From positions 64,001 to 128,000 of the IMG/VR virus record IMGVR_UViG_3300035034_002381: a stretch of 64,000 nt of DNA, one strand, 5' to 3'. Positions 1 to 64,000 of the stretch are shown piece after piece. The notes under the pieces were generated by a model. That model saw nothing but the letters and a program-made list of their open reading frames with translations, made no database searches and was not told the DNA's origin. Both the position numbers and the translations under genes were made by a program. How positions within the stretch are numbered: the first letter of the stretch is position 1; every line of letters starts with the position of its first letter. The DNA is from a virus.

Positions 1-1230
1 GTTTTAGTTTATCATTCTGAAGTAAATGTGACCGATAAAGTTTTTAAATTAGAAGCAGATTATTCAGGTGGGTTCGACATGTTTGAATTAATCACAGGAC
101 CCCTTGATTACTCTGAAGCTCGCAAAACTATCATTAGTGTTTTAGATTGGATAAGTTTGTATGGATATACAAATGATCGTTGTTCTATACATCTAAATGT
201 TTCTTTTGGGCCCAAATTAAAATCAACAATTGAAGTCACAGATCTAAACGTACTTAAGTTTATTCTTAACTTTGACGAAAAAAGGGTATATGAATATTTT
301 CCAGAACGTGAAAATTCTGTGTATGCAAAAAGTATCAAAAAGGATTTAGAACATACGATTTTTTTCCAGAATTATATACCAGTAGATTTTAATTTACAGG
401 ATTTGGTAAAAGTTCCTAATGAAAAATACTATGGAATAAACTTTCTCAAGAAAAATGATAATTATATAGAATTTAGATATTTAGGTGGAAAAAATTATGA
501 AAACAGAACTCCCAAGATATTAGAGATGATGGACTTCTTTATACAGAGTTTATTCTATAATATTAATCATCCTGAATATACCCAAGAAGAAGAAAACAAA
601 CTGAAAAACTTATTTAAGATTTTCCAGAAAAATTTACGAAGTATTAACGCATATCATAATTTTAAAAAGGATTATAAAGATGTAAATATAAGTATTGATC
701 TAAAAAGAGATGATCAAGTAATTGTCACTTATTGGGAACATATTAAATACCGCGTTTTTGATTTAGTCGCAAGATGTGGAGTTAAAAAAGGTCAAATCAA
801 TTATGATACCGAAGTGGGTAAATTGCAAATCTTTGAGTGTGATATGACTTATGCATCAATTACTGATTTAGACGTTATTAAATGTAAGATATCAAATTCG
901 AATGTGACTAGGTGTGAATTGTTTTATAATAAAATAGACAACTCGATAATTCATAATGCGAATGCTGTTAGAGAAAATGAGTTTGAAGATTGTAAAATTA
1001 AAGACACTAATCTTTATGCGACAAATATATGTAAAGATTGTGTAATCGAAAATGAGATACATACTATTAATGGTCAGTTCATTAATGGCATAATTAGAAA
1101 AGGAACTGTGGGTTCGTTAGCTAAATTAGATGGTACTATTCAAGTCGAAGAACAAATCGCAAAAAATACCAAGCCAGATAAAAAAATTATCAAGGACTGG
1201 AAGTGGTTAAAAAGTATACAAAAAACATGA
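1..1230 (+). CDS. Amidoligase-like (COOH-NH2 ligase) protein, 5' truncated by window edge
   Basis: The frame is open from base 1 and the first possible in-window start is the GTG at 28, so the gene probably begins before the window. The N-terminal part has the layout of the phage and bacterial Amidoligase_2 family: FELITGPLDY, then a helix-rich stretch, then RCSIHLNVSF (in place of the usual G-x-H-x-H strand), then an arginine-containing ERENSVYAKS segment. That family shares the glutamine synthetase/GCS fold and makes amide bonds using ATP. The C-terminal 150 residues contain irregular N/C/D-rich short strands that could form a solenoid. It overlaps the next gene by ATGA, which suggests translational coupling. 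An ATP-grasp ligase lies 3 kb downstream, a pairing known for amidoligases. The family call is moderate and the substrate is unknown. Confidence 0.55.
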   Translation, partial: VLVYHSEVNVTDKVFKLEADYSGGFDMFELITGPLDYSEARKTIISVLDWISLYGYTNDRCSIHLNVSFGPKLKSTIEVTDLNVLKFILNFDEKRVYEYFPERENSVYAKSIKKDLEHTIFFQNYIPVDFNLQDLVKVPNEKYYGINFLKKNDNYIEFRYLGGKNYENRTPKILEMMDFFIQSLFYNINHPEYTQEEENKLKNLFKIFQKNLRSINAYHNFKKDYKDVNISIDLKRDDQVIVTYWEHIKYRVFDLVARCGVKKGQINYDTEVGKLQIFECDMTYASITDLDVIKCKISNSNVTRCELFYNKIDNSIIHNANAVRENEFEDCKIKDTNLYATNICKDCVIENEIHTINGQFINGIIRKGTVGSLAKLDGTIQVEEQIAKNTKPDKKIIKDWKWLKSIQKT

Positions 1231-2141
1231 ATAAATTAAAAACTTTCCAAGAATTTATCAATGAATCTGAAGTCAATGAAAAGATGGCTTTGATTGATTA
1301 TAATAATTATGCGCAAATAATTCTTGACGCATTTAATGCAGCACCTAAATTTGATAGGTCCGCGACTAAACATTGGGATTCACTCTTAGATTCTTCAAGG
1401 GACTGGTATAAACGCATGATGTCAGATATTGAAATCGAAATGGTTGATAAAGAAGTTTATAACAGTGTACCTGAAATGATTAAGCGAGTTAAAGCGGAAA
1501 AGAAAATTTATGTGACTCGGGAATATAGAGATCATCCATATTGGAATGACGAAGAATATCGTATGTTTAGAGCTGTACATGATTATATAGTTCATGTTTT
1601 AGGAAAATCCAATTTCGATTTAAGAGGTGAAATGAAAGCAACAAATTTACATATGAAACTTATTCCTGAACTTGCAAAACCCGCGTTATTTATGGAAATA
1701 CCTTGTAATGTAGCAAATATAATTATTACTGGTAAAGCTCCTGACCAAATTAAAATAGCTGCATTAAATCAATTTGATTTCGAAAATATTGGTAACGTAG
1801 AAGGTTATGAGGTTGTCAATAAAAAATTAGTAAAAACAACAAATGAAAATATTGACGAGTCAAAATCTAATATAATAGGACAAACTAAATCCAGTAAAGA
1901 AATTTATTTAAACCCATCATTAAGTGATGTGGATGATTATACCAAGGAAGACCATAAAGAAGCAGCTGCTTTACATCATACATTATATACTGAAGCACCC
2001 AAAAATATGAGAAATCATAAAAAATATCAGAATCATAAAAGACAAGCCAAGTTCCACTCTGATTGGTCCAGCGGAAAGAGCGATAAGTCGACAAGTTATG
2101 GAAGTGTAAAAAACTTCACACCTACAAAAAGAACAATATAA
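1227..2141 (+). CDS. Predicted internal head protein with capsid-targeting tag; conserved H-D-x3-H phage domain
   Basis: I chose the ATG at 1227 (ATGA overlap with the upstream stop) over the GTG at 1203 because it starts exactly at the shared tag MNKLKTFQEFINE|S. A second L/I-x-E-like site follows (VNEK). Residues about 110-165 read MFRAVHDYIVHVLGKSNF, then LRGEMKATNLH and ALFMEI. This resembles a conserved actinophage and myophage domain of the form VHD.x.GH...G..GE.A...H, with unknown biochemistry. The regularly placed His, Asp and Glu look like metal or catalytic residues, but that is inference. The C-terminal tail is basic and rich in His, Lys and Ser, compatible with DNA contact. The tag predicts packaging in the prohead and cleavage after residue 13. 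Confidence 0.6.
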   Translation: MNKLKTFQEFINESEVNEKMALIDYNNYAQIILDAFNAAPKFDRSATKHWDSLLDSSRDWYKRMMSDIEIEMVDKEVYNSVPEMIKRVKAEKKIYVTREYRDHPYWNDEEYRMFRAVHDYIVHVLGKSNFDLRGEMKATNLHMKLIPELAKPALFMEIPCNVANIIITGKAPDQIKIAALNQFDFENIGNVEGYEVVNKKLVKTTNENIDESKSNIIGQTKSSKEIYLNPSLSDVDDYTKEDHKEAAALHHTLYTEAPKNMRNHKKYQNHKRQAKFHSDWSSGKSDKSTSYGSVKNFTPTKRTI

Positions 2142-2146
2142 ATACA

Positions 2147-2668
2147 ATGAAAAATTTAAAAACATTTGACGAGTTTGTCAACGAAAAGAAGAAAGATACA
2201 TACGCAGAAGAACTTACTAAACTTGAAGGAAGACTTTTTGATTTAGGAAGCAACAAACTACATAATCCAACTACTGAAGCAGGTAAGCGGAAATTAAAAG
2301 CCCAACTTGAGAAAAGAATAAAAAAAGTTAAAGAAAAGCTTAGCGAAGGTATCATCAACGAAGGATCATACGAGGATTTTATTTCTACTTATGGTAAAGA
2401 AGTCAAAAGTCTCATAAAAACAATTGAGAAGATTGGTAAACAATGGGAGAAGGGTGAAATTTTAGACGACTCAGTACAAGCAGCGTTTGTGAAGATTGAT
2501 AAGATTTATGACCCAGAAGTCGGTCGTTTGATAGACAGTATTTTGGGTGGCCGAAGTATTGTACAGGACGTTGGTCAAACTGCAATAGATATACTAAACA
2601 AATATGGTACCGAGCCGATGCAAGTTGTGAATGCAATGAGCGAATTCACATACAATAAATTCAAATAG
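2147..2668 (+). CDS. Predicted internal head protein with capsid-targeting tag, helical
   Basis: The protein of 173 residues starts with the tag MKNLKTFDEFVNE|K. A lysine- and glutamate-rich coiled-coil segment follows (about residues 20-65), ending in LSEGIINEG, which contains two more L/I-x-E|G sites of the type cut by T4-like prohead proteases. The remaining helical part (from about residue 68) would be released as a separate product if those sites are used. No enzymatic motif was recognised. It follows the previous tagged gene after 5 bp, so the two are probably co-expressed. The internal protein role is inferred from the tag. Confidence 0.6.
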   Translation: MKNLKTFDEFVNEKKKDTYAEELTKLEGRLFDLGSNKLHNPTTEAGKRKLKAQLEKRIKKVKEKLSEGIINEGSYEDFISTYGKEVKSLIKTIEKIGKQWEKGEILDDSVQAAFVKIDKIYDPEVGRLIDSILGGRSIVQDVGQTAIDILNKYGTEPMQVVNAMSEFTYNKFK

Positions 2669-2723
2669 GTAAATGAATCTGGTGTGCAGTGGGATGCTAA
2701 TAAGAAAAAATAAATAAAAGGTA

Positions 2724-3455
2724 ATGACGCGTAATGAATTCATACTACAAGTAAAGGATGAGATCAAAGGATCTTGTGCATTGCCGTATAGTATACCTGA
2801 TAAAGAAATCAACAGGATCATTAATCAATCCAAGAAATGGTTTTTCCGAAACTATAATGAATCAGTCGAATCACAATATTATGTGGTTCCTCGTGATCAA
2901 TTTAAATTACCTGAGTTTAAAAATGGTAGAACTATTCAATTACCTAAATGCGTAGTGGCTGTTACTGAGCTTAAAGAAATTTCAGGTGGAGGAAGATTTT
3001 TTGGAAATGACCTAGATTTTACTGATGATAAATATTTTGCATCAGAAATTTTTCTATCTCCGTTCCAATCAGACGATTTAGTTATGCGGACTGCTCAATA
3101 TGCTTATTGGGATTTATCTAAGGCGTTTTTTCTAGAAGTTATTGCACATGATTTTAATGAAAATACTGGCAAATTAAAGATTAAAGGAAGAACTCCTAAG
3201 AAAGATGTATTTATTGATACATATATTCAAATACCTGAGGAGGATTTATTTGAAGATTGGTATTTTATTAGATTTGTGACTGCGACAGTCAAAAAAGCAT
3301 TAGGCAGAATTCTCGGTTTTTTTGAATATAATTTACCGGGTGGAGTGACTATTAATGTCGCCGATATTAAATCCGAGGGTGAGGATGAACTAAGAGATCT
3401 TAAAGAAGATATTGATAATCAGAATTCACCTGACTGGTTCTTCATGTTCCACTAA
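2724..3455 (+). CDS. Putative virion structural protein (neck/head-completion type)
   Basis: The protein has 243 residues. It begins with a helical segment (DEIKGSCALPYSIPDKEINRIINQSKKWFFRNY), written here only to show the pattern of short helix then aromatic strand, and continues with beta-rich sequence containing many aromatic residues. It ends in an acidic helix (EGEDELRDLKEDID) and an aromatic tail. Size, composition and location between small head proteins and the baseplate block resemble the head-completion or neck proteins of T4-like phages, but I do not recognise a specific family. It carries no capsid-targeting tag, unlike its flanking genes, which fits a stoichiometric structural part more than cargo. 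Confidence 0.4.
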   Translation: MTRNEFILQVKDEIKGSCALPYSIPDKEINRIINQSKKWFFRNYNESVESQYYVVPRDQFKLPEFKNGRTIQLPKCVVAVTELKEISGGGRFFGNDLDFTDDKYFASEIFLSPFQSDDLVMRTAQYAYWDLSKAFFLEVIAHDFNENTGKLKIKGRTPKKDVFIDTYIQIPEEDLFEDWYFIRFVTATVKKALGRILGFFEYNLPGGVTINVADIKSEGEDELRDLKEDIDNQNSPDWFFMFH

Positions 3456-3467
3456 AATAAAAAAGTT

Positions 3468-3818
3468 ATGAAAACATTTAAAGAATTTATTAACGAGGGT
3501 TATGAAGATCTGCGAGATGAAGTTGCCCAGGCTGAATTTGGAATGGATTATGATCAATTAGGACCAGGAGAAAAAGAATGGGTGCGTGATGAATTAAACG
3601 AAAATGAGATTGAAGGAGGACTTTCTGACGGAAAGTCTATCGAGGACATTGCTGATAAACATGGAGTTTCACAAAAAGTTATCCAGGATCAATTAAAAAA
3701 GGGAATAAAGGTTGAAATGGAACATACAAATAGTAAAAACCAAGCCGAGGAAATTGCATTAGATCATTTGGTAGAAATGCCTGATTATTACGATAAGTTA
3801 GAAAAAATAGAAAAATAA
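3468..3818 (+). CDS. Predicted internal head protein, tag plus DUF5661-like C-terminus
   Basis: This 116-residue protein starts with MKTFKEFINE|G, the closest match in the window to the T4 internal-protein tag MKTYQEFIAE. The middle (IEDIADKHGVSQKVIQDQL) reads as a helix-turn-helix. The C-terminus has the pattern EHTNSKNQAEEIALDHLVE followed by MPDYYDKL, which I associate with the widespread phage family DUF5661. Function is unknown. Possible DNA contact by the helix-turn-helix segment is inference. Confidence 0.6.
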   Translation: MKTFKEFINEGYEDLRDEVAQAEFGMDYDQLGPGEKEWVRDELNENEIEGGLSDGKSIEDIADKHGVSQKVIQDQLKKGIKVEMEHTNSKNQAEEIALDHLVEMPDYYDKLEKIEK

Positions 3819-3820
3819 TC

Positions 3821-4072
3821 GTGGATTATTGTATAAGCTATAAAATATTGTATGAAAGTAGAGCTACACACATAGATATTAACAAATTACCAAAAAAGGA
3901 ATTTGATTATCTTATGAGATATTTACAATCTCCAACTCACATGGGAAAATTTGATGATGCCAAATATTATAGTTTGCGCACAGGTATTGATGTAGCTGAT
4001 TTACTTATTATGAAAATAGCACATGGAGACAAAAAATCTGTAGATTCGTTTAGAAAATATCATACTGTATGA
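3821..4072 (+). CDS. Small phage protein with variant tag, GTG start
   Basis: An 83-residue protein beginning at a GTG two bases after the upstream stop. The N-terminus MDYCISYKILYE|S is a diverged form of the shared tag: an aromatic-K pair, a hydrophobic position and a final Y-E|S. The body is alpha-helical and rich in Lys, Tyr and Asp (KKEFDYLMRYLQSP, YYSLRTGIDVADLLIM). No family recognised. It overlaps the next gene by ATGA, suggesting coupled translation with the ATP-grasp gene. Confidence 0.5.
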   Translation: MDYCISYKILYESRATHIDINKLPKKEFDYLMRYLQSPTHMGKFDDAKYYSLRTGIDVADLLIMKIAHGDKKSVDSFRKYHTV

Positions 4073-5061
4073 ATAAGTTATTAAAATTCAAAGAATTTTC
4101 CCAGGATCCTAAAATACAAATATTGATGCGAGGGACTATTGGTCTAACATCAAAGGCAGATGAATTAGTTACAAAACTAATGAAAGAACTTTATGATGAT
4201 TGGATTCATTTAGTTTTAATCAAAAAATATCAGGATTATAATCGAGCAGAAAGAATACCAGATAATCGCAGATGGAATGATATAAACTATTCATTACCTA
4301 TATTGAATATGACTTCTAGACCACATGTACTCTTAGAAAACCCACGGGCAAAAATCTATAATAAAATACATGATTATCCAGTATCTGCAGATAAAGTCAT
4401 GTTTTCAAAAATTTTTAGTGGCTCTAAATTTTTACCCAAAACAGTTTTTCAAGAAAGAGAAATTAACCAATTAGAATTTCCAATTATTGCTAAGCCTAAA
4501 GCAGGTTTTTCGGCTCAAGGAATTGAATTGTTTAAAACAAAGGAAGAAGCTTTAGAATCTATGACAGAATTTGATCTATGGTCAGAAGCTAAAAATATTA
4601 AGACAGAGTTTAGATTGTTTATTATGAATGGTGAAATAATTCATTTAGCCGAAAGAATAAAAAATTCTAAAAATGATAAATCTGTAGGATCAAAGGATAA
4701 AGACGAAAAAATTGATCTTGTTTATATTGACCAAGATTGGAAAACATTTCCAGAAAATTTAAAGTCAAAATTACTTATTCTACATGAAGAAGTAAAACAA
4801 AAGGTTAATTTAGATTTTTATGATATTGATTTAATCTTAGATACTGAGGAAGAGTTTTGGGTACCTGAAATAAACGGTGCGCCAGGCATTGGACCTTCTA
4901 TGTTTTCTGCTATTTATACAGCATGGATAGAAATGACTCTTAATAGACCACCTAAAGAATCAACAATACAAAGATTAAATCAAATCAGAGATATTCATCG
5001 GGAGTTTATGAAAAATACTTACAAAAAGGAATATCAGGTATCGATTAATCCTGTGAAATAG
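4069..5061 (+). CDS. ATP-grasp ligase (RimK-like), possible tag
   Basis: The 330-residue protein has ATP-grasp hallmarks: IIAKPKAG (about residues 139-146, lysine and glycine loop contacting ATP), EFRLFIMNGEIIHLAERI (180-197), a DxD pair (252-254) and EINGAPGIGP (267-276) matching the metal-binding E-x-N/G-x-P-G end motif. Such enzymes activate a carboxylate as acyl-phosphate and join it to an amine or thiol. The N-terminus MNKLLKFKEFSQD resembles the capsid-targeting tag but lacks the final E, so packaging is doubtful. The amidoligase-like gene at the left edge of the window is a plausible functional partner. The substrate is unknown. Confidence 0.75.
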   Translation: MNKLLKFKEFSQDPKIQILMRGTIGLTSKADELVTKLMKELYDDWIHLVLIKKYQDYNRAERIPDNRRWNDINYSLPILNMTSRPHVLLENPRAKIYNKIHDYPVSADKVMFSKIFSGSKFLPKTVFQEREINQLEFPIIAKPKAGFSAQGIELFKTKEEALESMTEFDLWSEAKNIKTEFRLFIMNGEIIHLAERIKNSKNDKSVGSKDKDEKIDLVYIDQDWKTFPENLKSKLLILHEEVKQKVNLDFYDIDLILDTEEEFWVPEINGAPGIGPSMFSAIYTAWIEMTLNRPPKESTIQRLNQIRDIHREFMKNTYKKEYQVSINPVK

Positions 5062-5079
5062 GATATTGGTTTAAAGTAA

Positions 5080-5087
5080 GATATATA
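5080..5087 (+). promoter_or_regulatory. GATATATA element, candidate phage promoter
   Basis: An exact GATATATA lies 12 bases before the start of the gp25-like gene, in an otherwise gene-free gap. The same octamer recurs before other transcription-unit heads in the window. The role as a late-promoter core is inferred from position only. Confidence 0.35.
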
Positions 5088-5099
5088 TTCTAATAACTA

Positions 5100-5465
5100 A
5101 TGCCTATACAAGAAATATATATAAGACAACCTGAAGATCCTAAATTTAATGCTACAACGTTAGATTTTTCAGATGAATATGAGATTATCATATCTAAAAT
5201 ATTCATGATATTAAATACTCGTAAAGGTGAAGTTTTGGGTGATTATAATTTTGGTGTAAGTTTGGAAGATCTTCTTTTCACATTTGAAATTAACGATACT
5301 GAAATAGAAACTAAAGTGCTAAATCAGATTCGTACATATATTCCTGAATCAATTAAATTTGATATTAAACTAAGTGTAAAAAGATATAGAGGAGAAGTAA
5401 GAGATATTATCCTTCTAGATTTTATAATTGATGGCCGCCAATCATTTGGTGTGTTAGTAAAATAA
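5100..5465 (+). CDS. 25: Baseplate wedge protein, gp25/GPW-like
   Basis: The 121-residue protein matches the small gp25-type wedge family of contractile tails in size and pattern: N-terminal FSDEYEIIISKIFMILNTRKGEVLGDYNFG, here summarised as the conserved helix followed by TRKGE and the DYNFG turn, then LEDLLF and a C-terminal beta region (RDIILLDFIIDG). In T4 this protein joins the baseplate wedge and helps start sheath assembly. It heads the baseplate block and is followed by a gp6-like gene, the gene pair expected for T4-type and P2-type baseplates. Confidence 0.82.
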   Translation: MPIQEIYIRQPEDPKFNATTLDFSDEYEIIISKIFMILNTRKGEVLGDYNFGVSLEDLLFTFEINDTEIETKVLNQIRTYIPESIKFDIKLSVKRYRGEVRDIILLDFIIDGRQSFGVLVK

Positions 5466-5473
5466 GTTTGAGA

Positions 5474-7159
5474 ATGAACGAGATTTTTAGTACAACAAGA
5501 TTAAAGTTTGCGGAAATGTACCAAGACAGTGTAACATTTCTAGAAAAAACTTATGGTACTGTTGGTAATTATTTTACTAATGCTAGTCCTTTTGGGCAAT
5601 TACTTCGTGTATCGTTGAATTTAGCTCGATTGATTTTTTATTATATTGAGGATTCAATTACCGAGTTAAACATTTTCACAGCAACCCGAAATAATTCAGT
5701 TAGAGGATTAGCACAGTTGGTGGGTCATAATGTCACTCGTCCTATTGCCGCTTCAGGAGATCTCAAGTTCACATATAATGGAAAGCCTGTCAATATGTAT
5801 GGAAATTCTGTCATCTTACCTAATCATACAGAATTAAAAAATGGAGTCAACGGACTAAAATATACTATGTTTCTTTCAGGTGATTCTGTATCGCTAGAAT
5901 TAAATGCTCGTAATTCTATTGATGTAAGAGTTCAACAAGGTTCCATGGAAGTTCAAGTATTTACAGGTACCGGAGAAAAACTTCAATCTTTTAATGCTGC
6001 TACTCGTGGTGGTAAAAATATTGACCATCATGAAGTAACTGTTTTTGTCAACAATCAAAAATTCAAAATCTATAAATCGTTATTCGATATTCCTAAAGAT
6101 GCAAATGGATGTTTGGTAAGAACTTCACAAGGTGAAGGTATAGATATTTTCTTTGGAAATTCATATAATGGAGCAATTCCAGCAACAGGATCTGAAATCA
6201 GAATCGAATATTTAACTACTCAAGGTCAAGAAGGTAATATCAATACTACCGATACTGATATGCAATGGGAGTTTATTGATAGTGGATTTGATTTAAGTGG
6301 TGAAGAAGTAGATTTAAATGACATTATAAATGTTTCCATATCCAAACTTATTTCGTTTGGTTCTAGTTTTGAACCTATTTTCTTAACAAGAATTATTGCT
6401 CCTAGGACTTCGCGATCATATGTCTTAGCTAACCCTGATAATTACATTGTTTTTCTAGAAAAATTTAATTATTTCAGTATTATTGATGCATTTAATACTT
6501 TTGATGATGAGTATTTAGATGATGATAACGTCATTTATCTTTTCCTAATACCCGATGTCAATAAAAGAATTTCGGGTAATGATAATTATTTTACCATAGA
6601 CAAATCATATTTTACTTTAACTAAAGACGAAAAAGATAAGATCTATATTCTGATAGAAGAATCTGGTCAAAAAATGGTTACAGCAGTCAATACAATAATT
6701 GATCCAATCATCAAAAAATATATTTTGAATATCTCATTAGTAGTTTTTGAAGGCTTTAGTCGAAGTTTTATCAAACAGCAAATTATTTCTAAAATGTCAG
6801 AATACTTTATTTCGTTCAGAAGAAGAGATCGAGTACCAAAATCTGATTTAATTCGAATAATCGAAAATATCGAAGGTGTTGATTCTGTTAATTTATGGTT
6901 CACATCTCAAGAAAATGAGGCAAATAAAAAATCTAATCCTGATGCAGAAGCTGTAGGTTTAGATGAATTTGGTGATATCATTATCGGTAGAGGTGAATTA
7001 CCACTTATACGAGGTGGTTGGGAAGACAGAAACGAAGTGGTTTACGAAGATTCCACAAATGACGAAAAGCCCAGCTCAATCAATATTTCTGTTAAAAAGG
7101 TTATTCCCAAAAATTATAATTCTGAAGTACACAGAATTAATGTTGATAAAATCAGATGA
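5474..7159 (+). CDS. 6: Baseplate wedge protein, gp6/gpJ-like
   Basis: The start is taken at the ATG at 5474 (MNEIFSTTRLKF); a TTG at 5468 is in frame but less likely. The protein has about 561 residues. The N-terminal region (SPFGQLLRVSLNLARLIFYYIEDS then NIFTATRNNSVRGLAQLVGH) is typical of gp6/gpJ-type wedge proteins. The C-terminal third (IEGVDSVNLWF) matches the common C-terminal fold of that family. In contractile tails this protein forms the ring that holds the wedges together. Its position directly after the gp25-like gene supports the call. It overlaps the next gene by ATGA. Confidence 0.78.
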   Translation: MNEIFSTTRLKFAEMYQDSVTFLEKTYGTVGNYFTNASPFGQLLRVSLNLARLIFYYIEDSITELNIFTATRNNSVRGLAQLVGHNVTRPIAASGDLKFTYNGKPVNMYGNSVILPNHTELKNGVNGLKYTMFLSGDSVSLELNARNSIDVRVQQGSMEVQVFTGTGEKLQSFNAATRGGKNIDHHEVTVFVNNQKFKIYKSLFDIPKDANGCLVRTSQGEGIDIFFGNSYNGAIPATGSEIRIEYLTTQGQEGNINTTDTDMQWEFIDSGFDLSGEEVDLNDIINVSISKLISFGSSFEPIFLTRIIAPRTSRSYVLANPDNYIVFLEKFNYFSIIDAFNTFDDEYLDDDNVIYLFLIPDVNKRISGNDNYFTIDKSYFTLTKDEKDKIYILIEESGQKMVTAVNTIIDPIIKKYILNISLVVFEGFSRSFIKQQIISKMSEYFISFRRRDRVPKSDLIRIIENIEGVDSVNLWFTSQENEANKKSNPDAEAVGLDEFGDIIIGRGELPLIRGGWEDRNEVVYEDSTNDEKPSSINISVKKVIPKNYNSEVHRINVDKIR

Positions 7160-7419
7160 GAATTAAGAAAACATATTTAGTTAGAAAAAGTTTGTTTAGA
7201 CATATTCAGCACCGAAATGATTTAGGGCATCAGTTAGGTTTTGATTATGAAGATAAACTACTTGAGAATTCGATCAGTAGTTATTTTTTCGGTGAAGAAA
7301 AAAGAGTTTCGATAATTAAAAATATTGAAGAACTTTACGTCTTTATGGTCGATGGTGTTAAAAATATTAAAAAGACTTTTCATATTGCAATAGAGAAAAA
7401 TTCCAGAAACATAAACTAA
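7156..7419 (+). CDS. Small protein between wedge genes, unknown
   Basis: An 87-residue basic protein (RIKKTYLVRKSLFRHIQHRN) with mixed alpha/beta character and no recognised family. Translation is probably coupled on both sides: ATGA with the gp6-like gene and TAATG with the giant gene that follows. The location inside the baseplate block suggests a small baseplate component or assembly factor, which is inference from context. Confidence 0.5.
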   Translation: MRIKKTYLVRKSLFRHIQHRNDLGHQLGFDYEDKLLENSISSYFFGEEKRVSIIKNIEELYVFMVDGVKNIKKTFHIAIEKNSRNIN

Positions 7420-10400
7420 TGATATTTTTACAAAATTGGAAATTCTTTTCGAAAAAAGGTAATCAATTAAATCTTTCGAGAAAACAAAAGATCAGCATTA
7501 GTATTGCTGATTCTAGTGGAAATGGTGTCGAAATTCAACCTATTACATCACCTAGTGGTGATTTAGTTTTTTTGGAAATAATCAATGGTGGGCTAGGTTA
7601 TTCAACACCAGAAATAACTTTACTTGACGAATTAACACAAGAATCTCATGTCATTCCTGCAGGTGATATTATTATAGATGGTGACGGGATAATTACAGCT
7701 ATAAATTTAGGTACACCTAATACTAATTGGTCATATCCGGCTTTTTCTCTAGAAGGAAGCATTTTTATAGATGAAAAAATTCCCACTAATTTAATTGAAA
7801 CAGAACATATTTTTATTCTGGAAGAAGTACAAGATCTTATAGTTTCTACACAAAGAAATTATGTATTTCCAAGATATTGTAATGACTTGGTAGCCCCATG
7901 TACTTCAAACCAACCCAAAATAGAATTTTCTTGGACTACAAAAGAAACAGATGAAGCTGATAAAGATGCATTTTTTATCTTTGATGTAGACACAACAAGC
8001 GAACTTACTCCATATATTGAAAAAATCGATACATTGGCAGCAGATTTACTTGATGGATCAGTTAATGATTACAATTTAACTTCAACAAGATTAATCAGAA
8101 TATTGGGGGAAGAAAATCCGCGAGTAATCAAATCAAATATCGGATTTTCTTATGAAGAAGAAGGAGTATTTGAAAGAACTCTAGAAATATACGATGCTAG
8201 TCAAGAGACAAAGTATTTAATTGCAGAAATTAAAATACATGCTGAGACTGAATCAGAAGATCCAAGATTTAAAACTATTTTAGATAATCTTGGGCAAAAA
8301 ATTAATGCTGATGAAGAATTTATCTTTAGAGATTCTGATGTTAGTGAATCTTTACCAAATGTTAAGCTTCTAAATGAAAAACGTAAAGAGTTCATATTAG
8401 AACATGCAAACATTATTTCATATATTGGATCATACAAAGGTATTTTTAATGCTTTAAACTGGTTAGGTTATAACGATCTCAAGTTACAAGAATACTGGGT
8501 GAATGTTAATGATCAAACTATAAATTATCTCAAGTATAAACCTGTTGATATTCCTTTTGACCTTGCAAGAAAAGGTGAAGATATAGTTTCATCTCAATTA
8601 TTACCATCAAACAAATATAAGAAAACAAATTTATTTTCATTATCATATGATATTAATCGTGAAAGTGGTGAAATTGATGAGTTTGGTATTCCGATTACTG
8701 AGGATGCCTTTGAATTTACAGATGAGGAAGTTCTAATTAAACTTTTTGCTCTAAAAAAATATTTGAAGGATAAATTTCTGCCGTTAAATGCTAGAATCAT
8801 TGATATTAATGGTCAGGGAGTTTATTTTGAAAGATATGCGATAAGTTCTTGGACAGATGGTACACAAATTTTGGATATAAGTTTAACTAGAGAAGCTGAT
8901 TTTACTTGTCTACCCAAAGAATCTACAATTATTGATTTAAGATCTTTAGAAGAATATGATTATTTTCAACCTGCACAAATTACACCAGTATTAACACCCA
9001 CAGGTCAAATAGGATCTTTATCATTAGTTGATCCAGGATTTGGTTATGTAGGAACTGTTACTGTCAAAATTACTGGTGGAGCGCCAAGTGTACCTGCGAC
9101 TGCATCTGTTGTGTTAAATTCTTTAGGTGGAGTTGATAGTGTAAGTATTATTAATCCAGGATCTGGATATATTTATCGTCCAGAGATCAAAATTATTCCA
9201 GAAGCGACAAATCCAGATAAAGACTCTACAATTATACAAGAAATTAAATCCAGATTGTTAGGATTTTTTGATGGAATCAATGATCTTAGTGTTCTACCAG
9301 ATAAAGCAAATACTCCAGTTGGTGCTCCAGTATTTTTAGACGTTACTACATTTAACGATGTCATTTGGGATGACATCACACAACCATGGAATTCATTTTA
9401 TTATAATTATCGCCAGGCAGAAATTAATTTATTTGTAGATGGTAGTGGTACAATTTCAGGATTTGAGATCATCGATGAAGGTGAAGGATATGTTTCCGCT
9501 CCAACTGTAACTTTACAAGGTGGAAGTCCAACTGTTCCAGGAGCAATTACACTTACAATTACTGCAGGAAGTGTGACTAACGTTACAATCAATACTCCAG
9601 GTAGTGGATATGTTGCAGAACCTATTGTATCTTTATCGGGTGGTGTCCCAGTTTCTGCATTAAATACTTGGGATAGTATTGGTTTCGGAGATTTTTATGA
9701 AATAGAATGGATCATTAGAGGTCAAAATCCGCTAGTTTACGAATATCGCAGAAGAGGTAGAGTAGATGATTTGGCTAAACACATGGTCATATTACCAAAT
9801 ACTGGTGTATATGATATTGAACTAATTTTATATGACACTGACAATAATTGGACTAACGAAATTAAGAAAGGCTGTGTAACTGTTAAACAACCGGAAATTA
9901 CATTTGTAAATTTCTCAAGATTTTTACAAGGATGGCAAACATGGAATGACTTAGACAAAATAACGTGGGATGAAGCTACATTTGAATGGTTAACTCCAGT
10001 TAGACATAAGACAACTTGGGATGACCTTGATTTAACTTGGAATGAGTTAGAGATGGCGTATTATACACAAAACGAATTTAATAAGTTCACGCCGTTATTA
10101 ACACAAGATATTCTAAGAGTTTCCGAATATGACAGATATTTAGGTCAGATAACCGAAGTTGATATTTCTATTAATGAAATCACAGTAGTCAATGCGCCTG
10201 TTAGACCACCAAACACACCTGGTGATTATATTTATTTGCGCCAAGATGAAACGATTATTAGAAAACAAATAGTTTCAATTGATCATAAACATTTTATTGA
10301 TTCAGTAGAGGTTGATACACCAGGATCATATACAATTAACATTAATTTTGGTACAGGAGTTATCAATAATGCTAGACCTATTGCTGTTATTGATCCACCC

Positions 10401-12743
10401 ATAGGAATTGGTGAAACCGCGACTGCTAAGATTAGAATCGATGGTACTATGTCTCAACCTACATACGAGGATGCAGGACAAGGTTATCTAGTAGCTATAA
10501 ATTCGGCAGGTATCGAGGTTCCACTTGTACCACTTGCAGGATCTGGTGGTGGAACAAATAAATTAAATATTGAATTTGCTGATCCCGAATTGAATATTGG
10601 AGTTCCTGCTGTAGGAATAGGAAATTTTGATGATACCACAGGAAGTTTTATTTCATGGGATTCATTTACTTCAGCAAGTGGATATACTATGCCACCTAAT
10701 GCGTTTGTTATTACAGATGATAATGGAAATAAGGTTATTAATTCTTCGTATATAACGCCACAAAATTTAACATTTGAAGTTGAAATTGTAGGACCGATAG
10801 AAGATTGTATCGTTACTAATCAAGGATCAGGCTATACAACTATACCAACAATTACTATCACACCAGGTGGTGGTTCAGGAGTTTTATTTGCGAAATTATC
10901 AAGTATTAGTGATGAAAGTGTAATTGTTCTGAATAGTCTTCCGATAGGTTTTAATACTACATGGGAAATACTTAGAGAAATTGGGCAGACTATTTTAGTA
11001 GAAGACGATTTGGTCTTTACAGAAAATAATCTTCAGGGAATCAAAATTGGTGATTGGTTATCGATTGAAGGTAAAGACGATATTGACAAGATAGAAAAAA
11101 TAGAAATAGTAGAATCAGTTTTTAATTCACAAGATCTTTTAGCCGGTATATCTTTAGCTGGTGATTATACTGGACAATTTATAACTGGAGAAAAGGGTAA
11201 GGTTTATAAATTTAGAAGTATTGAATTTGGTACTGGTTTAGGATCAGACGAATTTAGTGTTGATACATTAACTGATATTATCACAATTAACGCACCCACA
11301 TTTGATCCATTTGAAGAAATTGTTGCAGGATATCATATGATAACTTTGAATAATATAGATTCTTCTGATCCATTAAATCCTACAATTTTTTCACAAAGAT
11401 TTTTAGTTGAAAATATTATTGAAAATGGATCCGATACTGATTTAAAATTAATCGCGATTGATGGAGATTTGTCATTATTCAATAATGATGCATTATCTAC
11501 ACTTGAATATAAATACTGGGAATTTCCAACAAAGGTAGTATCATTTTCATATGATTCTGTTAATACTGATGTTGTATTGAATTTTAATGATTGGCCAGAA
11601 AATAAAAACTTTGATGATACAAGTACTTGGTTTTTTGATTATGGAACAGCATCAGGGTTATATAATGCAAAGGTAATTGATATAGGTAACGAAGGTACAA
11701 ATACAATTGTAACTGTTGATGATCCTAATTCGTATTTATGGGAAGTGAGCACATCATTTGGATTAAGATGGCGAGTATTTAATGAAAAAGAAGCAAATCT
11801 AAGATCATCATTTAAAAACTTTACATGGGATTCATTTGACAATATTACGTGGGATGATATGGCTTTTACTACTTGGGATATGTTAGAGTATAACCAATAC
11901 AATTATTGTGGGTTTAGAATTAATGTCGTTACTGTCTCAGGACAAATACAATGGAATGAAGAAAGTATTTTTGAGTTTACTGGAATTACCGGAGGTATGA
12001 CAACTACTCAAAAAATAAACCAAGCTGTATTAGAATTAAATGAGACAGATAATTGTGGATTAACAAGATTTGATTATATTGCTATGCCAGATGCAATAAC
12101 ACCAACATACATTCAGGCTGTTGCTACTACACCTGGTTCAGAAAATCTAGGATACATTAGATTTTTTAACGGTACTGAGGGTGAATATACTGCTGATCCT
12201 ACAATATCACATACATTCCCAATTAATAACGCTAATAACCCAGATTGGTTATCAGGTTCGTTTGGACCAGACAATAATCCTGCAAACTGGGATGTTGCGT
12301 ACAGAACATATCGAGAATATGGAGTCGATCCAAATGCTGACATTGGATGGTACCCTGCTGATTCTTTACCTAATCTTTATTCATCAACACAAGATTTATG
12401 GAAATCAGAAAGAATCCCTTATAAAAATGCAATTGACGGAGTTTTTACATGGTCTGATTTGATGTGTTCGCCGCGAAATTCTATGATACCATTATATGCT
12501 ACAGTATTTTTTAGCGCGAGTGGTTGCAATATAGCAGGTAAATCTGGATATTTATGGAGAATAATTGATCAAGATGGCAATATTTTAATTGAAACAATAT
12601 CCCCGAATTTAATATGGACTTTTAATAATGAAGGTAAATATGATATTGAATTAAGTATTACAGATACTAATGGAAATGTCAAAACTAGAAGACGTAAAGA
12701 GTTTATGGAAATTGTCGGCGTAACAGCCTTGGAATATGAGTAA
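7419..12743 (+). CDS. Giant baseplate/virion structural protein (gp7 position) with GxGY repeats
   Basis: A protein of 1774 residues in the place where T4-like phages encode wedge protein gp7. It contains about seven copies of a short beta-repeat with the core [NDG]-x-G-x-G-Y-x(2-4)-P-x-[IV] (near 7588, 9040, 9160, 9480, 9600, 10475 and 10825). It also has tryptophan-rich segments of the type TWDDLDLTWNELEM (near 9365, 9940-10060 and 11825-11890). Two regions look like PKD/Ig-type beta sandwiches (near 9780-9890 and the C-terminus, ending GKYDIELSITDTNGNVK). The N-terminal 400 residues contain a helical ISYIGSYKGIFNALNWLGYND segment, seen only as a pattern. Role: large wedge arm or tail-tip component, inferred from position, size and repeats. 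Confidence 0.6.
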   Translation: MIFLQNWKFFSKKGNQLNLSRKQKISISIADSSGNGVEIQPITSPSGDLVFLEIINGGLGYSTPEITLLDELTQESHVIPAGDIIIDGDGIITAINLGTPNTNWSYPAFSLEGSIFIDEKIPTNLIETEHIFILEEVQDLIVSTQRNYVFPRYCNDLVAPCTSNQPKIEFSWTTKETDEADKDAFFIFDVDTTSELTPYIEKIDTLAADLLDGSVNDYNLTSTRLIRILGEENPRVIKSNIGFSYEEEGVFERTLEIYDASQETKYLIAEIKIHAETESEDPRFKTILDNLGQKINADEEFIFRDSDVSESLPNVKLLNEKRKEFILEHANIISYIGSYKGIFNALNWLGYNDLKLQEYWVNVNDQTINYLKYKPVDIPFDLARKGEDIVSSQLLPSNKYKKTNLFSLSYDINRESGEIDEFGIPITEDAFEFTDEEVLIKLFALKKYLKDKFLPLNARIIDINGQGVYFERYAISSWTDGTQILDISLTREADFTCLPKESTIIDLRSLEEYDYFQPAQITPVLTPTGQIGSLSLVDPGFGYVGTVTVKITGGAPSVPATASVVLNSLGGVDSVSIINPGSGYIYRPEIKIIPEATNPDKDSTIIQEIKSRLLGFFDGINDLSVLPDKANTPVGAPVFLDVTTFNDVIWDDITQPWNSFYYNYRQAEINLFVDGSGTISGFEIIDEGEGYVSAPTVTLQGGSPTVPGAITLTITAGSVTNVTINTPGSGYVAEPIVSLSGGVPVSALNTWDSIGFGDFYEIEWIIRGQNPLVYEYRRRGRVDDLAKHMVILPNTGVYDIELILYDTDNNWTNEIKKGCVTVKQPEITFVNFSRFLQGWQTWNDLDKITWDEATFEWLTPVRHKTTWDDLDLTWNELEMAYYTQNEFNKFTPLLTQDILRVSEYDRYLGQITEVDISINEITVVNAPVRPPNTPGDYIYLRQDETIIRKQIVSIDHKHFIDSVEVDTPGSYTININFGTGVINNARPIAVIDPPIGIGETATAKIRIDGTMSQPTYEDAGQGYLVAINSAGIEVPLVPLAGSGGGTNKLNIEFADPELNIGVPAVGIGNFDDTTGSFISWDSFTSASGYTMPPNAFVITDDNGNKVINSSYITPQNLTFEVEIVGPIEDCIVTNQGSGYTTIPTITITPGGGSGVLFAKLSSISDESVIVLNSLPIGFNTTWEILREIGQTILVEDDLVFTENNLQGIKIGDWLSIEGKDDIDKIEKIEIVESVFNSQDLLAGISLAGDYTGQFITGEKGKVYKFRSIEFGTGLGSDEFSVDTLTDIITINAPTFDPFEEIVAGYHMITLNNIDSSDPLNPTIFSQRFLVENIIENGSDTDLKLIAIDGDLSLFNNDALSTLEYKYWEFPTKVVSFSYDSVNTDVVLNFNDWPENKNFDDTSTWFFDYGTASGLYNAKVIDIGNEGTNTIVTVDDPNSYLWEVSTSFGLRWRVFNEKEANLRSSFKNFTWDSFDNITWDDMAFTTWDMLEYNQYNYCGFRINVVTVSGQIQWNEESIFEFTGITGGMTTTQKINQAVLELNETDNCGLTRFDYIAMPDAITPTYIQAVATTPGSENLGYIRFFNGTEGEYTADPTISHTFPINNANNPDWLSGSFGPDNNPANWDVAYRTYREYGVDPNADIGWYPADSLPNLYSSTQDLWKSERIPYKNAIDGVFTWSDLMCSPRNSMIPLYATVFFSASGCNIAGKSGYLWRIIDQDGNILIETISPNLIWTFNNEGKYDIELSITDTNGNVKTRRRKEFMEIVGVTALEYE

Positions 12744-13950
12744 TGAAAATTTTCCTAGAATCGAGGACGCGAATTCCGGTAATTCAATTCTAAAAATATC
12801 GGCTAATTCAGAAATAAATACCACAGTATTACTTAACAGAAATACGGTATTAAATTCTATCGAGGAATTAATCAACAATAAAATTCTTTTTAGATTAAAT
12901 GGTTCATTTTTAGATGATTCCGAATACGGTAATCTTATTACGATTTCTAATTTACTTAGAGTCTATTCCGAAACACAAGATGAATCTTGGGTGGACATTA
13001 CTATCACTGATGTATATTATGATATAGCATATCCTGGAGAGACTATCATTGAGGGAATAATTATAGATGGTTTATTTTCTTCGATCAGTGTGGGTGACGA
13101 AGTTCAATGGGGATTCTGGAAACAAAAGACTCCAGATAAAGATCAATTATTATCTACTCGGGTAACTAATATTACTGACACAAGTGCACAAATATCAATT
13201 ATCAATCTTTTAAAAAGTGATAACAATCTTTTTTATCAAGTAAAACATAGACTTCAAGAAGATACTTCGTGGGAATATTCAATTTTAGGTAATTGGATAT
13301 TCGAGTTCAAAGTTATCATAGAGGCTACAAATTTACCCAAGCCTAATAGGACATTTTCAGGTAAAAATGTTTTATGGGCACAAACACCAGAACCTGATAT
13401 TGAAGATGGTGTTCGAGCGAGTGCATGGGTAGAAATCATCAATGGTAATTTTGGTGAAATCTTTTTTCTGCAGGATGGTGGTGGATATCGTCAAGAACCC
13501 AAAATTGAATTTTATTACACAGACCCAGAACCACTAAAAATTATTAATCCACATTATCGTAAACCTTTTTGGTCAACTAACGAGATTATCATAGAAGAGG
13601 ATTCACATGGTTTTATTGACGGAGATGAAATACAATTTGATGGTGATATCATCAAAGGATTGTTCGAAATTTTTGATTCGACTGTCAATACATTCAAAAT
13701 TACAAGTCCTTCTTTTATTATGTTAGAAGATGATAATTTACTGAAACAGGAAGAAGGTCAAATCAATCTTAAAAATCTTGTGAGTGTTTCTAAGCCAGGT
13801 GAGTTAAAACCAGTTATTTCTAAAGATAAATATAATATAAAACTATTAAGTACAAATAGAGTTTATGAATATGCTGTCATACCATATTTCTCTAATGACT
13901 TAAAAAGTTTTGGTGAATATACTAAATCAGAGGAATTTACTACAAGATGA
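12736..13950 (+). CDS. Baseplate/virion structural protein (gp8 position)
   Basis: A 404-residue beta-rich protein overlapping the giant upstream gene by 8 bases. It carries one copy of the same GxGY repeat (LQDGGGYRQEPKIEFYY, near 13475), linking it to its neighbour. The N-terminus is Asn/Ser-rich and the C-terminus ends in a domain with TNRVYEYAVIPYFSND, which resembles a fibronectin-like strand pattern. No enzymatic motif. By order it would correspond to a second wedge-arm protein. Confidence 0.55.
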   Translation: MSNENFPRIEDANSGNSILKISANSEINTTVLLNRNTVLNSIEELINNKILFRLNGSFLDDSEYGNLITISNLLRVYSETQDESWVDITITDVYYDIAYPGETIIEGIIIDGLFSSISVGDEVQWGFWKQKTPDKDQLLSTRVTNITDTSAQISIINLLKSDNNLFYQVKHRLQEDTSWEYSILGNWIFEFKVIIEATNLPKPNRTFSGKNVLWAQTPEPDIEDGVRASAWVEIINGNFGEIFFLQDGGGYRQEPKIEFYYTDPEPLKIINPHYRKPFWSTNEIIIEEDSHGFIDGDEIQFDGDIIKGLFEIFDSTVNTFKITSPSFIMLEDDNLLKQEEGQINLKNLVSVSKPGELKPVISKDKYNIKLLSTNRVYEYAVIPYFSNDLKSFGEYTKSEEFTTR

Positions 13951-13960
13951 TTATGATAAA

Positions 13961-14728
13961 ATGGGAAAGTCACTTAAAAAAATCCTTCAGTATAGAGAGG
14001 AGGAAGAAGAATTATTAACAATAAATAATTGGAGCAAATTGGAAGAATATAAAGCAAAAAAGGAAATATTTTCAAAAATATCAATACAACTAAAATGTGA
14101 AACGCCAGGTCAAAAAAAGTTAGTAAATGCATTTAAACATAAAGAGGTAACATTTGCTTCTGGACAGGCAGGGACTGGAAAAACATATTTAGCTTGTGCA
14201 ACTGCACTAAAATTACTTAAAGGTGATGCAAAATATGAAAAAATAATCATTGCAAAATCTGTTACTCCGATTCCAGGTGAAGAACTTGGATATCTAAAGG
14301 GTACAGTCGAAGAAAAAATGGATCCGTATATGTGGTCTTTTTGGACAAATTTTGAAAAAATCATTGGTAAAATAGAATGTCATAAACTCAGAAATGCAGG
14401 ATTAATTGAAGTCTGGCCTCTGGCATTTATTCGTGGTTCAAATATTGATAATTCAATTACTATAGTAGATGAAGCACAAAACATTTCTAAAAGTAGTATG
14501 AAAACTATTTTGACAAGAATAGGAAAGGATTCGAAAATGATTTTTCTGGGAGATTCTGATCAAGTAGATTTGAAAAAGAAAAGTGATTCATGCCTAGCAT
14601 TTTATATGAAGGAATTTAAAGATTTTGAAGAATTTGGAATGGTTGAATTGACTGATAAGGATCAAGTAAGAAATCCATTAATTGGAAGATATCTTGCAAA
14701 ATTAGAAGAAATAGAAAATAAAAGATAA
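13961..14728 (+). CDS. phoH: PhoH-like P-loop ATPase
   Basis: The frame is open from 13910, but that start lies inside the upstream gene. The ATG at 13961, 10 bases after the upstream stop, gives MGKSLKKILQ and 255 residues. Walker A is GQAGTGKT (residues 68-75) and Walker B is ITIVDEAQN (around 167-175), followed by the PhoH-type segment MKTILTRIGKDSKMIFLGD and a final arginine motif QVRNPLIGRYL. PhoH-like ATPases with probable RNA helicase or nuclease-associated roles are common auxiliary genes in T4-like marine phages. The N-terminal 45 residues are a Glu/Lys-rich helix with no CHC or PIN domain. Confidence 0.85.
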   Translation: MGKSLKKILQYREEEEELLTINNWSKLEEYKAKKEIFSKISIQLKCETPGQKKLVNAFKHKEVTFASGQAGTGKTYLACATALKLLKGDAKYEKIIIAKSVTPIPGEELGYLKGTVEEKMDPYMWSFWTNFEKIIGKIECHKLRNAGLIEVWPLAFIRGSNIDNSITIVDEAQNISKSSMKTILTRIGKDSKMIFLGDSDQVDLKKKSDSCLAFYMKEFKDFEEFGMVELTDKDQVRNPLIGRYLAKLEEIENKR

Positions 14729-14730
14729 AT

Positions 14731-15108
14731 ATGAAAAATTTAAAATCATTCAAAGAAAAAGAACGCCAAGAAAAAGTCGCATTTATATGGAAATCAAAGA
14801 ATTTACATTTTACACATCAAGGTAAATCACCAGCGTTAAAGAGTCTCAAAGCTTTTGCAGCAGAATTTAATGAGTATATCAAAATTTCCCATCCTAATCT
14901 TAATAGCCCTCGACTTCTACATGCTATGAATTTCAAACCAGCAGGATCAATAACTTTGAATATTGGTAAAGGTATTCAAAAAAATGTTATTGCTCTGAAA
15001 TATGGTACGCGGAATAATCCAGTTGAACCTAATAGTCCTGATAGTGTAATAGAAAGATTAATCGATTTTTATCCGTTGTTTCTTGATAAAAAGTTATTGT
15101 TGAATTAA
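14731..15108 (+). CDS. Unknown protein with a weak tag-like N-terminus
   Basis: 125 residues beginning MKNLKSFKEKERQEK. The first nine residues match the shared tag, but the hydrophobic EF-x-x-E part is missing, so it is either a decayed tag or coincidence. The body is basic and rich in His and Asn (SHPNLNSPRLLHAMNFKPAG, GTRNNPVEPNSPDSV), with no recognised family. It sits 2 bp after phoH and 3 bp before the metallophosphatase gene, so it is likely part of the same operon. Confidence 0.45.
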   Translation: MKNLKSFKEKERQEKVAFIWKSKNLHFTHQGKSPALKSLKAFAAEFNEYIKISHPNLNSPRLLHAMNFKPAGSITLNIGKGIQKNVIALKYGTRNNPVEPNSPDSVIERLIDFYPLFLDKKLLLN

Positions 15109-15111
15109 AAT

Positions 15112-15948
15112 ATGAAAATTAAGAAGTTTTCTGAGTTTTTATTTGAAAAAGAAAATGTCAAGGAATTGAGATTATGCTTTGTTGGAGATATTATGCAACA
15201 TGATAAAGTCGTGACTGACGATTCATTCGAAAACGTGAGGTCACTTCTAAAATCTGCTGATATCTGTGTGGGAAATTTAGAAACTATAATTACTGGTGAA
15301 AACAATAATGAAATAATTGATGGGCAAATTAAATTTAGTGCTGATGAAAGTCTTATCAAAGTTTTAAAAAATGTTGGCTTCACACATTTATCTCTCATTA
15401 ACAATCATTCACTTGACTATGGAATCGCAGGATTTCAAAAATCACAGACTGCGGTTGCTAAAGAAATAAAAATACTTAGTAAAGAAACAGAAATTTCCAA
15501 GAATGATCATAAGATCAATCTAGTTAACTTTACTACACATGTTAATAATAATATTAATAATGAATTTTCGGATCATCTAATGACACCTGACGGTTATTCT
15601 AGTAAAGCTAAGAGCATTAATATAGGATATATCCATTGGGGAGGGCAATATAACCCTAAACCCGATTCTGAACAAAAATCTCTAGCATCTAATCTAATTA
15701 ATAATGGATATCCTATTGTTATTGGTTCAGGCCCACACGTTAATCATAAAGTTGTTCGAGATGGTGAATCGATTATTGCGTATTCTTTAGGAGATTTTAT
15801 AAGTAAACACAATGATGATAGAGCTAAAGATCAAGGAAAGATTTTGATTATAGATTTTAAAAATGATATCATTGATAATGTTATGGTTTATACGACACAG
15901 ACCGATAAGAATAACGTTATCCAAATTAAAAAAAGAGAAATAATTTAG
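15112..15948 (+). CDS. CapA-type metallophosphatase with capsid-targeting tag
   Basis: The 278-residue protein begins with the tag MKIKKFSEFLFE|K and then a full CapA/PGA_cap metallophosphatase domain. Visible motifs are VGDIMQ (24-29), GNLE (54-57), NNHSLDYG (97-104), HWGGQY (175-180), GPHVN (207-211) and YSLGDF (224-229), in the order and spacing of this calcineurin-like family. The residues expected to hold the two metals (D26, N55, N98-H99, H175, H209) are present. CapA-like proteins act in poly-gamma-glutamate or cell-envelope polymer metabolism. With the head tag, the inferred role is an injected hydrolase acting on an envelope or nucleotide substrate. There is no signal peptide, so it is not simply a secreted host protein. 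Confidence 0.85.
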   Translation: MKIKKFSEFLFEKENVKELRLCFVGDIMQHDKVVTDDSFENVRSLLKSADICVGNLETIITGENNNEIIDGQIKFSADESLIKVLKNVGFTHLSLINNHSLDYGIAGFQKSQTAVAKEIKILSKETEISKNDHKINLVNFTTHVNNNINNEFSDHLMTPDGYSSKAKSINIGYIHWGGQYNPKPDSEQKSLASNLINNGYPIVIGSGPHVNHKVVRDGESIIAYSLGDFISKHNDDRAKDQGKILIIDFKNDIIDNVMVYTTQTDKNNVIQIKKREII

Positions 15949-15961
15949 AGTATTAGAAAGA

Positions 15962-15969
15962 GATATATA
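15962..15969 (+). promoter_or_regulatory. GATATATA element, candidate phage promoter
   Basis: The exact octamer lies 19 bases before the ATG at 15989, in the 40-base gap after the metallophosphatase gene. Function inferred from recurrence at gene-block heads. Confidence 0.35.
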
Positions 15970-15988
15970 ACATAAATTAAAACCCAGT

Positions 15989-17242
15989 ATGAAAAGAAAC
16001 ATATTATCATTTAGCGAATTTTTGCTCGAGTCTGTCGCAATACCCCAAGATGTTACAAAGTCAATAGCAGAATTTCATAAATTACAATCAGAAATAACTC
16101 GAGTTACTGCAGAACTTGAATTTCTAAAAGATGAATTTAAAGAGTTCGACGAGATGGTCGATCCTGTACTCACAGGATTAAAGGAGACTAACAAAAAAAT
16201 TGCGATTACTGAGGGTTATGCAATTAAAATTTCTCGTTTTGGTTATGAACGCACAAATAAATCTTATGCTAAAGCTTTTAAAATGGCTTTATCGAAAGTT
16301 AATAAGTCAACTCAAAAAATTCTAAGTGAGGCATTGGAAGCTTCTGCAACTACGTCAAAGATAAAATCCTCATATTCGATTGATAAATTATCAGAAGGTG
16401 AAATTAACGAGGCAGGAATTTGGGCTAAGATTGGAAAGGCGATTAAAGGTGTAGTCGGAAAATTTCTAAATATTTTTAAAAGAGAAATCAAAACTATTGA
16501 TCAATCAAATAATGAACTTGAAAAACTTGCAAGTCAATTAAGCGAATCTATTGATGAAAAAAAATCCGAAATTGAATCTATCAATGAAGCCATGAAAGAT
16601 ATTTCTAGACTAGAAAGTATTAAAAAGAAATCTGGTGGAAATCCTAATAAAGCTGCTATGTATGCTCGAAATATGGCCAAGTCTATTAAAGATAAACATA
16701 AAGCTTATGCCCGAGGAAAGGCGGCAATCGAAGTTTTTGGTGACGAGGGCGGAGAATTGGCAAGAATCTTTTTTGATAAAGCTAAAACTTTAGGTTATGA
16801 TATTGCTAAATCAGAATATCAAGATTTGAAGGTTATTGAAAAACCGATGCCAAGAACTTTGAAAAAAGGAAAGGATTTAACAGAAGCTAAAAAGCACGAT
16901 GGTAGAGAAGGATCTTCATGGGGTCATGGTCGTGATGGTGATCCAATTTTACCTATAGGTTCTGTTAATTTTATCAGTGGAAAAAATAAATATTTTAATG
17001 TTTATGAAACCTGGCCAGACAGTGTTTTGGAAATTTGGAAGACTAGAGATGGTAAATATCGAGCAGTCTGTACAGCGGGTAAAGGACCTATTTATAAAAT
17101 AGGCACAAGTAATTCGTTTATTCATGATCAAAACAGTAGATATTTATTTGGTGGTGAAATGGTTGATTGGGTAGAAGTTGAAGGTATGATGAATCTTGTA
17201 GATCTTTATGGTAAATCAATGCCCACATACACATATAAATAA
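15989..17242 (+). CDS. Predicted internal head protein, multi-domain with internal protease sites
   Basis: 417 residues beginning with the tag MKRNILSFSEFLLE|S. A long coiled coil follows (about 22-60). Near residue 133 comes LSEGEINE|AG, with two L/I-x-E sites, directly before an amphipathic basic helix GIWAKIGKAIKGVVGKFLNI that could bind membranes or DNA. A second coiled coil follows (about 170-215), then a compact C-terminal domain with GSVNFISGKNKYFNVYET and GGEMVDWVEVEGM. Cleavage at the internal sites would release the amphipathic-helix protein. No enzymatic family recognised. Confidence 0.6.
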   Translation: MKRNILSFSEFLLESVAIPQDVTKSIAEFHKLQSEITRVTAELEFLKDEFKEFDEMVDPVLTGLKETNKKIAITEGYAIKISRFGYERTNKSYAKAFKMALSKVNKSTQKILSEALEASATTSKIKSSYSIDKLSEGEINEAGIWAKIGKAIKGVVGKFLNIFKREIKTIDQSNNELEKLASQLSESIDEKKSEIESINEAMKDISRLESIKKKSGGNPNKAAMYARNMAKSIKDKHKAYARGKAAIEVFGDEGGELARIFFDKAKTLGYDIAKSEYQDLKVIEKPMPRTLKKGKDLTEAKKHDGREGSSWGHGRDGDPILPIGSVNFISGKNKYFNVYETWPDSVLEIWKTRDGKYRAVCTAGKGPIYKIGTSNSFIHDQNSRYLFGGEMVDWVEVEGMMNLVDLYGKSMPTYTYK

Positions 17243-17244
17243 AA

Positions 17245-17559
17245 ACTAAAACTATACTAAATTTCAAAGAACATTTAAACGAATCTAAAAGCGATTTCGT
17301 GGTTTATCATAATCAGTATTCAACAGCAATTAATGAGGGTGAAAAATATGCGAAAGCTAGAGGTTATGAATTAGATCAACAGGAATATTCAAATGCGTAT
17401 TTAGACGCATTCTTTAAACCTGAAGAAGGTAAGACTAAAAAGGATAGTTTTAAGCTTTTTAAAAATGATAAAGAACAAAGAAAACAACTACATGTTCAAA
17501 TATACAATCGCGGTATGAAAAAGTTTGAACTAAATATGTACATAAACAATAAAAAACTA
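17245..17559 (+). pseudogene. Tagged gene lacking its start codon, fused in frame to the next gene
   Basis: Reading in frame from 17248 gives K-T-I-L-N-F-K-E-H-L-N-E|S, a perfect tag without its initial Met. The codon before it is ACT, and the leader aaaaactaaaactata equals the usual leader aaaaactATGaaaactata with exactly ATG removed. The frame stays open through GTG 17299 (MVYHNQYSTAINEG) and runs without a stop into the second tag at 17560. The text just before 17560 (aataaaaaactaatg) looks like a normal intergenic leader, so a stop has probably also been lost through a frameshift. Residues visible include YSTAINEGEKYAKARGYELD. A GTG or ATA start could still give expression, in which case this would be the N-terminal part of a double-tagged protein. 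Confidence 0.5.
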
Positions 17560-18852
17560 ATGAAAAGAAATCTTAAATTATTTGAAGAATTTATAAATGA
17601 ATCTTTTTGGTCTTTATCTAAATTAGGTGATAAATTCGATCAATTATTATCAAAAGAACTTAAAAAAATTAAAGGCTGCATATTTTATGTGAAAGGAAGA
17701 GATTTATATTGTAATGATGAATTACTTTTTAAAATAAATGGTGATAAAGATTCTGTAGAAAGTATTGTCAAAAAAGTTAGATTAAAGTTGAACGAATCTT
17801 TAATTAATGAAAAAGAATCTTATGAAAGAGGTTGTGCCATGCTATACTTTGAAAGTAATTGCACCAAAGAGGTTCGTGAGATGATTAAAGAAGAGGATTT
17901 ATATGTTGAGGAAGGCGATGTTTCTTTTGGTAAAGAAACAGAACCTCATTGTACTTTACTTTATGGGTTTGATAAAAAGGTAGAAGCAAATGAAGCATTG
18001 AAAATTTGTGAGAATTTTACATTTGAAGCATGTGAAGCACATAACATTTCTTTATTTGAATCTAAAAAATATGATGTTTTGAAATATGATATCAAAGGTA
18101 AAAATATTAAGGAATGTAATGAAGCCCTTTCTGATTTACCCTTTGAATCTGATTTTCCTGATTTTCACCCTCATATGACTGTTGCATATCTTCAACCAGG
18201 TAAAGGAAAGGAATATACTAAAATGATTAAAGAGTCTCATGCAAGATTGCAAGTGAATCCAGAAAAAATTGTTTATTCTCATCCTAATGGTAAGAAAGAA
18301 GAAATCCAAGTTTTAACGGAAGTTAAAGAAAATGAAAAAGATAATCCTTGCTGGGATGGTTATGAAATGATCGGTATGAAAACTAAAAATGGTAAAAAAG
18401 TTCCTAATTGCGTACCTATAGATGAATCAATTACCGAAAGTCGTGGGCCTAATAGTTTTGAACACTATTTTAAAAACGCCAAGAAAAAACTATCTAGATC
18501 CGGTTTCAAGATAAAAGAAGTTAAAGATACTTATATTAAAGATCATACTGCTATTGTTATTATTTATACTGAGTCTGGTCCAGGTGGTGGAGATAATGAA
18601 TGGATACAAATATTTTATAATACTGAGGAAGAAAGAAAGAAGATTTATAAAGAGTTTGATATCGATGAATCTGTAAGCGAAGGGAAAAAGGATGATAAAA
18701 AAGGCTGGTATAAGGATAAGAAAAAATGGAATCAGGCAAGAAAAAAACTAACTAATGTAGCCGATGACAATGAAATCTGGAGCAAAAATGCGGATGCAGA
18801 TATTATTGCCTTTTGGTATGACGAAAAAGACGAAGGTTGGGTACAAAAATAA
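17560..18852 (+). CDS. 2H phosphoesterase with capsid-targeting tag and extra C-terminal domains
   Basis: Start chosen at the ATG at 17560 because it begins the tag MKRNLKLFEEFINE|S. The frame is open upstream to a GTG at 17299. A linker holds LNESLINE|K (77-84), two further protease-type sites. Residues about 90-250 form a 2H phosphoesterase (LigT/CPD-like) domain with both H-x-T signatures, HCT (130-132) and HMT (205-207, in FHPHMTVAYL). Family members hydrolyse 2',5' or cyclic phosphodiesters of RNA and nucleotides; phage anti-CBASS Acb1 belongs to this superfamily. Next is a CWDGYEMIGMKTKNGKKVPN motif (264-283) common at the ends of phage structural proteins, then an unrecognised domain. 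Injected anti-signalling enzyme is inference. Confidence 0.75.
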   Translation: MKRNLKLFEEFINESFWSLSKLGDKFDQLLSKELKKIKGCIFYVKGRDLYCNDELLFKINGDKDSVESIVKKVRLKLNESLINEKESYERGCAMLYFESNCTKEVREMIKEEDLYVEEGDVSFGKETEPHCTLLYGFDKKVEANEALKICENFTFEACEAHNISLFESKKYDVLKYDIKGKNIKECNEALSDLPFESDFPDFHPHMTVAYLQPGKGKEYTKMIKESHARLQVNPEKIVYSHPNGKKEEIQVLTEVKENEKDNPCWDGYEMIGMKTKNGKKVPNCVPIDESITESRGPNSFEHYFKNAKKKLSRSGFKIKEVKDTYIKDHTAIVIIYTESGPGGGDNEWIQIFYNTEEERKKIYKEFDIDESVSEGKKDDKKGWYKDKKKWNQARKKLTNVADDNEIWSKNADADIIAFWYDEKDEGWVQK

Positions 18853-18859
18853 AAAGAAT

Positions 18860-18892
18860 ATGAAAACATTTAAAGAATTCTTAAACGTTTGA
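18860..18892 (+). CDS. Orphan tag minigene (MKTFKEFLNV-stop)
   Basis: ATG followed by ten tag residues and TGA: MKTFKEFLNV. The sequence is the shared tag with the final E replaced by V and immediately stopped. The leader (ataaaaagaatatg) looks like that of real genes. No continuation of the same frame resembles a protein, so this is either a relic of a deleted tagged gene or a recombination scar. Expression as a 10-residue peptide is possible but unproven. Confidence 0.45.
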   Translation: MKTFKEFLNV

Positions 18893-18917
18893 GTAAAGCT
18901 GGGGCTATCAAAATATC

Positions 18918-19283
18918 GTGAAGTATATAATCAGTTATAAAGATCTTAATGAAAAAGTTGATTTGGATAAAGTCGAGCGATACGCAGATTTTCAAATGGA
19001 TCCCACTGATGTCGAGTTTAGTCGGCATTTTTTCGATAGACTTACAAGAATCGAACATAACGATGATGAGATAACTGATGATGATTTAATGGGATTTTTT
19101 AAAAGGTTAGCTAAACATAAAAAGAAGTTTCAAGATTTTATTGATCGTTATGATCAATTTATAGTTAAAGACAGAGAAACTCAAATTAATATTCCTTTTC
19201 AGAAAAGAATTGACCAAATAATTGCTAAAACTATTATGCGTAAAAAGGATTTTAAAACTCGAGATAAAGCTTACGTTATGTAA
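18918..19283 (+). CDS. Conserved phage protein with variant tag, GTG start
   Basis: 121 residues from a GTG. The N-terminus MKYIISYKDLNE|K is a short variant of the tag. The body has the pattern VEFSRHFFDRL, DDDLMGFFKRLAKH, INIPF and KTIMRKKDFKT, which I recognise as a recurring small-protein family of T4-like phages (often with VAKTVMRKKDFKT near the end), of unknown function. The acidic N-terminal half and basic C-terminus suggest RNA or DNA binding, by inference only. It lies just after the orphan tag minigene. Confidence 0.6.
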   Translation: MKYIISYKDLNEKVDLDKVERYADFQMDPTDVEFSRHFFDRLTRIEHNDDEITDDDLMGFFKRLAKHKKKFQDFIDRYDQFIVKDRETQINIPFQKRIDQIIAKTIMRKKDFKTRDKAYVM

Positions 19284-19302
19284 AAGTGACTTCTATTTTT
19301 GG

Positions 19303-19310
19303 GATATATA
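19303..19310 (+). promoter_or_regulatory. GATATATA element, candidate phage promoter
   Basis: The exact octamer lies 40 bases before the ATG at 19351 in a 67-base gene-free gap. Confidence 0.33.
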
Positions 19311-19350
19311 CTAAAATTAAAACTGTAGGATAATCCCAAAAGTAAAAATA

Positions 19351-20586
19351 ATGAGTAATTTCAACAAATTTTTAAGCAACTTACCCACTGTGAAAGAAGT
19401 GGAAATCAAATCTTCTAATTCCAAGACATCAGTCATTTATCTTAAATCAACTGATAGGAATTCTCTCAAAGAAAATTTTTCAAAATATATTTCTGATATT
19501 GGTCTAGAATCAATTGAAAAAAGATCAAGTAGATCTAGTGTTAAAGCTGAAATAGTCAATACAGAAAATATCAATTATGAAATATTTTTTAAGCCTGTTT
19601 CTGGGGGTCAGTCTGAATCTACATTAAATGCTGCAATCACAGAACTTTTCCCTTGTATTGCCTTTATAGAAAATTTTCCAAATATTCAAGAGTCTCAAGA
19701 TTTTTATCAATTAATCTTAGAATCAGATACTCTCAAATGTTATCTCTCCGAAAATGATGCTGAGATGGGTAAAAGATTTATCACACAAGCTAAATATTCT
19801 ACTAAATTTGATGAAAAAATACAAAATGCGATTGCAATTTATAACTACATTAAAACACTAGATGAACAACAAAAAATCTCAGAATTGTTTTGGTGCCCAA
19901 GAGCTAAACCTGAAGGTATTGATAAAAACCATCCTGGTGATATATTCGTAAAGTTTACCAACCATTCATACATTGGAATTTCATTAAAGACAGGTAGCCA
20001 AAAATCAAATGAACCCAAACTTAATACTTATGTCAAACCTATTTTAGAATTTTTTAATGAATCTACCACAGATATTCAAAGGGAGTTAGGTGAATTAACA
20101 TATCAAAACTTAGGATTACCGGAAAGTTATTATACGAAGGAACATAAAGAAAGGACCTTTGACTTTCTTGAGAAATTAGAAGAAAACAATAAAGATATAT
20201 ACGAAGGATACTACAACAAAAACCTAGATTATTTACGAAGCAGATTAATTAAAGTTTTTACTGAGAATAATGATATTTTTGTAGATTTTATTAAACAAAA
20301 AATACTTAAAGATTTTGCAGAAGTACCTACAGTAGTTATTAAAGCAATTAATAAAGATTGGCAAGAAATTACTGAAAGTGATGAACTTTCTAAAGATATC
20401 GAACAGATTAAAAATATCACTGGAAGAATCCATCCAACAAGAAAACAACAATTTGAAATTGATTTAGATTTAGGTAATCAAGTTAAAAAAATGTCATTTT
20501 CAATTAGAACAAATAAACCGGCAGGTGTTATGCATAAATTAGGTCAATTTTATAATTTGGCAGTAAAATTTAATCATTACGAATGA
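19351..20586 (+). CDS. Conserved phage protein, possible PD-(D/E)XK-type nuclease
   Basis: 411 residues. The segment HPGDIFVKF (residues 194-202) followed by YIGISLKTGS (207-216) has the spacing of a PD-(D/E)XK core: D197, then S211-x-K213 at the end of the next strand. A glutamate (in AAITELFP, residue 99) precedes it as expected for the family. That would make it an endonuclease-like protein, but the usual acidic residue before the lysine is Ser here, so the call is weak. The N-terminus MSNFNKFLSNLP is only vaguely tag-like. It overlaps the next gene by ATGA. Confidence 0.45.
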   Translation: MSNFNKFLSNLPTVKEVEIKSSNSKTSVIYLKSTDRNSLKENFSKYISDIGLESIEKRSSRSSVKAEIVNTENINYEIFFKPVSGGQSESTLNAAITELFPCIAFIENFPNIQESQDFYQLILESDTLKCYLSENDAEMGKRFITQAKYSTKFDEKIQNAIAIYNYIKTLDEQQKISELFWCPRAKPEGIDKNHPGDIFVKFTNHSYIGISLKTGSQKSNEPKLNTYVKPILEFFNESTTDIQRELGELTYQNLGLPESYYTKEHKERTFDFLEKLEENNKDIYEGYYNKNLDYLRSRLIKVFTENNDIFVDFIKQKILKDFAEVPTVVIKAINKDWQEITESDELSKDIEQIKNITGRIHPTRKQQFEIDLDLGNQVKKMSFSIRTNKPAGVMHKLGQFYNLAVKFNHYE

Positions 20587-21191
20587 AAAGAAAACTTAAA
20601 ACTTACGATATGTTTCTAGAAAGCAGTGGAGATGAGCTGAATCTAAAAAGAAACAAATGGAAAAAAATGTCACGAAAAGACGCTGAAAAAGTAAGTGATG
20701 AAATCTATAATCTAATCGAAATAGCATATTCAGAAATTGGTGGTCATTTAAAGGTTAATAGTCCTGATGATGTTACTAAAGATGAATCTTGGAATTTTTG
20801 GGAAGGTGTTGATATTCACGATAGCCCTGATTTAGATGTAGTTATTTGGGGAAAGAAAACTAAATATGGTGTCAAATTTTCTGGAGTTGGACATGACGGA
20901 AAAAAAGATTCAAAAAGAAAATATTTAGATCAAAGAGGTTCTGATTTGAAAAATTTAGGATTTTTTATTGAGGTAAGCGGAAAACTTGCAGAAATTTTAA
21001 TGGCAAAATACGAAGTACCGTATGTCGAAGGAGAAGAAAATATCAACAAAATTCTTAATAAACAAGTAGAATATCATGGTGATCATCCTGTAGATGCTTC
21101 TTTACCTGGTAAAGGATGGTATTCAAGAAAAATAGGTGGAAAGCTTATGTCTAAAATTGTTTTAGGAAGACCGAAAGGAATTAAGTCATGA
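20583..21191 (+). CDS. Predicted internal head protein with tag; conserved phage domain
   Basis: 202 residues beginning with the tag MKRKLKTYDMFLE|S. The body has a recurring T4-like-phage pattern: EIYNLIEIAYSEIGGHLKV, DLDVVIWGKKTKYGVKF, SGVGHDGKKDSKRK, then EVSGKLAEILM, EYHGDHPVD and GKGWYSRKIGG. The first part resembles a GNAT-like alpha/beta arrangement, but I cannot see an acetyl-CoA loop, so I leave the function open. ATGA overlaps couple it to the genes before and after. Confidence 0.55.
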   Translation: MKRKLKTYDMFLESSGDELNLKRNKWKKMSRKDAEKVSDEIYNLIEIAYSEIGGHLKVNSPDDVTKDESWNFWEGVDIHDSPDLDVVIWGKKTKYGVKFSGVGHDGKKDSKRKYLDQRGSDLKNLGFFIEVSGKLAEILMAKYEVPYVEGEENINKILNKQVEYHGDHPVDASLPGKGWYSRKIGGKLMSKIVLGRPKGIKS

Positions 21192-21886
21192 AGATAATGT
21201 ATTTACATGGCCTTGAAAGTAAAGGGTCAACAAAAAAGGATAAAATACTGCGGGAATATGGAGAGTTATATTCACCGGCCTGTTATTATAAATCTAATCT
21301 AAATACAATCTATAAAAGCCTACTTTATGAGGCGGCAGTTTTTGAACCTGATATAATTATTGGTTCTTCAATGGGTGGATTAATTGCTTATCATCTAGGT
21401 AATAGATTAAACAAACATTTGATTTTATTTAATCCAGCTTTGTATGAACAATCAATAGATATTCAATATAAATTTGATGCATCAAATTCTAAAAATGTAA
21501 TCATTCTTCAGGGCGACAAAGATGTTGTTGTTGATCCTAAAGTTACACAGAAATGGTTAAAAGATAATCATAAAGGATCATACACAATTGAAAAATATTC
21601 AGGTGGTCATAGAGTACCAGTCAATGTTTTCAAAGACGCAATGAAAAAATTTATGATTAGTGAAAGATATGTTTATAAGTATTCTGATTTACTTTTAGAA
21701 AAAGCAACTTCAAAAGCTCAACAAAGAGCAGCCGGAATGGCTTATTCAGCTAAAAAGGGCGATATGGATCCTGATGAATTAGAAGGAGCTGCCAAAGAAA
21801 TGTATGACGGTATGTCAGAAGAACAATTAAAGAAATTTGCTAAAACTAAACACAAAAATTTACCAGATAAAGTTAACAAAAAATGA
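21188..21886 (+). CDS. Alpha/beta hydrolase fused to a tag-like segment and DUF3008-type domain
   Basis: 232 residues with two parts. Residues 1-155 are an alpha/beta hydrolase of the YqiA/UPF0227 esterase type: oxyanion-side LHG (6-8), nucleophile elbow GSSMGG (59-64, Ser61), acid in GDKDVVVDP (109-117) and catalytic His in GGHRV (139-143). Residues 161-171 read YVYKYSDLLLE|K, an internal copy of the capsid-tag pattern. From 174 on, SKAQQRAAGMAYSAKKG then MSEEQLKKFAKTKHKNLP is the DUF3008 family of small phage proteins. This looks like a fusion of a hydrolase with a tagged internal-protein gene. Esterase activity is likely; the substrate is unknown. Confidence 0.75.
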   Translation: MKIMYLHGLESKGSTKKDKILREYGELYSPACYYKSNLNTIYKSLLYEAAVFEPDIIIGSSMGGLIAYHLGNRLNKHLILFNPALYEQSIDIQYKFDASNSKNVIILQGDKDVVVDPKVTQKWLKDNHKGSYTIEKYSGGHRVPVNVFKDAMKKFMISERYVYKYSDLLLEKATSKAQQRAAGMAYSAKKGDMDPDELEGAAKEMYDGMSEEQLKKFAKTKHKNLPDKVNKK

Positions 21887-22194
21887 AAAAAGCACAAAAG
21901 AAACCTATCATTATAGAGTTTATTCGACTCACAGATTCTAATATAAAGGAAGTTTACGAAGCAATTCATACAACAAAGGTGAACACACCAAACCTCAAAG
22001 CTCAAGATAGTTGGGATATCTATGAAGACATCGTAAAAAATAATGGTATGCACTTAAAAACACCTGAAAGTGGAGGTGAAACGCAAATAGCGTCAATAGG
22101 TGACTATATTGTCTTTGGTAACTCAGAAAAATTGGGACGCCATTGTTGGCCTGTTAAACCAGATTACTTTGAATCAGCATATGATATTTTATAA
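21883..22194 (+). CDS. Small conserved phage protein (KKPIIIEF / GDYIVFG type)
   Basis: 103 residues. KKAQKKPIIIEFIRLTDSN at the start, GGETQIASIGDYIVFGNS in the middle and CWPVKPDYFESAYDIL at the end match a very common small phage protein family of unknown function, found in siphophages and myophages. It ends tail to tail with galE on the minus strand (6-base overlap of stops), so transcription from the two sides converges here. Confidence 0.7.
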   Translation: MKKAQKKPIIIEFIRLTDSNIKEVYEAIHTTKVNTPNLKAQDSWDIYEDIVKNNGMHLKTPESGGETQIASIGDYIVFGNSEKLGRHCWPVKPDYFESAYDIL

Positions 22195-23199
22195 AAGTTG
22201 TTGCCATTTCCATGCATGTATGAGTGCATCAGATAAGGTATATTGAGGACGCCATTTGAGAATTTGGTTTGCCTTTTTAGTGTCAGCAAAAATCGCTTCC
22301 ACGTCTCCTGCTCTTCTTGGACCATACTTCACTAGAAATTTTACTCCGTTTTCTTTTTTAAATGTATCAATAATTTCATCTACACTGTTTCCCTTTCCAG
22401 TACCAATGTTAAAAACATCATATTGAGGAGCTTCTTTTTGGCCGGTATATTCTAATGCTTGCACATGAGCTTCTGCTAAATCACACACATGAATATAATC
22501 TCTCACACATGTTCCGTCAACTGTTTTATAATCGCTTCCGAAAACTGTCAGTTCCTTCCTAATACCTGCCGCAGTTTGACAAACAAAAGGAATTAAATTG
22601 TCAGGTTTACCCAAAGGTAATTCACCGATTAGAGAAGAAGGATGAGCCCCAATAGGATTGAAATACCTTAATGAGATAAATTTTGTATCAATATTAGTAT
22701 TAGATAAATCCTCTACCATTCTTTCTCCAACTTGTTTAGTATAACCGTAAGGACTAAAAGCATTACCCATAGGCGTTTTTTCAAATACTTTAGTTGAGTC
22801 GGGTGATCCATAAACTGTACATGAGGATGAAAATACAAATCTTTGTATATTAAGTTTCTCAACTACATGAAGAATGGAAATCATAGATTTTAAATTATTA
22901 TCATAATATTTAAGTGGATTTTCTACAGATTCACCCACAGCTTTAAATGCTGCAAGGTGAATAATTCCTAAGATACCACCTTCCCTTTTGATAAGACTTA
23001 AAATTTCGTCAGAATTTCTACAGTCAATTTCATGAATCTTTTCTTTAAAACCTGTAATTTGTGAAATTCTTTTAGCAACTATACGTTTTGAGTTAGACAA
23101 GTTGTCTAATATAATAGGAGTGTAGCCAGCAGCACGAAGCGAAACAGCAATGTGCGAACCGATAAAACCAACACCACCTGTAAGTAAAATTTTATTCAT
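22189..23199 (-). CDS. galE: UDP-glucose 4-epimerase
   Basis: 336 residues, normal length for GalE. N-terminal Rossmann motif GGVGFIGSHIA binds NAD. The catalytic SDR set is present: SSSCTVYGSP with the catalytic Ser, and YGYTK with Tyr and Lys. The substrate region (RYFNPIGAHPSS, GTCVRDYIHVCDLA, FNIGTGKGNSVDEII) is typical. The enzyme interconverts UDP-glucose and UDP-galactose; in a phage it may supply sugars for DNA or virion glycosylation or alter host surface polymers. It is the last gene of the only minus-strand operon, which suggests an acquired auxiliary block. Confidence 0.93.
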   Translation of the reverse strand: MNKILLTGGVGFIGSHIAVSLRAAGYTPIILDNLSNSKRIVAKRISQITGFKEKIHEIDCRNSDEILSLIKREGGILGIIHLAAFKAVGESVENPLKYYDNNLKSMISILHVVEKLNIQRFVFSSSCTVYGSPDSTKVFEKTPMGNAFSPYGYTKQVGERMVEDLSNTNIDTKFISLRYFNPIGAHPSSLIGELPLGKPDNLIPFVCQTAAGIRKELTVFGSDYKTVDGTCVRDYIHVCDLAEAHVQALEYTGQKEAPQYDVFNIGTGKGNSVDEIIDTFKKENGVKFLVKYGPRRAGDVEAIFADTKKANQILKWRPQYTLSDALIHAWKWQQLL

Positions 23200-23203
23200 T
23201 TTC

Positions 23204-23476
23204 TTAGATTTTAATATAATCCTCTATAATATCATCATCAATATCCGGACAATTCCATTCAGAAGAAAGATAATTAGCAAAATCTCGGAGTTCTATAAGC
23301 TTTAATATTTCATCAATTTCCGCATCAGAAAAATCACTCGTACTTTCATATCCTTTTTGGATACCGTGTTCGATAATTTGTCTAACTTGAGATTTAGATA
23401 ATCTGTTTCCTTTGTGAGAAAATGCACGATAAATTTTATTTAGGTTTTTTAAAGAACCCTCAAGATTAGCATGCAT
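23204..23476 (-). CDS. Small acidic protein in galE operon, unknown
   Basis: 90 residues, mainly helical, with an acidic C-terminus (DIDDDIIEDYIKI). The middle (LSKSQVRQIIEHGIQKGYESTSDFSDAEID) reads as helical hairpins. No family recognised. It lies 4 bases upstream of galE on the same strand and 3 bases downstream of the next small gene, so the three genes are one transcription unit. Confidence 0.55.
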   Translation of the reverse strand: MHANLEGSLKNLNKIYRAFSHKGNRLSKSQVRQIIEHGIQKGYESTSDFSDAEIDEILKLIELRDFANYLSSEWNCPDIDDDIIEDYIKI

Positions 23477-23479
23477 AGT

Positions 23480-23734
23480 CTATGTTATTAAATTTGTTTT
23501 GTTAGGTTTCGCCTCATCAGGGATTCCACCAGGAATCTTTTCAGATACAAAGTCAGGAATTTTTCCACATAATGTACATTGAAAAGCGTCAATAGGAACA
23601 ATTTCTTCCTTACCGGTTTCTGACATAATTGCTGATAATCTTTTAATTAATGTCACAGGTTGAAACATTAAATTTTTTTGTGGGCAGCCACAGTCTTTGT
23701 AATCAAGCTTGGCAATATCAATTTGTTTCTGCAT
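23480..23734 (-). CDS. Small Cys-rich protein, possible zinc ribbon, first gene of minus-strand operon
   Basis: 84 residues. It contains CGC in KDCGCPQKNLMFQP and CTLCG in DAFQCTLCGKIPDF, a C-x-C...C-x2-C arrangement that could bind zinc. Small proteins with this pattern are common in T4-like phages, function unknown. It is the promoter-proximal gene of the minus-strand operon, facing the 217-base divergent region. Confidence 0.55.
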   Translation of the reverse strand: MQKQIDIAKLDYKDCGCPQKNLMFQPVTLIKRLSAIMSETGKEEIVPIDAFQCTLCGKIPDFVSEKIPGGIPDEAKPNKTNLIT

Positions 23735-23951
23735 AGTTTTTGAAAATTTTGAAAAGCTTCTTTAGTTTTAAAGCTTTTAAGTTTATAAAATAAGTCTAAG
23801 CCGAATGTATACCTTACAGTTTTTAGGATACTTACAGTAAATTATATTAGGTCTTGGGCCAAAAAGTTTTAGTTTTTTACTTTTTAACAAATATTTAACA
23901 TTCAAGGTTTTTTAAAACTTTCTATAGTCAATATTATATAAAAATAAAACT
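23735..23951. promoter_or_regulatory. Divergent intergenic region between minus- and plus-strand units
   Basis: A 217-base AT-rich stretch without ORFs between divergently read genes, so it must hold promoters for both directions. It contains short repeats of aagctt (23752 and 23770 areas) and an A/T-tract region before 23952. No GATATATA occurs here, which would fit early or middle promoters of another class. I cannot place -10 and -35 boxes with confidence. Confidence 0.4.
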
Positions 23952-24629
23952 ATGGCAAATTTACTATATATAGATGCAGAATGGGTCCCAATTTCAAAAG
24001 ACTTTTCTACTCTCCAAACTGAATTTCCACTTCATGCTGAGGCTTGGTCCCGTAGATGTGAAAAATTTAGAAATCAAGGTAAGCATGAAGGTTTATCAGA
24101 TTCAGAAATTTATTCTAATGAAGCAGGATTTTATCCCGAATTCATTAAAATGATTTGTATTAGTGCAGGTTATTATAAAGAAGATGAATGGCGCTGCGAC
24201 TCTTTTTACGGCCATGATGAAAAAGAAAATCTGGAGAAATTTGCAGATCTACTTTCAAAAACACAAAGCCATTTTAAACTTTGTGGTCATTCAATTAAAA
24301 GATTTGATATGCCCTTTATTGCTAAGCGTATGGCTATCAATGGAATCAAAATTCCTTATGATTTAAATAACGGTGATAAAAAACCGTGGGAAATCACAGC
24401 AGTTGATATCGCAGAAGAATGGGGATTTGGATGTAACCAAGAAAAATACACACCATTAGATTGGATTTGTGTATCACTTGGAGTACCGACACCCAAAACA
24501 GATATTAGCGGAGCACAAGTTGCTGGAGCTTATTATAATGATAATCGTTTGGAAGATATTAAAGACTATTGTGAACGTGACGTTAAAGCTACTGCCGATA
24601 CATATCTCAAAATTAAAGAAGTAATATGA
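23952..24629 (+). CDS. DEDDy-type 3'-5' exonuclease (PolB exonuclease-like, RNase H fold)
   Basis: 225 residues. Exo I is YIDAEWV (Asp and Glu), Exo II is GHSIKRFDMPF (with the FD aspartate) and Exo III is YCERDVKAT (Y-x3-D, the DEDDy signature). This matches the stand-alone exonucleases related to the proofreading domain of family B polymerases. The middle lists TAVDIAEEWGFG and PLDWICVSLGVPTPK, typical of this group. Acts on DNA or RNA 3' ends, possibly in replication, repair or host DNA breakdown. It heads a plus-strand unit behind the divergent region. Confidence 0.8.
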   Translation: MANLLYIDAEWVPISKDFSTLQTEFPLHAEAWSRRCEKFRNQGKHEGLSDSEIYSNEAGFYPEFIKMICISAGYYKEDEWRCDSFYGHDEKENLEKFADLLSKTQSHFKLCGHSIKRFDMPFIAKRMAINGIKIPYDLNNGDKKPWEITAVDIAEEWGFGCNQEKYTPLDWICVSLGVPTPKTDISGAQVAGAYYNDNRLEDIKDYCERDVKATADTYLKIKEVI

Positions 24630-24709
24630 CACTTACAACTGAAGAAATTGGAATTGTGATACTATCATTAGTTTAGTTTGTTACCTTTTATAGTAATTTC
24701 TACTGCTAA
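24626..24709 (+). pseudogene. Tiny membrane-type ORF interrupted by TAG
   Basis: ATG in ATGA overlap with the exonuclease stop gives MTLTTEEIGIVILSLV, then TAG at 24674, then FVTFYSNFYC and TAA. Read through, it would be a 27-residue single membrane segment. It may be a nonsense-mutated small membrane gene or chance. Confidence 0.2.
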
Positions 24710-24737
24710 GTTTCAAAGAATTTAAAATAAAAACATT

Positions 24738-25133
24738 ATGCCAGAATGGGCCGAATTAAGAATAACCTCCGACTTTGTAAATAAGATTAGTGTTGGTAAA
24801 GGATTTATTAAAGCAGAAAAGTCTGATGTTTCCAAAGTGAAAACAGATTTAAGTTTTATGAATATGAATAGACCCTTTACAATTACCGCAGAATCTAGAG
24901 GTAAAGAATTGCGATTATCAATATCAGACCAAAAGGAAAGTAAGTATTTACTTATGTTTATGGGCATGAGTGGTGGATTTGCTTTGATTAGTCCTAAATA
25001 TAAGGACTATGATAAAGTTATGAAACATTCACATTTAAGATTCTATCGTGAGGATGGAATGATTTTATGTTTTCACGATATTAGAAGATTTGGTAAATGG
25101 AAGTGGGCCGACGAATGGTCAAATAAGTTCTAA
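24738..25133 (+). pseudogene. Nei/Fpg-type DNA glycosylase, N-terminal domain only
   Basis: 131 residues starting MPEWAELRITSDFVN; Fpg/Nei enzymes use Pro2 as nucleophile and Glu3 as acid, both present. The beta-sandwich domain continues to HDIRRFGKWKW, the normal end of that domain. A stop follows where the linker and the helix-two-turn-helix domain should continue. The DNA-binding half appears as a separate fragment directly downstream, and the linker of about 70 residues expected between them is missing. The protein is therefore probably an inactivated base-excision repair enzyme, or is made as two interacting pieces. Confidence 0.65.
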
Positions 25134-25249
25134 TGAACCAAAAATTATTTAGTGGTGTGGGTAATTATTTACGCGCAGAAATTCTGTGCAGAACTCAAGA
25201 TAATCCCTGGAAAAAACTTTCTGAATTTAATGCAGAAGAATTAGAATAA
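25133..25249 (+). pseudogene. Nei/Fpg-type DNA glycosylase, helix-two-turn-helix fragment
   Basis: Starts at the TAATG overlap with the upstream fragment and encodes 38 residues: MNQKLFSGVGNYLRAEILCR then TQDNPWKKLSEF. GVGNYLRAEIL is the diagnostic H2TH segment of Fpg/Nei enzymes. The zinc-finger or zincless-finger end is absent. It belongs with the upstream N-terminal domain in a different frame, so at least one deletion or frameshift has occurred. Confidence 0.6.
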
Positions 25250-25275
25250 TACCTGTTAGATATAATCATGGTGTA

Positions 25276-25395
25276 ATGGTTGAATCTATAAATCCAGATG
25301 GCACACTCAAGTCCCGACATCTTTTAGATATCAGACAATTAAACAAGGATATAATATTTGCAAGTAATGTTGAACAATTAGCAACAAAAAAATAA
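25276..25395 (+). CDS. Small ORF after the broken glycosylase, doubtful
   Basis: 39 residues (MVESINPDGTLKSRHLLDIR then QLNKDIIFASNVEQLATKK). It could be the remnant of the end of the glycosylase gene or of another gene. Coding-like composition, but no recognised family and no clear start context. Confidence 0.25.
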   Translation: MVESINPDGTLKSRHLLDIRQLNKDIIFASNVEQLATKK

Positions 25396-25397
25396 AA

Positions 25398-25607
25398 ATG
25401 AGAAAAATGAGAAAAATACTTACCGGACTTTATATAGTACTAGAAAAAAGAGAGAAAAAACCTTTAGGCGATATTTATACATATAGAAAAATGAATCCGT
25501 ATCCACTTACATGGTTCTTTATTTTCTTTGCCATACCTGTTTTAATTTTCCAGGTCGGATATACTGAAATGGGTGAAACATTGAAGGGTGTTTTTCAATG
25601 GAAATAA
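25398..25607 (+). CDS. Small single-pass membrane protein
   Basis: 69 residues. A basic cytoplasmic-type N-terminus (MRKMRKILTGLYIVLEKREK) is followed by a strong hydrophobic segment (PLTWFFIFFAIPVLIFQVGY, about residues 37-56) and a short tail. Predicted inner-membrane protein, perhaps acting on the host envelope. It is too short for lysis calls, and nothing next to it is a lysis gene. Confidence 0.5.
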   Translation: MRKMRKILTGLYIVLEKREKKPLGDIYTYRKMNPYPLTWFFIFFAIPVLIFQVGYTEMGETLKGVFQWK

Positions 25608-25646
25608 GTATTGATATGAATAAACCTAAGAAAAATATCTAATATA

Positions 25647-25654
25647 GATATATA
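25647..25654 (+). promoter_or_regulatory. GATATATA element, candidate phage promoter
   Basis: The exact octamer lies 31 bases before the ATG at 25686, at the head of the second structural block, in a 78-base gap. Confidence 0.4.
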
Positions 25655-25685
25655 CTTCAAATCATAATAAAATCTTATTTGAAGT

Positions 25686-26513
25686 ATGGCTACAATAACA
25701 TTAAAAGACATTTTAGGAACTGATAATGTCGCATCATCTAGATTAGATGTTGCTCAGAATTTTCAAACAGTTCAAAATGCACTGAATACACTAGAACAAT
25801 TTCTAAACACTACTCCAGCAGGAGGTGATATAGGAATTGGGAATATTAAAGTGAACATTGGTGCAAATGCAGTAACGGACGTTCTGTTCGATCTCGAAGC
25901 TTCAGGTACAGTTGATGGAAACTTTTCAGTAAGTGGAGATTTGACAGTATCTGGTGCAATTTCATTAAGCGGAAATATTTCTGCGACCAATAAACTTTTA
26001 ATTACTGGTGCTGGAGCATCACCTGAATTTACTTTAGGAGGTGCGGGCGTTGTACCTTTTACTTTACAAGATGTAGTTTTCATCGACACTAAAATAGGTG
26101 CACCTGATTCTTACGATCCAACAGCTGAAACAGTTGGTGGTACAGGTAGACATGAATATGACCCAACTGAAAAACGTGGAGTAACTTTAGATTATACTCC
26201 TCTTGCTTCTAATGTCGGCGCATCAGTAATTCAACTCGCTGCTGGTGTAATTGGTCAAAGATTATATGTGACTGTTAGCGATCATGGAGATCCTGCAGAT
26301 ACAGATTCTGGTATTTATTTCGCAGACGCAAATTTCAACGCAAAATACGATGTTCTAGGGAGTGTTTCTACATATAACGGTAATTCCACAAACGTATCTA
26401 TCGGGTTTACTGGTACTACAGCGAATGAATTCAGAAGACAATGGGTCGAATTGGTTTATAAAGCTACAGGTTGGGAAGTTTATAATGCACACCCAGATGT
26501 TGTAGGACTTTAA
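25686..26513 (+). CDS. Virion structural protein, fibre-like beta-rich
   Basis: 275 residues. After a helical start (LDVAQNFQTVQNALNTLEQFL) comes a repetitive Gly/Ser/Thr/Val beta region (VDGNFSVSGDLTVSGAISLSGN), typical of trimeric fibre shafts, then a globular C-terminal domain ending EFRRQWVELVYKATGWEVYN, a pattern common in tail or head fibre tips. It heads the second structural block. Exact place in the virion unknown. Confidence 0.55.
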   Translation: MATITLKDILGTDNVASSRLDVAQNFQTVQNALNTLEQFLNTTPAGGDIGIGNIKVNIGANAVTDVLFDLEASGTVDGNFSVSGDLTVSGAISLSGNISATNKLLITGAGASPEFTLGGAGVVPFTLQDVVFIDTKIGAPDSYDPTAETVGGTGRHEYDPTEKRGVTLDYTPLASNVGASVIQLAAGVIGQRLYVTVSDHGDPADTDSGIYFADANFNAKYDVLGSVSTYNGNSTNVSIGFTGTTANEFRRQWVELVYKATGWEVYNAHPDVVGL

Positions 26514-26527
26514 AAAATAATTAAAGA

Positions 26528-28687
26528 ATGGCTGTATCACCTTTTATAAAACCCATCCGGACTTCCGGTGGTTCATTTTACACATTTACTTCGGCATCTG
26601 AAGATTTAGGTTTTTCATTTAATAATGATGATAAGAAATTTAGATTTTCTAATTACGTGTGCCTTAATATTCCAGATATTCGAGGCGCTGACGCTAATCA
26701 AAATTGGGCACAATTTGATTCAGTACCAGGTAATTTTTCAATAGATGGTTCTAAATCATTAAATACATATTTAGGTGAGAGTTTACAAAATTATGCGCTT
26801 AACTTAGAAACTTCAATAATCACGGCGGATAGTTATAATCCCAATTTAGACAGATCAGTTTCCGAAAGAGTTTTCTTTAAGTGGTTAAAAGAAATCAATG
26901 TAATACGTTTTCGAGAAGCAAACTTATCTGAATTATCTGATGAGGTTTTTGGAGTACATTACGTTGAAGAAGACGAATCTGAAATATACTCAAAGGTAAT
27001 TCAATATATCGGCGGTATTGATGTAATTAATAACGTCAGAAATAAAGAAAACGCATATAGCGAGGTTTATGTACATATTCCCACTTCCCATGGTCGCCAG
27101 CCATCTATACTTTTCACAACCGAGGAAGATGATAACTATCGCCCAGACCTAGAATTTACAAATGATCCAGAAGATCCTTTAGATGGACCATATATTGTTG
27201 GTCGCAGTGTATCTGATATTCATCCCGCAGGACTGGATTTTGAGGCGCATTATGATTCTGAATTTGGAACATACGCTGCAGAATCTCCCACTTCAGGTGT
27301 ATCACCTGCCGCAGAATTATTTTATTGGGATGCAGTTAATTCACAATGGATAGACGAGACAGACCCTGATTTTTATTGGTGGTATCCAATACCTAAAGTT
27401 AATACATATTATTTAGAAAGAGATTTTTTCACAGATCCAGGCAACGATAAATTTAAAATTGATGATGGATCAAAAGTAGTTGAGTTTGTTAGAAGCCGGT
27501 TAGATGGAGTTTCAATGCAATTTAATCCAGCAACATACGCGGATATTGCGTCAAGTGCTAATATCAATAATTTTGGAGAACTTGCAGAATCGGGTTTAGC
27601 TGAAAATTTTGAATTCAACGCGGTACTTATTTATTATGAACTTTTTGATCCGTTGGATCCTGCAAATGCAGTTAGAAATTTATTTGGAGTCTTATTCCTA
27701 GATAATGTTGATCCTAAATCAGGCGGCGGTGGAGAAATTCCTAGATTAAAGAAATGGAAACCTAACCCAATAACCGGAGATAATGGTAACGCATATTCTC
27801 TTAAAATTAATTTAAAATTTGACGTCAACGCAGAGGATGTTTCTTCTGAAGTCACAATTAATGATTATAATACATTTTCCTTAGATTTATATGTGGACGC
27901 ATTAAACGAATTAAAGGAAACAACAAGAATTTTTAGAGAAAATTCAGCAAAATTAAGTGAAATTGAGACATTGTTAAATGATACTCGTGGTTTAGTTTTA
28001 GACAGCACAAATTCGGGAGAAATTTTATCAAGACTGAATTCTCTTGAAACTATAATTAATTCAAATCAAGAACTTTTTACAAACGCCAATCAACTGACTT
28101 CTTTAATTGAGAAAAACTATCAAGAAATACTTAATATCTATAACGGCGATACTTCTGTTGATGTAACATATAATTTAGATACCTTTCAACAAGGTCCTGG
28201 TATATTACTTAAAAAGAACGCAAATAACACAGTAGAAATATCTTCAGCTAATCAAGCATTTTCATTAACTAATTCACCAAGAGTTAGTGTAATGTCAGAT
28301 TTTGTTACTACTGCAAATAGATTTACATACGAAACTAATTTATTAAATTTTTCAAATTATTTAAGAATTACAGATGGTAGTGTTGACACACCCTTTGAAG
28401 TAGATCGAGATGTAGTCATTCAAATTAAAGACAATCCTTTTACTTGGAAAAAGGGTCAAAGATTTAGAATATCTTTTACACATGGGCTTAATTTATCCAA
28501 CACAAACGGTAATTTTAATTTCTTGATTTATACAGATTCTCAAGACACATTAAATACAGGCTTCAATTATTCAGCCGAAGTCGGAGTAGTTTCGTACACA
28601 CAATTTATTGCTCGAGGTAATGATCCAGTAATAGAAATAGTATGTATAGATCCATTAACCTTCGATTTTGATATAGATATATATTAA
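26528..28687 (+). CDS. Virion structural protein
   Basis: 719 residues. The N-terminal two thirds is mixed alpha/beta with many Asp, Pro and aromatic residues. Residues about 455-545 form a heptad-type coiled coil (TTRIFRENSAKLSEIETLLN, LSRLNSLETIINSNQELF), and a C-terminal beta domain follows (FRISFTHGLNLSNTNGNFNF). This domain order (globular, coiled coil, beta tip) fits a trimeric baseplate or fibre component. No homologue recognised. Confidence 0.5.
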   Translation: MAVSPFIKPIRTSGGSFYTFTSASEDLGFSFNNDDKKFRFSNYVCLNIPDIRGADANQNWAQFDSVPGNFSIDGSKSLNTYLGESLQNYALNLETSIITADSYNPNLDRSVSERVFFKWLKEINVIRFREANLSELSDEVFGVHYVEEDESEIYSKVIQYIGGIDVINNVRNKENAYSEVYVHIPTSHGRQPSILFTTEEDDNYRPDLEFTNDPEDPLDGPYIVGRSVSDIHPAGLDFEAHYDSEFGTYAAESPTSGVSPAAELFYWDAVNSQWIDETDPDFYWWYPIPKVNTYYLERDFFTDPGNDKFKIDDGSKVVEFVRSRLDGVSMQFNPATYADIASSANINNFGELAESGLAENFEFNAVLIYYELFDPLDPANAVRNLFGVLFLDNVDPKSGGGGEIPRLKKWKPNPITGDNGNAYSLKINLKFDVNAEDVSSEVTINDYNTFSLDLYVDALNELKETTRIFRENSAKLSEIETLLNDTRGLVLDSTNSGEILSRLNSLETIINSNQELFTNANQLTSLIEKNYQEILNIYNGDTSVDVTYNLDTFQQGPGILLKKNANNTVEISSANQAFSLTNSPRVSVMSDFVTTANRFTYETNLLNFSNYLRITDGSVDTPFEVDRDVVIQIKDNPFTWKKGQRFRISFTHGLNLSNTNGNFNFLIYTDSQDTLNTGFNYSAEVGVVSYTQFIARGNDPVIEIVCIDPLTFDFDIDIY

Positions 28688-28937
28688 AATAACAAAAAAT
28701 ATCAAAACATTTAACGAATTTATCACCTGGACAAATTTGACAACATATTCTTCAAAATCTGAAAATTTTGAAGAATATTTAATATTTTGATATAGATATA
28801 TATTAAAAATAACAAAAAATATGAAAAATATCAAAACATTTAACGAATTTATCACCGAGTCCAGTTTAAATGAAAGCTTCTGGACAAATTTGACAACATA
28901 TTCTTCAAAATCTGAAAATTTTGAAGAATATTTTAAT
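28665..28937 (+). repeat. Imperfect tandem duplication of a promoter plus tagged-gene start
   Basis: Copy 1 (28665-28783) and copy 2 (28784-28937) match base for base apart from gaps. Copy 1 lacks nine bases including the ATG of the tag, 24 bases encoding the LNES region, and single bases in T or A runs. Copy 1 overlaps the end of the upstream structural gene and is non-coding for the tag protein; copy 2 is the working start of the next gene. Each copy holds a GATATATA (28676-28683 and 28795-28802). Confidence 0.85.
28795..28802 (+). promoter_or_regulatory. GATATATA element, candidate phage promoter
   Basis: The exact octamer lies 18 bases before the ATG at 28821. A second copy sits at 28676-28683 in the decayed duplicate. 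Confidence 0.38.
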
Positions 28938-29228
28938 GTGGCAGGTGTACCTGGAAGTAGCGTCTCCTTCTTAAAAAAATTACAAACTGAACTAGATTCG
29001 TCTGATAATGAAATTACCCAAGAAATTGTTGATATGATAAAAATGAAACTACCTAAAAGGGATCTTAATATCATAGAATCTAAAAAGGATAAAATGTCAT
29101 CTGATGACATTTGGGAAATGTATGATGAATTAAGAAATACGAGTCCTAAATACGCAGGTCTCGTAGCATTTTATGTATGGATGCATCAAAATATTGGTAA
29201 AACTATACAAGATAGACTTTCATATTAA
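28821..29228 (+). CDS. Predicted internal head protein with capsid-targeting tag
   Basis: 135 residues beginning MKNIKTFNEFITE|S, with a second site SLNE|S eight residues on. NESFW after the second site is shared with the 2H phosphoesterase gene (INESFW at 17560), suggesting common ancestry of the tag region. The remainder is helical (LKKLQTELDSSDNEITQEIV, KYAGLVAFYVWMHQNIGKTI). It sits alone between two very large structural genes, as if inserted as a cassette, and its start has been duplicated. Confidence 0.65.
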   Translation: MKNIKTFNEFITESSLNESFWTNLTTYSSKSENFEEYFNVAGVPGSSVSFLKKLQTELDSSDNEITQEIVDMIKMKLPKRDLNIIESKKDKMSSDDIWEMYDELRNTSPKYAGLVAFYVWMHQNIGKTIQDRLSY

Positions 29229-29232
29229 AACT

Positions 29233-32200
29233 ATGACAGATACAAAAAACAGCTTTTCATCAATACTTGCCCAATTTGCAAGACTACAAACCCAGACTCT
29301 AGAAATTTTACAAGGACTTTCTGAGGCAGTGGGTTCTAATTCTGAAAACGTGACTCTCGAATTTTCGACTGCTGATGGAGAAGAAGTTGTTTATCAAATA
29401 CCAAGTTTTGGTTTTATTGAAGCTCAACTAAATAGAATTGATCACACACTAGAACAATTAATGGGACTTGACGGTTCTGACGCAAATATTAGAAGTGCGG
29501 ATGGATCGTTTAAAAAGATTTTAGAATCAAGATTAATCAACTCACCAGATAGAATAACCGGACTTATGGTGCCTGGAGAATTTGAGTATAAAAATAATTG
29601 GTTTTTCGAATCATTTTTAAGTCCTTCTTTATATACTACTGTTAATGTCACACCTTATGTAGATCCTTCAGCAAATAAAATTCTCACAAAGAGAATGATA
29701 TTGAATTTGGAATCTCAGGAAGAAATAGATTATTTCAATGATACTTATAATAATCAAAACAACATTGTCTATGAGGATCTATTGGTAGATTTACAAAACA
29801 GAGGTATTGAGTTTTTTCTTGATGAAACCGTCGAAGATTTACCTTTAGCAGTTATTCGATATGAGGGAACTTTTGATGTATATAAATATGATGATATAGA
29901 TTTTACTAATCCTGACGGATCCATTTCTAAAAGACGAAAATATTTCTTAGATAAGCTAACATATTCCGACGTTTTATCAAACGTGTTGGATACAGTAGAT
30001 TTAAAGGTTAATGATAAAATTGTTATAGGCGAAACGACTTATAAAATAGAAGTAATTGATAAAGATAATAATGCGATAATTCCTAAGAGAATTAGTGGTT
30101 ATGAATCTATTATAGTTGGAGCTGATGTTTTAAGAATTTATTCTGATAAATTCTCAATCAAAGAAGCGCAGATAGGTTTAGGATTTGATGAACATCAGGT
30201 AATTTTCTTTAAATCAGTAGACCCAAATTTTAATGTTGTATCAACTGACTGGTCAGATGGAATCGCATTCTATTCAAACGATCTAATTATTACGACTTCA
30301 AATGGCAATAAATCTCTTGAAGAATTTTATAAATCAGAAGTCGCAGATTTTGGTTTACAATTTATTTCAGCTGCTAAGGATAAACTTATACCAGCTGTCT
30401 ATGGAAATATTCCAGATCCACCTGTTATAGACGAAAATAATTTCGAAGTCACAAGAATAAATGATCATAAATTAGATACTTCTGAGGTTACTAAGATCAA
30501 CAACAAAGCTTCTGATAAACTAAGAATTCAATCGGAAATCTCTGAAATTGAAAAGTCAATTGAGACCAAGAAGGAAGAGCTTTCAAATAAAAAATTCAAC
30601 TCTGAAGCTGAACGAAGAGGTACTAAAAACGATTTAGATTCTTTAACACAAGAAAAAACATCTAAATCTAAACTTTATACATCAACAGTATCAGAATTAG
30701 CTGTGTTATCAAAGGATAAACCAGTAGTTCTAGAAAAACCTAAATACAGAGTTAGAGGATTTTTTGAGTTGCCTGAACCTAAGCAAAACTCACGAACTGG
30801 TGAACAAAACGTTATTCAATTCATTACTGAATATCGATATATTAGAACTGATGGAAGTGCAACAAATTCTAAACAATATGATTTCACAGATTCTCAGGGA
30901 CAAGTAAAAAGAGGTACTTATTCTAATTGGGTAAAACATACATCCGAAATTAGAAAAAAAGAATATGATACACAAACCGGCAAGTATATTTGGGCAACCG
31001 AAGATATTGAAAGCCCGGATATAAATAATGTTAATCAAGTAGACATTCCTATAAGTAAAGGTGAGCAAGTCGAATTGAGAATAAAAAGTGTTTCTGAAGC
31101 TGGTTGGCCAATTAATCCTATAGTTTCAGAATACTCAGCACCTGTCATTATTAGTTTTCCTGAAGATTTATTGGCTGAAGATGAAGCGACCAATGCAATC
31201 AAAGAAGCCAATGACGAAATGATTCGTATTTCATTTCAACAAGAACTTGATGCAAGAGGATTAGATTTACATTTAGCTCGAGCCTTTTCAAGCGGTGAAA
31301 AATATTATGCACATGATACCGAATCAATTGCATCAGGGTTTTTTACTAATGAGGGTAACGTCATTAATTTATTTGAAAAAATTAAGTCTTTAGAAAACGA
31401 ACTTTCTTTATTACGAGCAAAAGTTGAAGATATTCGTGGTGTTCTTAAATTAAGTCTTATAGATAATAATGGTACTAAAATACCAATCAAAAATAACTCG
31501 ACTGTTAATGTCTTTGCAGGTTACTATAAGGATTATATAGATTCTTTACCTGTAGGTGAACAAAAGGGTGCAATTATAACAACTACATATACGCTAGTTT
31601 TAGAAAATGGCGAAAGTAATCCTTTAGAATTAATTTCCAGATTACCTGGTGGAATTGGTGAAAGATTACCAAGTACAATTGATCCTTATGGCAATGCACC
31701 GTCATCTATAAATAATTCGTGGGTTAATGATGCTATAACTCCGCCTGATGCAAACTATAATTCAGCAAGAAGATATGATATTGTACCGATAGTAAACAAT
31801 TCTGTTGATAGTTCTGAGACAAACAACGCCTCAAAAATATCCGCTAACTTTTTACAGTCACAACAATTAATGTCACAATTCATTTATTCAAGATATACCG
31901 ATATTGGATTACGACCAAAATCTGGTGATTTATATTTTGATGCTGCAGGAAAGAGTAGTGAAAGTAGATATTCTGGTATTTATGAACCAAGAAAAAGATC
32001 ATTATTTCCAGTAACTGATTCAGGATTAAATGATGCATCGTTTATTTGGGATTATATAGCAGGTTATGATACAGCTAATGTGCCTATCGGTAATGGTAAA
32101 TTATCCAGATTTTGTATTCATACCTTACATCCATTACTTAATACTGGTTTAAGTATTCCATTTGTTGAATTACAAAATCCTGGATTCACATTATCTGGAT

Positions 32201-32988
32201 TTATTGAAGATGATCTTTATGGAAATATACCATTTTCAAATTCTGAGGAAGTTATTCCTGCGTTTAAACATTCATTGGGTATAAACATTCAAAACATACC
32301 TACAGATTTGGTAGATTCTAAAGAAATCACTAAATTAACTGGTGCCAAAAGAACACAACTTAATTATAGAAATAATTGGAATGAGTTAGGGGAAGATAAA
32401 TGGAAAAACAATTTCTTTGGTGGAGATGAAGTCGATGAAATAACATATCCAATCGCAATCAGCGCCGGAGATTACGACTCTGCTTCAAACAACCAATATA
32501 TTCTACCTGATAAATTTGGTTTTACTGAAAACGATAGATACTTAGTAGGTATTGATACCTGTGGTTCTTATTTATATATGGCTCCGGCGACATTTGATCA
32601 GTTATTGGTAGACGGTACTGACAATAGAGCACTTAAAATATTAGAACAAGGGACAGAAAACGGAATTCAAATTCCGATAGTTTTCCAATTTAGAATGACA
32701 GATTTTCATGGTGAAGGTAATGTCGGTAGTGGAATAATTGGTGGATTTGATCCTTCTTCTAGTTCGCAAATTACAAAAGCAAAAAGCAAAATTAATCTCA
32801 CATACGAAAATACTATCGGTTTAGATATATACACTAAGGATGAAACCACATTCTCGGTAGATCTAAACTTTTCGGTTAAATATAGACGAGAAAGTCTATC
32901 ACAAAAAACTGATTCTGTCGGGAACACAGTATCTAATACCAGACAACAAGTATCAGTTGATAAAAGCCAGATACGTAATTTGAGATAA
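29233..32988 (+). CDS. Large virion structural protein with coiled coil and Fn3-like domain
   Basis: Start taken at the ATG at 29233 (MTDTKNSFSSIL), just after the tagged gene; the open frame extends to 29173 inside that gene. About 1251 residues. The N-terminus has a helical bundle (FARLQTQTLEILQGLSEAVG). Residues about 430-520 are a charged coiled coil (ISEIEKSIETKKEELSNKKF). A fibronectin-type III-like region follows, with KYRVRGFFELPEP and VELRIKSVSEAGWP. The C-terminal half is beta-rich. Probably a baseplate or tail-tip protein, by location and composition. Confidence 0.55.
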   Translation: MTDTKNSFSSILAQFARLQTQTLEILQGLSEAVGSNSENVTLEFSTADGEEVVYQIPSFGFIEAQLNRIDHTLEQLMGLDGSDANIRSADGSFKKILESRLINSPDRITGLMVPGEFEYKNNWFFESFLSPSLYTTVNVTPYVDPSANKILTKRMILNLESQEEIDYFNDTYNNQNNIVYEDLLVDLQNRGIEFFLDETVEDLPLAVIRYEGTFDVYKYDDIDFTNPDGSISKRRKYFLDKLTYSDVLSNVLDTVDLKVNDKIVIGETTYKIEVIDKDNNAIIPKRISGYESIIVGADVLRIYSDKFSIKEAQIGLGFDEHQVIFFKSVDPNFNVVSTDWSDGIAFYSNDLIITTSNGNKSLEEFYKSEVADFGLQFISAAKDKLIPAVYGNIPDPPVIDENNFEVTRINDHKLDTSEVTKINNKASDKLRIQSEISEIEKSIETKKEELSNKKFNSEAERRGTKNDLDSLTQEKTSKSKLYTSTVSELAVLSKDKPVVLEKPKYRVRGFFELPEPKQNSRTGEQNVIQFITEYRYIRTDGSATNSKQYDFTDSQGQVKRGTYSNWVKHTSEIRKKEYDTQTGKYIWATEDIESPDINNVNQVDIPISKGEQVELRIKSVSEAGWPINPIVSEYSAPVIISFPEDLLAEDEATNAIKEANDEMIRISFQQELDARGLDLHLARAFSSGEKYYAHDTESIASGFFTNEGNVINLFEKIKSLENELSLLRAKVEDIRGVLKLSLIDNNGTKIPIKNNSTVNVFAGYYKDYIDSLPVGEQKGAIITTTYTLVLENGESNPLELISRLPGGIGERLPSTIDPYGNAPSSINNSWVNDAITPPDANYNSARRYDIVPIVNNSVDSSETNNASKISANFLQSQQLMSQFIYSRYTDIGLRPKSGDLYFDAAGKSSESRYSGIYEPRKRSLFPVTDSGLNDASFIWDYIAGYDTANVPIGNGKLSRFCIHTLHPLLNTGLSIPFVELQNPGFTLSGFIEDDLYGNIPFSNSEEVIPAFKHSLGINIQNIPTDLVDSKEITKLTGAKRTQLNYRNNWNELGEDKWKNNFFGGDEVDEITYPIAISAGDYDSASNNQYILPDKFGFTENDRYLVGIDTCGSYLYMAPATFDQLLVDGTDNRALKILEQGTENGIQIPIVFQFRMTDFHGEGNVGSGIIGGFDPSSSSQITKAKSKINLTYENTIGLDIYTKDETTFSVDLNFSVKYRRESLSQKTDSVGNTVSNTRQQVSVDKSQIRNLR

Positions 32989-32991
32989 TAA

Positions 32992-35900
32992 ATGCCAGAT
33001 TTTACTAAAGATACCAAATGGTATAGTGTTAATTTTTCTAATGAAAACGTTCTTCAAGGACAACAAACACAGTTCCTAAGATTTAAAAATAGAACGCACA
33101 CTTCTGATATAGATAACCCCCGAAAAATTTATATTATGCCTATTGTCGAACTTTTAGGCATGGATGAATCTTTATCGGATGAAGAATTAGCCGAAAAATA
33201 TAGCAATCAAATATTTTTCAATGGGGCCGACATTTTCGATCTTAACACAATATTCAAATCTCCAACCAACTATACATTTCCAGAATCAGAGGGTCTAAAA
33301 GTATTATGGTATGGTGGTCCCAAAAATCATACTGACCCAGAAGATTTTGGGCAATATTTTCCAGATACACAAGCTGGTCTAAACATTGGTATTAATACTA
33401 CTCAATGGATTGGCGCCCCTTTATCAGGACCAGATGGACCGTTTACTACGCCAGGAGAAAAAACTAATTTCAGAATAGATTATAAGGGTGATCTAGATAT
33501 AATTGCCAAGATAACATTTTTTATAACCACTTCTGATCCCACTGAACCAGATTTTTGGGACACATTCCCAGTAATTAGAACTGATATGTCTACTCCTAAA
33601 CAAGGTGACGTTACTAAAAATGGTAGTGAATTTAATTTCTTTGATGGTAGTAACTGGGTATCATTTACAGATTCTACATTAGAAGAACCTATATATGGAA
33701 TTAAGCATTTACATCAAGAAGGATATTATCTACCTACAGGACCCCAAGATCATTGGCATGATTTTCAAGAAGTTTATTTGATAGGATACAAAGTAAATGA
33801 AAATAAACCCAACAGAGATAAATATTGGGTAGAAAAACAACTTGAAAATAAAAAGATATATGATGAGAAATCTTCATATATGTTAATGCGAACTAATCCT
33901 AAACTTTCCGGTAACATAAAATTCGTTATCGATAATGACTCCAATATGTATTTAGATACTATTGAAGCTAACGATGATTTATCAAACACAAAATTCAAAA
34001 GAAATCGAGTAAACGCTAAAGGTAATTACATTTCAGACCTAAAAAAATATTACTCTTCTCTTAATTCTGAAGTAATGTTTGATGTTTTTGAAAAAGATGG
34101 ACAATATCTGAATTCAAAAACGGCATACAAAGATCAATACGATTTTTATTATGGATATGGTGCTAGTCAATTAAAAAGCAAGTTTTATGATGAACATTTC
34201 AGATTATTTGCTCCACTTTGGGTAAAGGACAAACTTCCCGAATTTTTCGTGATATTCAAAGGCGAAGGACCTTACAATCCTGGTACATATGATAATTTTT
34301 CTAAGCAAGAAATTCTCGAAGAGCTTTTCACAAGCTCTAAGATCATTAAAACATATGATCTTAGGGATCAAAGTAATATCGGCACGTATTTATCAACTAT
34401 TACTAAAGACGCCAGATTTAAAAGAGTACCTCTAAATATTAATTATGAAAGTAATACGTTGTCTACATGGAATGGAATAGATTATCGTAAAGGCGTTCTT
34501 GGTGAAAAGGGCGAATATCTTCATGATTTTTTCAAAACAGATAGAGCGATTGTAGACTTTGAAGAATCTGTAACTAATGGATTCCAAAGAAATGGCTTGA
34601 TTTGTCCTAATCTTTTCAATTTTGAATTTTTGTTTTATGACGAATATTCTGATGATTATGATATTAATCGATATTTCGGATTTTATGTTAATGCAATAGA
34701 TTTAGCAAAAACAGAAATTTTTACAGAAGGTTTTTCTAAAATAGCTGAACAAGAACCCAAACCAATATCAGAAGTTGATATTGCCCCATATTCAAGAAAG
34801 GAGTTTAATCAAACTAACCCAGAAGGAATAGTATTGCCTATTGAATATAACCAAGGAGAGTTAATTGGTGAACCTTTAACGCGCGGAAATACTACCGGGA
34901 TTATACCTCTAGATACACACGTACAGGATAAAGCAAGATTCTTTTTTGTTCAGGGTAAAGATAATCAACTTTATAGAATAAACGCAATTAAAGATTATTC
35001 TTTAGGCAACGAAAATGCAAGTAATCAACAAGCATATACAGGAATACAAATATATGATAAGTCTTTTGATATTAGTAATTTCACTGGATTAGTTAGTCTT
35101 AAATCTCAGTTAGATTCAGAATTATTAAACGAAGGTCAAGCTCAATTAGTAATTAATCTACAAAGTTTAGATACAAGAGATTTAATATTTGAAGAAGGTG
35201 AAATTCTTGAATTTGAATATGTTGATATTAATCAAAATTTACAAAAATGGAAATGCAACGCAAATTCTACCGGACTTCAAAAGGGTGATGCATGGAATTA
35301 TCCTGTTTATGATTATTCCAATTTAATTTTTGAAAACAATTTTAATCCTAAAGGTACACCTAACGAAGTTGCTAAATCTTTAGTTAAATGTATTAATACA
35401 TTTGAAAACAACGTTATTTTCGCTTATCAAAACGATAATGAAGTAATTCTTAAAAGTAATTTAGATAATGCTGGCGGAAACGGAATAATCTTTAGAAGAA
35501 AACTTGTACCAAATTCGGTATTTGATAATACTTTAATCTACTCAAAAATACCCAACCGGGATTCTATCTTAAATGAGGATGATAAATCAGTAGATGTGTC
35601 TACTAACGGTGAAGTTCTTTCGTTTACTATGAAAGAACCTTCGCTAAGAAATAATACATACCTACTAAAACTTACAAACGCAGGTCCTGGATATGCAGTA
35701 GTTAATATAACAATCAACGGCGGTTTTTATAAAGAAAAGACTTTAGTTTTAGATGTAACTAAAAAATCTGTGATTTTTTCAGATGATAAATTTGATATCG
35801 AATTTTTATCTGTTGAAACTGATATAAACGGAGATCCTGTTGAAGATATTAATAGTGATTACACATTAGTAGATTATACATTAAATGATGAATGGGAATT

Positions 35901-38900
35901 TTCTTATTCTACACAAATAATTGAACAGCGATTTATTGGTGGTACACAAAGAAATCGTTCACGATGTAAAATTATAACAGAGGATGCTGAAAACATAGAA
36001 AAATTAGAATGGTTTCAGGTACAGAAAAATAAATACTCCAGACTCCAAAATTGGAATGTCCAGGGTCAAGATCTAGTTTACATTTATAATCTAGAAAACG
36101 AGATTTTAGATGAAGGTAATAACATCGTCGGTTATGATAATCTACTTTCACATTCTATAATACAACTTGATGATAACCAAAACGAATTTTATAGATCTTT
36201 AGATAGAAAAATATTAAGTTATGATAACTATAAACCTAGAGTTGGTATGTTATCGTTTTTACCGATTAAAGATTTTGATTTTGATTTAATTCGTTCAGAC
36301 TATGCGTATACACCTTCTGCAGAAATATTCAATTATTTTGATAAAATTTCACTAGGGCCTAACGATGAAAAGGAATTAGATTTAGGTCAATATTATGAAA
36401 TTGAATCAGGTAGTGTTGAGCTTTGGGGATTTAATACTAATTCTGATGAATGGGAAAAAATTCAAGTATCCGAAATAGATGTTTGGTCTGACACTTCTAC
36501 TGATGTGGTCTTTGATCCTGATAATGTAAAAAACTTTAATACTTTACTACCATCATATTATTATGAGTCTGATAAAGATTTATCTGATAAACTTGCAAAT
36601 ACTCCAACAACTAATACTAAAAGTTATTTTTATAGAGTTTATAAAGCATTAGAAAATATCCAGGTATATAGTAAACTTAAAGTTGTTGCTATTGATCCAT
36701 CAGTAATTGGTAAATATTTGTATGCTCAAGATGAAGATCTTAGTAATTTTTCCGGATTCTTAGGTTTAAGTGATTTCTTTTCTATCGAGGACGAAAATAA
36801 ATTACAAGAACTTATTGAAGATGAAGACATCGATAGATTCTTCTTCGGGCAATTATTATCAGAGTATAATCGATTAAGAGAAAACTTTAATAAAAATTAT
36901 GCCGTAAAATCTAGAGTTGTTCCATATATCAATAAATGGGTTAATCCAGGAACAGACTGTAGAGATAATCCATATAGACTAAATAATTCATATGCATTTG
37001 GGTTAACCGGATTTTCACCTGATAACGAAATTAATGAGAAAAATGCAAGCCTGCATACCCACGAATTTTATTATCTTGATGAATTCCCAGAAAATTTTGA
37101 AAACGAGTTTTTAGAAAATTCTAGATCTTACTTTTTTGAAAATATTTCTGATGATAATGTTATAATAGAAGATTCGGTAACTAATTGGTTAAGTTTATTT
37201 AAAGATTCTTCTAACGATTGGTTTATGAAATATTTCTCCGTTGGTTATCCAACTGATAAAAATAAAGAGGGTGAATCTATAGCTAAAAAACTTGAAGAAC
37301 GTTATACATTCATGAATTTTGTGCCTGGGGTTGAAAGATCGCAGTGTATATTCCGTGGGGCTAAAATAGAAGTTGTTGATATTAACCCTGATAATCAACA
37401 AGAAATTCAGTCTTCTAGAAAATATAATGACTATAAATTTTCTTCAATCTTACGCATAAAAACTCTACAAACTGATTCCAATAATGAGTCTCGGAATATT
37501 GAATTTGTTGCTAATGATCAATACAAGACAATTGTGATGATCACTACATTATTTATAGATGACTATAAAATCCAAAACAGTGGATATGGTTATTCATTTT
37601 TATATTCTGCTGAAGATTCCCTTAGAAGTTCAAGTCAGAAGAATGAAAATATGTTGTATGAGAGTAATAGTGGTTATGCTCATTGGAACGATGGAGTCAA
37701 TGATTTAATTGGTGGATTTGAAACACAAAAACATTATAATGCATTCCTAGGTTCTTCAGTTATAGATTTTTCAGATATTAAACTTCCAGGTATTTTTGAC
37801 ATTAATGTTTTTAATAGTACTTTTCCTAAAAATCTTAACGCAGTATCTAACACCGGTACTGAGTTTTCTCCGTTGAATGAAATAAAATCCATTAACGGTA
37901 ATGTTTATAACAAGAGAAATTTTTATAACATCTTAGGCGATAATGAAACTATTATCGACAGTGGAAATGTGCATATAGATTCACTGGAAAGAGGAGAATA
38001 TTCAGAATTTTCTCAGTATATTCCAAACTATCCAAATGATGGTGATGTATATATTGTTAATAATCAACCTGGTTTAGATCAAAATATTGAAATATTAGAA
38101 GATAAGATTATCATAGATCAGAATGCAAATTTAACATATTCCACATCATCAAGAACAAATACTTCAGTCACATTCCCGACTCGAAGAAAGTTCGGTTCAC
38201 CATCATTTGATTTAAACAACAATGATATAAGTCTGTGGTACTTATCAGGTGGAGAAGAATACCTTAATAAAAGAATTTCTACGATTTCCTTTGCAGAAAT
38301 TTTCAATAGTGTAAATTCTGGTGAAGACATTAAATTTGTTTCAATCCATAGTGATGGGTCTACATCAGAAAACAATTATCAAATTAATTTTATTGAATTC
38401 GATAAAATAATAAAAAACAATACATTATCTGTTATCGAAGACATAGATAAGCCTGATCTTTTTATAGAATACGGAATCATAGGATTTGATATTGAAAATA
38501 ATAATACACTAGAATCTGTTTACCGTCATAGAGGAAGATTTGAACCTAAAACACGTAAAATAATTGATTTTTGGGTTAGAGAAAATGAAAGTATGACTAA
38601 TCATTTTGATCGTGACTTTTTATTAAGTAATACAAGAATGTTAATCGAAAATCAATTTGTAGGAGACATTTCAAACTTATATTACACCAAAATATCTGAT
38701 GGTAGTATAGTTAAACTTTCAAATACTTCTAACTACCAATCACTTTATCCATTAGTTGATGAAATTTCTATAGATTTTAAAGATTTTTTCACATTCAATT
38801 CTAACTGGGATAACGATTATTACAATTTTTATCAAGTGAGATATGGTTCAATAAGTAGATCAAAGTATTTTACAATTAATGATAAATTAGAAGGTACTAT

Positions 38901-39522
38901 AGAACTCCAAGAACAAAAATCATTTTTTGGTAGTAAGTTAATGAAAACTCCAAATATTTATGAAGTCGATGAATTTAATTCTTTAGAAATTTCATTTGAA
39001 GTCGAAGAACCTATTATATCTACAGACATTACAGATTTCACCGAACCAATTCGTACACAAGATGGTGGACCGTCAGGTATTGGAATTAATAGAAATAGAT
39101 TTAATGATGGTAAATCAAGGTTAATCATTTCAATTAATACTGATGAAATTTTGACTAGATTAATGTTAGAAAATAATGCGATTAAAGAATTTTTGAAAAT
39201 TAAAAATTCAGGTAAAACTAGATTTGCATCGCTTACTGAAGAAGAACTTATTGAATTATGTAAAGAATATCTACAGAAAAACATACTTAACCTCTTCAAA
39301 ATAGATAAAATATCATTATTCGAAAAGACTGATGCAGTTAATAGGGGCCAAGAAATTTTTAGATTAGACTTATCAGAAAACGAAAAAAGATCTTTGGGAT
39401 ACATTAAAACGCAGAACGTTAATTTAGAAAAACTAAGTTCTTCTGAATATGAACTTATTCAAATATTAGATACGAAAAAATTTATCACTTATTCTATATC
39501 CATAAGTTTTATCAGGATCTAA
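32992..39522 (+). CDS. Giant virion structural protein, 2176 residues
   Basis: The longest gene in the window, starting 3 bases after the upstream stop. Rich in Asn, Asp, Tyr and Ser, with no long coiled coil, no hydrophobic tape-measure pattern and no recognised enzymatic motif. Repeated segments of the type YDYSNLIFENNF, DYNINRYFGFY and DNVIIEDSVTNW suggest a chain of beta domains. Likely a long tail-fibre or baseplate appendage protein involved in host contact; this is inferred from size and neighbours. Confidence 0.5.
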   Translation: MPDFTKDTKWYSVNFSNENVLQGQQTQFLRFKNRTHTSDIDNPRKIYIMPIVELLGMDESLSDEELAEKYSNQIFFNGADIFDLNTIFKSPTNYTFPESEGLKVLWYGGPKNHTDPEDFGQYFPDTQAGLNIGINTTQWIGAPLSGPDGPFTTPGEKTNFRIDYKGDLDIIAKITFFITTSDPTEPDFWDTFPVIRTDMSTPKQGDVTKNGSEFNFFDGSNWVSFTDSTLEEPIYGIKHLHQEGYYLPTGPQDHWHDFQEVYLIGYKVNENKPNRDKYWVEKQLENKKIYDEKSSYMLMRTNPKLSGNIKFVIDNDSNMYLDTIEANDDLSNTKFKRNRVNAKGNYISDLKKYYSSLNSEVMFDVFEKDGQYLNSKTAYKDQYDFYYGYGASQLKSKFYDEHFRLFAPLWVKDKLPEFFVIFKGEGPYNPGTYDNFSKQEILEELFTSSKIIKTYDLRDQSNIGTYLSTITKDARFKRVPLNINYESNTLSTWNGIDYRKGVLGEKGEYLHDFFKTDRAIVDFEESVTNGFQRNGLICPNLFNFEFLFYDEYSDDYDINRYFGFYVNAIDLAKTEIFTEGFSKIAEQEPKPISEVDIAPYSRKEFNQTNPEGIVLPIEYNQGELIGEPLTRGNTTGIIPLDTHVQDKARFFFVQGKDNQLYRINAIKDYSLGNENASNQQAYTGIQIYDKSFDISNFTGLVSLKSQLDSELLNEGQAQLVINLQSLDTRDLIFEEGEILEFEYVDINQNLQKWKCNANSTGLQKGDAWNYPVYDYSNLIFENNFNPKGTPNEVAKSLVKCINTFENNVIFAYQNDNEVILKSNLDNAGGNGIIFRRKLVPNSVFDNTLIYSKIPNRDSILNEDDKSVDVSTNGEVLSFTMKEPSLRNNTYLLKLTNAGPGYAVVNITINGGFYKEKTLVLDVTKKSVIFSDDKFDIEFLSVETDINGDPVEDINSDYTLVDYTLNDEWEFSYSTQIIEQRFIGGTQRNRSRCKIITEDAENIEKLEWFQVQKNKYSRLQNWNVQGQDLVYIYNLENEILDEGNNIVGYDNLLSHSIIQLDDNQNEFYRSLDRKILSYDNYKPRVGMLSFLPIKDFDFDLIRSDYAYTPSAEIFNYFDKISLGPNDEKELDLGQYYEIESGSVELWGFNTNSDEWEKIQVSEIDVWSDTSTDVVFDPDNVKNFNTLLPSYYYESDKDLSDKLANTPTTNTKSYFYRVYKALENIQVYSKLKVVAIDPSVIGKYLYAQDEDLSNFSGFLGLSDFFSIEDENKLQELIEDEDIDRFFFGQLLSEYNRLRENFNKNYAVKSRVVPYINKWVNPGTDCRDNPYRLNNSYAFGLTGFSPDNEINEKNASLHTHEFYYLDEFPENFENEFLENSRSYFFENISDDNVIIEDSVTNWLSLFKDSSNDWFMKYFSVGYPTDKNKEGESIAKKLEERYTFMNFVPGVERSQCIFRGAKIEVVDINPDNQQEIQSSRKYNDYKFSSILRIKTLQTDSNNESRNIEFVANDQYKTIVMITTLFIDDYKIQNSGYGYSFLYSAEDSLRSSSQKNENMLYESNSGYAHWNDGVNDLIGGFETQKHYNAFLGSSVIDFSDIKLPGIFDINVFNSTFPKNLNAVSNTGTEFSPLNEIKSINGNVYNKRNFYNILGDNETIIDSGNVHIDSLERGEYSEFSQYIPNYPNDGDVYIVNNQPGLDQNIEILEDKIIIDQNANLTYSTSSRTNTSVTFPTRRKFGSPSFDLNNNDISLWYLSGGEEYLNKRISTISFAEIFNSVNSGEDIKFVSIHSDGSTSENNYQINFIEFDKIIKNNTLSVIEDIDKPDLFIEYGIIGFDIENNNTLESVYRHRGRFEPKTRKIIDFWVRENESMTNHFDRDFLLSNTRMLIENQFVGDISNLYYTKISDGSIVKLSNTSNYQSLYPLVDEISIDFKDFFTFNSNWDNDYYNFYQVRYGSISRSKYFTINDKLEGTIELQEQKSFFGSKLMKTPNIYEVDEFNSLEISFEVEEPIISTDITDFTEPIRTQDGGPSGIGINRNRFNDGKSRLIISINTDEILTRLMLENNAIKEFLKIKNSGKTRFASLTEEELIELCKEYLQKNILNLFKIDKISLFEKTDAVNRGQEIFRLDLSENEKRSLGYIKTQNVNLEKLSSSEYELIQILDTKKFITYSISISFIRI

Positions 39523-39526
39523 TTTT

Positions 39527-39534
39527 GATATATA
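39527..39534 (+). promoter_or_regulatory. GATATATA element, candidate phage promoter
   Basis: The exact octamer lies 24 bases before the ATG at 39559, in the 36-base gap between two giant structural genes. Confidence 0.4.
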
Positions 39535-39558
39535 ACTAAACCCAAATATATTTATCAT

Positions 39559-42078
39559 ATGATTATTAATCTACAGACATTAACTAAAGACGAAGATATT
39601 GGTAGTATCATTGAAAAACTGAATGCTAATTTTTCACAGATATCTACTTTAGGTGGTGGACCCCAAGGTTTACGAGGTAAACAAGGTCTTCCAGGACTTC
39701 CTGGTTTACGAGGTATTTCAGGGCCGAATGGTGAGAGTGGTAATGATGGAATAATTGTACAATTTATTGGTTCTGATGAAAATTGGGACGTTTTATATGC
39801 TGGAGACCCTAACCAAAATGTCGATGCGTCAAACGCAATTAATCAGGGTTATAATGTAGGAGATATTTGGATTGATAATGCTAATGGAGTTTTTTATGAA
39901 ATTGTAGAAACTACTCCTGGAATTTTTGAATTTGTACCTAGACCTATTTCTCCAGCAGCGCTAAGTTCTGGTGAGTTTTTTGTATCCGATACAAATTCAA
40001 ACAGGGATGCAGATGGTGTAAATAAAGGTGTTAGAAATGCGAATAGATTTGCATCATTTTCTGTAACTTCAACACAAAAAGGTACACCAACAGATCCTGG
40101 CGATACTGCAGAATATGACGAAAATGATTTAACGTTTAGTCAAATTGGTGGATATAATAGATCGGCGTTTAAACTTAGTCTTGATCAATTAACAACATTA
40201 GACCGAGTTAATGCACCATCAAACAACCTTGCTTTCATGCAACAAGAATTTGGTGACTTTTCACCAATTCTATATTTAGGAAGCTCAGACAATCCTGAAA
40301 CTTCTTTAGGATTCTTACATGGTTATTTTAGTAATTTAGAAGGTGACACAAGAATGTTATTACTTTCTGGTAATGATGGTTCAGCAGTACTCTCAACATT
40401 TGGAATCGATACTGATTTCATAGGAGTCGAAAGTAAAAACATGTACTTTTCGTCAAGCTCAAGCTCAGGAATAAATATGTTAAATCCTGCTACACCTGAA
40501 GATTCAGAATTTTGGTTGGCGTACTCATTAAATCCTGGTGTTATACCCGCTGGTACAAGTTCAATCACAAATACTTTCGGTCTTAGATTATTTATAGATA
40601 ACGCGAATACTCGGGGAAATATAGAATTTTATACAGCAGAAGATTCAACAGCAGATAATGCTGCACACGTGATGACTATTAATGGTTTACAAAAGGTAAA
40701 TATTGGTGATACACCAAGTAACATTTTAGAATCAAGATTTTCTGTTCATGCCAAACCAACAGAAGAACATCAAATTGCATGGTTTTTAAATAATCCAGCC
40801 ACCGATGATATTCATTTAGGAATAGGAATTACGATTGATGATACTGATCCATCACCAGAAATTAGACCTATGATTTATAGCGAAACTGGTCTAACAGGAA
40901 CAAAAACTCCTGCACAATTAGTTTTACAACCAGATGGTATATACAAATCTGATTGGGATGATTTCACAGATGAACAAAGAAATGATGGAGAATATGCAGG
41001 TACAGGAGTAGGACACACCGATCCAAAATCAAGACTTTCTATTTCGGGTAATTTGACTGTCGGGAAAAGAAATATTCAAGCACCAGATGAAGGTATGGTT
41101 GTAGAAGGCAATGTTTTGTTTTCTGGTACAGCCTCTGACACATTTGCTTTGAGTGCTTTACCCCTCAACTGGCCACAAGGATTTCAGAGATCGCCAGGAG
41201 TATTCCAAGAACCACCTACCGATAACGCTAAGTTTACTATAGGCCAAAACTTTAAATTTTGGAACTTTTTTACTAATGACTCAGATCCTGGGCAAAATGG
41301 ATTAAGTTACACATTCTTTTTACAAGATGAACAAGCATCTAGAATGATGCTCTCATCATTTACTAAAAAATTAGTATTTGGTATTGAACCGGTATCCTTT
41401 AATTCCGACACTGTATTTAAAGGACAAGATATTGTACTTTCACATGGGGGAAATACAGTATTTGGAATTCCCAATGAATTTCCATACCTAAGTTTATTGG
41501 ATCCTAAACAACGTGTTGCTATAACGAAGAAAAGTGTCAATGCAACTGAAGGATTACAAATAACTGATGGTTCTATAGGATATGAGGCTGATGAAGGATT
41601 TCAATTTAGAACAAATGGAGAAGGTCATGGTCAAATATACATGGGTCAAGATAAGAAAATAGAAATTTTTGTAAGAAAGAATAAGCGTTACGAAATCAAT
41701 AATGATGGCCGTACTACAATTAGACCTACAACAACGATTATTTATCCATTCGAAGAAGTTAAGAAAGGAACCACTTTAAGAATTCAGGGTGATGAATATA
41801 CAGACACTTATAACCAGGAAGTAAATATTGGTGCCATGAATGGCGATGCTATTGCAGGAATGAGCACAGGCGCTGGGTATGTGGGATATAACGCGTTTTA
41901 TGATGATGAAGAAAATGATGTAGTATTTAAAAGTAATCCAGGCGATACAACACCGAATAATGGTGCCGGTGTATTTACCTTTAGTGACTCAATTGGCGGA
42001 TATCATATAGCATGTTCTTATCTTACTACAGAATCAGGTGGTGGAGTAGTAACTACTCCACCAGTTTTAGGAAATTAA
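39559..42078 (+). CDS. Tail fibre protein with collagen-like repeat
   Basis: 839 residues. The N-terminal helix (GSIIEKLNANFSQIS) leads into about ten Gly-X-Y triplets at residues 34-64 (GPQGLRGKQGLPGLPGLRG and on), a collagen-like trimerisation segment common in phage fibres. The rest is beta-rich with IWIDNANGVFYEIVE (a frequent motif after collagen repeats) and a Gly-rich C-terminus. Likely a trimeric receptor-binding or accessory fibre. Confidence 0.7.
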   Translation: MIINLQTLTKDEDIGSIIEKLNANFSQISTLGGGPQGLRGKQGLPGLPGLRGISGPNGESGNDGIIVQFIGSDENWDVLYAGDPNQNVDASNAINQGYNVGDIWIDNANGVFYEIVETTPGIFEFVPRPISPAALSSGEFFVSDTNSNRDADGVNKGVRNANRFASFSVTSTQKGTPTDPGDTAEYDENDLTFSQIGGYNRSAFKLSLDQLTTLDRVNAPSNNLAFMQQEFGDFSPILYLGSSDNPETSLGFLHGYFSNLEGDTRMLLLSGNDGSAVLSTFGIDTDFIGVESKNMYFSSSSSSGINMLNPATPEDSEFWLAYSLNPGVIPAGTSSITNTFGLRLFIDNANTRGNIEFYTAEDSTADNAAHVMTINGLQKVNIGDTPSNILESRFSVHAKPTEEHQIAWFLNNPATDDIHLGIGITIDDTDPSPEIRPMIYSETGLTGTKTPAQLVLQPDGIYKSDWDDFTDEQRNDGEYAGTGVGHTDPKSRLSISGNLTVGKRNIQAPDEGMVVEGNVLFSGTASDTFALSALPLNWPQGFQRSPGVFQEPPTDNAKFTIGQNFKFWNFFTNDSDPGQNGLSYTFFLQDEQASRMMLSSFTKKLVFGIEPVSFNSDTVFKGQDIVLSHGGNTVFGIPNEFPYLSLLDPKQRVAITKKSVNATEGLQITDGSIGYEADEGFQFRTNGEGHGQIYMGQDKKIEIFVRKNKRYEINNDGRTTIRPTTTIIYPFEEVKKGTTLRIQGDEYTDTYNQEVNIGAMNGDAIAGMSTGAGYVGYNAFYDDEENDVVFKSNPGDTTPNNGAGVFTFSDSIGGYHIACSYLTTESGGGVVTTPPVLGN

Positions 42079-42091
42079 AAATAGAAAATAA

Positions 42092-42640
42092 ATGGCAAGT
42101 AATTTACCAACAACAGAATTAGAAGAAAAAGTAATTTTTAGCGTCGTTCCAGGAAATAATGGAAAGGTAGGAATAAAAAATACCGAACCTACAGAAAGAT
42201 TTGTTGTTAACGATCCTATTAGAAGAAGTTTCAGTATTGGAAATAATTTTACTACATCAGGTACTCCATCAAATGTACAGGAAGCATTTTTTTACGGTGA
42301 AGGAAGTAGATTATATTTACAAGGAAGATTAAACCTTGAATTCAATGAAACATATACGGTCAATGATACTGCTCCAGTGGCGGAAATTCCATCAGGTTAT
42401 AGACCACTTAAAAATTTTAATGTAATTGCCAATTGTTTTTTTGTGGTAGGAGGTTCCGATGTCTGGGTAACCTGTACATTGACTATTAAAACAAACGGAC
42501 AAATAACAGTAAAAAGATTAGGTAGTGGATTAGTATCAACCAACACGTATGTGGGTGTCACTGATTCTTCACCAGCAGCTCCAGGCTCATTTTATGTGGA
42601 GTTTGATAACATTGACTTTATTTACAAACAACCAGTATAA
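42092..42640 (+). CDS. Small fibre-tip-like virion protein
   Basis: 182 residues. KVGIKNTEPTERFVVND at the start is a typical fibre repeat, then a beta sandwich with FYGEGSRLYLQGRLNLEF and AEIPSGYRPLKNFNVIANC. The GYRPLK motif recurs as GYRPIK in the next gene, suggesting a shared domain. It overlaps the next gene by one base (TAATGG). Likely a fibre tip or adhesin domain. Confidence 0.55.
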   Translation: MASNLPTTELEEKVIFSVVPGNNGKVGIKNTEPTERFVVNDPIRRSFSIGNNFTTSGTPSNVQEAFFYGEGSRLYLQGRLNLEFNETYTVNDTAPVAEIPSGYRPLKNFNVIANCFFVVGGSDVWVTCTLTIKTNGQITVKRLGSGLVSTNTYVGVTDSSPAAPGSFYVEFDNIDFIYKQPV

Positions 42641-44649
42641 TGGAAACTTCTAGATACATACAGATAAACGATTGGGCATTACTAGAATATGAATATCTTT
42701 CTGAAGAAATTCAATTAAGTAACGCAAAACCATTTAGAATTGAAAATGCGTATAATGATGAATATGTCTTTGTCAATAATAATATTGCCAAAAATCTTAC
42801 TAACAATATACAGGACAATAGTTCAATCGAAATTAGTACAGTAGGTAATCGGTGGGCATATTTAGATACCGATACTATTATTACTGCAATAGAAAGTGAT
42901 TCTAAGTTAGAATTATTTGATGAAAGTGTAAATTTTAATACTACGATAGATTATGATCGAGTCAAAATTCATATTATCTCTGGATTTAATCTTGAAGGTT
43001 TAGATGGAATAATTGCCAGTATTAAAATCAATGAGTTAAATGGACAAAGGGTATCTTTGGCAAATCATACGTTTTTAACAAGCGATGGTAATTATGAATT
43101 TAATTCGACTCCTTTATTTTTAGGTGAGAAGCTATATGACAAATATATAGAATTCAAAATTCCTGCATTAAGTCAAATACTTGCAGAATTTCAAGCTAAT
43201 CCTACAAATGATGGCTCTTTTGGTTATATTTATTCACATGAAAATCTAGGGTTTCAGTTTGATAGTCTAATAGATTTTACTTTACATGAGATTTCTAACA
43301 CAGAAATTTTAAATGGTAATCGTTTCTTTATTACTGGAGAAAAATATGAGACTTCTTTTTTACCAGCAGATATTTATGGTCTTTTAGGTGCAACAATTCG
43401 AGAAAGTTCTAATGGTGATTATTATGAATATTTTACAACGTTTGATGGCGGATTTGCTGAAAATTATATTGCTAATCTGAATGATTCTGGTGGTCAATGG
43501 GTAATCATTCACCAAATTGAAGTATATGAACAAGTGGGTGCTGAAACTATCAGAACACATAATATGACAGTACTTCAAGAAAATGAATTTGATAAACCCA
43601 ATATTTATCGTCCTGTAATCATTAATGCAGATATTGCCTTTTCTTTTTCTATAGATTATACGATGAGATTTTTAAATAAAGCTGATGGACAGCAAATAAT
43701 TAGAAAGTCATCATTAACTTCACTTGAACCTAAAAAATATGGTAGAGAGATTGAAAGAATCCAAGTATCAAATGGATACAGACCTATTAAAGTCTATAAT
43801 AAAATAGTAAATACTGAGGATAGAACAGCAAAATCATTTTTAGATGCCGCACCTGGAACATTCAAAAATTTAAAAGCAACTAAATATGTTCCAATATTTT
43901 TCAGTAATTCTAACATATCTATTTCAACCATAGGAAAAACCTCCCAAAGATTAGATCAAACTATTTGGGCACAGGGTAAAGCAACTATATTATTAAATGA
44001 ATTTGATAATCGATTGAAATTCAAAGTTTATGATAAAAATATTGACGGAGAATTAGAAAGTCTAGATTTAACAACTAATGCTAAATTACAATTAAGTTTT
44101 ATTATAGATGATCGCTCAAAAATTTATATTGATTCAATAATTTCAAAAGATGTTGATCCAAATGCTGGAGAAATAGAATTTCTAATTCCAGGTGATGTTT
44201 CTGGTAAACTTTTAAGTCAAGAAAACAAAAACTTTTATATTATTTCTGTAGTAGGGAATCAGGAAAGTGAGACTGTGATTTATCAAGGAAAATATGAAAA
44301 CTTTACAAATCGTGATGAAGTCATTACAGAATTAAATCGAGAAGTAGAATCTGCAATCGATCAGAAAATTTTGACTCTTAGAGGTTTAGAAGAAGGTAGA
44401 AATCAATTACAACGTAGTACACCAGAAAAAAGTATCTTAAAGGCTGAAGAGTCTAAACTAAAAAATCAAGATCAATTAGATAATGAATTAGTATCATCAA
44501 CTCGAGTGCGCACACAAGAACAATTACGAGACGGACAAAATGATAAGAATTTTAAGCTTCGTGAAATACCTGGCAGAAGTATTTCTTTATCTTCAGGATT
44601 CAGATCAATAACACCTATTCAAGAAAATGAAAATACTGGAGGCCGATGA
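42640..44649 (+). CDS. Virion structural protein with repeated fibre-tip domain and coiled-coil tail
   Basis: 669 residues, beta-rich for most of its length. The middle has NGYRPIKVYNKIV, related to SGYRPLKNFNVIA of the small upstream protein. Residues about 565-640 are charged helices (REVESAIDQKILTLRGLEEG, SILKAEESKLKNQDQLDN), and the C-terminus ends in a Ser/Arg-rich tail. Likely part of the same appendage as the two genes before it. It overlaps the next gene by ATGA. Confidence 0.5.
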   Translation: METSRYIQINDWALLEYEYLSEEIQLSNAKPFRIENAYNDEYVFVNNNIAKNLTNNIQDNSSIEISTVGNRWAYLDTDTIITAIESDSKLELFDESVNFNTTIDYDRVKIHIISGFNLEGLDGIIASIKINELNGQRVSLANHTFLTSDGNYEFNSTPLFLGEKLYDKYIEFKIPALSQILAEFQANPTNDGSFGYIYSHENLGFQFDSLIDFTLHEISNTEILNGNRFFITGEKYETSFLPADIYGLLGATIRESSNGDYYEYFTTFDGGFAENYIANLNDSGGQWVIIHQIEVYEQVGAETIRTHNMTVLQENEFDKPNIYRPVIINADIAFSFSIDYTMRFLNKADGQQIIRKSSLTSLEPKKYGREIERIQVSNGYRPIKVYNKIVNTEDRTAKSFLDAAPGTFKNLKATKYVPIFFSNSNISISTIGKTSQRLDQTIWAQGKATILLNEFDNRLKFKVYDKNIDGELESLDLTTNAKLQLSFIIDDRSKIYIDSIISKDVDPNAGEIEFLIPGDVSGKLLSQENKNFYIISVVGNQESETVIYQGKYENFTNRDEVITELNREVESAIDQKILTLRGLEEGRNQLQRSTPEKSILKAEESKLKNQDQLDNELVSSTRVRTQEQLRDGQNDKNFKLREIPGRSISLSSGFRSITPIQENENTGGR

Positions 44650-45197
44650 TATTAGGAAGTAAAAATAATAGTTTCAGAGTAACTTTCCCTAAGAATTTCT
44701 TATATCCTCAGATAGAAGAAAAATATTCTAAGTTTATCAAAAAGTTGAATAGCCCATATGAATCTACGATAGATTATTTAAACTCGTCTATACAACAGAT
44801 AACATTCCCTGGCGCCAATACTGAAACTGTTCGCCAAACATTGCATGAAGATCCAGTTCAATGGAAAGCTGGTTATAGAATGGGTATTGAATTTGAAAGA
44901 GAATTCGATATAACATTTAAGAATTATGAAGGATATCTTAATTATTGGATCATGTTTGAACAATTAAGAGAATATCTTGATTATGATCAAAAAGATGAAT
45001 TTATGCCTAATATGTCAATTCAATTTTTAGATTATTCAGGTTATGAATTTGTGTCATTAGAATATAAACAAATTATAATGCGTTCAATTACTGAACTAGA
45101 TTTAAATTATTCTTCTAATACACCAGAATTTCAGACTTTTTCATGTGGATTTTCGTTTAACTATTTTGAGCTTAAGCAAAGACTTGAAAAGAATTGA
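44646..45197 (+). CDS. Tail-tube or tube-initiator-like protein
   Basis: 183 residues: NSFRVTFPKNFLYPQIEEKY, QITFPGANTETVRQTL, then KNYEGYLNYWIMFEQLREYL, PNMSIQFLDYSGYEFVSLEY and LNYSSNTPEFQTFSCGFSFN. The alternation of long strands with one central helix, and the final conserved F-x-C/V-x-F-x-F-x-Y strand, resemble the tail-tube/gp54 fold of T4-like phages. The call is by pattern only. It closes the second structural block. Confidence 0.5.
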   Translation: MILGSKNNSFRVTFPKNFLYPQIEEKYSKFIKKLNSPYESTIDYLNSSIQQITFPGANTETVRQTLHEDPVQWKAGYRMGIEFEREFDITFKNYEGYLNYWIMFEQLREYLDYDQKDEFMPNMSIQFLDYSGYEFVSLEYKQIIMRSITELDLNYSSNTPEFQTFSCGFSFNYFELKQRLEKN

Positions 45198-45203
45198 TAT
45201 ATA
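45196..45203 (+). promoter_or_regulatory. GATATATA element, overlapping upstream stop
   Basis: The exact octamer ends only 4 bases before the ATG at 45208 and overlaps the upstream TGA. At that spacing a promoter would give a leaderless mRNA, so this copy is the weakest positional case. Confidence 0.25.
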
Positions 45204-45207
45204 AATT

Positions 45208-45546
45208 ATGAAAAGTTATAAAAATTTAATTGGCCATGAATCTGCTATTTTCGAAAGTCACGAAATTGAAGGTTTGACTTTAACTGAGGTTGCCGATGCC
45301 GAACGCATATATGAAGAACTTGAAATTATATACGAAAGTGAAGGACTCGAAGGATTGGCGAGTTTGGATGAAGGATTTTTATCTAAAATTATTGGCGGTG
45401 TTGCCGGATTTGTTATTGGTCCTTCTGTAGGAAAAATTATTGCAAAGGCTCTAGGAATAAATAGGGGTCTTTTGTATGATATGTTAACATCTAGATTAGT
45501 AGGAACTGCGTTAGGATCAGCCCTGACCAAAAACTTACGTAAATGA
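45208..45546 (+). CDS. Predicted internal head protein with tag variant and releasable hydrophobic segment
   Basis: 112 residues. N-terminus MKSYKNLIGHE, then AIFESHE, a tag variant. After an acidic helix comes LASLDE|GFLSKIIGG: an L-x-E|G protease-type site exactly before a glycine-rich hydrophobic region (IIGGVAGFVIGPSVGKIIAK, then a second segment SRLVGTALGSALTKNLRK). Cleavage would free a 55-residue amphipathic, membrane-active type peptide. Possible roles are pore formation during DNA ejection or holin-like action, both inferred. It overlaps the RuvC-like gene by ATGA. Confidence 0.6.
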   Translation: MKSYKNLIGHESAIFESHEIEGLTLTEVADAERIYEELEIIYESEGLEGLASLDEGFLSKIIGGVAGFVIGPSVGKIIAKALGINRGLLYDMLTSRLVGTALGSALTKNLRK

Positions 45547-46214
45547 TTATATCAATAGATTTTAGTATTCTCTCACCTGGTGTATGTATTTTAGACAATG
45601 ATCAAAAAATACATTTCGCTTGTTTCCCATATAAAGATGTAGTTAAACAACATATTGTAGATTCTTTAAGAGATTCTGGTGTTTACTGTGATATTAGAGA
45701 AAGAAATGAAGATAAATCTAATCTAAATACACAGTCTAGATTTCATACTGAGGAAGCTATCAATCTAGGTAAATTAATGGCCAAATACATTGAAACATTC
45801 GATTACGATAAAGAAAATATTGTAATATTTGAAGGATTCTCGTTCAATTCAGGTGGTAATAGACTTGCGCAAATTTCTGGTTATCAATATCTATCCCGAT
45901 ACTTCTTACTTGATAAATTTTCAAAAATTGATTCTTTGTTTATCTATGCCCCACAATCAGTCAAATCTACTGCCAGAGCTGCCAAGAAAGGAATGGGTAA
46001 AGTCGATATGATTACATCATTTATTGATGATGATAGTTCAATTTTAAAAGGAAATAAATTTCATGAAGATATTTCTGATGATCCGATGAAATTCAAAAAT
46101 ATTCCTACTAAAAGAACAAAAAAGATAGTCTTTCAGAAACCTATTGATGATATTGTTGATTCTTATTGGTTATTAAAAACATATTTCAAAAAGGAAAACT
46201 TTATCCTAAAATAA
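45543..46214 (+). CDS. RuvC-like Holliday-junction resolvase (RNase H fold)
   Basis: 223 residues. First strand IISIDFSILSPGVCILD carries the catalytic Asp. IVIFEGFSFNSGG carries the Glu. APQSVKSTARAAKKGMGKVDM matches the RuvC-type basic loop, and DDIVDSYWLLKTY the C-terminal acidic helix. Resolves branched DNA made during phage recombination-dependent replication, replacing T4 endonuclease VII in function. It begins the DNA-metabolism block. Confidence 0.75.
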   Translation: MIISIDFSILSPGVCILDNDQKIHFACFPYKDVVKQHIVDSLRDSGVYCDIRERNEDKSNLNTQSRFHTEEAINLGKLMAKYIETFDYDKENIVIFEGFSFNSGGNRLAQISGYQYLSRYFLLDKFSKIDSLFIYAPQSVKSTARAAKKGMGKVDMITSFIDDDSSILKGNKFHEDISDDPMKFKNIPTKRTKKIVFQKPIDDIVDSYWLLKTYFKKENFILK

Positions 46215-46242
46215 GAATATAAATTTAAATCACCAAAAAGTA

Positions 46243-46401
46243 ATGGAAAATAATAAATATAGTTTAAAAACAAAATCTGGAGAAGTTATAAAAAGTCTTT
46301 ATGCTCAGGATTATCAACTTGCTGTAATAAAATTTTCCATTATTAAAAATCTTGAACCTACCAAATTAACCAAAATTTACGATGTCACTATCTCAAATTA
46401 G
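46243..46401 (+). CDS. Small phage protein, unknown
   Basis: 52 residues (MENNKYSLKTKSGEVIKSLY then AQDYQLAVIKFSIIKNLEPT). The A-rich leader before the ATG resembles that of other genes, and it overlaps the next gene by 20 bases. The pattern of a short beta hairpin then a helix, ending with KLTKIYDV, resembles small conserved phage proteins, but I cannot name the family. Confidence 0.5.
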   Translation: MENNKYSLKTKSGEVIKSLYAQDYQLAVIKFSIIKNLEPTKLTKIYDVTISN

Positions 46402-46651
46402 AATAGATTCTAGTATTATCTGTGAAATTTATAATGAATATGCAGAATTGCATAAAGGCGCAGACTCTATTAAAAAACAAATCAAAGCGCTAGAAGATAA
46501 ACTTAGTGAATTTCATTCTAAAACTCAACATATTAGAGAACAAGAAGAATCTTTTTATAACAGTATTTCTAAAAAGTATAATGTTCCAGTCGAAGAAGTC
46601 AAAAAATTTGTCGGGGATGCAATTCTGAGAATTAAAACACATAATGAATAA
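46382..46651 (+). CDS. Small coiled-coil protein, unknown
   Basis: 89 residues, almost entirely helical with heptad pattern (KGADSIKKQIKALEDKLSEF), and a terminal domain NVPVEEVKKFVGDAILRIK. It overlaps both neighbours slightly, indicating one operon with the following gene and the SSB gene. No family recognised. Confidence 0.55.
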   Translation: MSLSQIRIDSSIICEIYNEYAELHKGADSIKKQIKALEDKLSEFHSKTQHIREQEESFYNSISKKYNVPVEEVKKFVGDAILRIKTHNE

Positions 46652-46997
46652 AGATAATCTAATTATTGCATTAGATCATTACATGCAAAATTTTAAAGAT
46701 TCACTGAATTCTCAAGTAGAATTATATTCTTTAATAGAATCAGCATTTATTGATAAAGAAATTTTCTTTGAAAAAATCAGAGAAGTCGCACTGGAAAACT
46801 ATAAATTCACTAATGATTTTGTAGTTAATGTTGGCCAATTTAAAAAAGTTTATATGGAATGCATACATAATAAGGTAAAATCAGAGTACGATTCTCTAGT
46901 AGATGAAGGTTATATTTCTGTCGAAAATGCAGTAACTATGATGACTCAAAAAGGAAAAAAAGAATTAAAAATACACAAAAATACACAAAACAATTAA
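46644..46997 (+). CDS. Small helical protein, unknown
   Basis: 117 residues, helical, with a basic tail (KKELKIHKNTQNN). It overlaps the upstream gene by 8 bases. No recognised motif. Its place between the RuvC-like gene and the SSB suggests a replication or late-transcription accessory role, by context only. Confidence 0.5.
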   Translation: MNKDNLIIALDHYMQNFKDSLNSQVELYSLIESAFIDKEIFFEKIREVALENYKFTNDFVVNVGQFKKVYMECIHNKVKSEYDSLVDEGYISVENAVTMMTQKGKKELKIHKNTQNN

Positions 46998-47005
46998 CAA
47001 AAAAG

Positions 47006-47013
47006 GATATATA
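47006..47013 (+). promoter_or_regulatory. GATATATA element upstream of the SSB gene
   Basis: The exact octamer lies 58 bases before the ATG at 47072, followed by an A-rich leader with repeated aaaact units. An SSB gene would need early or strong expression, so this promoter class may not be restricted to late genes. Confidence 0.35.
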
Positions 47014-47071
47014 ATATCTAATATATTAACAACAGTAACTAGCGCTAATTACTAAAAACTAAAACTAAAAA

Positions 47072-48034
47072 ATGGAAAATCAATTACAAGATTTATTTAA
47101 TCTCTCCGCGGACGATCTAGTCCAAACAAAAAAAACAACAAACACAGATCTTTATAAACCTACTCCTGAAAAAGGAAAGGAAAATGTTTATTCTTCTGTG
47201 ATTCGTTTTATTCCTTGGCACAGTGACGCAAAAAAGTCTATTATGCAAAAATGGACTGCATGGCTAACTGATCCTTTATCTGAAAAGTCACGTTACGTTG
47301 ACTGTCCTTCAAGTGTAGGCAAAGAATCCATATTACGTAATGTATGGAACAAACTTAATTACTCTGATAGTGCTGCTGATCAGCAGTTGGCGAAAGCATT
47401 TTCACGAAGACGTCAGTTTGCATCTTTAATACAAATTATTAAAGATGATAATAATCCTGACTTGGTGGGTAAAATCCTGGTTTATACTTATGGTGTTAAA
47501 ATCCATGACAAAATCCAAGAAAAGCTTAAACCAGAATTTGGTGAGTCTCATAATCCTTTCGATGTCTTTGAAGGTAAAGCATTTCACTTAAAACTTACAA
47601 AAGTTGGTGGTTATAATAACTATGACAGCTGTAAATTTTTAGATAATGGTGCACCGATTATGATCGATGGTCAACCTGCTGTTAAAACAGAAGAAGGAAT
47701 GAAACAAGTTGTCGAATTTCTTAAAACTGAATCTCCAGATCTTGCAAAATATGATTATCAAGAATGGGATGAGCAAACTCACGAGTTTGTAAATAACGTT
47801 GTAAGAAACACTATTCCTGCTGGTCGCAAAATTGCTGGCGTACAGACTGAAAATGTAGGTGCTCCTGCTTCTGCATCAAAGGCTGTTGTTACAGATGATC
47901 CGTTAGGAGACGAGAATGATGCTCCTTTGGAAGATAAGCTACCAAAAATCGAAAATGCAGAATCTGGTGGTTTAGATGATCTAGATGATCTAGAAGATGA
48001 AGATTTCGATGAATCACTTTATGACGACATGTAA
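47072..48034 (+). CDS. 32: Single-stranded DNA-binding protein, gp32-like
   Basis: 320 residues, about the length of T4 gp32. The core has VYSSVIRFIPWHSDAKKSIM, RYVDCPSSVGKESILRNVWN, and LVGKILVYTYGVKIHDKIQE, typical of gp32-type proteins in myophages. The C-terminus is strongly acidic (DDLDDLEDEDFDESLYDDM), the usual protein-interaction tail. Only two cysteines are present, so the zinc site of T4 gp32 appears to be absent. It coats single-stranded DNA in replication and recombination, next to the primase and UvsY/UvsW genes. Confidence 0.85.
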   Translation: MENQLQDLFNLSADDLVQTKKTTNTDLYKPTPEKGKENVYSSVIRFIPWHSDAKKSIMQKWTAWLTDPLSEKSRYVDCPSSVGKESILRNVWNKLNYSDSAADQQLAKAFSRRRQFASLIQIIKDDNNPDLVGKILVYTYGVKIHDKIQEKLKPEFGESHNPFDVFEGKAFHLKLTKVGGYNNYDSCKFLDNGAPIMIDGQPAVKTEEGMKQVVEFLKTESPDLAKYDYQEWDEQTHEFVNNVVRNTIPAGRKIAGVQTENVGAPASASKAVVTDDPLGDENDAPLEDKLPKIENAESGGLDDLDDLEDEDFDESLYDDM

Positions 48035-48036
48035 AA

Positions 48037-49170
48037 ATGTCTGATCCACAAACTAAGAGAACACCAAATTCGGTGTTCTCTTTTTCTCTTGAAGACGAAA
48101 AATCTTACTCTGTAACTGAGTTTGTTGATATTGCACAAACTAAACTTGGTAAAGTATTACGAGAAAGATTTAACGGTCTAACTCCAAAACAGTCAATTAA
48201 AGTAATGACGGACAGGCTTAATTTTGCTTGTCCCTATTGTGGTGATTCCCATGAAAACCCATACAAAAAACGAGGTAATTTATATTTCGAGGGTTTTAAT
48301 TTTCATTGTTTTAATTGTCATGAACATACGTCGTTTGAGTCATTACTTAAAGATTTCGATGAAAAAGTTACACACAACGAACTTTCATTTCTAATTGACC
48401 AGCATGAAAAACATGCAATCGAAAGTTCAGTATCGAAAGTAAATTCTCAGGTATTTTTAGATTCATCAAGTGTGGACATGTGGGCCATAGATAGAAATGA
48501 ACTAATTAAGGTTATGGGTTTTCAAGAAATAAAAGGAAGTTCAATTGAAAAATATCTTCTTAAACGTAACCAAAAAAGATTTCATAAATTTGCCTGGAAT
48601 CCTAATACACAAAAATTGGCCCTTTTTAATCTGAACCCAGATAATACAAAGGTCATAGGAATGCAACTTAGAAATTTTGATAAATCCAAGAAAGGAGAAC
48701 CAAAGTATTTAACGTTTAAATTATCGAAAATCTATGAAGACATTCTAAAATATGAAAGTTTACCTCAAGATTCAAGATTTCAATATGCTGACGAAATCTC
48801 GACAGTCTTTGAATTGTTACATATAGATATTAGTAAAGATATTTATGTATTTGAAGGGCCAATGGATGCTTTTCTTCTAAAAAATGCTGTTGCGTTATGT
48901 ACAGCAGGAAGAGATTTTCCATTTAATCTTCCAGTAAAATGGATTTTTGATGATGATAAAACAGGTCAAAGAGAATCTATTAAAAGAATTAAACAAGGTC
49001 AGCCTGTATTCCTCTGGAAAAAATATATAGAAGAGATACATATTAAAATACATAATAAGTATAAAACTGATTTTAATGATCTTGTGAATATTGCAAAATC
49101 ACAAAATATAAAATTACCTTCGATCAAAAAATACTTTTCGACTGATAAATACGATTTATATTACTTATAA
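48037..49170 (+). CDS. 61: DNA primase, DnaG/gp61-like
   Basis: 377 residues. An N-terminal zinc-binding site is visible: FACPYCGDSHENP and FHCFNCHEH (two Cys-x2-Cys pairs). The TOPRIM domain has DIYVFEGPMDAFLL (Glu and Asp) and WIFDDDKTGQRES (DxD). This is the DnaG-type arrangement found in gp61-like phage primases, which make RNA primers for lagging-strand synthesis with a partner helicase (not in this window). It starts 2 bases after the SSB gene. Confidence 0.88.
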   Translation: MSDPQTKRTPNSVFSFSLEDEKSYSVTEFVDIAQTKLGKVLRERFNGLTPKQSIKVMTDRLNFACPYCGDSHENPYKKRGNLYFEGFNFHCFNCHEHTSFESLLKDFDEKVTHNELSFLIDQHEKHAIESSVSKVNSQVFLDSSSVDMWAIDRNELIKVMGFQEIKGSSIEKYLLKRNQKRFHKFAWNPNTQKLALFNLNPDNTKVIGMQLRNFDKSKKGEPKYLTFKLSKIYEDILKYESLPQDSRFQYADEISTVFELLHIDISKDIYVFEGPMDAFLLKNAVALCTAGRDFPFNLPVKWIFDDDKTGQRESIKRIKQGQPVFLWKKYIEEIHIKIHNKYKTDFNDLVNIAKSQNIKLPSIKKYFSTDKYDLYYL

Positions 49171-49186
49171 AAAAAAATTAAAAGTT

Positions 49187-49318
49187 ATGAATAAATTAGA
49201 AGTTTACGACAGATCCTTTATTAAAAGAATCAAAACATTTACATAATCATTTCATTGGAAAGTATAGCTTAACTGCAAAACCAGATCACATTGAAAGCAC
49301 TATTAAAAGATTAAAATG
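49187..49318 (+). pseudogene. Small frameshifted gene relic
   Basis: An ATG frame reads MNKLEVYDRSFIKRIKTFT and stops. In another frame, from about 49212, the text reads DPLLKESKHLHNHFIGKYSL then TAKPDHIESTIKRLK and stops at 49318. Joined, they look like one small protein broken by an indel near 49207. No family recognised. Confidence 0.3.
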
Positions 49319-49531
49319 ATGACCGATATTGATATACCAAGCGAAATAGATATGGGACTTTCTGAAGAGGATGATAAAATTAAGACTAGTATTGTAATTA
49401 AGTCTAAAGACTATGAAAAGTCTAATGCCAAAAATTTTACACCTGAACCTCCTAAGAAAAAAACTAACGCAATTGTAATCACTCAATCAAATGGAAGAAG
49501 AAAACATAAAAAATCATCCCCTCTTTTTTGA
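49316..49531 (+). CDS. Small basic protein upstream of UvsY-like gene
   Basis: 71 residues with an acidic first third (MMTDIDIPSEIDMGLSEEDD) and a Lys/Pro-rich basic remainder (FTPEPPKKKTNAIVITQSNG, RRKHKKSSPLF). Probably disordered, perhaps binding nucleic acid. It overlaps the next gene by 41 bases in another frame, so only one of the two starts may be used in full. Confidence 0.45.
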   Translation: MMTDIDIPSEIDMGLSEEDDKIKTSIVIKSKDYEKSNAKNFTPEPPKKKTNAIVITQSNGRRKHKKSSPLF

Positions 49532-49991
49532 TAATCCTCCACCTAATGAAGATGATCAAGGAGGAGAAGAAGATTCTTTAAGCATTAGACTTGAAAAAGA
49601 ACGTACAGATCGTATGAAAACTATTCAGGAATTATCTAAAAGAATAAAGGATATTAATTTTATTCATGAACTACAAGTTGATGTTTATTCAGAAAGACAA
49701 AATCTTCTTGAGCGATATCATTATCTATTTACATTATTGGCAAAACAAAATGCTAAGATCAGAGCAAAAAAGAAAAAAAGATTTGAGTATTATGCAAATG
49801 AATATCAATATAATGCGACACCTAAACAAAGAGAAGAAATGATTCGAGTAGATTTAGAATCAGAATATGATGTTCGTGATGAATTGGATAATCAAATGAA
49901 ATATATTAGTGGCTCAATGTCAACTATAGATAATATCATTTTTGGTATAAAACATAGAATAGATGTAGAAGAGTATAGAAGAAGGATGTAA
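49491..49991 (+). CDS. uvsY: UvsY-like recombination mediator (tentative)
   Basis: 166 residues: an acidic, Pro-rich N-terminal tail (residues 1-30), then long helices (VDVYSERQNLLERYHYLFTL, basic KQNAKIRAKKKKRFEYYANE, a mobile loop, then DVRDELDNQMKYISGSMSTI and IIFGIKHRIDVEEYRR). Helix pattern, size and basic motif resemble T4 UvsY, which loads UvsX on gp32-coated DNA. The strongest support is position: it is separated from uvsW only by an inserted homing endonuclease gene, and uvsY and uvsW are neighbours in T4. Sequence identity is not obvious by eye. Confidence 0.55.
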   Translation: MEEENIKNHPLFFDNPPPNEDDQGGEEDSLSIRLEKERTDRMKTIQELSKRIKDINFIHELQVDVYSERQNLLERYHYLFTLLAKQNAKIRAKKKKRFEYYANEYQYNATPKQREEMIRVDLESEYDVRDELDNQMKYISGSMSTIDNIIFGIKHRIDVEEYRRRM

Positions 49992-50809
49992 TGTGGGTTT
50001 ATAAAATTACAAATAAAATTAATGGAAAGATTTATGTGGGTCAATCACACAAGAAAAGATCTATGTATTTAGGTAGTGGTAATCTTATAAAAGCCGCAGT
50101 GAATAAATATGGTAAAGAAAATTTTATTAAAGAGTGGATAGATCAAGCTTTGACACAAGAAGAATTAGACAAAAAGGAAATTTATTGGATAAAGAATTTG
50201 AATGCGCAAGATAAAAATATTGGATATAATATTGCTGACGGTGGATGGAATGCCTTTACGATGAATGATGAAACTAAAAAGAAAATTTCAGAAACATTAA
50301 AGGGTAAGTATGTTGGTGAAAATGCCTTTAGAAAAGGAATAAAACTTAGTGAAGAACACAAGCTTGCAATATCAGAAGCTAATAAAGGAAGAAATAAATT
50401 AGTTTCTGAAGAAACAAGAAGAAAGATGTCTTTATCGAGAATCGGTATTAAATATTCCGATAATACAAGGAGAAAGATGTCCGAAAGCCATAAAGGTAAG
50501 AAACTTTCCATTAGACATAAATTGAAAATATCTGAATCTATAAAAGGAAGACAATTTTCAGCTGTGTCTATAGAAAAAATTCGAAAATCTAATATGGATA
50601 AGCAACAAAAACATTCAATACCAGTAATTTTAGAAAACCAAGATACTGGAGAAATACTAAATTTTAATAACTTATCTTCAGCCGCAAGATATTTTGATAC
50701 TTCTAGACATATAGTTAAAAATAACAAAATTTCAGGTTGGGAAATACAATTGGGTTACCCAATTGTTAAAATAACACAGCTACGTAATGAAAGCACGCGT
50801 GACGGATGA
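49991..50809 (+). CDS. GIY-YIG homing endonuclease with NUMOD3 repeats
   Basis: 272 residues. The N-terminal domain has the signature in the variant VYKITNKINGKIYVGQS (the Y..I and YVG pair), an Arg in the next strand, GKENFIKEWI and a Glu-bearing KKEIYWIKNL helix. Then come three to four NUMOD3-type DNA-binding repeats (KKISETLKGKYVGENAF, RRKMSESHKGKKLS, LKISESIKGRQFS) and a C-terminal helix-turn-helix (SSAARYFDTSRHIVKNNKI). This is the typical build of free-standing phage homing endonucleases. It starts one base into the UvsY-like stop and overlaps the uvsW start by 23 bases. Confidence 0.9.
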   Translation: MWVYKITNKINGKIYVGQSHKKRSMYLGSGNLIKAAVNKYGKENFIKEWIDQALTQEELDKKEIYWIKNLNAQDKNIGYNIADGGWNAFTMNDETKKKISETLKGKYVGENAFRKGIKLSEEHKLAISEANKGRNKLVSEETRRKMSLSRIGIKYSDNTRRKMSESHKGKKLSIRHKLKISESIKGRQFSAVSIEKIRKSNMDKQQKHSIPVILENQDTGEILNFNNLSSAARYFDTSRHIVKNNKISGWEIQLGYPIVKITQLRNESTRDG

Positions 50810-52339
50810 TGGCCGTTTTATACAAATAGTAGAGTGTTCAGAATTGGAACATTCGCAAATGCAACTGTCTTTTCGTAAGAGAATCGGACACTGGAGGTTT
50901 CACCCTCTGGTGAAAAAAAAAAAATATGGGATGGCTATATCAATTTTTATGATAAACATCGAAGAATTCCATTAGGTCTTTGGAATAGACTTCAGTCTGA
51001 ATGTAAAAAATATAAGTTTAAGTTAAATTTTCAAGGATCCGAGTTTATTGTTAACAAAGATTTTGATGCAGAAAGCTTTGAAGAGTGGGTATGGGATTTT
51101 TTTAAAGACACACGATATGGTAAAGGAGGATCTCGAGAACTTCGAGATTATCAAATTAAAGCTTGTAAAGACACTTTGACTTTTTATAAGTCAAGATCAG
51201 AGCTAGCGACATCTGCTGGTAAAACTATTATCATGTTTACGGTTTTTGCGTATCTTTTTGAACAACAAAATATTGAGCACCAACTTATAATCGTTCCTAA
51301 TGTTTCTTTAGTAATTCAAACACAAGAAGCATTTCTAGAGTATGCCGAAAATACTCGTCTTGAGAATGATTTTAAAATCCAAATGTTTGGTGGTGGTCGC
51401 TCGACTAAAGATAAAAATGCCCAAATTTATATTGGTACTTATCAAACATTGAAAAAATTTGATATTGAGTTTTTTGATAAAATTCAATGTATCTGTGTTG
51501 ATGAAGCTCATCATACACATGCAAAAAGTATCAAGGATATTATTATTAAATCTTACGATTCAAAATATCGATATGGATTATCAGGTACACTTGATCAAGG
51601 TGATACAGTAGAAGCGATGACACTTGATGCTTATTTGGGACCTATTATAAACAAGGTATCAGCAAAATATCTGATCAAAAACAATTTCGCTACAAAAATT
51701 CTTGTGAAGGCTATTTTCTTGGATTATTTCAAAGATGAAGCAAAAGAAAAGCTTTACCAATTAAGAGAACGTAGAGGTAAAGACATTGACGGTACTAAAC
51801 TTTTAGATATTGAAAGAAAACTTGTAATTGAAAATCGCACAAGATTCAAATTTGTATGTGAGACTATTGCTAAAACTAATAAAAATTCTTTAGCATTATT
51901 CCTTGATGTTAAACATGGATATGGTAAAAGAATATATGACTATCTTCGTGAAAACACGGATAAAACAGTCTTTTATATTGACGGCGGTACAGCATCTGAT
52001 GCTCGAGAAGAATATAAAACTGAAATGGAATCGGGATCAAATAAAATCCTGATTGCATCATTTGGTACCTTTGCCACTGGTATTTCTATACATAACTTGC
52101 ATCATATATTTTTCTTAGAATCATATAAGTCAGATAGAATAGTTAGACAATCGATAGGAAGAGGAATGCGATTACTTGAAGGTAAAGATAAAGTTTATCT
52201 ATGGGATTTTATTGATGATTTTTCCTGGGGAAGTGATAATCGCTTTAAAAACAATTATCTAATACGTCATGGAAGAGAAAGACTTAAAACATATAAAGCA
52301 CAAGGATTTCCCTTTAAAAAATATAAAGTAAAATTGTAA
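50787..52339 (+). CDS. uvsW: UvsW-like SF2 DNA/RNA helicase, frameshifted at an A12 run
   Basis: The gene reads in two frames. The first (50787 on) gives MKARVTDDGRFIQIVECSEL and GHWRFHPLVKKK. After the A12 run (50913-50924) the sequence continues in the -1 frame as IWDGYINFYDKHRRIPLGLW, LRDYQIKACKDTLTFYKS and so on to 52339. Together they align with T4 UvsW from its N-terminal domain (which has NWDGRIRLLD then LLPFGL) onward. Helicase motifs: TSAGKT, VDEAHHTH, GLSGTLDQ, QSIGRGMRL. UvsW unwinds branched DNA and R-loops and shifts T4 to recombination-dependent replication. One extra A restores the frame, which could reflect slippage, mutation or a sequence error. Confidence 0.85.
50913..50924 (+). 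other. A12 homopolymer at the uvsW frame change
   Basis: Twelve consecutive A residues preceded by GGTG and followed by TATGGG. The 0 frame upstream and the -1 frame downstream are both clearly UvsW coding, so the frame change must lie at or next to this run. Confidence 0.9.
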
Positions 52340-52349
52340 TATATACATT

Positions 52350-52598
52350 ATGGAATATGTTAAACTATACGAAGATTTTAATCCTTCAGTAAGTAGACAA
52401 AGAAATAATGAACGCAAAAAGAAATTAGTCGAAAGATATAAAAGGCGTGATGAACAAATCAAAAACACCAAAGATAAAGGAGACGAATCTAAAGCTAACT
52501 TGTATACTAAACGAAAGGAAGTTGATAGATTAGAAATCCAGAAAATTGATGTTAAAAACGAAATTATCAATATCAAGGAAAAAAGAAGAAAGAAATGA
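52350..52598 (+). CDS. Small charged coiled-coil protein with tag-like start
   Basis: 82 residues. MEYVKLYEDFNPS at the N-terminus resembles the tag (K-L-Y-E-D-F-N) but lacks the terminal E, so it may be a weak or decayed tag. The rest is a highly charged Lys/Glu/Arg helix (RKKLVERYKRRDEQIKNTKD) with no family assigned. It overlaps the next tagged gene by ATGA. A GATATATA-like aatatata lies 5 bases upstream of the start. Confidence 0.5.
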   Translation: MEYVKLYEDFNPSVSRQRNNERKKKLVERYKRRDEQIKNTKDKGDESKANLYTKRKEVDRLEIQKIDVKNEIINIKEKRRKK

Positions 52599-52843
52599 AA
52601 AAATTTGAAGAATTTGTAAACGAAAAAATAGTATTTGGTATTTATGACAAATTTAAAAATACATCGGTAGGTGCAAAAGAATTTGCTTCTGCAATCAGCT
52701 CAGATGATGATGCAGTAGAGGCGTCAATAGATTTTTTAGATGCTATGGAAATTTGGTTTAAAAAAACCCAAAAAGGAAATTGGGAAGATGTTCAACAAGA
52801 ACTAGCAGACAATATTCCTAATGATATAGAATCGTATAGATAA
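52595..52843 (+). CDS. Predicted internal head protein with capsid-targeting tag
   Basis: 82 residues beginning MKKFEEFVNE|K. The first 30 bases of the gene are identical to the first 30 of the gene at 52858. The body is an acidic helical protein (FASAISSDDDAVEASIDFLD, WEDVQQELADNIPNDIESYR). No family recognised. It is part of a cluster of very small tagged genes. Confidence 0.6.
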   Translation: MKKFEEFVNEKIVFGIYDKFKNTSVGAKEFASAISSDDDAVEASIDFLDAMEIWFKKTQKGNWEDVQQELADNIPNDIESYR

Positions 52844-52887
52844 AAATAAATAAGAATATGAAAAAATTTGAAGAATTTGTAAACGAA
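52595..52887 (+). repeat. Exact 30-base direct repeat of the tag coding sequence
   Basis: Bases 52595-52624 and 52858-52887 are identical, both encoding MKKFEEFVNE. The protein sequences after the repeat are unrelated. Only the tag is duplicated, which points to movement of the tag as a unit by short homologous recombination. Confidence 0.9.
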
Positions 52888-53033
52888 GGATCAACTTTCG
52901 ATAGTATCGCTGATCATTTGAGAAACAAAAAAATATCAGATGCTGTTTATAAAAAGGAACAATGTCATTATTATTAGACGATAATAGCACTCTAGAATTT
53001 ACATTTAATGACAATACTAAAATAAAAAGATAA
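52858..53033 (+). pseudogene. Tagged small gene with a frameshift
   Basis: From the ATG at 52858 the frame gives MKKFEEFVNE|GSTFDSIADH and LRNKKISDAVYKKEQ, ending at 52977. The text continues sensibly in the -1 frame from near 52950 (MSLLLDDNSTLEFTFNDNTK) to TAA at 53033. Adding one A in the aaaaagg run near 52951 joins them into a 58-residue protein with VYKKGTMSLLLDD. Either the gene is broken or the second part is translated separately from 52962. Confidence 0.55.
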
Positions 53034-53035
53034 TT

Positions 53036-53266
53036 ATGAAATCATTTACAAAATTTGTAGAAACAACAAGATCACTTAACGAAAAGGAAGATCTAGAAAA
53101 GGAGTATAAAGAAGTCTTTGATGCTCTATTAGATAAATACGAAGTATCTTCACCCGCAGAACTTAGCGACGAAAAGAAAGCTGAATTTTTTGATGAAATT
53201 AAAAAACATTATACTGCAGGTAAAGGCGCAACCGATAAAGGCGAAGATCTTGTAGGAAAGGAGTAA
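53036..53266 (+). CDS. Predicted internal head protein, small, tagged
   Basis: 76 residues. MKSFTKFVE|T starts the protein, with SLNE|K as a second site. A helical core (EYKEVFDALLDKYEVSSPAE LSDEKKAEFFDEIKKHY, shown in two parts) is of a kind seen in many small T4-like phage proteins that end with ELS-x-E-x-K. It ends at TAATG, overlapping the nucleotidyltransferase gene. Confidence 0.6.
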   Translation: MKSFTKFVETTRSLNEKEDLEKEYKEVFDALLDKYEVSSPAELSDEKKAEFFDEIKKHYTAGKGATDKGEDLVGKE

Positions 53267-54540
53267 TGCAATACGTCCACGGATATACACAATTTCTTAA
53301 TGAACAATTGATAATGGAAGGTGGCGCTTTTGGTCACCTTCATCATCCATTTGAAGATCATAGTTTAACATTTAATGATTTATCAGAAATGATAGAATTA
53401 ACTGTAACTGGAGCGTTTAATCAAAACAATTTTGTTCAAGAAAAAACTGATGGTCAAAATCTCATGTTTACATGGAAAAATGGCGAAATACGTGGTGCCC
53501 GAAGCAAGAAACATTTAAGAAATCAAGGTGAAAACTCATTATCCAAACAAGAAATAAGTCAAATGTATTCTGGTCGTGGTGAAATTTTTACAGCATTTAC
53601 AGAAGCTATTAATGATTTAGAATCAGCAATTAAAAGTCTTTCTTCTAAACAAAAAGATAGAATTTTTTCTGAAGGAAGTAAATTCATGAGTGTAGAAATT
53701 ATTACACCTATGACACAAAACACGGTACCATACGGTTTATCAATGTTAGTCTTCCATGGTACTAATGAATATGATATCGAGGGCAATGTTTTAAATCAAT
53801 ATAAAACTGAGGCTAAAATTCTTGCAGGAATGATTAAGCAAATAAACCAAGACGTACAAAATACGTTCTTTATCCGTGGTCCGCAAAATATTAATTTAGA
53901 AGCTTTACCCAATACTGCTAAAAAGAAAAATTACTATCAAGGTAAGCTACGTAAATTAGTAAATAAATACAATTTGTCTATGTCAGATTCTATACCAGAT
54001 TATTTGTATAAAGTATGGCGAGATAAAACTATTGACATTTTATCTAATAAAAATTATACAGAAGAAATAATCGATGGATTAGCTATGCGCTGGGGTAAAA
54101 AACAAAAATCATATTCAATACCTAATATCAAAAAAGATCTTGGTTCAGAATTTTCTGATTGGGTCAAAAACTTTGAAAAGCGTGGCGGAGAGTATGATAA
54201 ACTCTGGAAAGAATATATTGCACCTGTCGAAGGTTTATTTTTAGAACTTGGTGCAGATATTTTAACCAATATTGAAAGTTTCTTAACAGCAGATCAAAGA
54301 AATGCGACTGAAGAAATGCGTCAAGAAATTGAAAGTACAATAGAAAAGATTAGAAATTCTGATGATGTTACAGCTATTGAAAAGTTGGAACATCAATTAC
54401 AAAGAATTGATACAGCAGGTGGACTAAAAAGATTAGTGCCTTCTGAAGGTATTACATTTTTATATAAAGGAAAACTCTATAAATACACAGGACTATTTGC
54501 TGCTATTAATCAAATAGGTTCACTCATAAGATATAACTAA
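53266..54540 (+). CDS. Covalent nucleotidyltransferase (ligase-fold) with tag-like N-terminus
   Basis: 424 residues. N-terminus MQYVHGYTQFLNE|Q is tag-like, then MEGGAFGHLHHPFED. The nucleotidyltransferase motif I is QEKTDGQN (K60-T-D-G63). Motif III is probably SVEIITP (near residue 145), and motifs IV-V are EGITFLYKGKLYKYTG (about 394-409). This is the DNA/RNA ligase and capping-enzyme superfamily pattern, in a lineage I associate with large myophages. Such enzymes form a lysyl-AMP (or -GMP) adduct and seal nucleic acids or cap ends. The gene starts a run of four nucleotidyltransferase-type genes, suggesting RNA repair or nucleotide modification. Confidence 0.65.
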   Translation: MQYVHGYTQFLNEQLIMEGGAFGHLHHPFEDHSLTFNDLSEMIELTVTGAFNQNNFVQEKTDGQNLMFTWKNGEIRGARSKKHLRNQGENSLSKQEISQMYSGRGEIFTAFTEAINDLESAIKSLSSKQKDRIFSEGSKFMSVEIITPMTQNTVPYGLSMLVFHGTNEYDIEGNVLNQYKTEAKILAGMIKQINQDVQNTFFIRGPQNINLEALPNTAKKKNYYQGKLRKLVNKYNLSMSDSIPDYLYKVWRDKTIDILSNKNYTEEIIDGLAMRWGKKQKSYSIPNIKKDLGSEFSDWVKNFEKRGGEYDKLWKEYIAPVEGLFLELGADILTNIESFLTADQRNATEEMRQEIESTIEKIRNSDDVTAIEKLEHQLQRIDTAGGLKRLVPSEGITFLYKGKLYKYTGLFAAINQIGSLIRYN

Positions 54541-55394
54541 TGACAACTGTTGAAAATACGAAAGTTTTAAAAGAATTTACGCAACCTATTCTTAACTCAG
54601 ATGTTCCAGAAGTCTTGGGATTTTTGAATAAATATATTTTGCCTGAAATAGGACTATACGGATTAGATGAAGATGCAACAATAATTGGTTCTGCTGGAAA
54701 AAAGTTATTAAATCAAACCAGCGGTGATATAGATATTGCAATCTTACGAGGTTCCGTTGCTAAACATTTTGATAGGGATGATGTATTAATGGCTATACAT
54801 GAAAAACTTTCATCAATGGGATATAGAACAAATATTCAGAAAGGATTTAGTCAAGTTAACTTTGCTCTTCCAGCACCAAATGGGTTTGTTCAAGTTGATT
54901 TAATGATCACTGATAATTTGGATTGGGCAAAATTTGTTTTTCATTCTCCAGATTATACTAAATCTGAATCAAATTATAGGGGTGTCTACCGAGGAATGTT
55001 ATTAAATGCTGTTGCATCTGAAATTGTTAAAAAAACAGTCAAAAAATTAGATGGGGAAATTGAGGAATATGAACAATATGTAATACGTTCTACCTTTGGT
55101 TTATTTAAAGTACGTAAAACTCTTTTAGGAAAAAATGGTAAGCTAATCAAGACACCTAAACTTTTAGATAAATATGAGCAACGCATCTCCAATAATCCTA
55201 TTGATGCTGTAAAATTACTTTTTGGTAAAGACGTTAGAATCGATGATATAAGTACATTTGAAAAAATGTTGAATGTAATCAAGAGTCAAAAATTCTTATA
55301 TCCTGGAAAGGTTGGAATTATCAAAAATAAATTTATGTGGTATCTTGGAAAAACCAATTTAAATATACCATCAGAAATAACTAATATACCATGA
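54540..55394 (+). CDS. Pol-beta-type nucleotidyltransferase
   Basis: 284 residues. ATIIGSAGKKLLNQTSGDID (residues 46-65) has the GS motif and the D-x-D pair (D63, D65) of the DNA polymerase beta superfamily (CCA-adding, poly(A), minimal nucleotidyltransferases), with a third acidic residue expected in VQVDLMITDN. It transfers a nucleotide to RNA, protein or a small molecule. Start overlaps the upstream stop by TAATG and its end overlaps the next tagged gene by ATGA, so the block is tightly coupled. CCA-adding activity is possible, but the helical RNA-binding domain is not obvious. Confidence 0.7.
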   Translation: MTTVENTKVLKEFTQPILNSDVPEVLGFLNKYILPEIGLYGLDEDATIIGSAGKKLLNQTSGDIDIAILRGSVAKHFDRDDVLMAIHEKLSSMGYRTNIQKGFSQVNFALPAPNGFVQVDLMITDNLDWAKFVFHSPDYTKSESNYRGVYRGMLLNAVASEIVKKTVKKLDGEIEEYEQYVIRSTFGLFKVRKTLLGKNGKLIKTPKLLDKYEQRISNNPIDAVKLLFGKDVRIDDISTFEKMLNVIKSQKFLYPGKVGIIKNKFMWYLGKTNLNIPSEITNIP

Positions 55395-55831
55395 AACATA
55401 TAAAATCATATAAAGAAATTCTTAACGAGTCTATTAATTCTCGAGTACGTTCAAAAATTGTTAAGTTACTCAAGACTCAAGGAATTCAGCATAAAGTAGA
55501 TTATGAATATTCTGCTGGACATTTTTTGGTGCCTACTATAGAAGCAGCTGAAGATATTGCTGATGCGATCGGTGATAAATTTCATGTGACTATTTTAGAT
55601 AGAAAGGGTAAAGAAGGAAATACACTTGTAATGATAACTGAAGATGTTAATGAGGCTATCGATTATATGGAAATGGATTATAATTCAAGAAAAGAAATTC
55701 TTAAAAAAACCTTTCCAGATCTTATGGAAGATTCAGTAAAAGATTACGCTTTAAAAACATTTAAAGAATTACCGCCAGAAATGCAAAAAGAAATAGCTGA
55801 ACAATATAACGTAATACTAAAAGATCAATGA
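55391..55831 (+). CDS. Predicted internal head protein with capsid-targeting tag
   Basis: 146 residues beginning MKHIKSYKEILNE|S. The first half is a small alpha/beta unit (GHFLVPTIEAAEDIADAIGD then KFHVTILDR), the second half is helical (EILKKTFPDLMEDSVKDYAL KTFKELPPEMQKEIAEQYN, in two parts). Function unknown. It lies between two nucleotidyltransferase genes with ATGA overlaps at both ends. Confidence 0.6.
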   Translation: MKHIKSYKEILNESINSRVRSKIVKLLKTQGIQHKVDYEYSAGHFLVPTIEAAEDIADAIGDKFHVTILDRKGKEGNTLVMITEDVNEAIDYMEMDYNSRKEILKKTFPDLMEDSVKDYALKTFKELPPEMQKEIAEQYNVILKDQ

Positions 55832-56571
55832 AAAATTTTGTAAGTTTCTCAAACTTTGTTAATGAATCTCAAAAAGATACACAGGGAAATACACCTGTCA
55901 ATATTTTGATTGGTAGATTTGATCCCTTCCATATCGGGCATTATTCTGCTGCGAAAGAATTAGTTGATAAAAATGGCTATCCTGTAGTAATTGTTTCTGT
56001 TAGAGGAAAGGGAGATTTTGGAAAGGGTACAACAGTAAGTAAAGAACTTTTTGATAAAATGGTTTCAAAGCTTGTAAAGACTGTGCCATTTATTAACGGA
56101 CACATAGAAATAACTAATGTTTCTTTTGATAAACAATTGTTTGTGAATCTTAGACCTAAGTATGAACCTGTACTTTTAGGAGCAGGCGCAGACAGAATCA
56201 AAGGATATACTGCGCAAATGAATTCTTTCAGAGACAAAAAGGGCAATGTAATTAATATGCGCCAAGATTTTGATGTAGTTCAAACTTCACGAAAAGCAAG
56301 TGGCACTGAGGTCCGTGAAATAATTTCTAAAAAAGATAAAAAGAATTTCTTAAGATTAATGCCTAAAGAACTTCATAATTTTTGGGATGAACTGGTCAAA
56401 GAACTTAATGAGACAAAAAGACCATTATCTTACCATATTGATATATATGATAAGGCCATACAAAAATTGGTAGAAAGTAAGAAAAAAGATAACAAAACTA
56501 TTTCAACAATAGAAAGATTAATAGTGGAGAAGACTAAACTAATCCAAAATTATTCTGATCTTATTAAGTAA
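55828..56571 (+). CDS. NMN-adenylyltransferase-like enzyme with capsid-targeting tag
   Basis: 247 residues. The tag MKNFVSFSNFVNE|S is followed by a complete HxGH-type nucleotidyltransferase domain: LIGRFDPFHIGHYSAAKEL (HIGH at 35-38), a central loop with GAGADRIKGYT and the C-terminal ATP-site motif SGTEVR (157-162, the S-x-T-x2-R of NadM-like NMN adenylyltransferases). Family enzymes join a mononucleotide with ATP, most often NMN to NAD. In a phage head it would be delivered with the DNA to act before phage transcription; that is inference. The extra C-terminal part is helical (KKDNKTISTIERLIVEKTKL). Confidence 0.78.
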   Translation: MKNFVSFSNFVNESQKDTQGNTPVNILIGRFDPFHIGHYSAAKELVDKNGYPVVIVSVRGKGDFGKGTTVSKELFDKMVSKLVKTVPFINGHIEITNVSFDKQLFVNLRPKYEPVLLGAGADRIKGYTAQMNSFRDKKGNVINMRQDFDVVQTSRKASGTEVREIISKKDKKNFLRLMPKELHNFWDELVKELNETKRPLSYHIDIYDKAIQKLVESKKKDNKTISTIERLIVEKTKLIQNYSDLIK

Positions 56572-56576
56572 AAGAC

Positions 56577-58358
56577 ATGCCAGGAATAAAGAAATTAGAC
56601 AGAATTTATCAATCAGACGGATTGATCGAAGCTAAAAAACATTTAGAAGGTAACATAACGATTACTGAAAAATTGGATGCTCATAGATTTTCGTTTCAAG
56701 TAAATGAAGATAAAAAAGTTTCGTATTATAAGAAAAACGATAATCGTGAGATTTCTAAAATTGATCGGATTATTACTGATTTATATGAGCGAGCAATAGT
56801 TCATATCGAATCTTTACCTAAGTCTATTCTTAAAAACATTCCTAAAAATACGAGGTTTGGATTTTCATATTTTCCGAATCAGAAACCTCTTAGAATAAAA
56901 TATTCAAAAATTCCAGAAAGCAGATTAGTACTAACTGATATATCATCAAGATCTGATGTAGGTAAAGTCCGCAAGGTTTATGAAGATCAAAAATATTTAG
57001 ATAATTGGGCAGATATTCTTAAAGTTTCTAAGCCCCCAATAATTTTTCAGGGTGTACTTGAAGAAAATCAAAGAGATCATATTCTTAATCTTGTGAAGGG
57101 AACAGATTCTACTGTTGCGTTTTTCTCACAACATATCGAGGGAATATTTGAAAAAACATTTTCTGGCAATAACATTATTGAGGCGCTAGTTTTCAAAAAT
57201 AAAAATGGCTTAACTCAATTAAGGGATCCATCATATAAAATTTTTAATGAAGCTGCTCGACCTACAGTTAGTCGGGATTTTTATGACTTGACAATTATAC
57301 AAATTCAAGAATTCATGGAGAATTATGAATTCGGTATTTTTCGAGATAATCTTTCAGAAAATGAACGATATATCAATTTAATATCTGATGCATATAACAA
57401 ATTTATTGATGCCGATTTAATCGATGAAAATTTTAATCCTGAGTTTCTTAAACCTAATATTATTGGCACGCATGGTTGTTTAGGACGCAAATTTATCAGA
57501 AATAACGAAACTCTTCAAAAAATAAATAGATCAGCTTTAAACGAGGAACTATTTAAAGTATTTTTGATTAGTCTACATCGTAAAAAATCTCCTCATGGAT
57601 TATTGAATCAAAGCATAATCAACAGTTTTAATCAGACTATCGAAAAAATTCAAGAAAGTATAAGTGCAAATGATGGCGAGGGTCTTCTTTCGTATCATGA
57701 AACTATTAAAATTCTCGAGGGTAATAACGTTAAATTAGACGATCAACAACCTAATTATATCAAGGTAGTTTCTTCATTACAAAAATCATTCAATAAAGAA
57801 ATTAAACATAAAGAAATTGAGCCTTTACCTAAAGCTATATGTATTATTGGCAAATTCGATTTTATTACAAAAAAACATATAGATTTAATCGAAGGATTTT
57901 CGGCAGAAAATGTAATCATTGTCAATCTTTCTAAAAAGAAGTTGAAATTATCTAAAGAACTTTTTCAACTTGAGGATCGTGAGGTTGATAAAATACTTAA
58001 ATCTTTACAAGATGAAAACGATAACATTAAAGAAATTGTTAATTGTTCATATTATTCTCTTGAAAAGATTTTTTACAAAGTTAGAAAAGTGGGATATGAA
58101 CCGATTAATTTTTATGTAAATGAAAAATCAATTGCTAATTATTCGATTCAATATAATACGATCAAACATATTTTAGGTGATCGTTTAAAAATCTCAAAGG
58201 ATTTTGATATCTCTGGTTTTTCTATTGATGATAAGCGCACTATTTTCAGATCAATTGAAGATGATGATTATGTAAAATTTAAAGAAGTCTCACCTAAAAT
58301 TCTTAAGAACTTCTGGGAGATATATAAATCCAGATATAACATTTGGAAAAAAGAATAA
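56577..58358 (+). CDS. Ligase-fold protein fused to a degenerate adenylyltransferase domain
   Basis: 593 residues. N-terminal ITITEKLDAHRFSFQ (K32-L-D-A) resembles motif I of ligase-type nucleotidyltransferases, with possible later motifs NTRFGFSYF and NNIIEALVFKN. From about residue 415 to the end, the protein aligns in outline with the upstream NMN-adenylyltransferase-like gene: AICIIGKFDFITKKHIDLIE in place of the HxGH region, then KRTIFRSIEDDDYVKFKEVSPKILKNFWEIY versus EIISKKDKKNFLRLMPKELHNFWDELV. The HxGH motif is lost, so this second domain is probably inactive or binding-only. No tag. It is a fused paralogue of its neighbours. Confidence 0.6.
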   Translation: MPGIKKLDRIYQSDGLIEAKKHLEGNITITEKLDAHRFSFQVNEDKKVSYYKKNDNREISKIDRIITDLYERAIVHIESLPKSILKNIPKNTRFGFSYFPNQKPLRIKYSKIPESRLVLTDISSRSDVGKVRKVYEDQKYLDNWADILKVSKPPIIFQGVLEENQRDHILNLVKGTDSTVAFFSQHIEGIFEKTFSGNNIIEALVFKNKNGLTQLRDPSYKIFNEAARPTVSRDFYDLTIIQIQEFMENYEFGIFRDNLSENERYINLISDAYNKFIDADLIDENFNPEFLKPNIIGTHGCLGRKFIRNNETLQKINRSALNEELFKVFLISLHRKKSPHGLLNQSIINSFNQTIEKIQESISANDGEGLLSYHETIKILEGNNVKLDDQQPNYIKVVSSLQKSFNKEIKHKEIEPLPKAICIIGKFDFITKKHIDLIEGFSAENVIIVNLSKKKLKLSKELFQLEDREVDKILKSLQDENDNIKEIVNCSYYSLEKIFYKVRKVGYEPINFYVNEKSIANYSIQYNTIKHILGDRLKISKDFDISGFSIDDKRTIFRSIEDDDYVKFKEVSPKILKNFWEIYKSRYNIWKKE

Positions 58359-58364
58359 AAAAAC

Positions 58365-59315
58365 ATGAAAAATATTAGATCATTTCGAGAATTTGAAGCT
58401 TTAACCGAAGCTAAGAAATTTTATACTACAAAGGATATTGTAAAAATGGCAAAAAATGCTGGTGATATTGTCATAGATGCCAAATACGCAATTGAGGATT
58501 TGGGAGTAGCTTATGGAAATAAAGTACCATCAACTGAATTGGATAGAGTTTTGACTCAATATGATTTAGAATTAGAAGATTTAAATGAGGGTCGTAAAAA
58601 AATCCAACTTAAAAGAAAATATGGAGAACGTTCTGCAGTTACCGCCGGTAAGCGTGCACCTGTCAGAGATAGGATATTAGGAAAAATCGCTGAGTCTGAA
58701 GAAGGCAGAATGTCCAGAAGTTCATTACAAGCATTTATCGCATCCACAAACGAAGATTCAGGTAGAAAAACCACTTTTTCATGGGTCCGAAAAAACTCAC
58801 GATATTTTAAAACTGTTAAAGAATCTGGTACAACATACTATAAATTAAGTATGTATGGTAAGCGTGCACTAAAGCGCGGAAATCTTAATGAATCTGAATC
58901 TTTAAATGAAGGACAGTTTTCTTGGTTGACTCAAGATGGTGGGACTCAAATTGGAAGTGAAAGAAAAAATACTATAACCGTTTATATGTTTGATGACAAA
59001 GGAAATAAATGGGAAGAAAGAAGTTATGAGGGTTATGGAGAATTTGGTGGAAAAGATTATTTTGATCTTTTAGCTGAAATGAATGGTTATTCTCAAGAAG
59101 ATGCTAAAAGTAAAAGTCGTAAAATAGGCGAAGATCTTCGCGAAATAGGTATTGATCTAATGTATGATAAAGGTATTAAACCTAAAAATGGTGGTAAGGT
59201 ATTATTTCCAGCTTTAGTTTCAAATAAAAATTACAATTGGAAACGACACGATTTTACAAAACAACCCGAATACGATCCTAACCAAGGTTGGTATACTGAA
59301 GATTACGGTTGGTAA
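58365..59315 (+). CDS. Predicted internal head protein with tag and several internal protease sites
   Basis: 316 residues beginning MKNIRSFREFEALTE|A. Further L-x-E sites are LNE|G near residue 72, LNE|S near 175 and LNE|G near 182, dividing the protein into an N-terminal piece, a basic central piece (KKIQLKRKYGERSAVTAGKR, then a DNA-binding-type segment with FSWVRKNSRYFKTVKESG) and a C-terminal domain (TITVYMFDDKGNKWEERSYE). This is the layout of a polyprotein processed by a prohead protease. The basic middle part could bind packaged DNA. Confidence 0.6.
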   Translation: MKNIRSFREFEALTEAKKFYTTKDIVKMAKNAGDIVIDAKYAIEDLGVAYGNKVPSTELDRVLTQYDLELEDLNEGRKKIQLKRKYGERSAVTAGKRAPVRDRILGKIAESEEGRMSRSSLQAFIASTNEDSGRKTTFSWVRKNSRYFKTVKESGTTYYKLSMYGKRALKRGNLNESESLNEGQFSWLTQDGGTQIGSERKNTITVYMFDDKGNKWEERSYEGYGEFGGKDYFDLLAEMNGYSQEDAKSKSRKIGEDLREIGIDLMYDKGIKPKNGGKVLFPALVSNKNYNWKRHDFTKQPEYDPNQGWYTEDYGW

Positions 59316-59328
59316 AAAAACAAATATT

Positions 59329-59790
59329 ATGAAAAAATTTAATGAAACTGAAGCAAGTCCAGTAAATACTCCAGGTATGGGAAATGTTGTTCCAGGAGAA
59401 GTAGGATCTGGTGATGATTTTGGTGATGAAGAAGAAGAAGAAAAAGTTCGCCGAAAAAGACTTAAAAATCTTAGAACATTTGAAGAATTTGAAACAGCAG
59501 GTATCAACGAGGGTAGAACATATGAGGGACGGCCAATAACTCCTTCAATTTATACTACTGCTGATATTAGAAAACCTATCACTAAGAGATCACAGCTTAA
59601 AGATGGCATGAATGTTATGATATTAGACCATGGATTAAACCAATGGATAGCTTATATGAGATATATCGGATTTGAACAATTTATGCATAAATTTAATTCT
59701 GCTAGCCAATATGAAGACATGGTTTTCGATTATTCGACAGAAGAATTAGAAGATGCTATTAAGAATGGCGAGATTCTTATGATGAAATAA
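59329..59790 (+). CDS. Predicted head protein with internal tag segment
   Basis: 153 residues. The N-terminus MKKFNETEASPVNTPGMGNV with a following Gly/Asp/Glu-rich stretch (to about residue 40) is of a kind seen in phage head-associated proteins. From residue 43 on comes KRLKNLRTFEEFETAGINE|G, a full tag pattern inside the protein, and then a compact C-terminal domain (KDGMNVMILDHGLNQWIAYM). Either an upstream leader has been added to a tagged gene, or cleavage at INE|G frees the C-terminal domain. Confidence 0.55.
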   Translation: MKKFNETEASPVNTPGMGNVVPGEVGSGDDFGDEEEEEKVRRKRLKNLRTFEEFETAGINEGRTYEGRPITPSIYTTADIRKPITKRSQLKDGMNVMILDHGLNQWIAYMRYIGFEQFMHKFNSASQYEDMVFDYSTEELEDAIKNGEILMMK

Positions 59791-59808
59791 TAAATTCAGT
59801 TAAAAATT

Positions 59809-59840
59809 AAAGGGATAGAGATTAGGTTCTTTATCCCTTT
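59809..59840 (+). terminator. Stem-loop terminator
   Basis: Inverted repeat aaagggata (59809-59817) and tatcccttt (59832-59840) with a 14-base loop, directly after the long plus-strand gene block, ending in a short T-rich stretch. Likely an intrinsic terminator; the pairing is exact over 9 bases. Confidence 0.6.
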
Positions 59841-59846
59841 CTATGT

Positions 59847-59870
59847 TTAATCTAGTGATCATTAGATTAA
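59847..59870. promoter_or_regulatory. Dyad symmetry element, candidate operator
   Basis: Arms ttaatcta and tagattaa flank an 8-base centre containing GATC. The dyad lies in the 223-base gene-free region before the dUTPase gene, just after the terminator. It could be an operator for the next operon or a second hairpin. The rest of the region is AT-rich, with a TTGACA at about 59935 that may mark a -35-like box. Confidence 0.35.
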
Positions 59871-60013
59871 CTTTCTACTATTAGATAATAATATACCTAT
59901 CCATTTTTAAATAATGTCTTAGATTGAATCTATTGACATATTTTGTTATTCATATGTAAAACTTTTATCAAAAAATCTAATAAAAAAATTTAAATCACAA
60001 AAAAGTAAAATTT

Positions 60014-60481
60014 ATGGCAAACACAGATAATGAATGTAAAGATCTAGAGATAAAAGATTTTTACGAACAATCAAAAACACATCTTGCAGATATTATGGAA
60101 CATCAAAAGGAGATGCAAGAAAAAACGTATAATATCGATTTTTCCGAGATGACTATTCGAGAAATTATGGATTTCTGGTTAGTTAATATTCATGCATTAA
60201 ATGATGAAATTCATGAAATGGTTGATGCTCTTGGTGGAATTAAAGACGGTTCAGGAAACGCTGTTTGGAAATATTGGAAAAAGGACCATTTCCGTTATGC
60301 AAACATGACTATAAATGATTTATCAGAAAATGATAAGAAGGAACTTTTTATGGAATGGGTAGACGGTCTACATTTTTTCATGAATTTTCCAGCATCAATT
60401 GGTCTTGACGCAAAAACTGCATACAATTATTATTTTGCAAAAGCCGAAGAAAACAAACGCAGACAAAAAGACGGATATTAA
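60014..60481 (+). CDS. All-alpha dUTPase (dimeric dUTPase-like NTP pyrophosphatase)
   Basis: 155 residues, helical. The metal-binding pattern is visible as EIHE (65-68) and EWVD (114-117), the E-x2-E and E-x2-D of all-alpha dUTP pyrophosphatases. The C-terminus AYNYYFAKAEENKRRQKDGY matches the conserved K..N..RQ..GY end of that family. It hydrolyses dUTP to dUMP, preventing uracil in DNA and feeding dTMP synthesis. Its neighbours are the DNA polymerase fragment and ribonucleotide reductase genes. Confidence 0.8.
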   Translation: MANTDNECKDLEIKDFYEQSKTHLADIMEHQKEMQEKTYNIDFSEMTIREIMDFWLVNIHALNDEIHEMVDALGGIKDGSGNAVWKYWKKDHFRYANMTINDLSENDKKELFMEWVDGLHFFMNFPASIGLDAKTAYNYYFAKAEENKRRQKDGY

Positions 60482-60484
60482 AAT

Positions 60485-61876
60485 ATGATAGTAGATATTT
60501 CTCAAGAATTAGGAAAGTTAGAAGTCTCTTATATCGGTGAAGAAGGTGAACTTAGACTTTTACAATTAGATATTCCAGCCAGCGAACAGTATATTTGGGA
60601 TTATGTAAATCCTTCGCAGCGCAAAGATCCAAATTTTAAAAGCTGGGATAATAAACCAGTAAAGAAAACCAAAAGTAAATTTCTTAACAAATATAGGATT
60701 CAGGAATTTCTTTTGAATCAACCTAAACACATAAAGGATAAGTTATATGCAAAACATTTACCTAAAATGTTTTTCTGTGATATTGAAACTGAGGTAACAG
60801 ATGATGGATTCCCAGAACCCAAACAAGCAAAAAACGCAGTTACAGCAATAGCGTTTTCAACAGGAAATAAAATCATTGCTTTGGGTACAAAGAAATTAAC
60901 AACCAATGAAATTCTTGGAATTAAAGAAAAAATTAATGTTTATTTCAAAGATTTCAGATCCGAAATAGATTTTAATTATCTTTATTTCGAAACAGAATTT
61001 GATATGCTTTATTCTTTTATGGGTAAAGCAACTCATAAAATGCCGTTAATTACAGGATGGAATTTTATACGATTTGACTGGGAATATTTATTGAATCGTT
61101 GTAAAAGATTAAATATTGATCCAGCAATATCATCACCTAGAAATGAACTTACGTATAAGAACTTACCATTACATAGAATTATAGTCGATTACTTAGAAAT
61201 TTATAAAAAGTGGGATAAAAGTATTGACGTTAAGGAAAACAATAGTCTTAACTTCGTGTCACAAGAAGTTCTAGGTATTAAAAAGATTAATTATTCTGGT
61301 AGTCTTCAAGATTTATATGAACAAGATTTCGCAAAGTATATTTATTATAATGCTGTTGATACTTATCTGGTTCAATTAATTCACGAAAAACTACAGACTA
61401 TTCAAACATTTTTTACTTTAGGAATTTTAACAGGCGTCGAATTACAAAAAGTTTATTCGCCAATTAATATGGCAGAAACAGCGATGCTGGCCGAATTCTA
61501 TAAGCGTGGATGTATTTTTCCTAGGGTTAAAAAATCTAATGATAACGAGAAAAAGGGTTATAAGGGTGCATTTGTATTTAAACCCAAACCTGATATGTAT
61601 GAATGGATAGCTGCGTTTGACTTTGCATCACTATATCCTTCTATTATGAGACAGTTTAACATTTCTCCAGAGAATTATATCAAAAACATAGAACCAGGAG
61701 AAGAAATAGAAGCAGGTCAAGTAGTAACTAAATCTGGAGCTGTGTTCGATGATACTGAAGATAGTGTTTTCAGAACTGTTCTTACTGAATATTATGCAAA
61801 AAGAAAGGAAGCTAAAAGTGAAATGTTTGCCATTGAACAGGAAATTGATTTCTTAAAAAAATATATACATCAATAA
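60485..61876 (+). CDS. 43: DNA polymerase family B (gp43-like), N-terminal part only
   Basis: 463 residues. The 3'-5' exonuclease domain is complete: FCDIETE (Exo I, 97-103), GWNFIRFDWEYL (Exo II) and YYNAVDTYLV (Exo III). Palm motif A is DFASLYPSIM (from about 379). The frame ends at 463 (AIEQEIDFLKKYIHQ), inside the fingers region and before motifs B (K-x3-N-S-x-Y-G) and C (D-T-D). The fingers and rest of the palm and thumb are not encoded downstream, where a stem-loop, a terminator and nrdB follow. So the polymerase is split, with the C-terminal part elsewhere, or it is broken. Split gp43 genes are known in some T4-like phages. Confidence 0.85.
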   Translation: MIVDISQELGKLEVSYIGEEGELRLLQLDIPASEQYIWDYVNPSQRKDPNFKSWDNKPVKKTKSKFLNKYRIQEFLLNQPKHIKDKLYAKHLPKMFFCDIETEVTDDGFPEPKQAKNAVTAIAFSTGNKIIALGTKKLTTNEILGIKEKINVYFKDFRSEIDFNYLYFETEFDMLYSFMGKATHKMPLITGWNFIRFDWEYLLNRCKRLNIDPAISSPRNELTYKNLPLHRIIVDYLEIYKKWDKSIDVKENNSLNFVSQEVLGIKKINYSGSLQDLYEQDFAKYIYYNAVDTYLVQLIHEKLQTIQTFFTLGILTGVELQKVYSPINMAETAMLAEFYKRGCIFPRVKKSNDNEKKGYKGAFVFKPKPDMYEWIAAFDFASLYPSIMRQFNISPENYIKNIEPGEEIEAGQVVTKSGAVFDDTEDSVFRTVLTEYYAKRKEAKSEMFAIEQEIDFLKKYIHQ

Positions 61877-61897
61877 AATAATTATTTATTATCTATG

Positions 61898-61952
61898 AAA
61901 CAATGCCTCTACAATCCAAATATCAACAACACGATTAAAGACTGCATTGTTT
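61898..61952 (+). other. Stem-loop after the polymerase fragment
   Basis: A perfect 9-base inverted repeat, aaacaatgc (61898-61906) and gcattgttt (61944-61952), with a 37-base loop and then ttcctttttta. It may be a terminator-like RNA structure or a trace of an insertion where the polymerase gene was cut. A 39-codon open frame on the minus strand also covers it; I give that no weight. Confidence 0.3.
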
Positions 61953-62011
61953 TCCTTTTTTATTCTTGGTCCACCTAAGAATAATTTACAATTTTTTCCA
62001 AAGATTTTTCA

Positions 62012-62040
62012 GGATTCTAATTTAGAATCCTTAAATTTTT
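62012..62040 (+). terminator. Rho-independent-type terminator before nrdB
   Basis: Perfect hairpin ggattctaa (62012-62020), a single t, ttagaatcc (62022-62030), followed by ttaaattttt. It closes the dUTPase-polymerase unit and confirms that the polymerase gene ends here at transcript level. Confidence 0.65.
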
Positions 62041-62061
62041 AAGCTCAAAAATAAGAAATTT

Positions 62062-63042
62062 ATGTCAGATATTTTTACTAAACGAGATTCTTATAAGCCC
62101 TTCGAATTCGGGTATATTACTAATCCTTTAATTAACGCAATGTGGTCAGGTCACTGGACTCACAATGAATTTACTTTTCGGAGTGACGTCCAAGATTTCA
62201 AAACACAATTAACAATAGAAGAACAACAGGTAATTAAAAGATCTGTATTATTAACATCACAGGTCGAAGTAGCAGTCAAATCTTACTGGTCAAATATTGG
62301 TAAATTAATTCCTAAACCTGAAGTTGCAGACATGGGTGCAGTCTTTGGTGGAGTCGAGGTCATCCATTCAAGAGCTTACAGTGAAATTTTAAGTAAATTA
62401 GGATTTGAAGACGAATTTGATGAGTTATTCAAAGAACCAGTTGTTGTAGGTCGGGTTAATTATTTGAACAAATATTTAAATAAGGTATACAAAAAGGATC
62501 ATAAAAACATTACTTATTCATTAATACTTTTTACATTATTTACAGAATATTGCGCATTATTTTCGCAATTTTATATTATTCTTGGTTTCAATAGATTCAG
62601 AGCAATTTTTAAAGATATTGCTAACGTTGTACAATATACATCAAAGGAAGAAAACCTTCATGCAGAAGGTGGTATAGCTTTGGTAAACGCTATTCGTAGT
62701 GATCATCCAGAGATTTTCGACGCCGAGTTCAATGCAAGAATTCAAGAAGAAGTCCAAGAAGCATTTATAGCAGAATCGCAGTTAATAGACTGGATGCTGC
62801 AAGATTACAGTAACGAATTTCTTTCAAAAGAAATATTAAAAGGATATGTTCAAAGACGGTTGAATGATTGTCTGTTAAAATTAGGATTCAATAAAGTTTT
62901 CAATGTTAACGAAGAAATCATTCAAAAAACTAATTGGATGGAAGAAGAAGTATATGCTTCTGCAATGACAGACTTTTTTCATAAAAAACCTATTGACTAT
63001 TCTAAAAATTCAAAATCATATGACACAAATGAATTATTCTAA
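62062..63042 (+). CDS. nrdB: Ribonucleotide reductase class I small subunit
   Basis: 326 residues. The di-iron ligands are visible: E69 in TSQVEVAVKSYW, E99 and H102 in GGVEVIHSRAY, then later LFTEYCALFSQF and KEENLHAEGG. The radical tyrosine Y106 is present in HSRAY. The subunit makes the tyrosyl radical needed by NrdA to reduce ribonucleotides to deoxyribonucleotides for phage DNA synthesis. Its end overlaps the nrdA start by 23 bases, so the two are coupled. The order nrdB-nrdA is reversed from E. coli. Confidence 0.93.
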   Translation: MSDIFTKRDSYKPFEFGYITNPLINAMWSGHWTHNEFTFRSDVQDFKTQLTIEEQQVIKRSVLLTSQVEVAVKSYWSNIGKLIPKPEVADMGAVFGGVEVIHSRAYSEILSKLGFEDEFDELFKEPVVVGRVNYLNKYLNKVYKKDHKNITYSLILFTLFTEYCALFSQFYIILGFNRFRAIFKDIANVVQYTSKEENLHAEGGIALVNAIRSDHPEIFDAEFNARIQEEVQEAFIAESQLIDWMLQDYSNEFLSKEILKGYVQRRLNDCLLKLGFNKVFNVNEEIIQKTNWMEEEVYASAMTDFFHKKPIDYSKNSKSYDTNELF

Positions 63043-64000
63043 TTTTTATTGGCTAAACGAAAACTCTCGAAAATTTTTAGAACGAGGATATTTACTTCCA
63101 GGAGTCACAGGTGAAGAACGAGTAAAACAAATAGCAGACAGGGCAGAAGAACTTTTAGGAATAGAGGGTTTTTCTGATAAATTTTATCATTATATGGCTA
63201 AAGGCTATTTTAGTTTAAGCACACCTGTTTGGACTAACTTTGGATTAGGGAGAGGACTTCCTATTAGTTGTTATGGGATTGATATTCAAGATGACACAGC
63301 AGATATTTTGCGTGCAGCAGCTGAAATAGGCGTACTCACAAAACAAGGTGGTGGAACTGCTGGTTATTTTGGAAAAATTCGACCACGAGGATCTGTCATT
63401 AATAATAACGGAGTCACGAATGGTTCAGTTGCAATGATGGAACTTTTCCAGACAGTTACTGGTGTTATTTCGCAAGGTCAAGCAAGAAGAGGCTTTTTTG
63501 CTGCATACCAAGACGTTGATCATGGAGATTTTTGGGAATTTATTAAATGTCGTGACGAGGGACACGCTATACAAGATTTAGCTATTGGAGTTTGTATTTC
63601 TGATGATTTTATGATACGAGCAAAGGATGGTGATCCTGAGGCTAGGAAAAGACTGATGGCTATTCATAAAAAGAGAGACGAATCTGGATTTCCTTATATT
63701 TTCTTTAGTGATAATGTTGAACGTGGAAAACCCCAAGTTTATAAAGATAAAAAAATGCGAATTAATCATTCGCAAATGTGTACAGAAATAATCGAATATA
63801 CTGATGCAGAAAAAACATTCGTTTGTTGTTTATCATCGGTTAATCTTTTACATTGGGATGAAATTAAACATACTGATGCAATTGAAACATTGACATATTT
63901 TTTAGATGCAGTCTATAGTGAGTTCATTGAAAAGGCTGATGGGTTACCATTTATGGAAAAAGCTGTTAAATTTGCTAAAGAACATCGCAGTATTGGAGTC
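63020..64000 (+). CDS. nrdA: Ribonucleotide reductase class I large subunit, 3' truncated by window edge
   Basis: The frame opens at ATG 63020 (MTQMNYSNFYWLNENSRKFL; 63029 is an alternative) and runs past the window end, about 327 residues visible. Typical NrdA sequence: SLSTPVWTNFGLGRGLPISCYG with the first active-site cysteine, LTKQGGGTAGYFGKIRPRGS, NNNGVTNGSVAMMELF, QGQARRGFFAAYQDVDHGDF, and TFVCCLSSVNL with the cysteine region. The N-terminus is very short, so the regulatory ATP-cone domain is absent and dATP inhibition is probably lost, as is usual in T4-like phages of this kind (inference). Confidence 0.92.
   Translation, partial: MTQMNYSNFYWLNENSRKFLERGYLLPGVTGEERVKQIADRAEELLGIEGFSDKFYHYMAKGYFSLSTPVWTNFGLGRGLPISCYGIDIQDDTADILRAAAEIGVLTKQGGGTAGYFGKIRPRGSVINNNGVTNGSVAMMELFQTVTGVISQGQARRGFFAAYQDVDHGDFWEFIKCRDEGHAIQDLAIGVCISDDFMIRAKDGDPEARKRLMAIHKKRDESGFPYIFFSDNVERGKPQVYKDKKMRINHSQMCTEIIEYTDAEKTFVCCLSSVNLLHWDEIKHTDAIETLTYFLDAVYSEFIEKADGLPFMEKAVKFAKEHRSIGV

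Follow-up and report, generated by a model that had tools for sequence, protein, structure and literature searches.

A head-tagged 2H phosphoesterase in a distant T4-like phage, a candidate injected enzyme against nucleotide alarm signals

A distant T4-like phage encodes a 2H phosphoesterase that begins with a leader resembling those of the T4 internal head proteins, and a comparable pairing of leader and enzyme recurs among its phage relatives and on true Acb1 enzymes of some Aeromonas phages. The gene lies in a window of 64,000 nucleotides (positions 64,001 to 128,000 of IMG/VR record IMGVR_UViG_3300035034_002381, a virus record of 173,506 bases). Judged from sequence, delivery of the 2H enzyme in the phage head is likely; an anti-signalling role in the infected cell is reasonable and plausible, and as yet unproven. 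In T4, the counter-defence proteins known to be injected act by blocking restriction enzymes. If true, head delivery of an enzyme directed against nucleotide alarm signals would put the T4-type route to a new use and account for how phages might counter fast signalling defences.

The leader and the modules behind it

The gene (17560..18852 of the window, plus strand, as are the parts of the gene and the upstream stretch given below) is an open frame from an ATG and encodes a 430-residue protein with the N-terminus MKRNLKLFEEFINES. Its true start is uncertain, because the frame remains open upstream to 17239 and this in-frame stretch (17239..17559) holds a second tag-like sequence, LNFKEHLNES, with no ATG, GTG or TTG ahead of the tag. 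The capsid-targeting-like leader MKRNLKLFEEFINE (17560..17601) ends in a putative cut site, INE|S, and conforms to the T4-type pattern aromatic-x-x-F-[I/L]-x-E. Its aromatic-x-x-F-I-x-E spacing is identical to that of T4 ipII and ipIII, whose N-termini read MKTYQEFIAE|A in the sequences compared here; ipI begins with MKTFKEF. In IPIII, residues 4 and 7 have been mapped as important for targeting and residues 8 and 10 for processing (PMC9026906), and the window tag matches the T4 spacing at each of these positions. The head tag described in the earlier note is borne out: the pattern stands at the start of 14 of 182 plus-strand open reading frames in this genome versus 2 of 897 internal Met codons, and the tag is not a chance occurrence.

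Together with a gp23 capsid protein, the same genome encodes a prohead protease of the S77 type, and head proteins contain matching sites. The protease-scaffold protein (691 residues) carries 10 [IL]NE motifs, that is 14.5 per 1000 residues versus 1.5 genome-wide, an approximately tenfold enrichment, and a single occurrence of the reversed motif; the gp23 major capsid protein contains LNE|A at residues 41-43. These sites provide evidence from within the genome that [IL]NE is where the tag would be cut. The prohead protease and a long scaffold-like portion with abundant [IL]NE sites form a single fusion protein (G000:C1 17120-19192 of the genome). Leaders of a similar kind occur on other genes, at window positions 1227, 2147, 3468, 15112, 15989, 28821, 52595, 55391, 55828 and 58365; among their cargo are, at 15112-15948, a PGA_cap-type protein and, at 55828-56571, a cytidylyltransferase-like one. 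The T4 internal proteins IPI, IPII and IPIII, which are injected counter-defence proteins (PMC12373910), share with the window protein an N-terminal targeting leader of the same residue spacing, a protease site, and an accessory, diverse cargo. By contrast, the cargo in the window is a multi-module enzyme of a distant T4-like phage, and its packaging is predicted from sequence.

Beyond the tag and the 2H domain, modelling depicts the protein as a string of modules, with prohead-protease-like [I/L]xE sites between the small C-terminal ones. In the full-length AF2 model, a helix (residues 2-15) is followed by a small alpha-beta-beta-beta-alpha module (residues 15-84; 17602..17811; pLDDT about 80-85), the 2H domain (residues 85-251; 17812..18312; pLDDT about 96) and a beta hairpin that coincides with the CWDGY module, CWDGYEMIGMKTKNGKKVPNCVP (residues 264-286; 18349..18417); the C-terminal modules are weakly modelled. 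According to the site list, the first small module terminates in LNE|S and INE|K immediately N-terminal of the 2H domain. The site list and the full-length model also place protease-like sites IDE|S and ITE|S in a disordered linker (18418..18438), and IDE|S and VSE|G next to another disordered linker (18661..18681); between them lies a second alpha-beta-beta-beta-alpha module, modelled with low confidence (residues 299-365; 18454..18654). Low-confidence stretches at residues 12-20, 257-264, 286-298 and 372-387 fall at or beside the INE, LTE, IDE/ITE and IDE/VSE sites, respectively. For the modules at residues 15-84 and 293-430, no relatives were found in viral contigs.

Other phages carry the CWDGY...VPNCVP module on their portals and head maturation proteases, which gives the window protein a second link to the head. 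As the pattern CWDGYEMIGxKxKxGKxVPNCVP (23 residues, two Cys), it recurs across many phages, including in a kinase-like protein and in short proteins. Loci returned by the first full-protein search match mainly this module. PHROG 9737 (E 1.6e-11) was likewise rejected as a whole-protein family, since CWDGY...VPNCVP causes the match and portals and proteases with only that module match too. Downstream of the gene, 18860-18892 contains another tag start, MKTFKEFLNV followed by a stop, which looks like a broken tagged gene just before a small open reading frame (18918-19283); the latter weakly resembles T4 RegB endoribonuclease (E 0.032) and likewise the end of PHROG 23027.

Leaders among relatives and on true Acb1 enzymes

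Profile searches assign the 2H domain to a large phage family: no fewer than 398 stretches match in IMG/VR viral contigs, and 84,980 cellular genomes gave 5 weak matches. A leader directly precedes the 2H domain in all but seven or eight of the 80 best loci; since these are the top-ranking matches to the query, leaders may be less frequent in the family at large. Within their last 14 residues, 54 of 55 distinct leaders contain [ILVMF]xE, compared with 22.7±3.4 after shuffling. The leaders fall into aromatic FxxF, LxDLLxE, LAGLI and MGINE types, and parsimony on the 2H tree counts about 15 changes of leader class, which is an upper estimate given that many branches are weak; among the rows used, leader loss is confined to one clade. 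In several loci, the leader type is common to neighbouring genes. Tested over all loci, this agreement is strong for aromatic and MGINE leaders and absent for most LxDLLxE leaders within 3 kb; LAGLI and MGINE leaders gave few matches in pattern searches of whole records. Two relatives in phages of 630-640 kb have other leaders (MKLKKYKQFIKES and MIKKYLEFMKES) inside arrays of tagged genes. The recurrent pairing of leader and 2H domain is well supported by these comparisons as a feature of the family. Virion delivery, too, is well supported, on the grounds of leader retention and site enrichment, leader swaps, and the [IL]NE sites in the protease-scaffold protein and gp23.

T4-like leaders are also found on true Acb1 enzymes. 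Acb1 of phiAS5 (57B; L276:1447-1941), whose N-terminus is MIRSFSEFITEA, includes the lid and reaches 113.6 bits against Pfam Acb1; the Acb1 proteins of Aeromonas phages Aeh1 and PX29 (L268 and L269) and several metagenomic Acb1s begin similarly. The leader-bearing proteins of phiAS5, Aeh1 and PX29 are annotated merely as 'RNA ligase' or hypothetical, and no description of their leaders was found in the literature; nor, in a search that covered few subscription journals and preprints, was any paper found that joins capsid targeting with anti-CBASS activity. Because these true Acb1 enzymes bear the leader, the idea is directly testable: the phages exist and an assay for the activity is established. 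Acb1 proteins of the T4 group mostly have a short F-x-x-F start without a cut site, and acb1 (57B) adjoins ipI in T4. T4 itself provides no support for injection, because its Acb1 becomes active about 15 min after infection (PMC9117128). Of the earlier proposal that the enzyme is injected and acts at the onset of infection, delivery thus finds support in sequence, whereas the timing runs counter to that of T4 Acb1.

The 2H fold and the likely substrate

The two H-x-T motifs from which a 2H phosphoesterase had originally been recognized are confirmed as such. All 58 of the 58 divergent relatives compared retain the H and T of both HCT (residues 130-132; 17947..17955) and HMT (residues 205-207; 18172..18180). 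AlphaFold predicts a confident 2H fold (pLDDT 92), and the best Foldseek matches are 2H enzymes with probability 1.00.

Several sequence comparisons point towards Acb1. The window protein reaches 27.4-30.1 bits with Pfam Acb1 (cut-off 27), which 5 of 10 sampled relatives exceed and 5 do not, but it stays below both RNA-ligase-type cut-offs (26.7 vs 27 for PF13563; 20.5 vs 23.3 for PF02834). When all PDB sequences were searched by profile, three chains matched, each of them an Acb1 (E 0.006-0.11); single-sequence phmmer against PDB gave no match. Aligned by hhalign, the family scores 96% (E 4.8e-9) against the Acb1 alignment, 46.7% against the single T4 Acb1 sequence and 1.5% against the single E. 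coli LigT sequence, where the last two comparisons involve single sequences. Like Acb1 (T4 57B, FBB1, BCSR5; PF23474), the window protein is phage-borne, adopts a 2H fold with two HxT motifs, has F/Y-x-D-Y-x-PHxT as its second motif and retains aromatics at the W74 and F107 positions; the T4-like leader is shared with some true members.

Other features set it apart. In Acb1, Y12, W74 and F107 are base-stacking aromatics, and E141 and W147 belong to the lid (PMC9117128). Among the relatives studied here, the W74 position is occupied by F and the F107 position by F or Y, but the Y12 position by Ala or Val. The domain stops at the last strand and thereby lacks the C-terminal lid to which E141 and W147 belong; 3 of 58 relatives have a W near the end. 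Moreover, the window protein has a leader and extra modules, and T4 Acb1 acts late in infection. The 2'-5' RNA ligase/CPDase/LigT group (PF13563, PF02834) belongs to the same 2H superfamily, and several relatives pass the cut-off of PF13563 (2_5_RNA_ligase2); two from huge phages (L091 and L093) score higher with it than with Acb1. The window protein differs from this group in falling below its cut-offs, and none of its members was matched by profile among solved structures. It does match PHROG 755 ('RNA ligase') with E 1.4e-9.

Comparison of the predicted structure with Acb1, LigT and CPDase, as the earlier note had suggested, places BCSR5 Acb1 first by E-value in Foldseek, but Usb1, CPDase, LigT and poxvirus cGAMP phosphodiesterase are near. 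We rejected the structural ranking as a means of naming the substrate, since TM-scores are higher for the poxvirus enzyme and Usb1 than for Acb1; the predicted fold appears generic for 2H proteins and without power to discriminate substrates. As the lid residues and Y12 are missing, the fold is generic and some relatives score higher as 2'-5' RNA ligases, we do not file the window protein as Acb1. The suggested Acb1-like action on signals hence retains the backing of the PDB profile search and hhalign but not of the specificity residues or Foldseek. A cyclic oligonucleotide appears the likeliest substrate, a proposal for which we judge the scales evenly balanced.

Proposed course of infection and alternatives

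We infer the following sequence of late expression, packaging, cleavage, injection and substrate. The protein would be made late, and its leader would dock it into the prohead core, as for the T4 internal proteins. The prohead protease would cut after INE, and probably also at other [I/L]xE sites, to leave the 2H domain free in the head, from which it would exit together with the DNA. In the cell, two-histidine catalysis would cleave a 2'-hydroxyl-assisted phosphodiester, most likely in a cyclic oligonucleotide alarm signal of CBASS or type III CRISPR, and a first counter-defence dose would be present ahead of phage gene expression. Taken as a whole, this account of a head-delivered, cut-free, injected, cyclic-oligonucleotide-cleaving 2H enzyme is possible, with its probability slightly under the even mark.

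Alternatively, the head-delivered enzyme could work on RNA ends. In RNA repair or decay, it would open the 2',3'-cyclic phosphates that ribonucleases of the host or the phage leave behind, as in tRNA damage or RegB-like cutting. Relatives above the 2_5_RNA_ligase2 cut-off, the structural neighbours Usb1, CPDase and LigT, a kinase and a phosphatase in the genome that resemble polynucleotide kinase, the weak RegB match of the next open reading frame (E 0.032) and the fusion of one relative to an RNase_T-type exonuclease all fit such a role. We nevertheless deem it less likely: the PDB profile search matches Acb1 and neither LigT nor CPDase, no RNA-repair gene is conserved as a neighbour among the 80 best loci, and no RNA ligase was found in the genome by PF09511 or PF09414 (for PF09511, no positive control matched). 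Removal of cyclic phosphates is a task that T4-type polynucleotide kinase already performs, which also counts against this role. An improbable third substrate would be a different nucleotide signal or metabolite that bears a vicinal 2'-OH, such as 2'-5' oligoadenylate-like molecules or ADP-ribose cyclic phosphate. The absence of Acb1 specificity residues would suit it, as would the occurrence of CPDase, viral 2-5A phosphodiesterases and poxvirus cGAMP phosphodiesterase in the Foldseek list, but no sequence link is stronger than that to Acb1.

Delivery itself could be doubted if the leaders were not head tags and served other targeting or were inherited N-terminal sequence. A direct match to T4 exists for the aromatic class alone, LxDLLxE, LAGLI and MGINE being assigned by analogy, and many loci of these three types have no matching leader within 3 kb; yet the spacing identical to T4 leaders, the enriched protease sites, and the retention of leaders despite swaps of type render this explanation just as improbable as the third substrate. 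A purely structural or DNA-packing function of the 2H domain as an internal protein, with no need of catalysis, would accord with its inferred virion location and with extra modules common to structural head proteins, but is very hard to reconcile with both HxT motifs being invariant in 58 of 58 divergent relatives.

Extended beyond the window, the reading of a preloaded signal-degrading enzyme would imply that a 2H enzyme is packed in the heads of many T4-like and huge phages, true Acb1 taking this place in some Aeromonas phages, and destroys CBASS or type III CRISPR signals from entry, with leaders swapped to fit each head and the enzyme kept. We advance this generalization slightly more tentatively than the account for the window protein.

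The 2H domain also occurs in other settings. Among the 2H proteins of Maribacter phages Molly and Colly, that of Molly is about 32% identical to the window protein, but has neither leader nor extra modules. In a 634 kb phage, a single protein (L091:4001-5314) combines tag, 2H domain and RNase_T-type exonuclease. BFVD matches include 2H domains inside very large phage proteins, such as an 883-residue 'putative structural protein' of Gordonia phage GMA2 and a 1030-residue protein of an uncultured phage, which perhaps reflect another route into virions.
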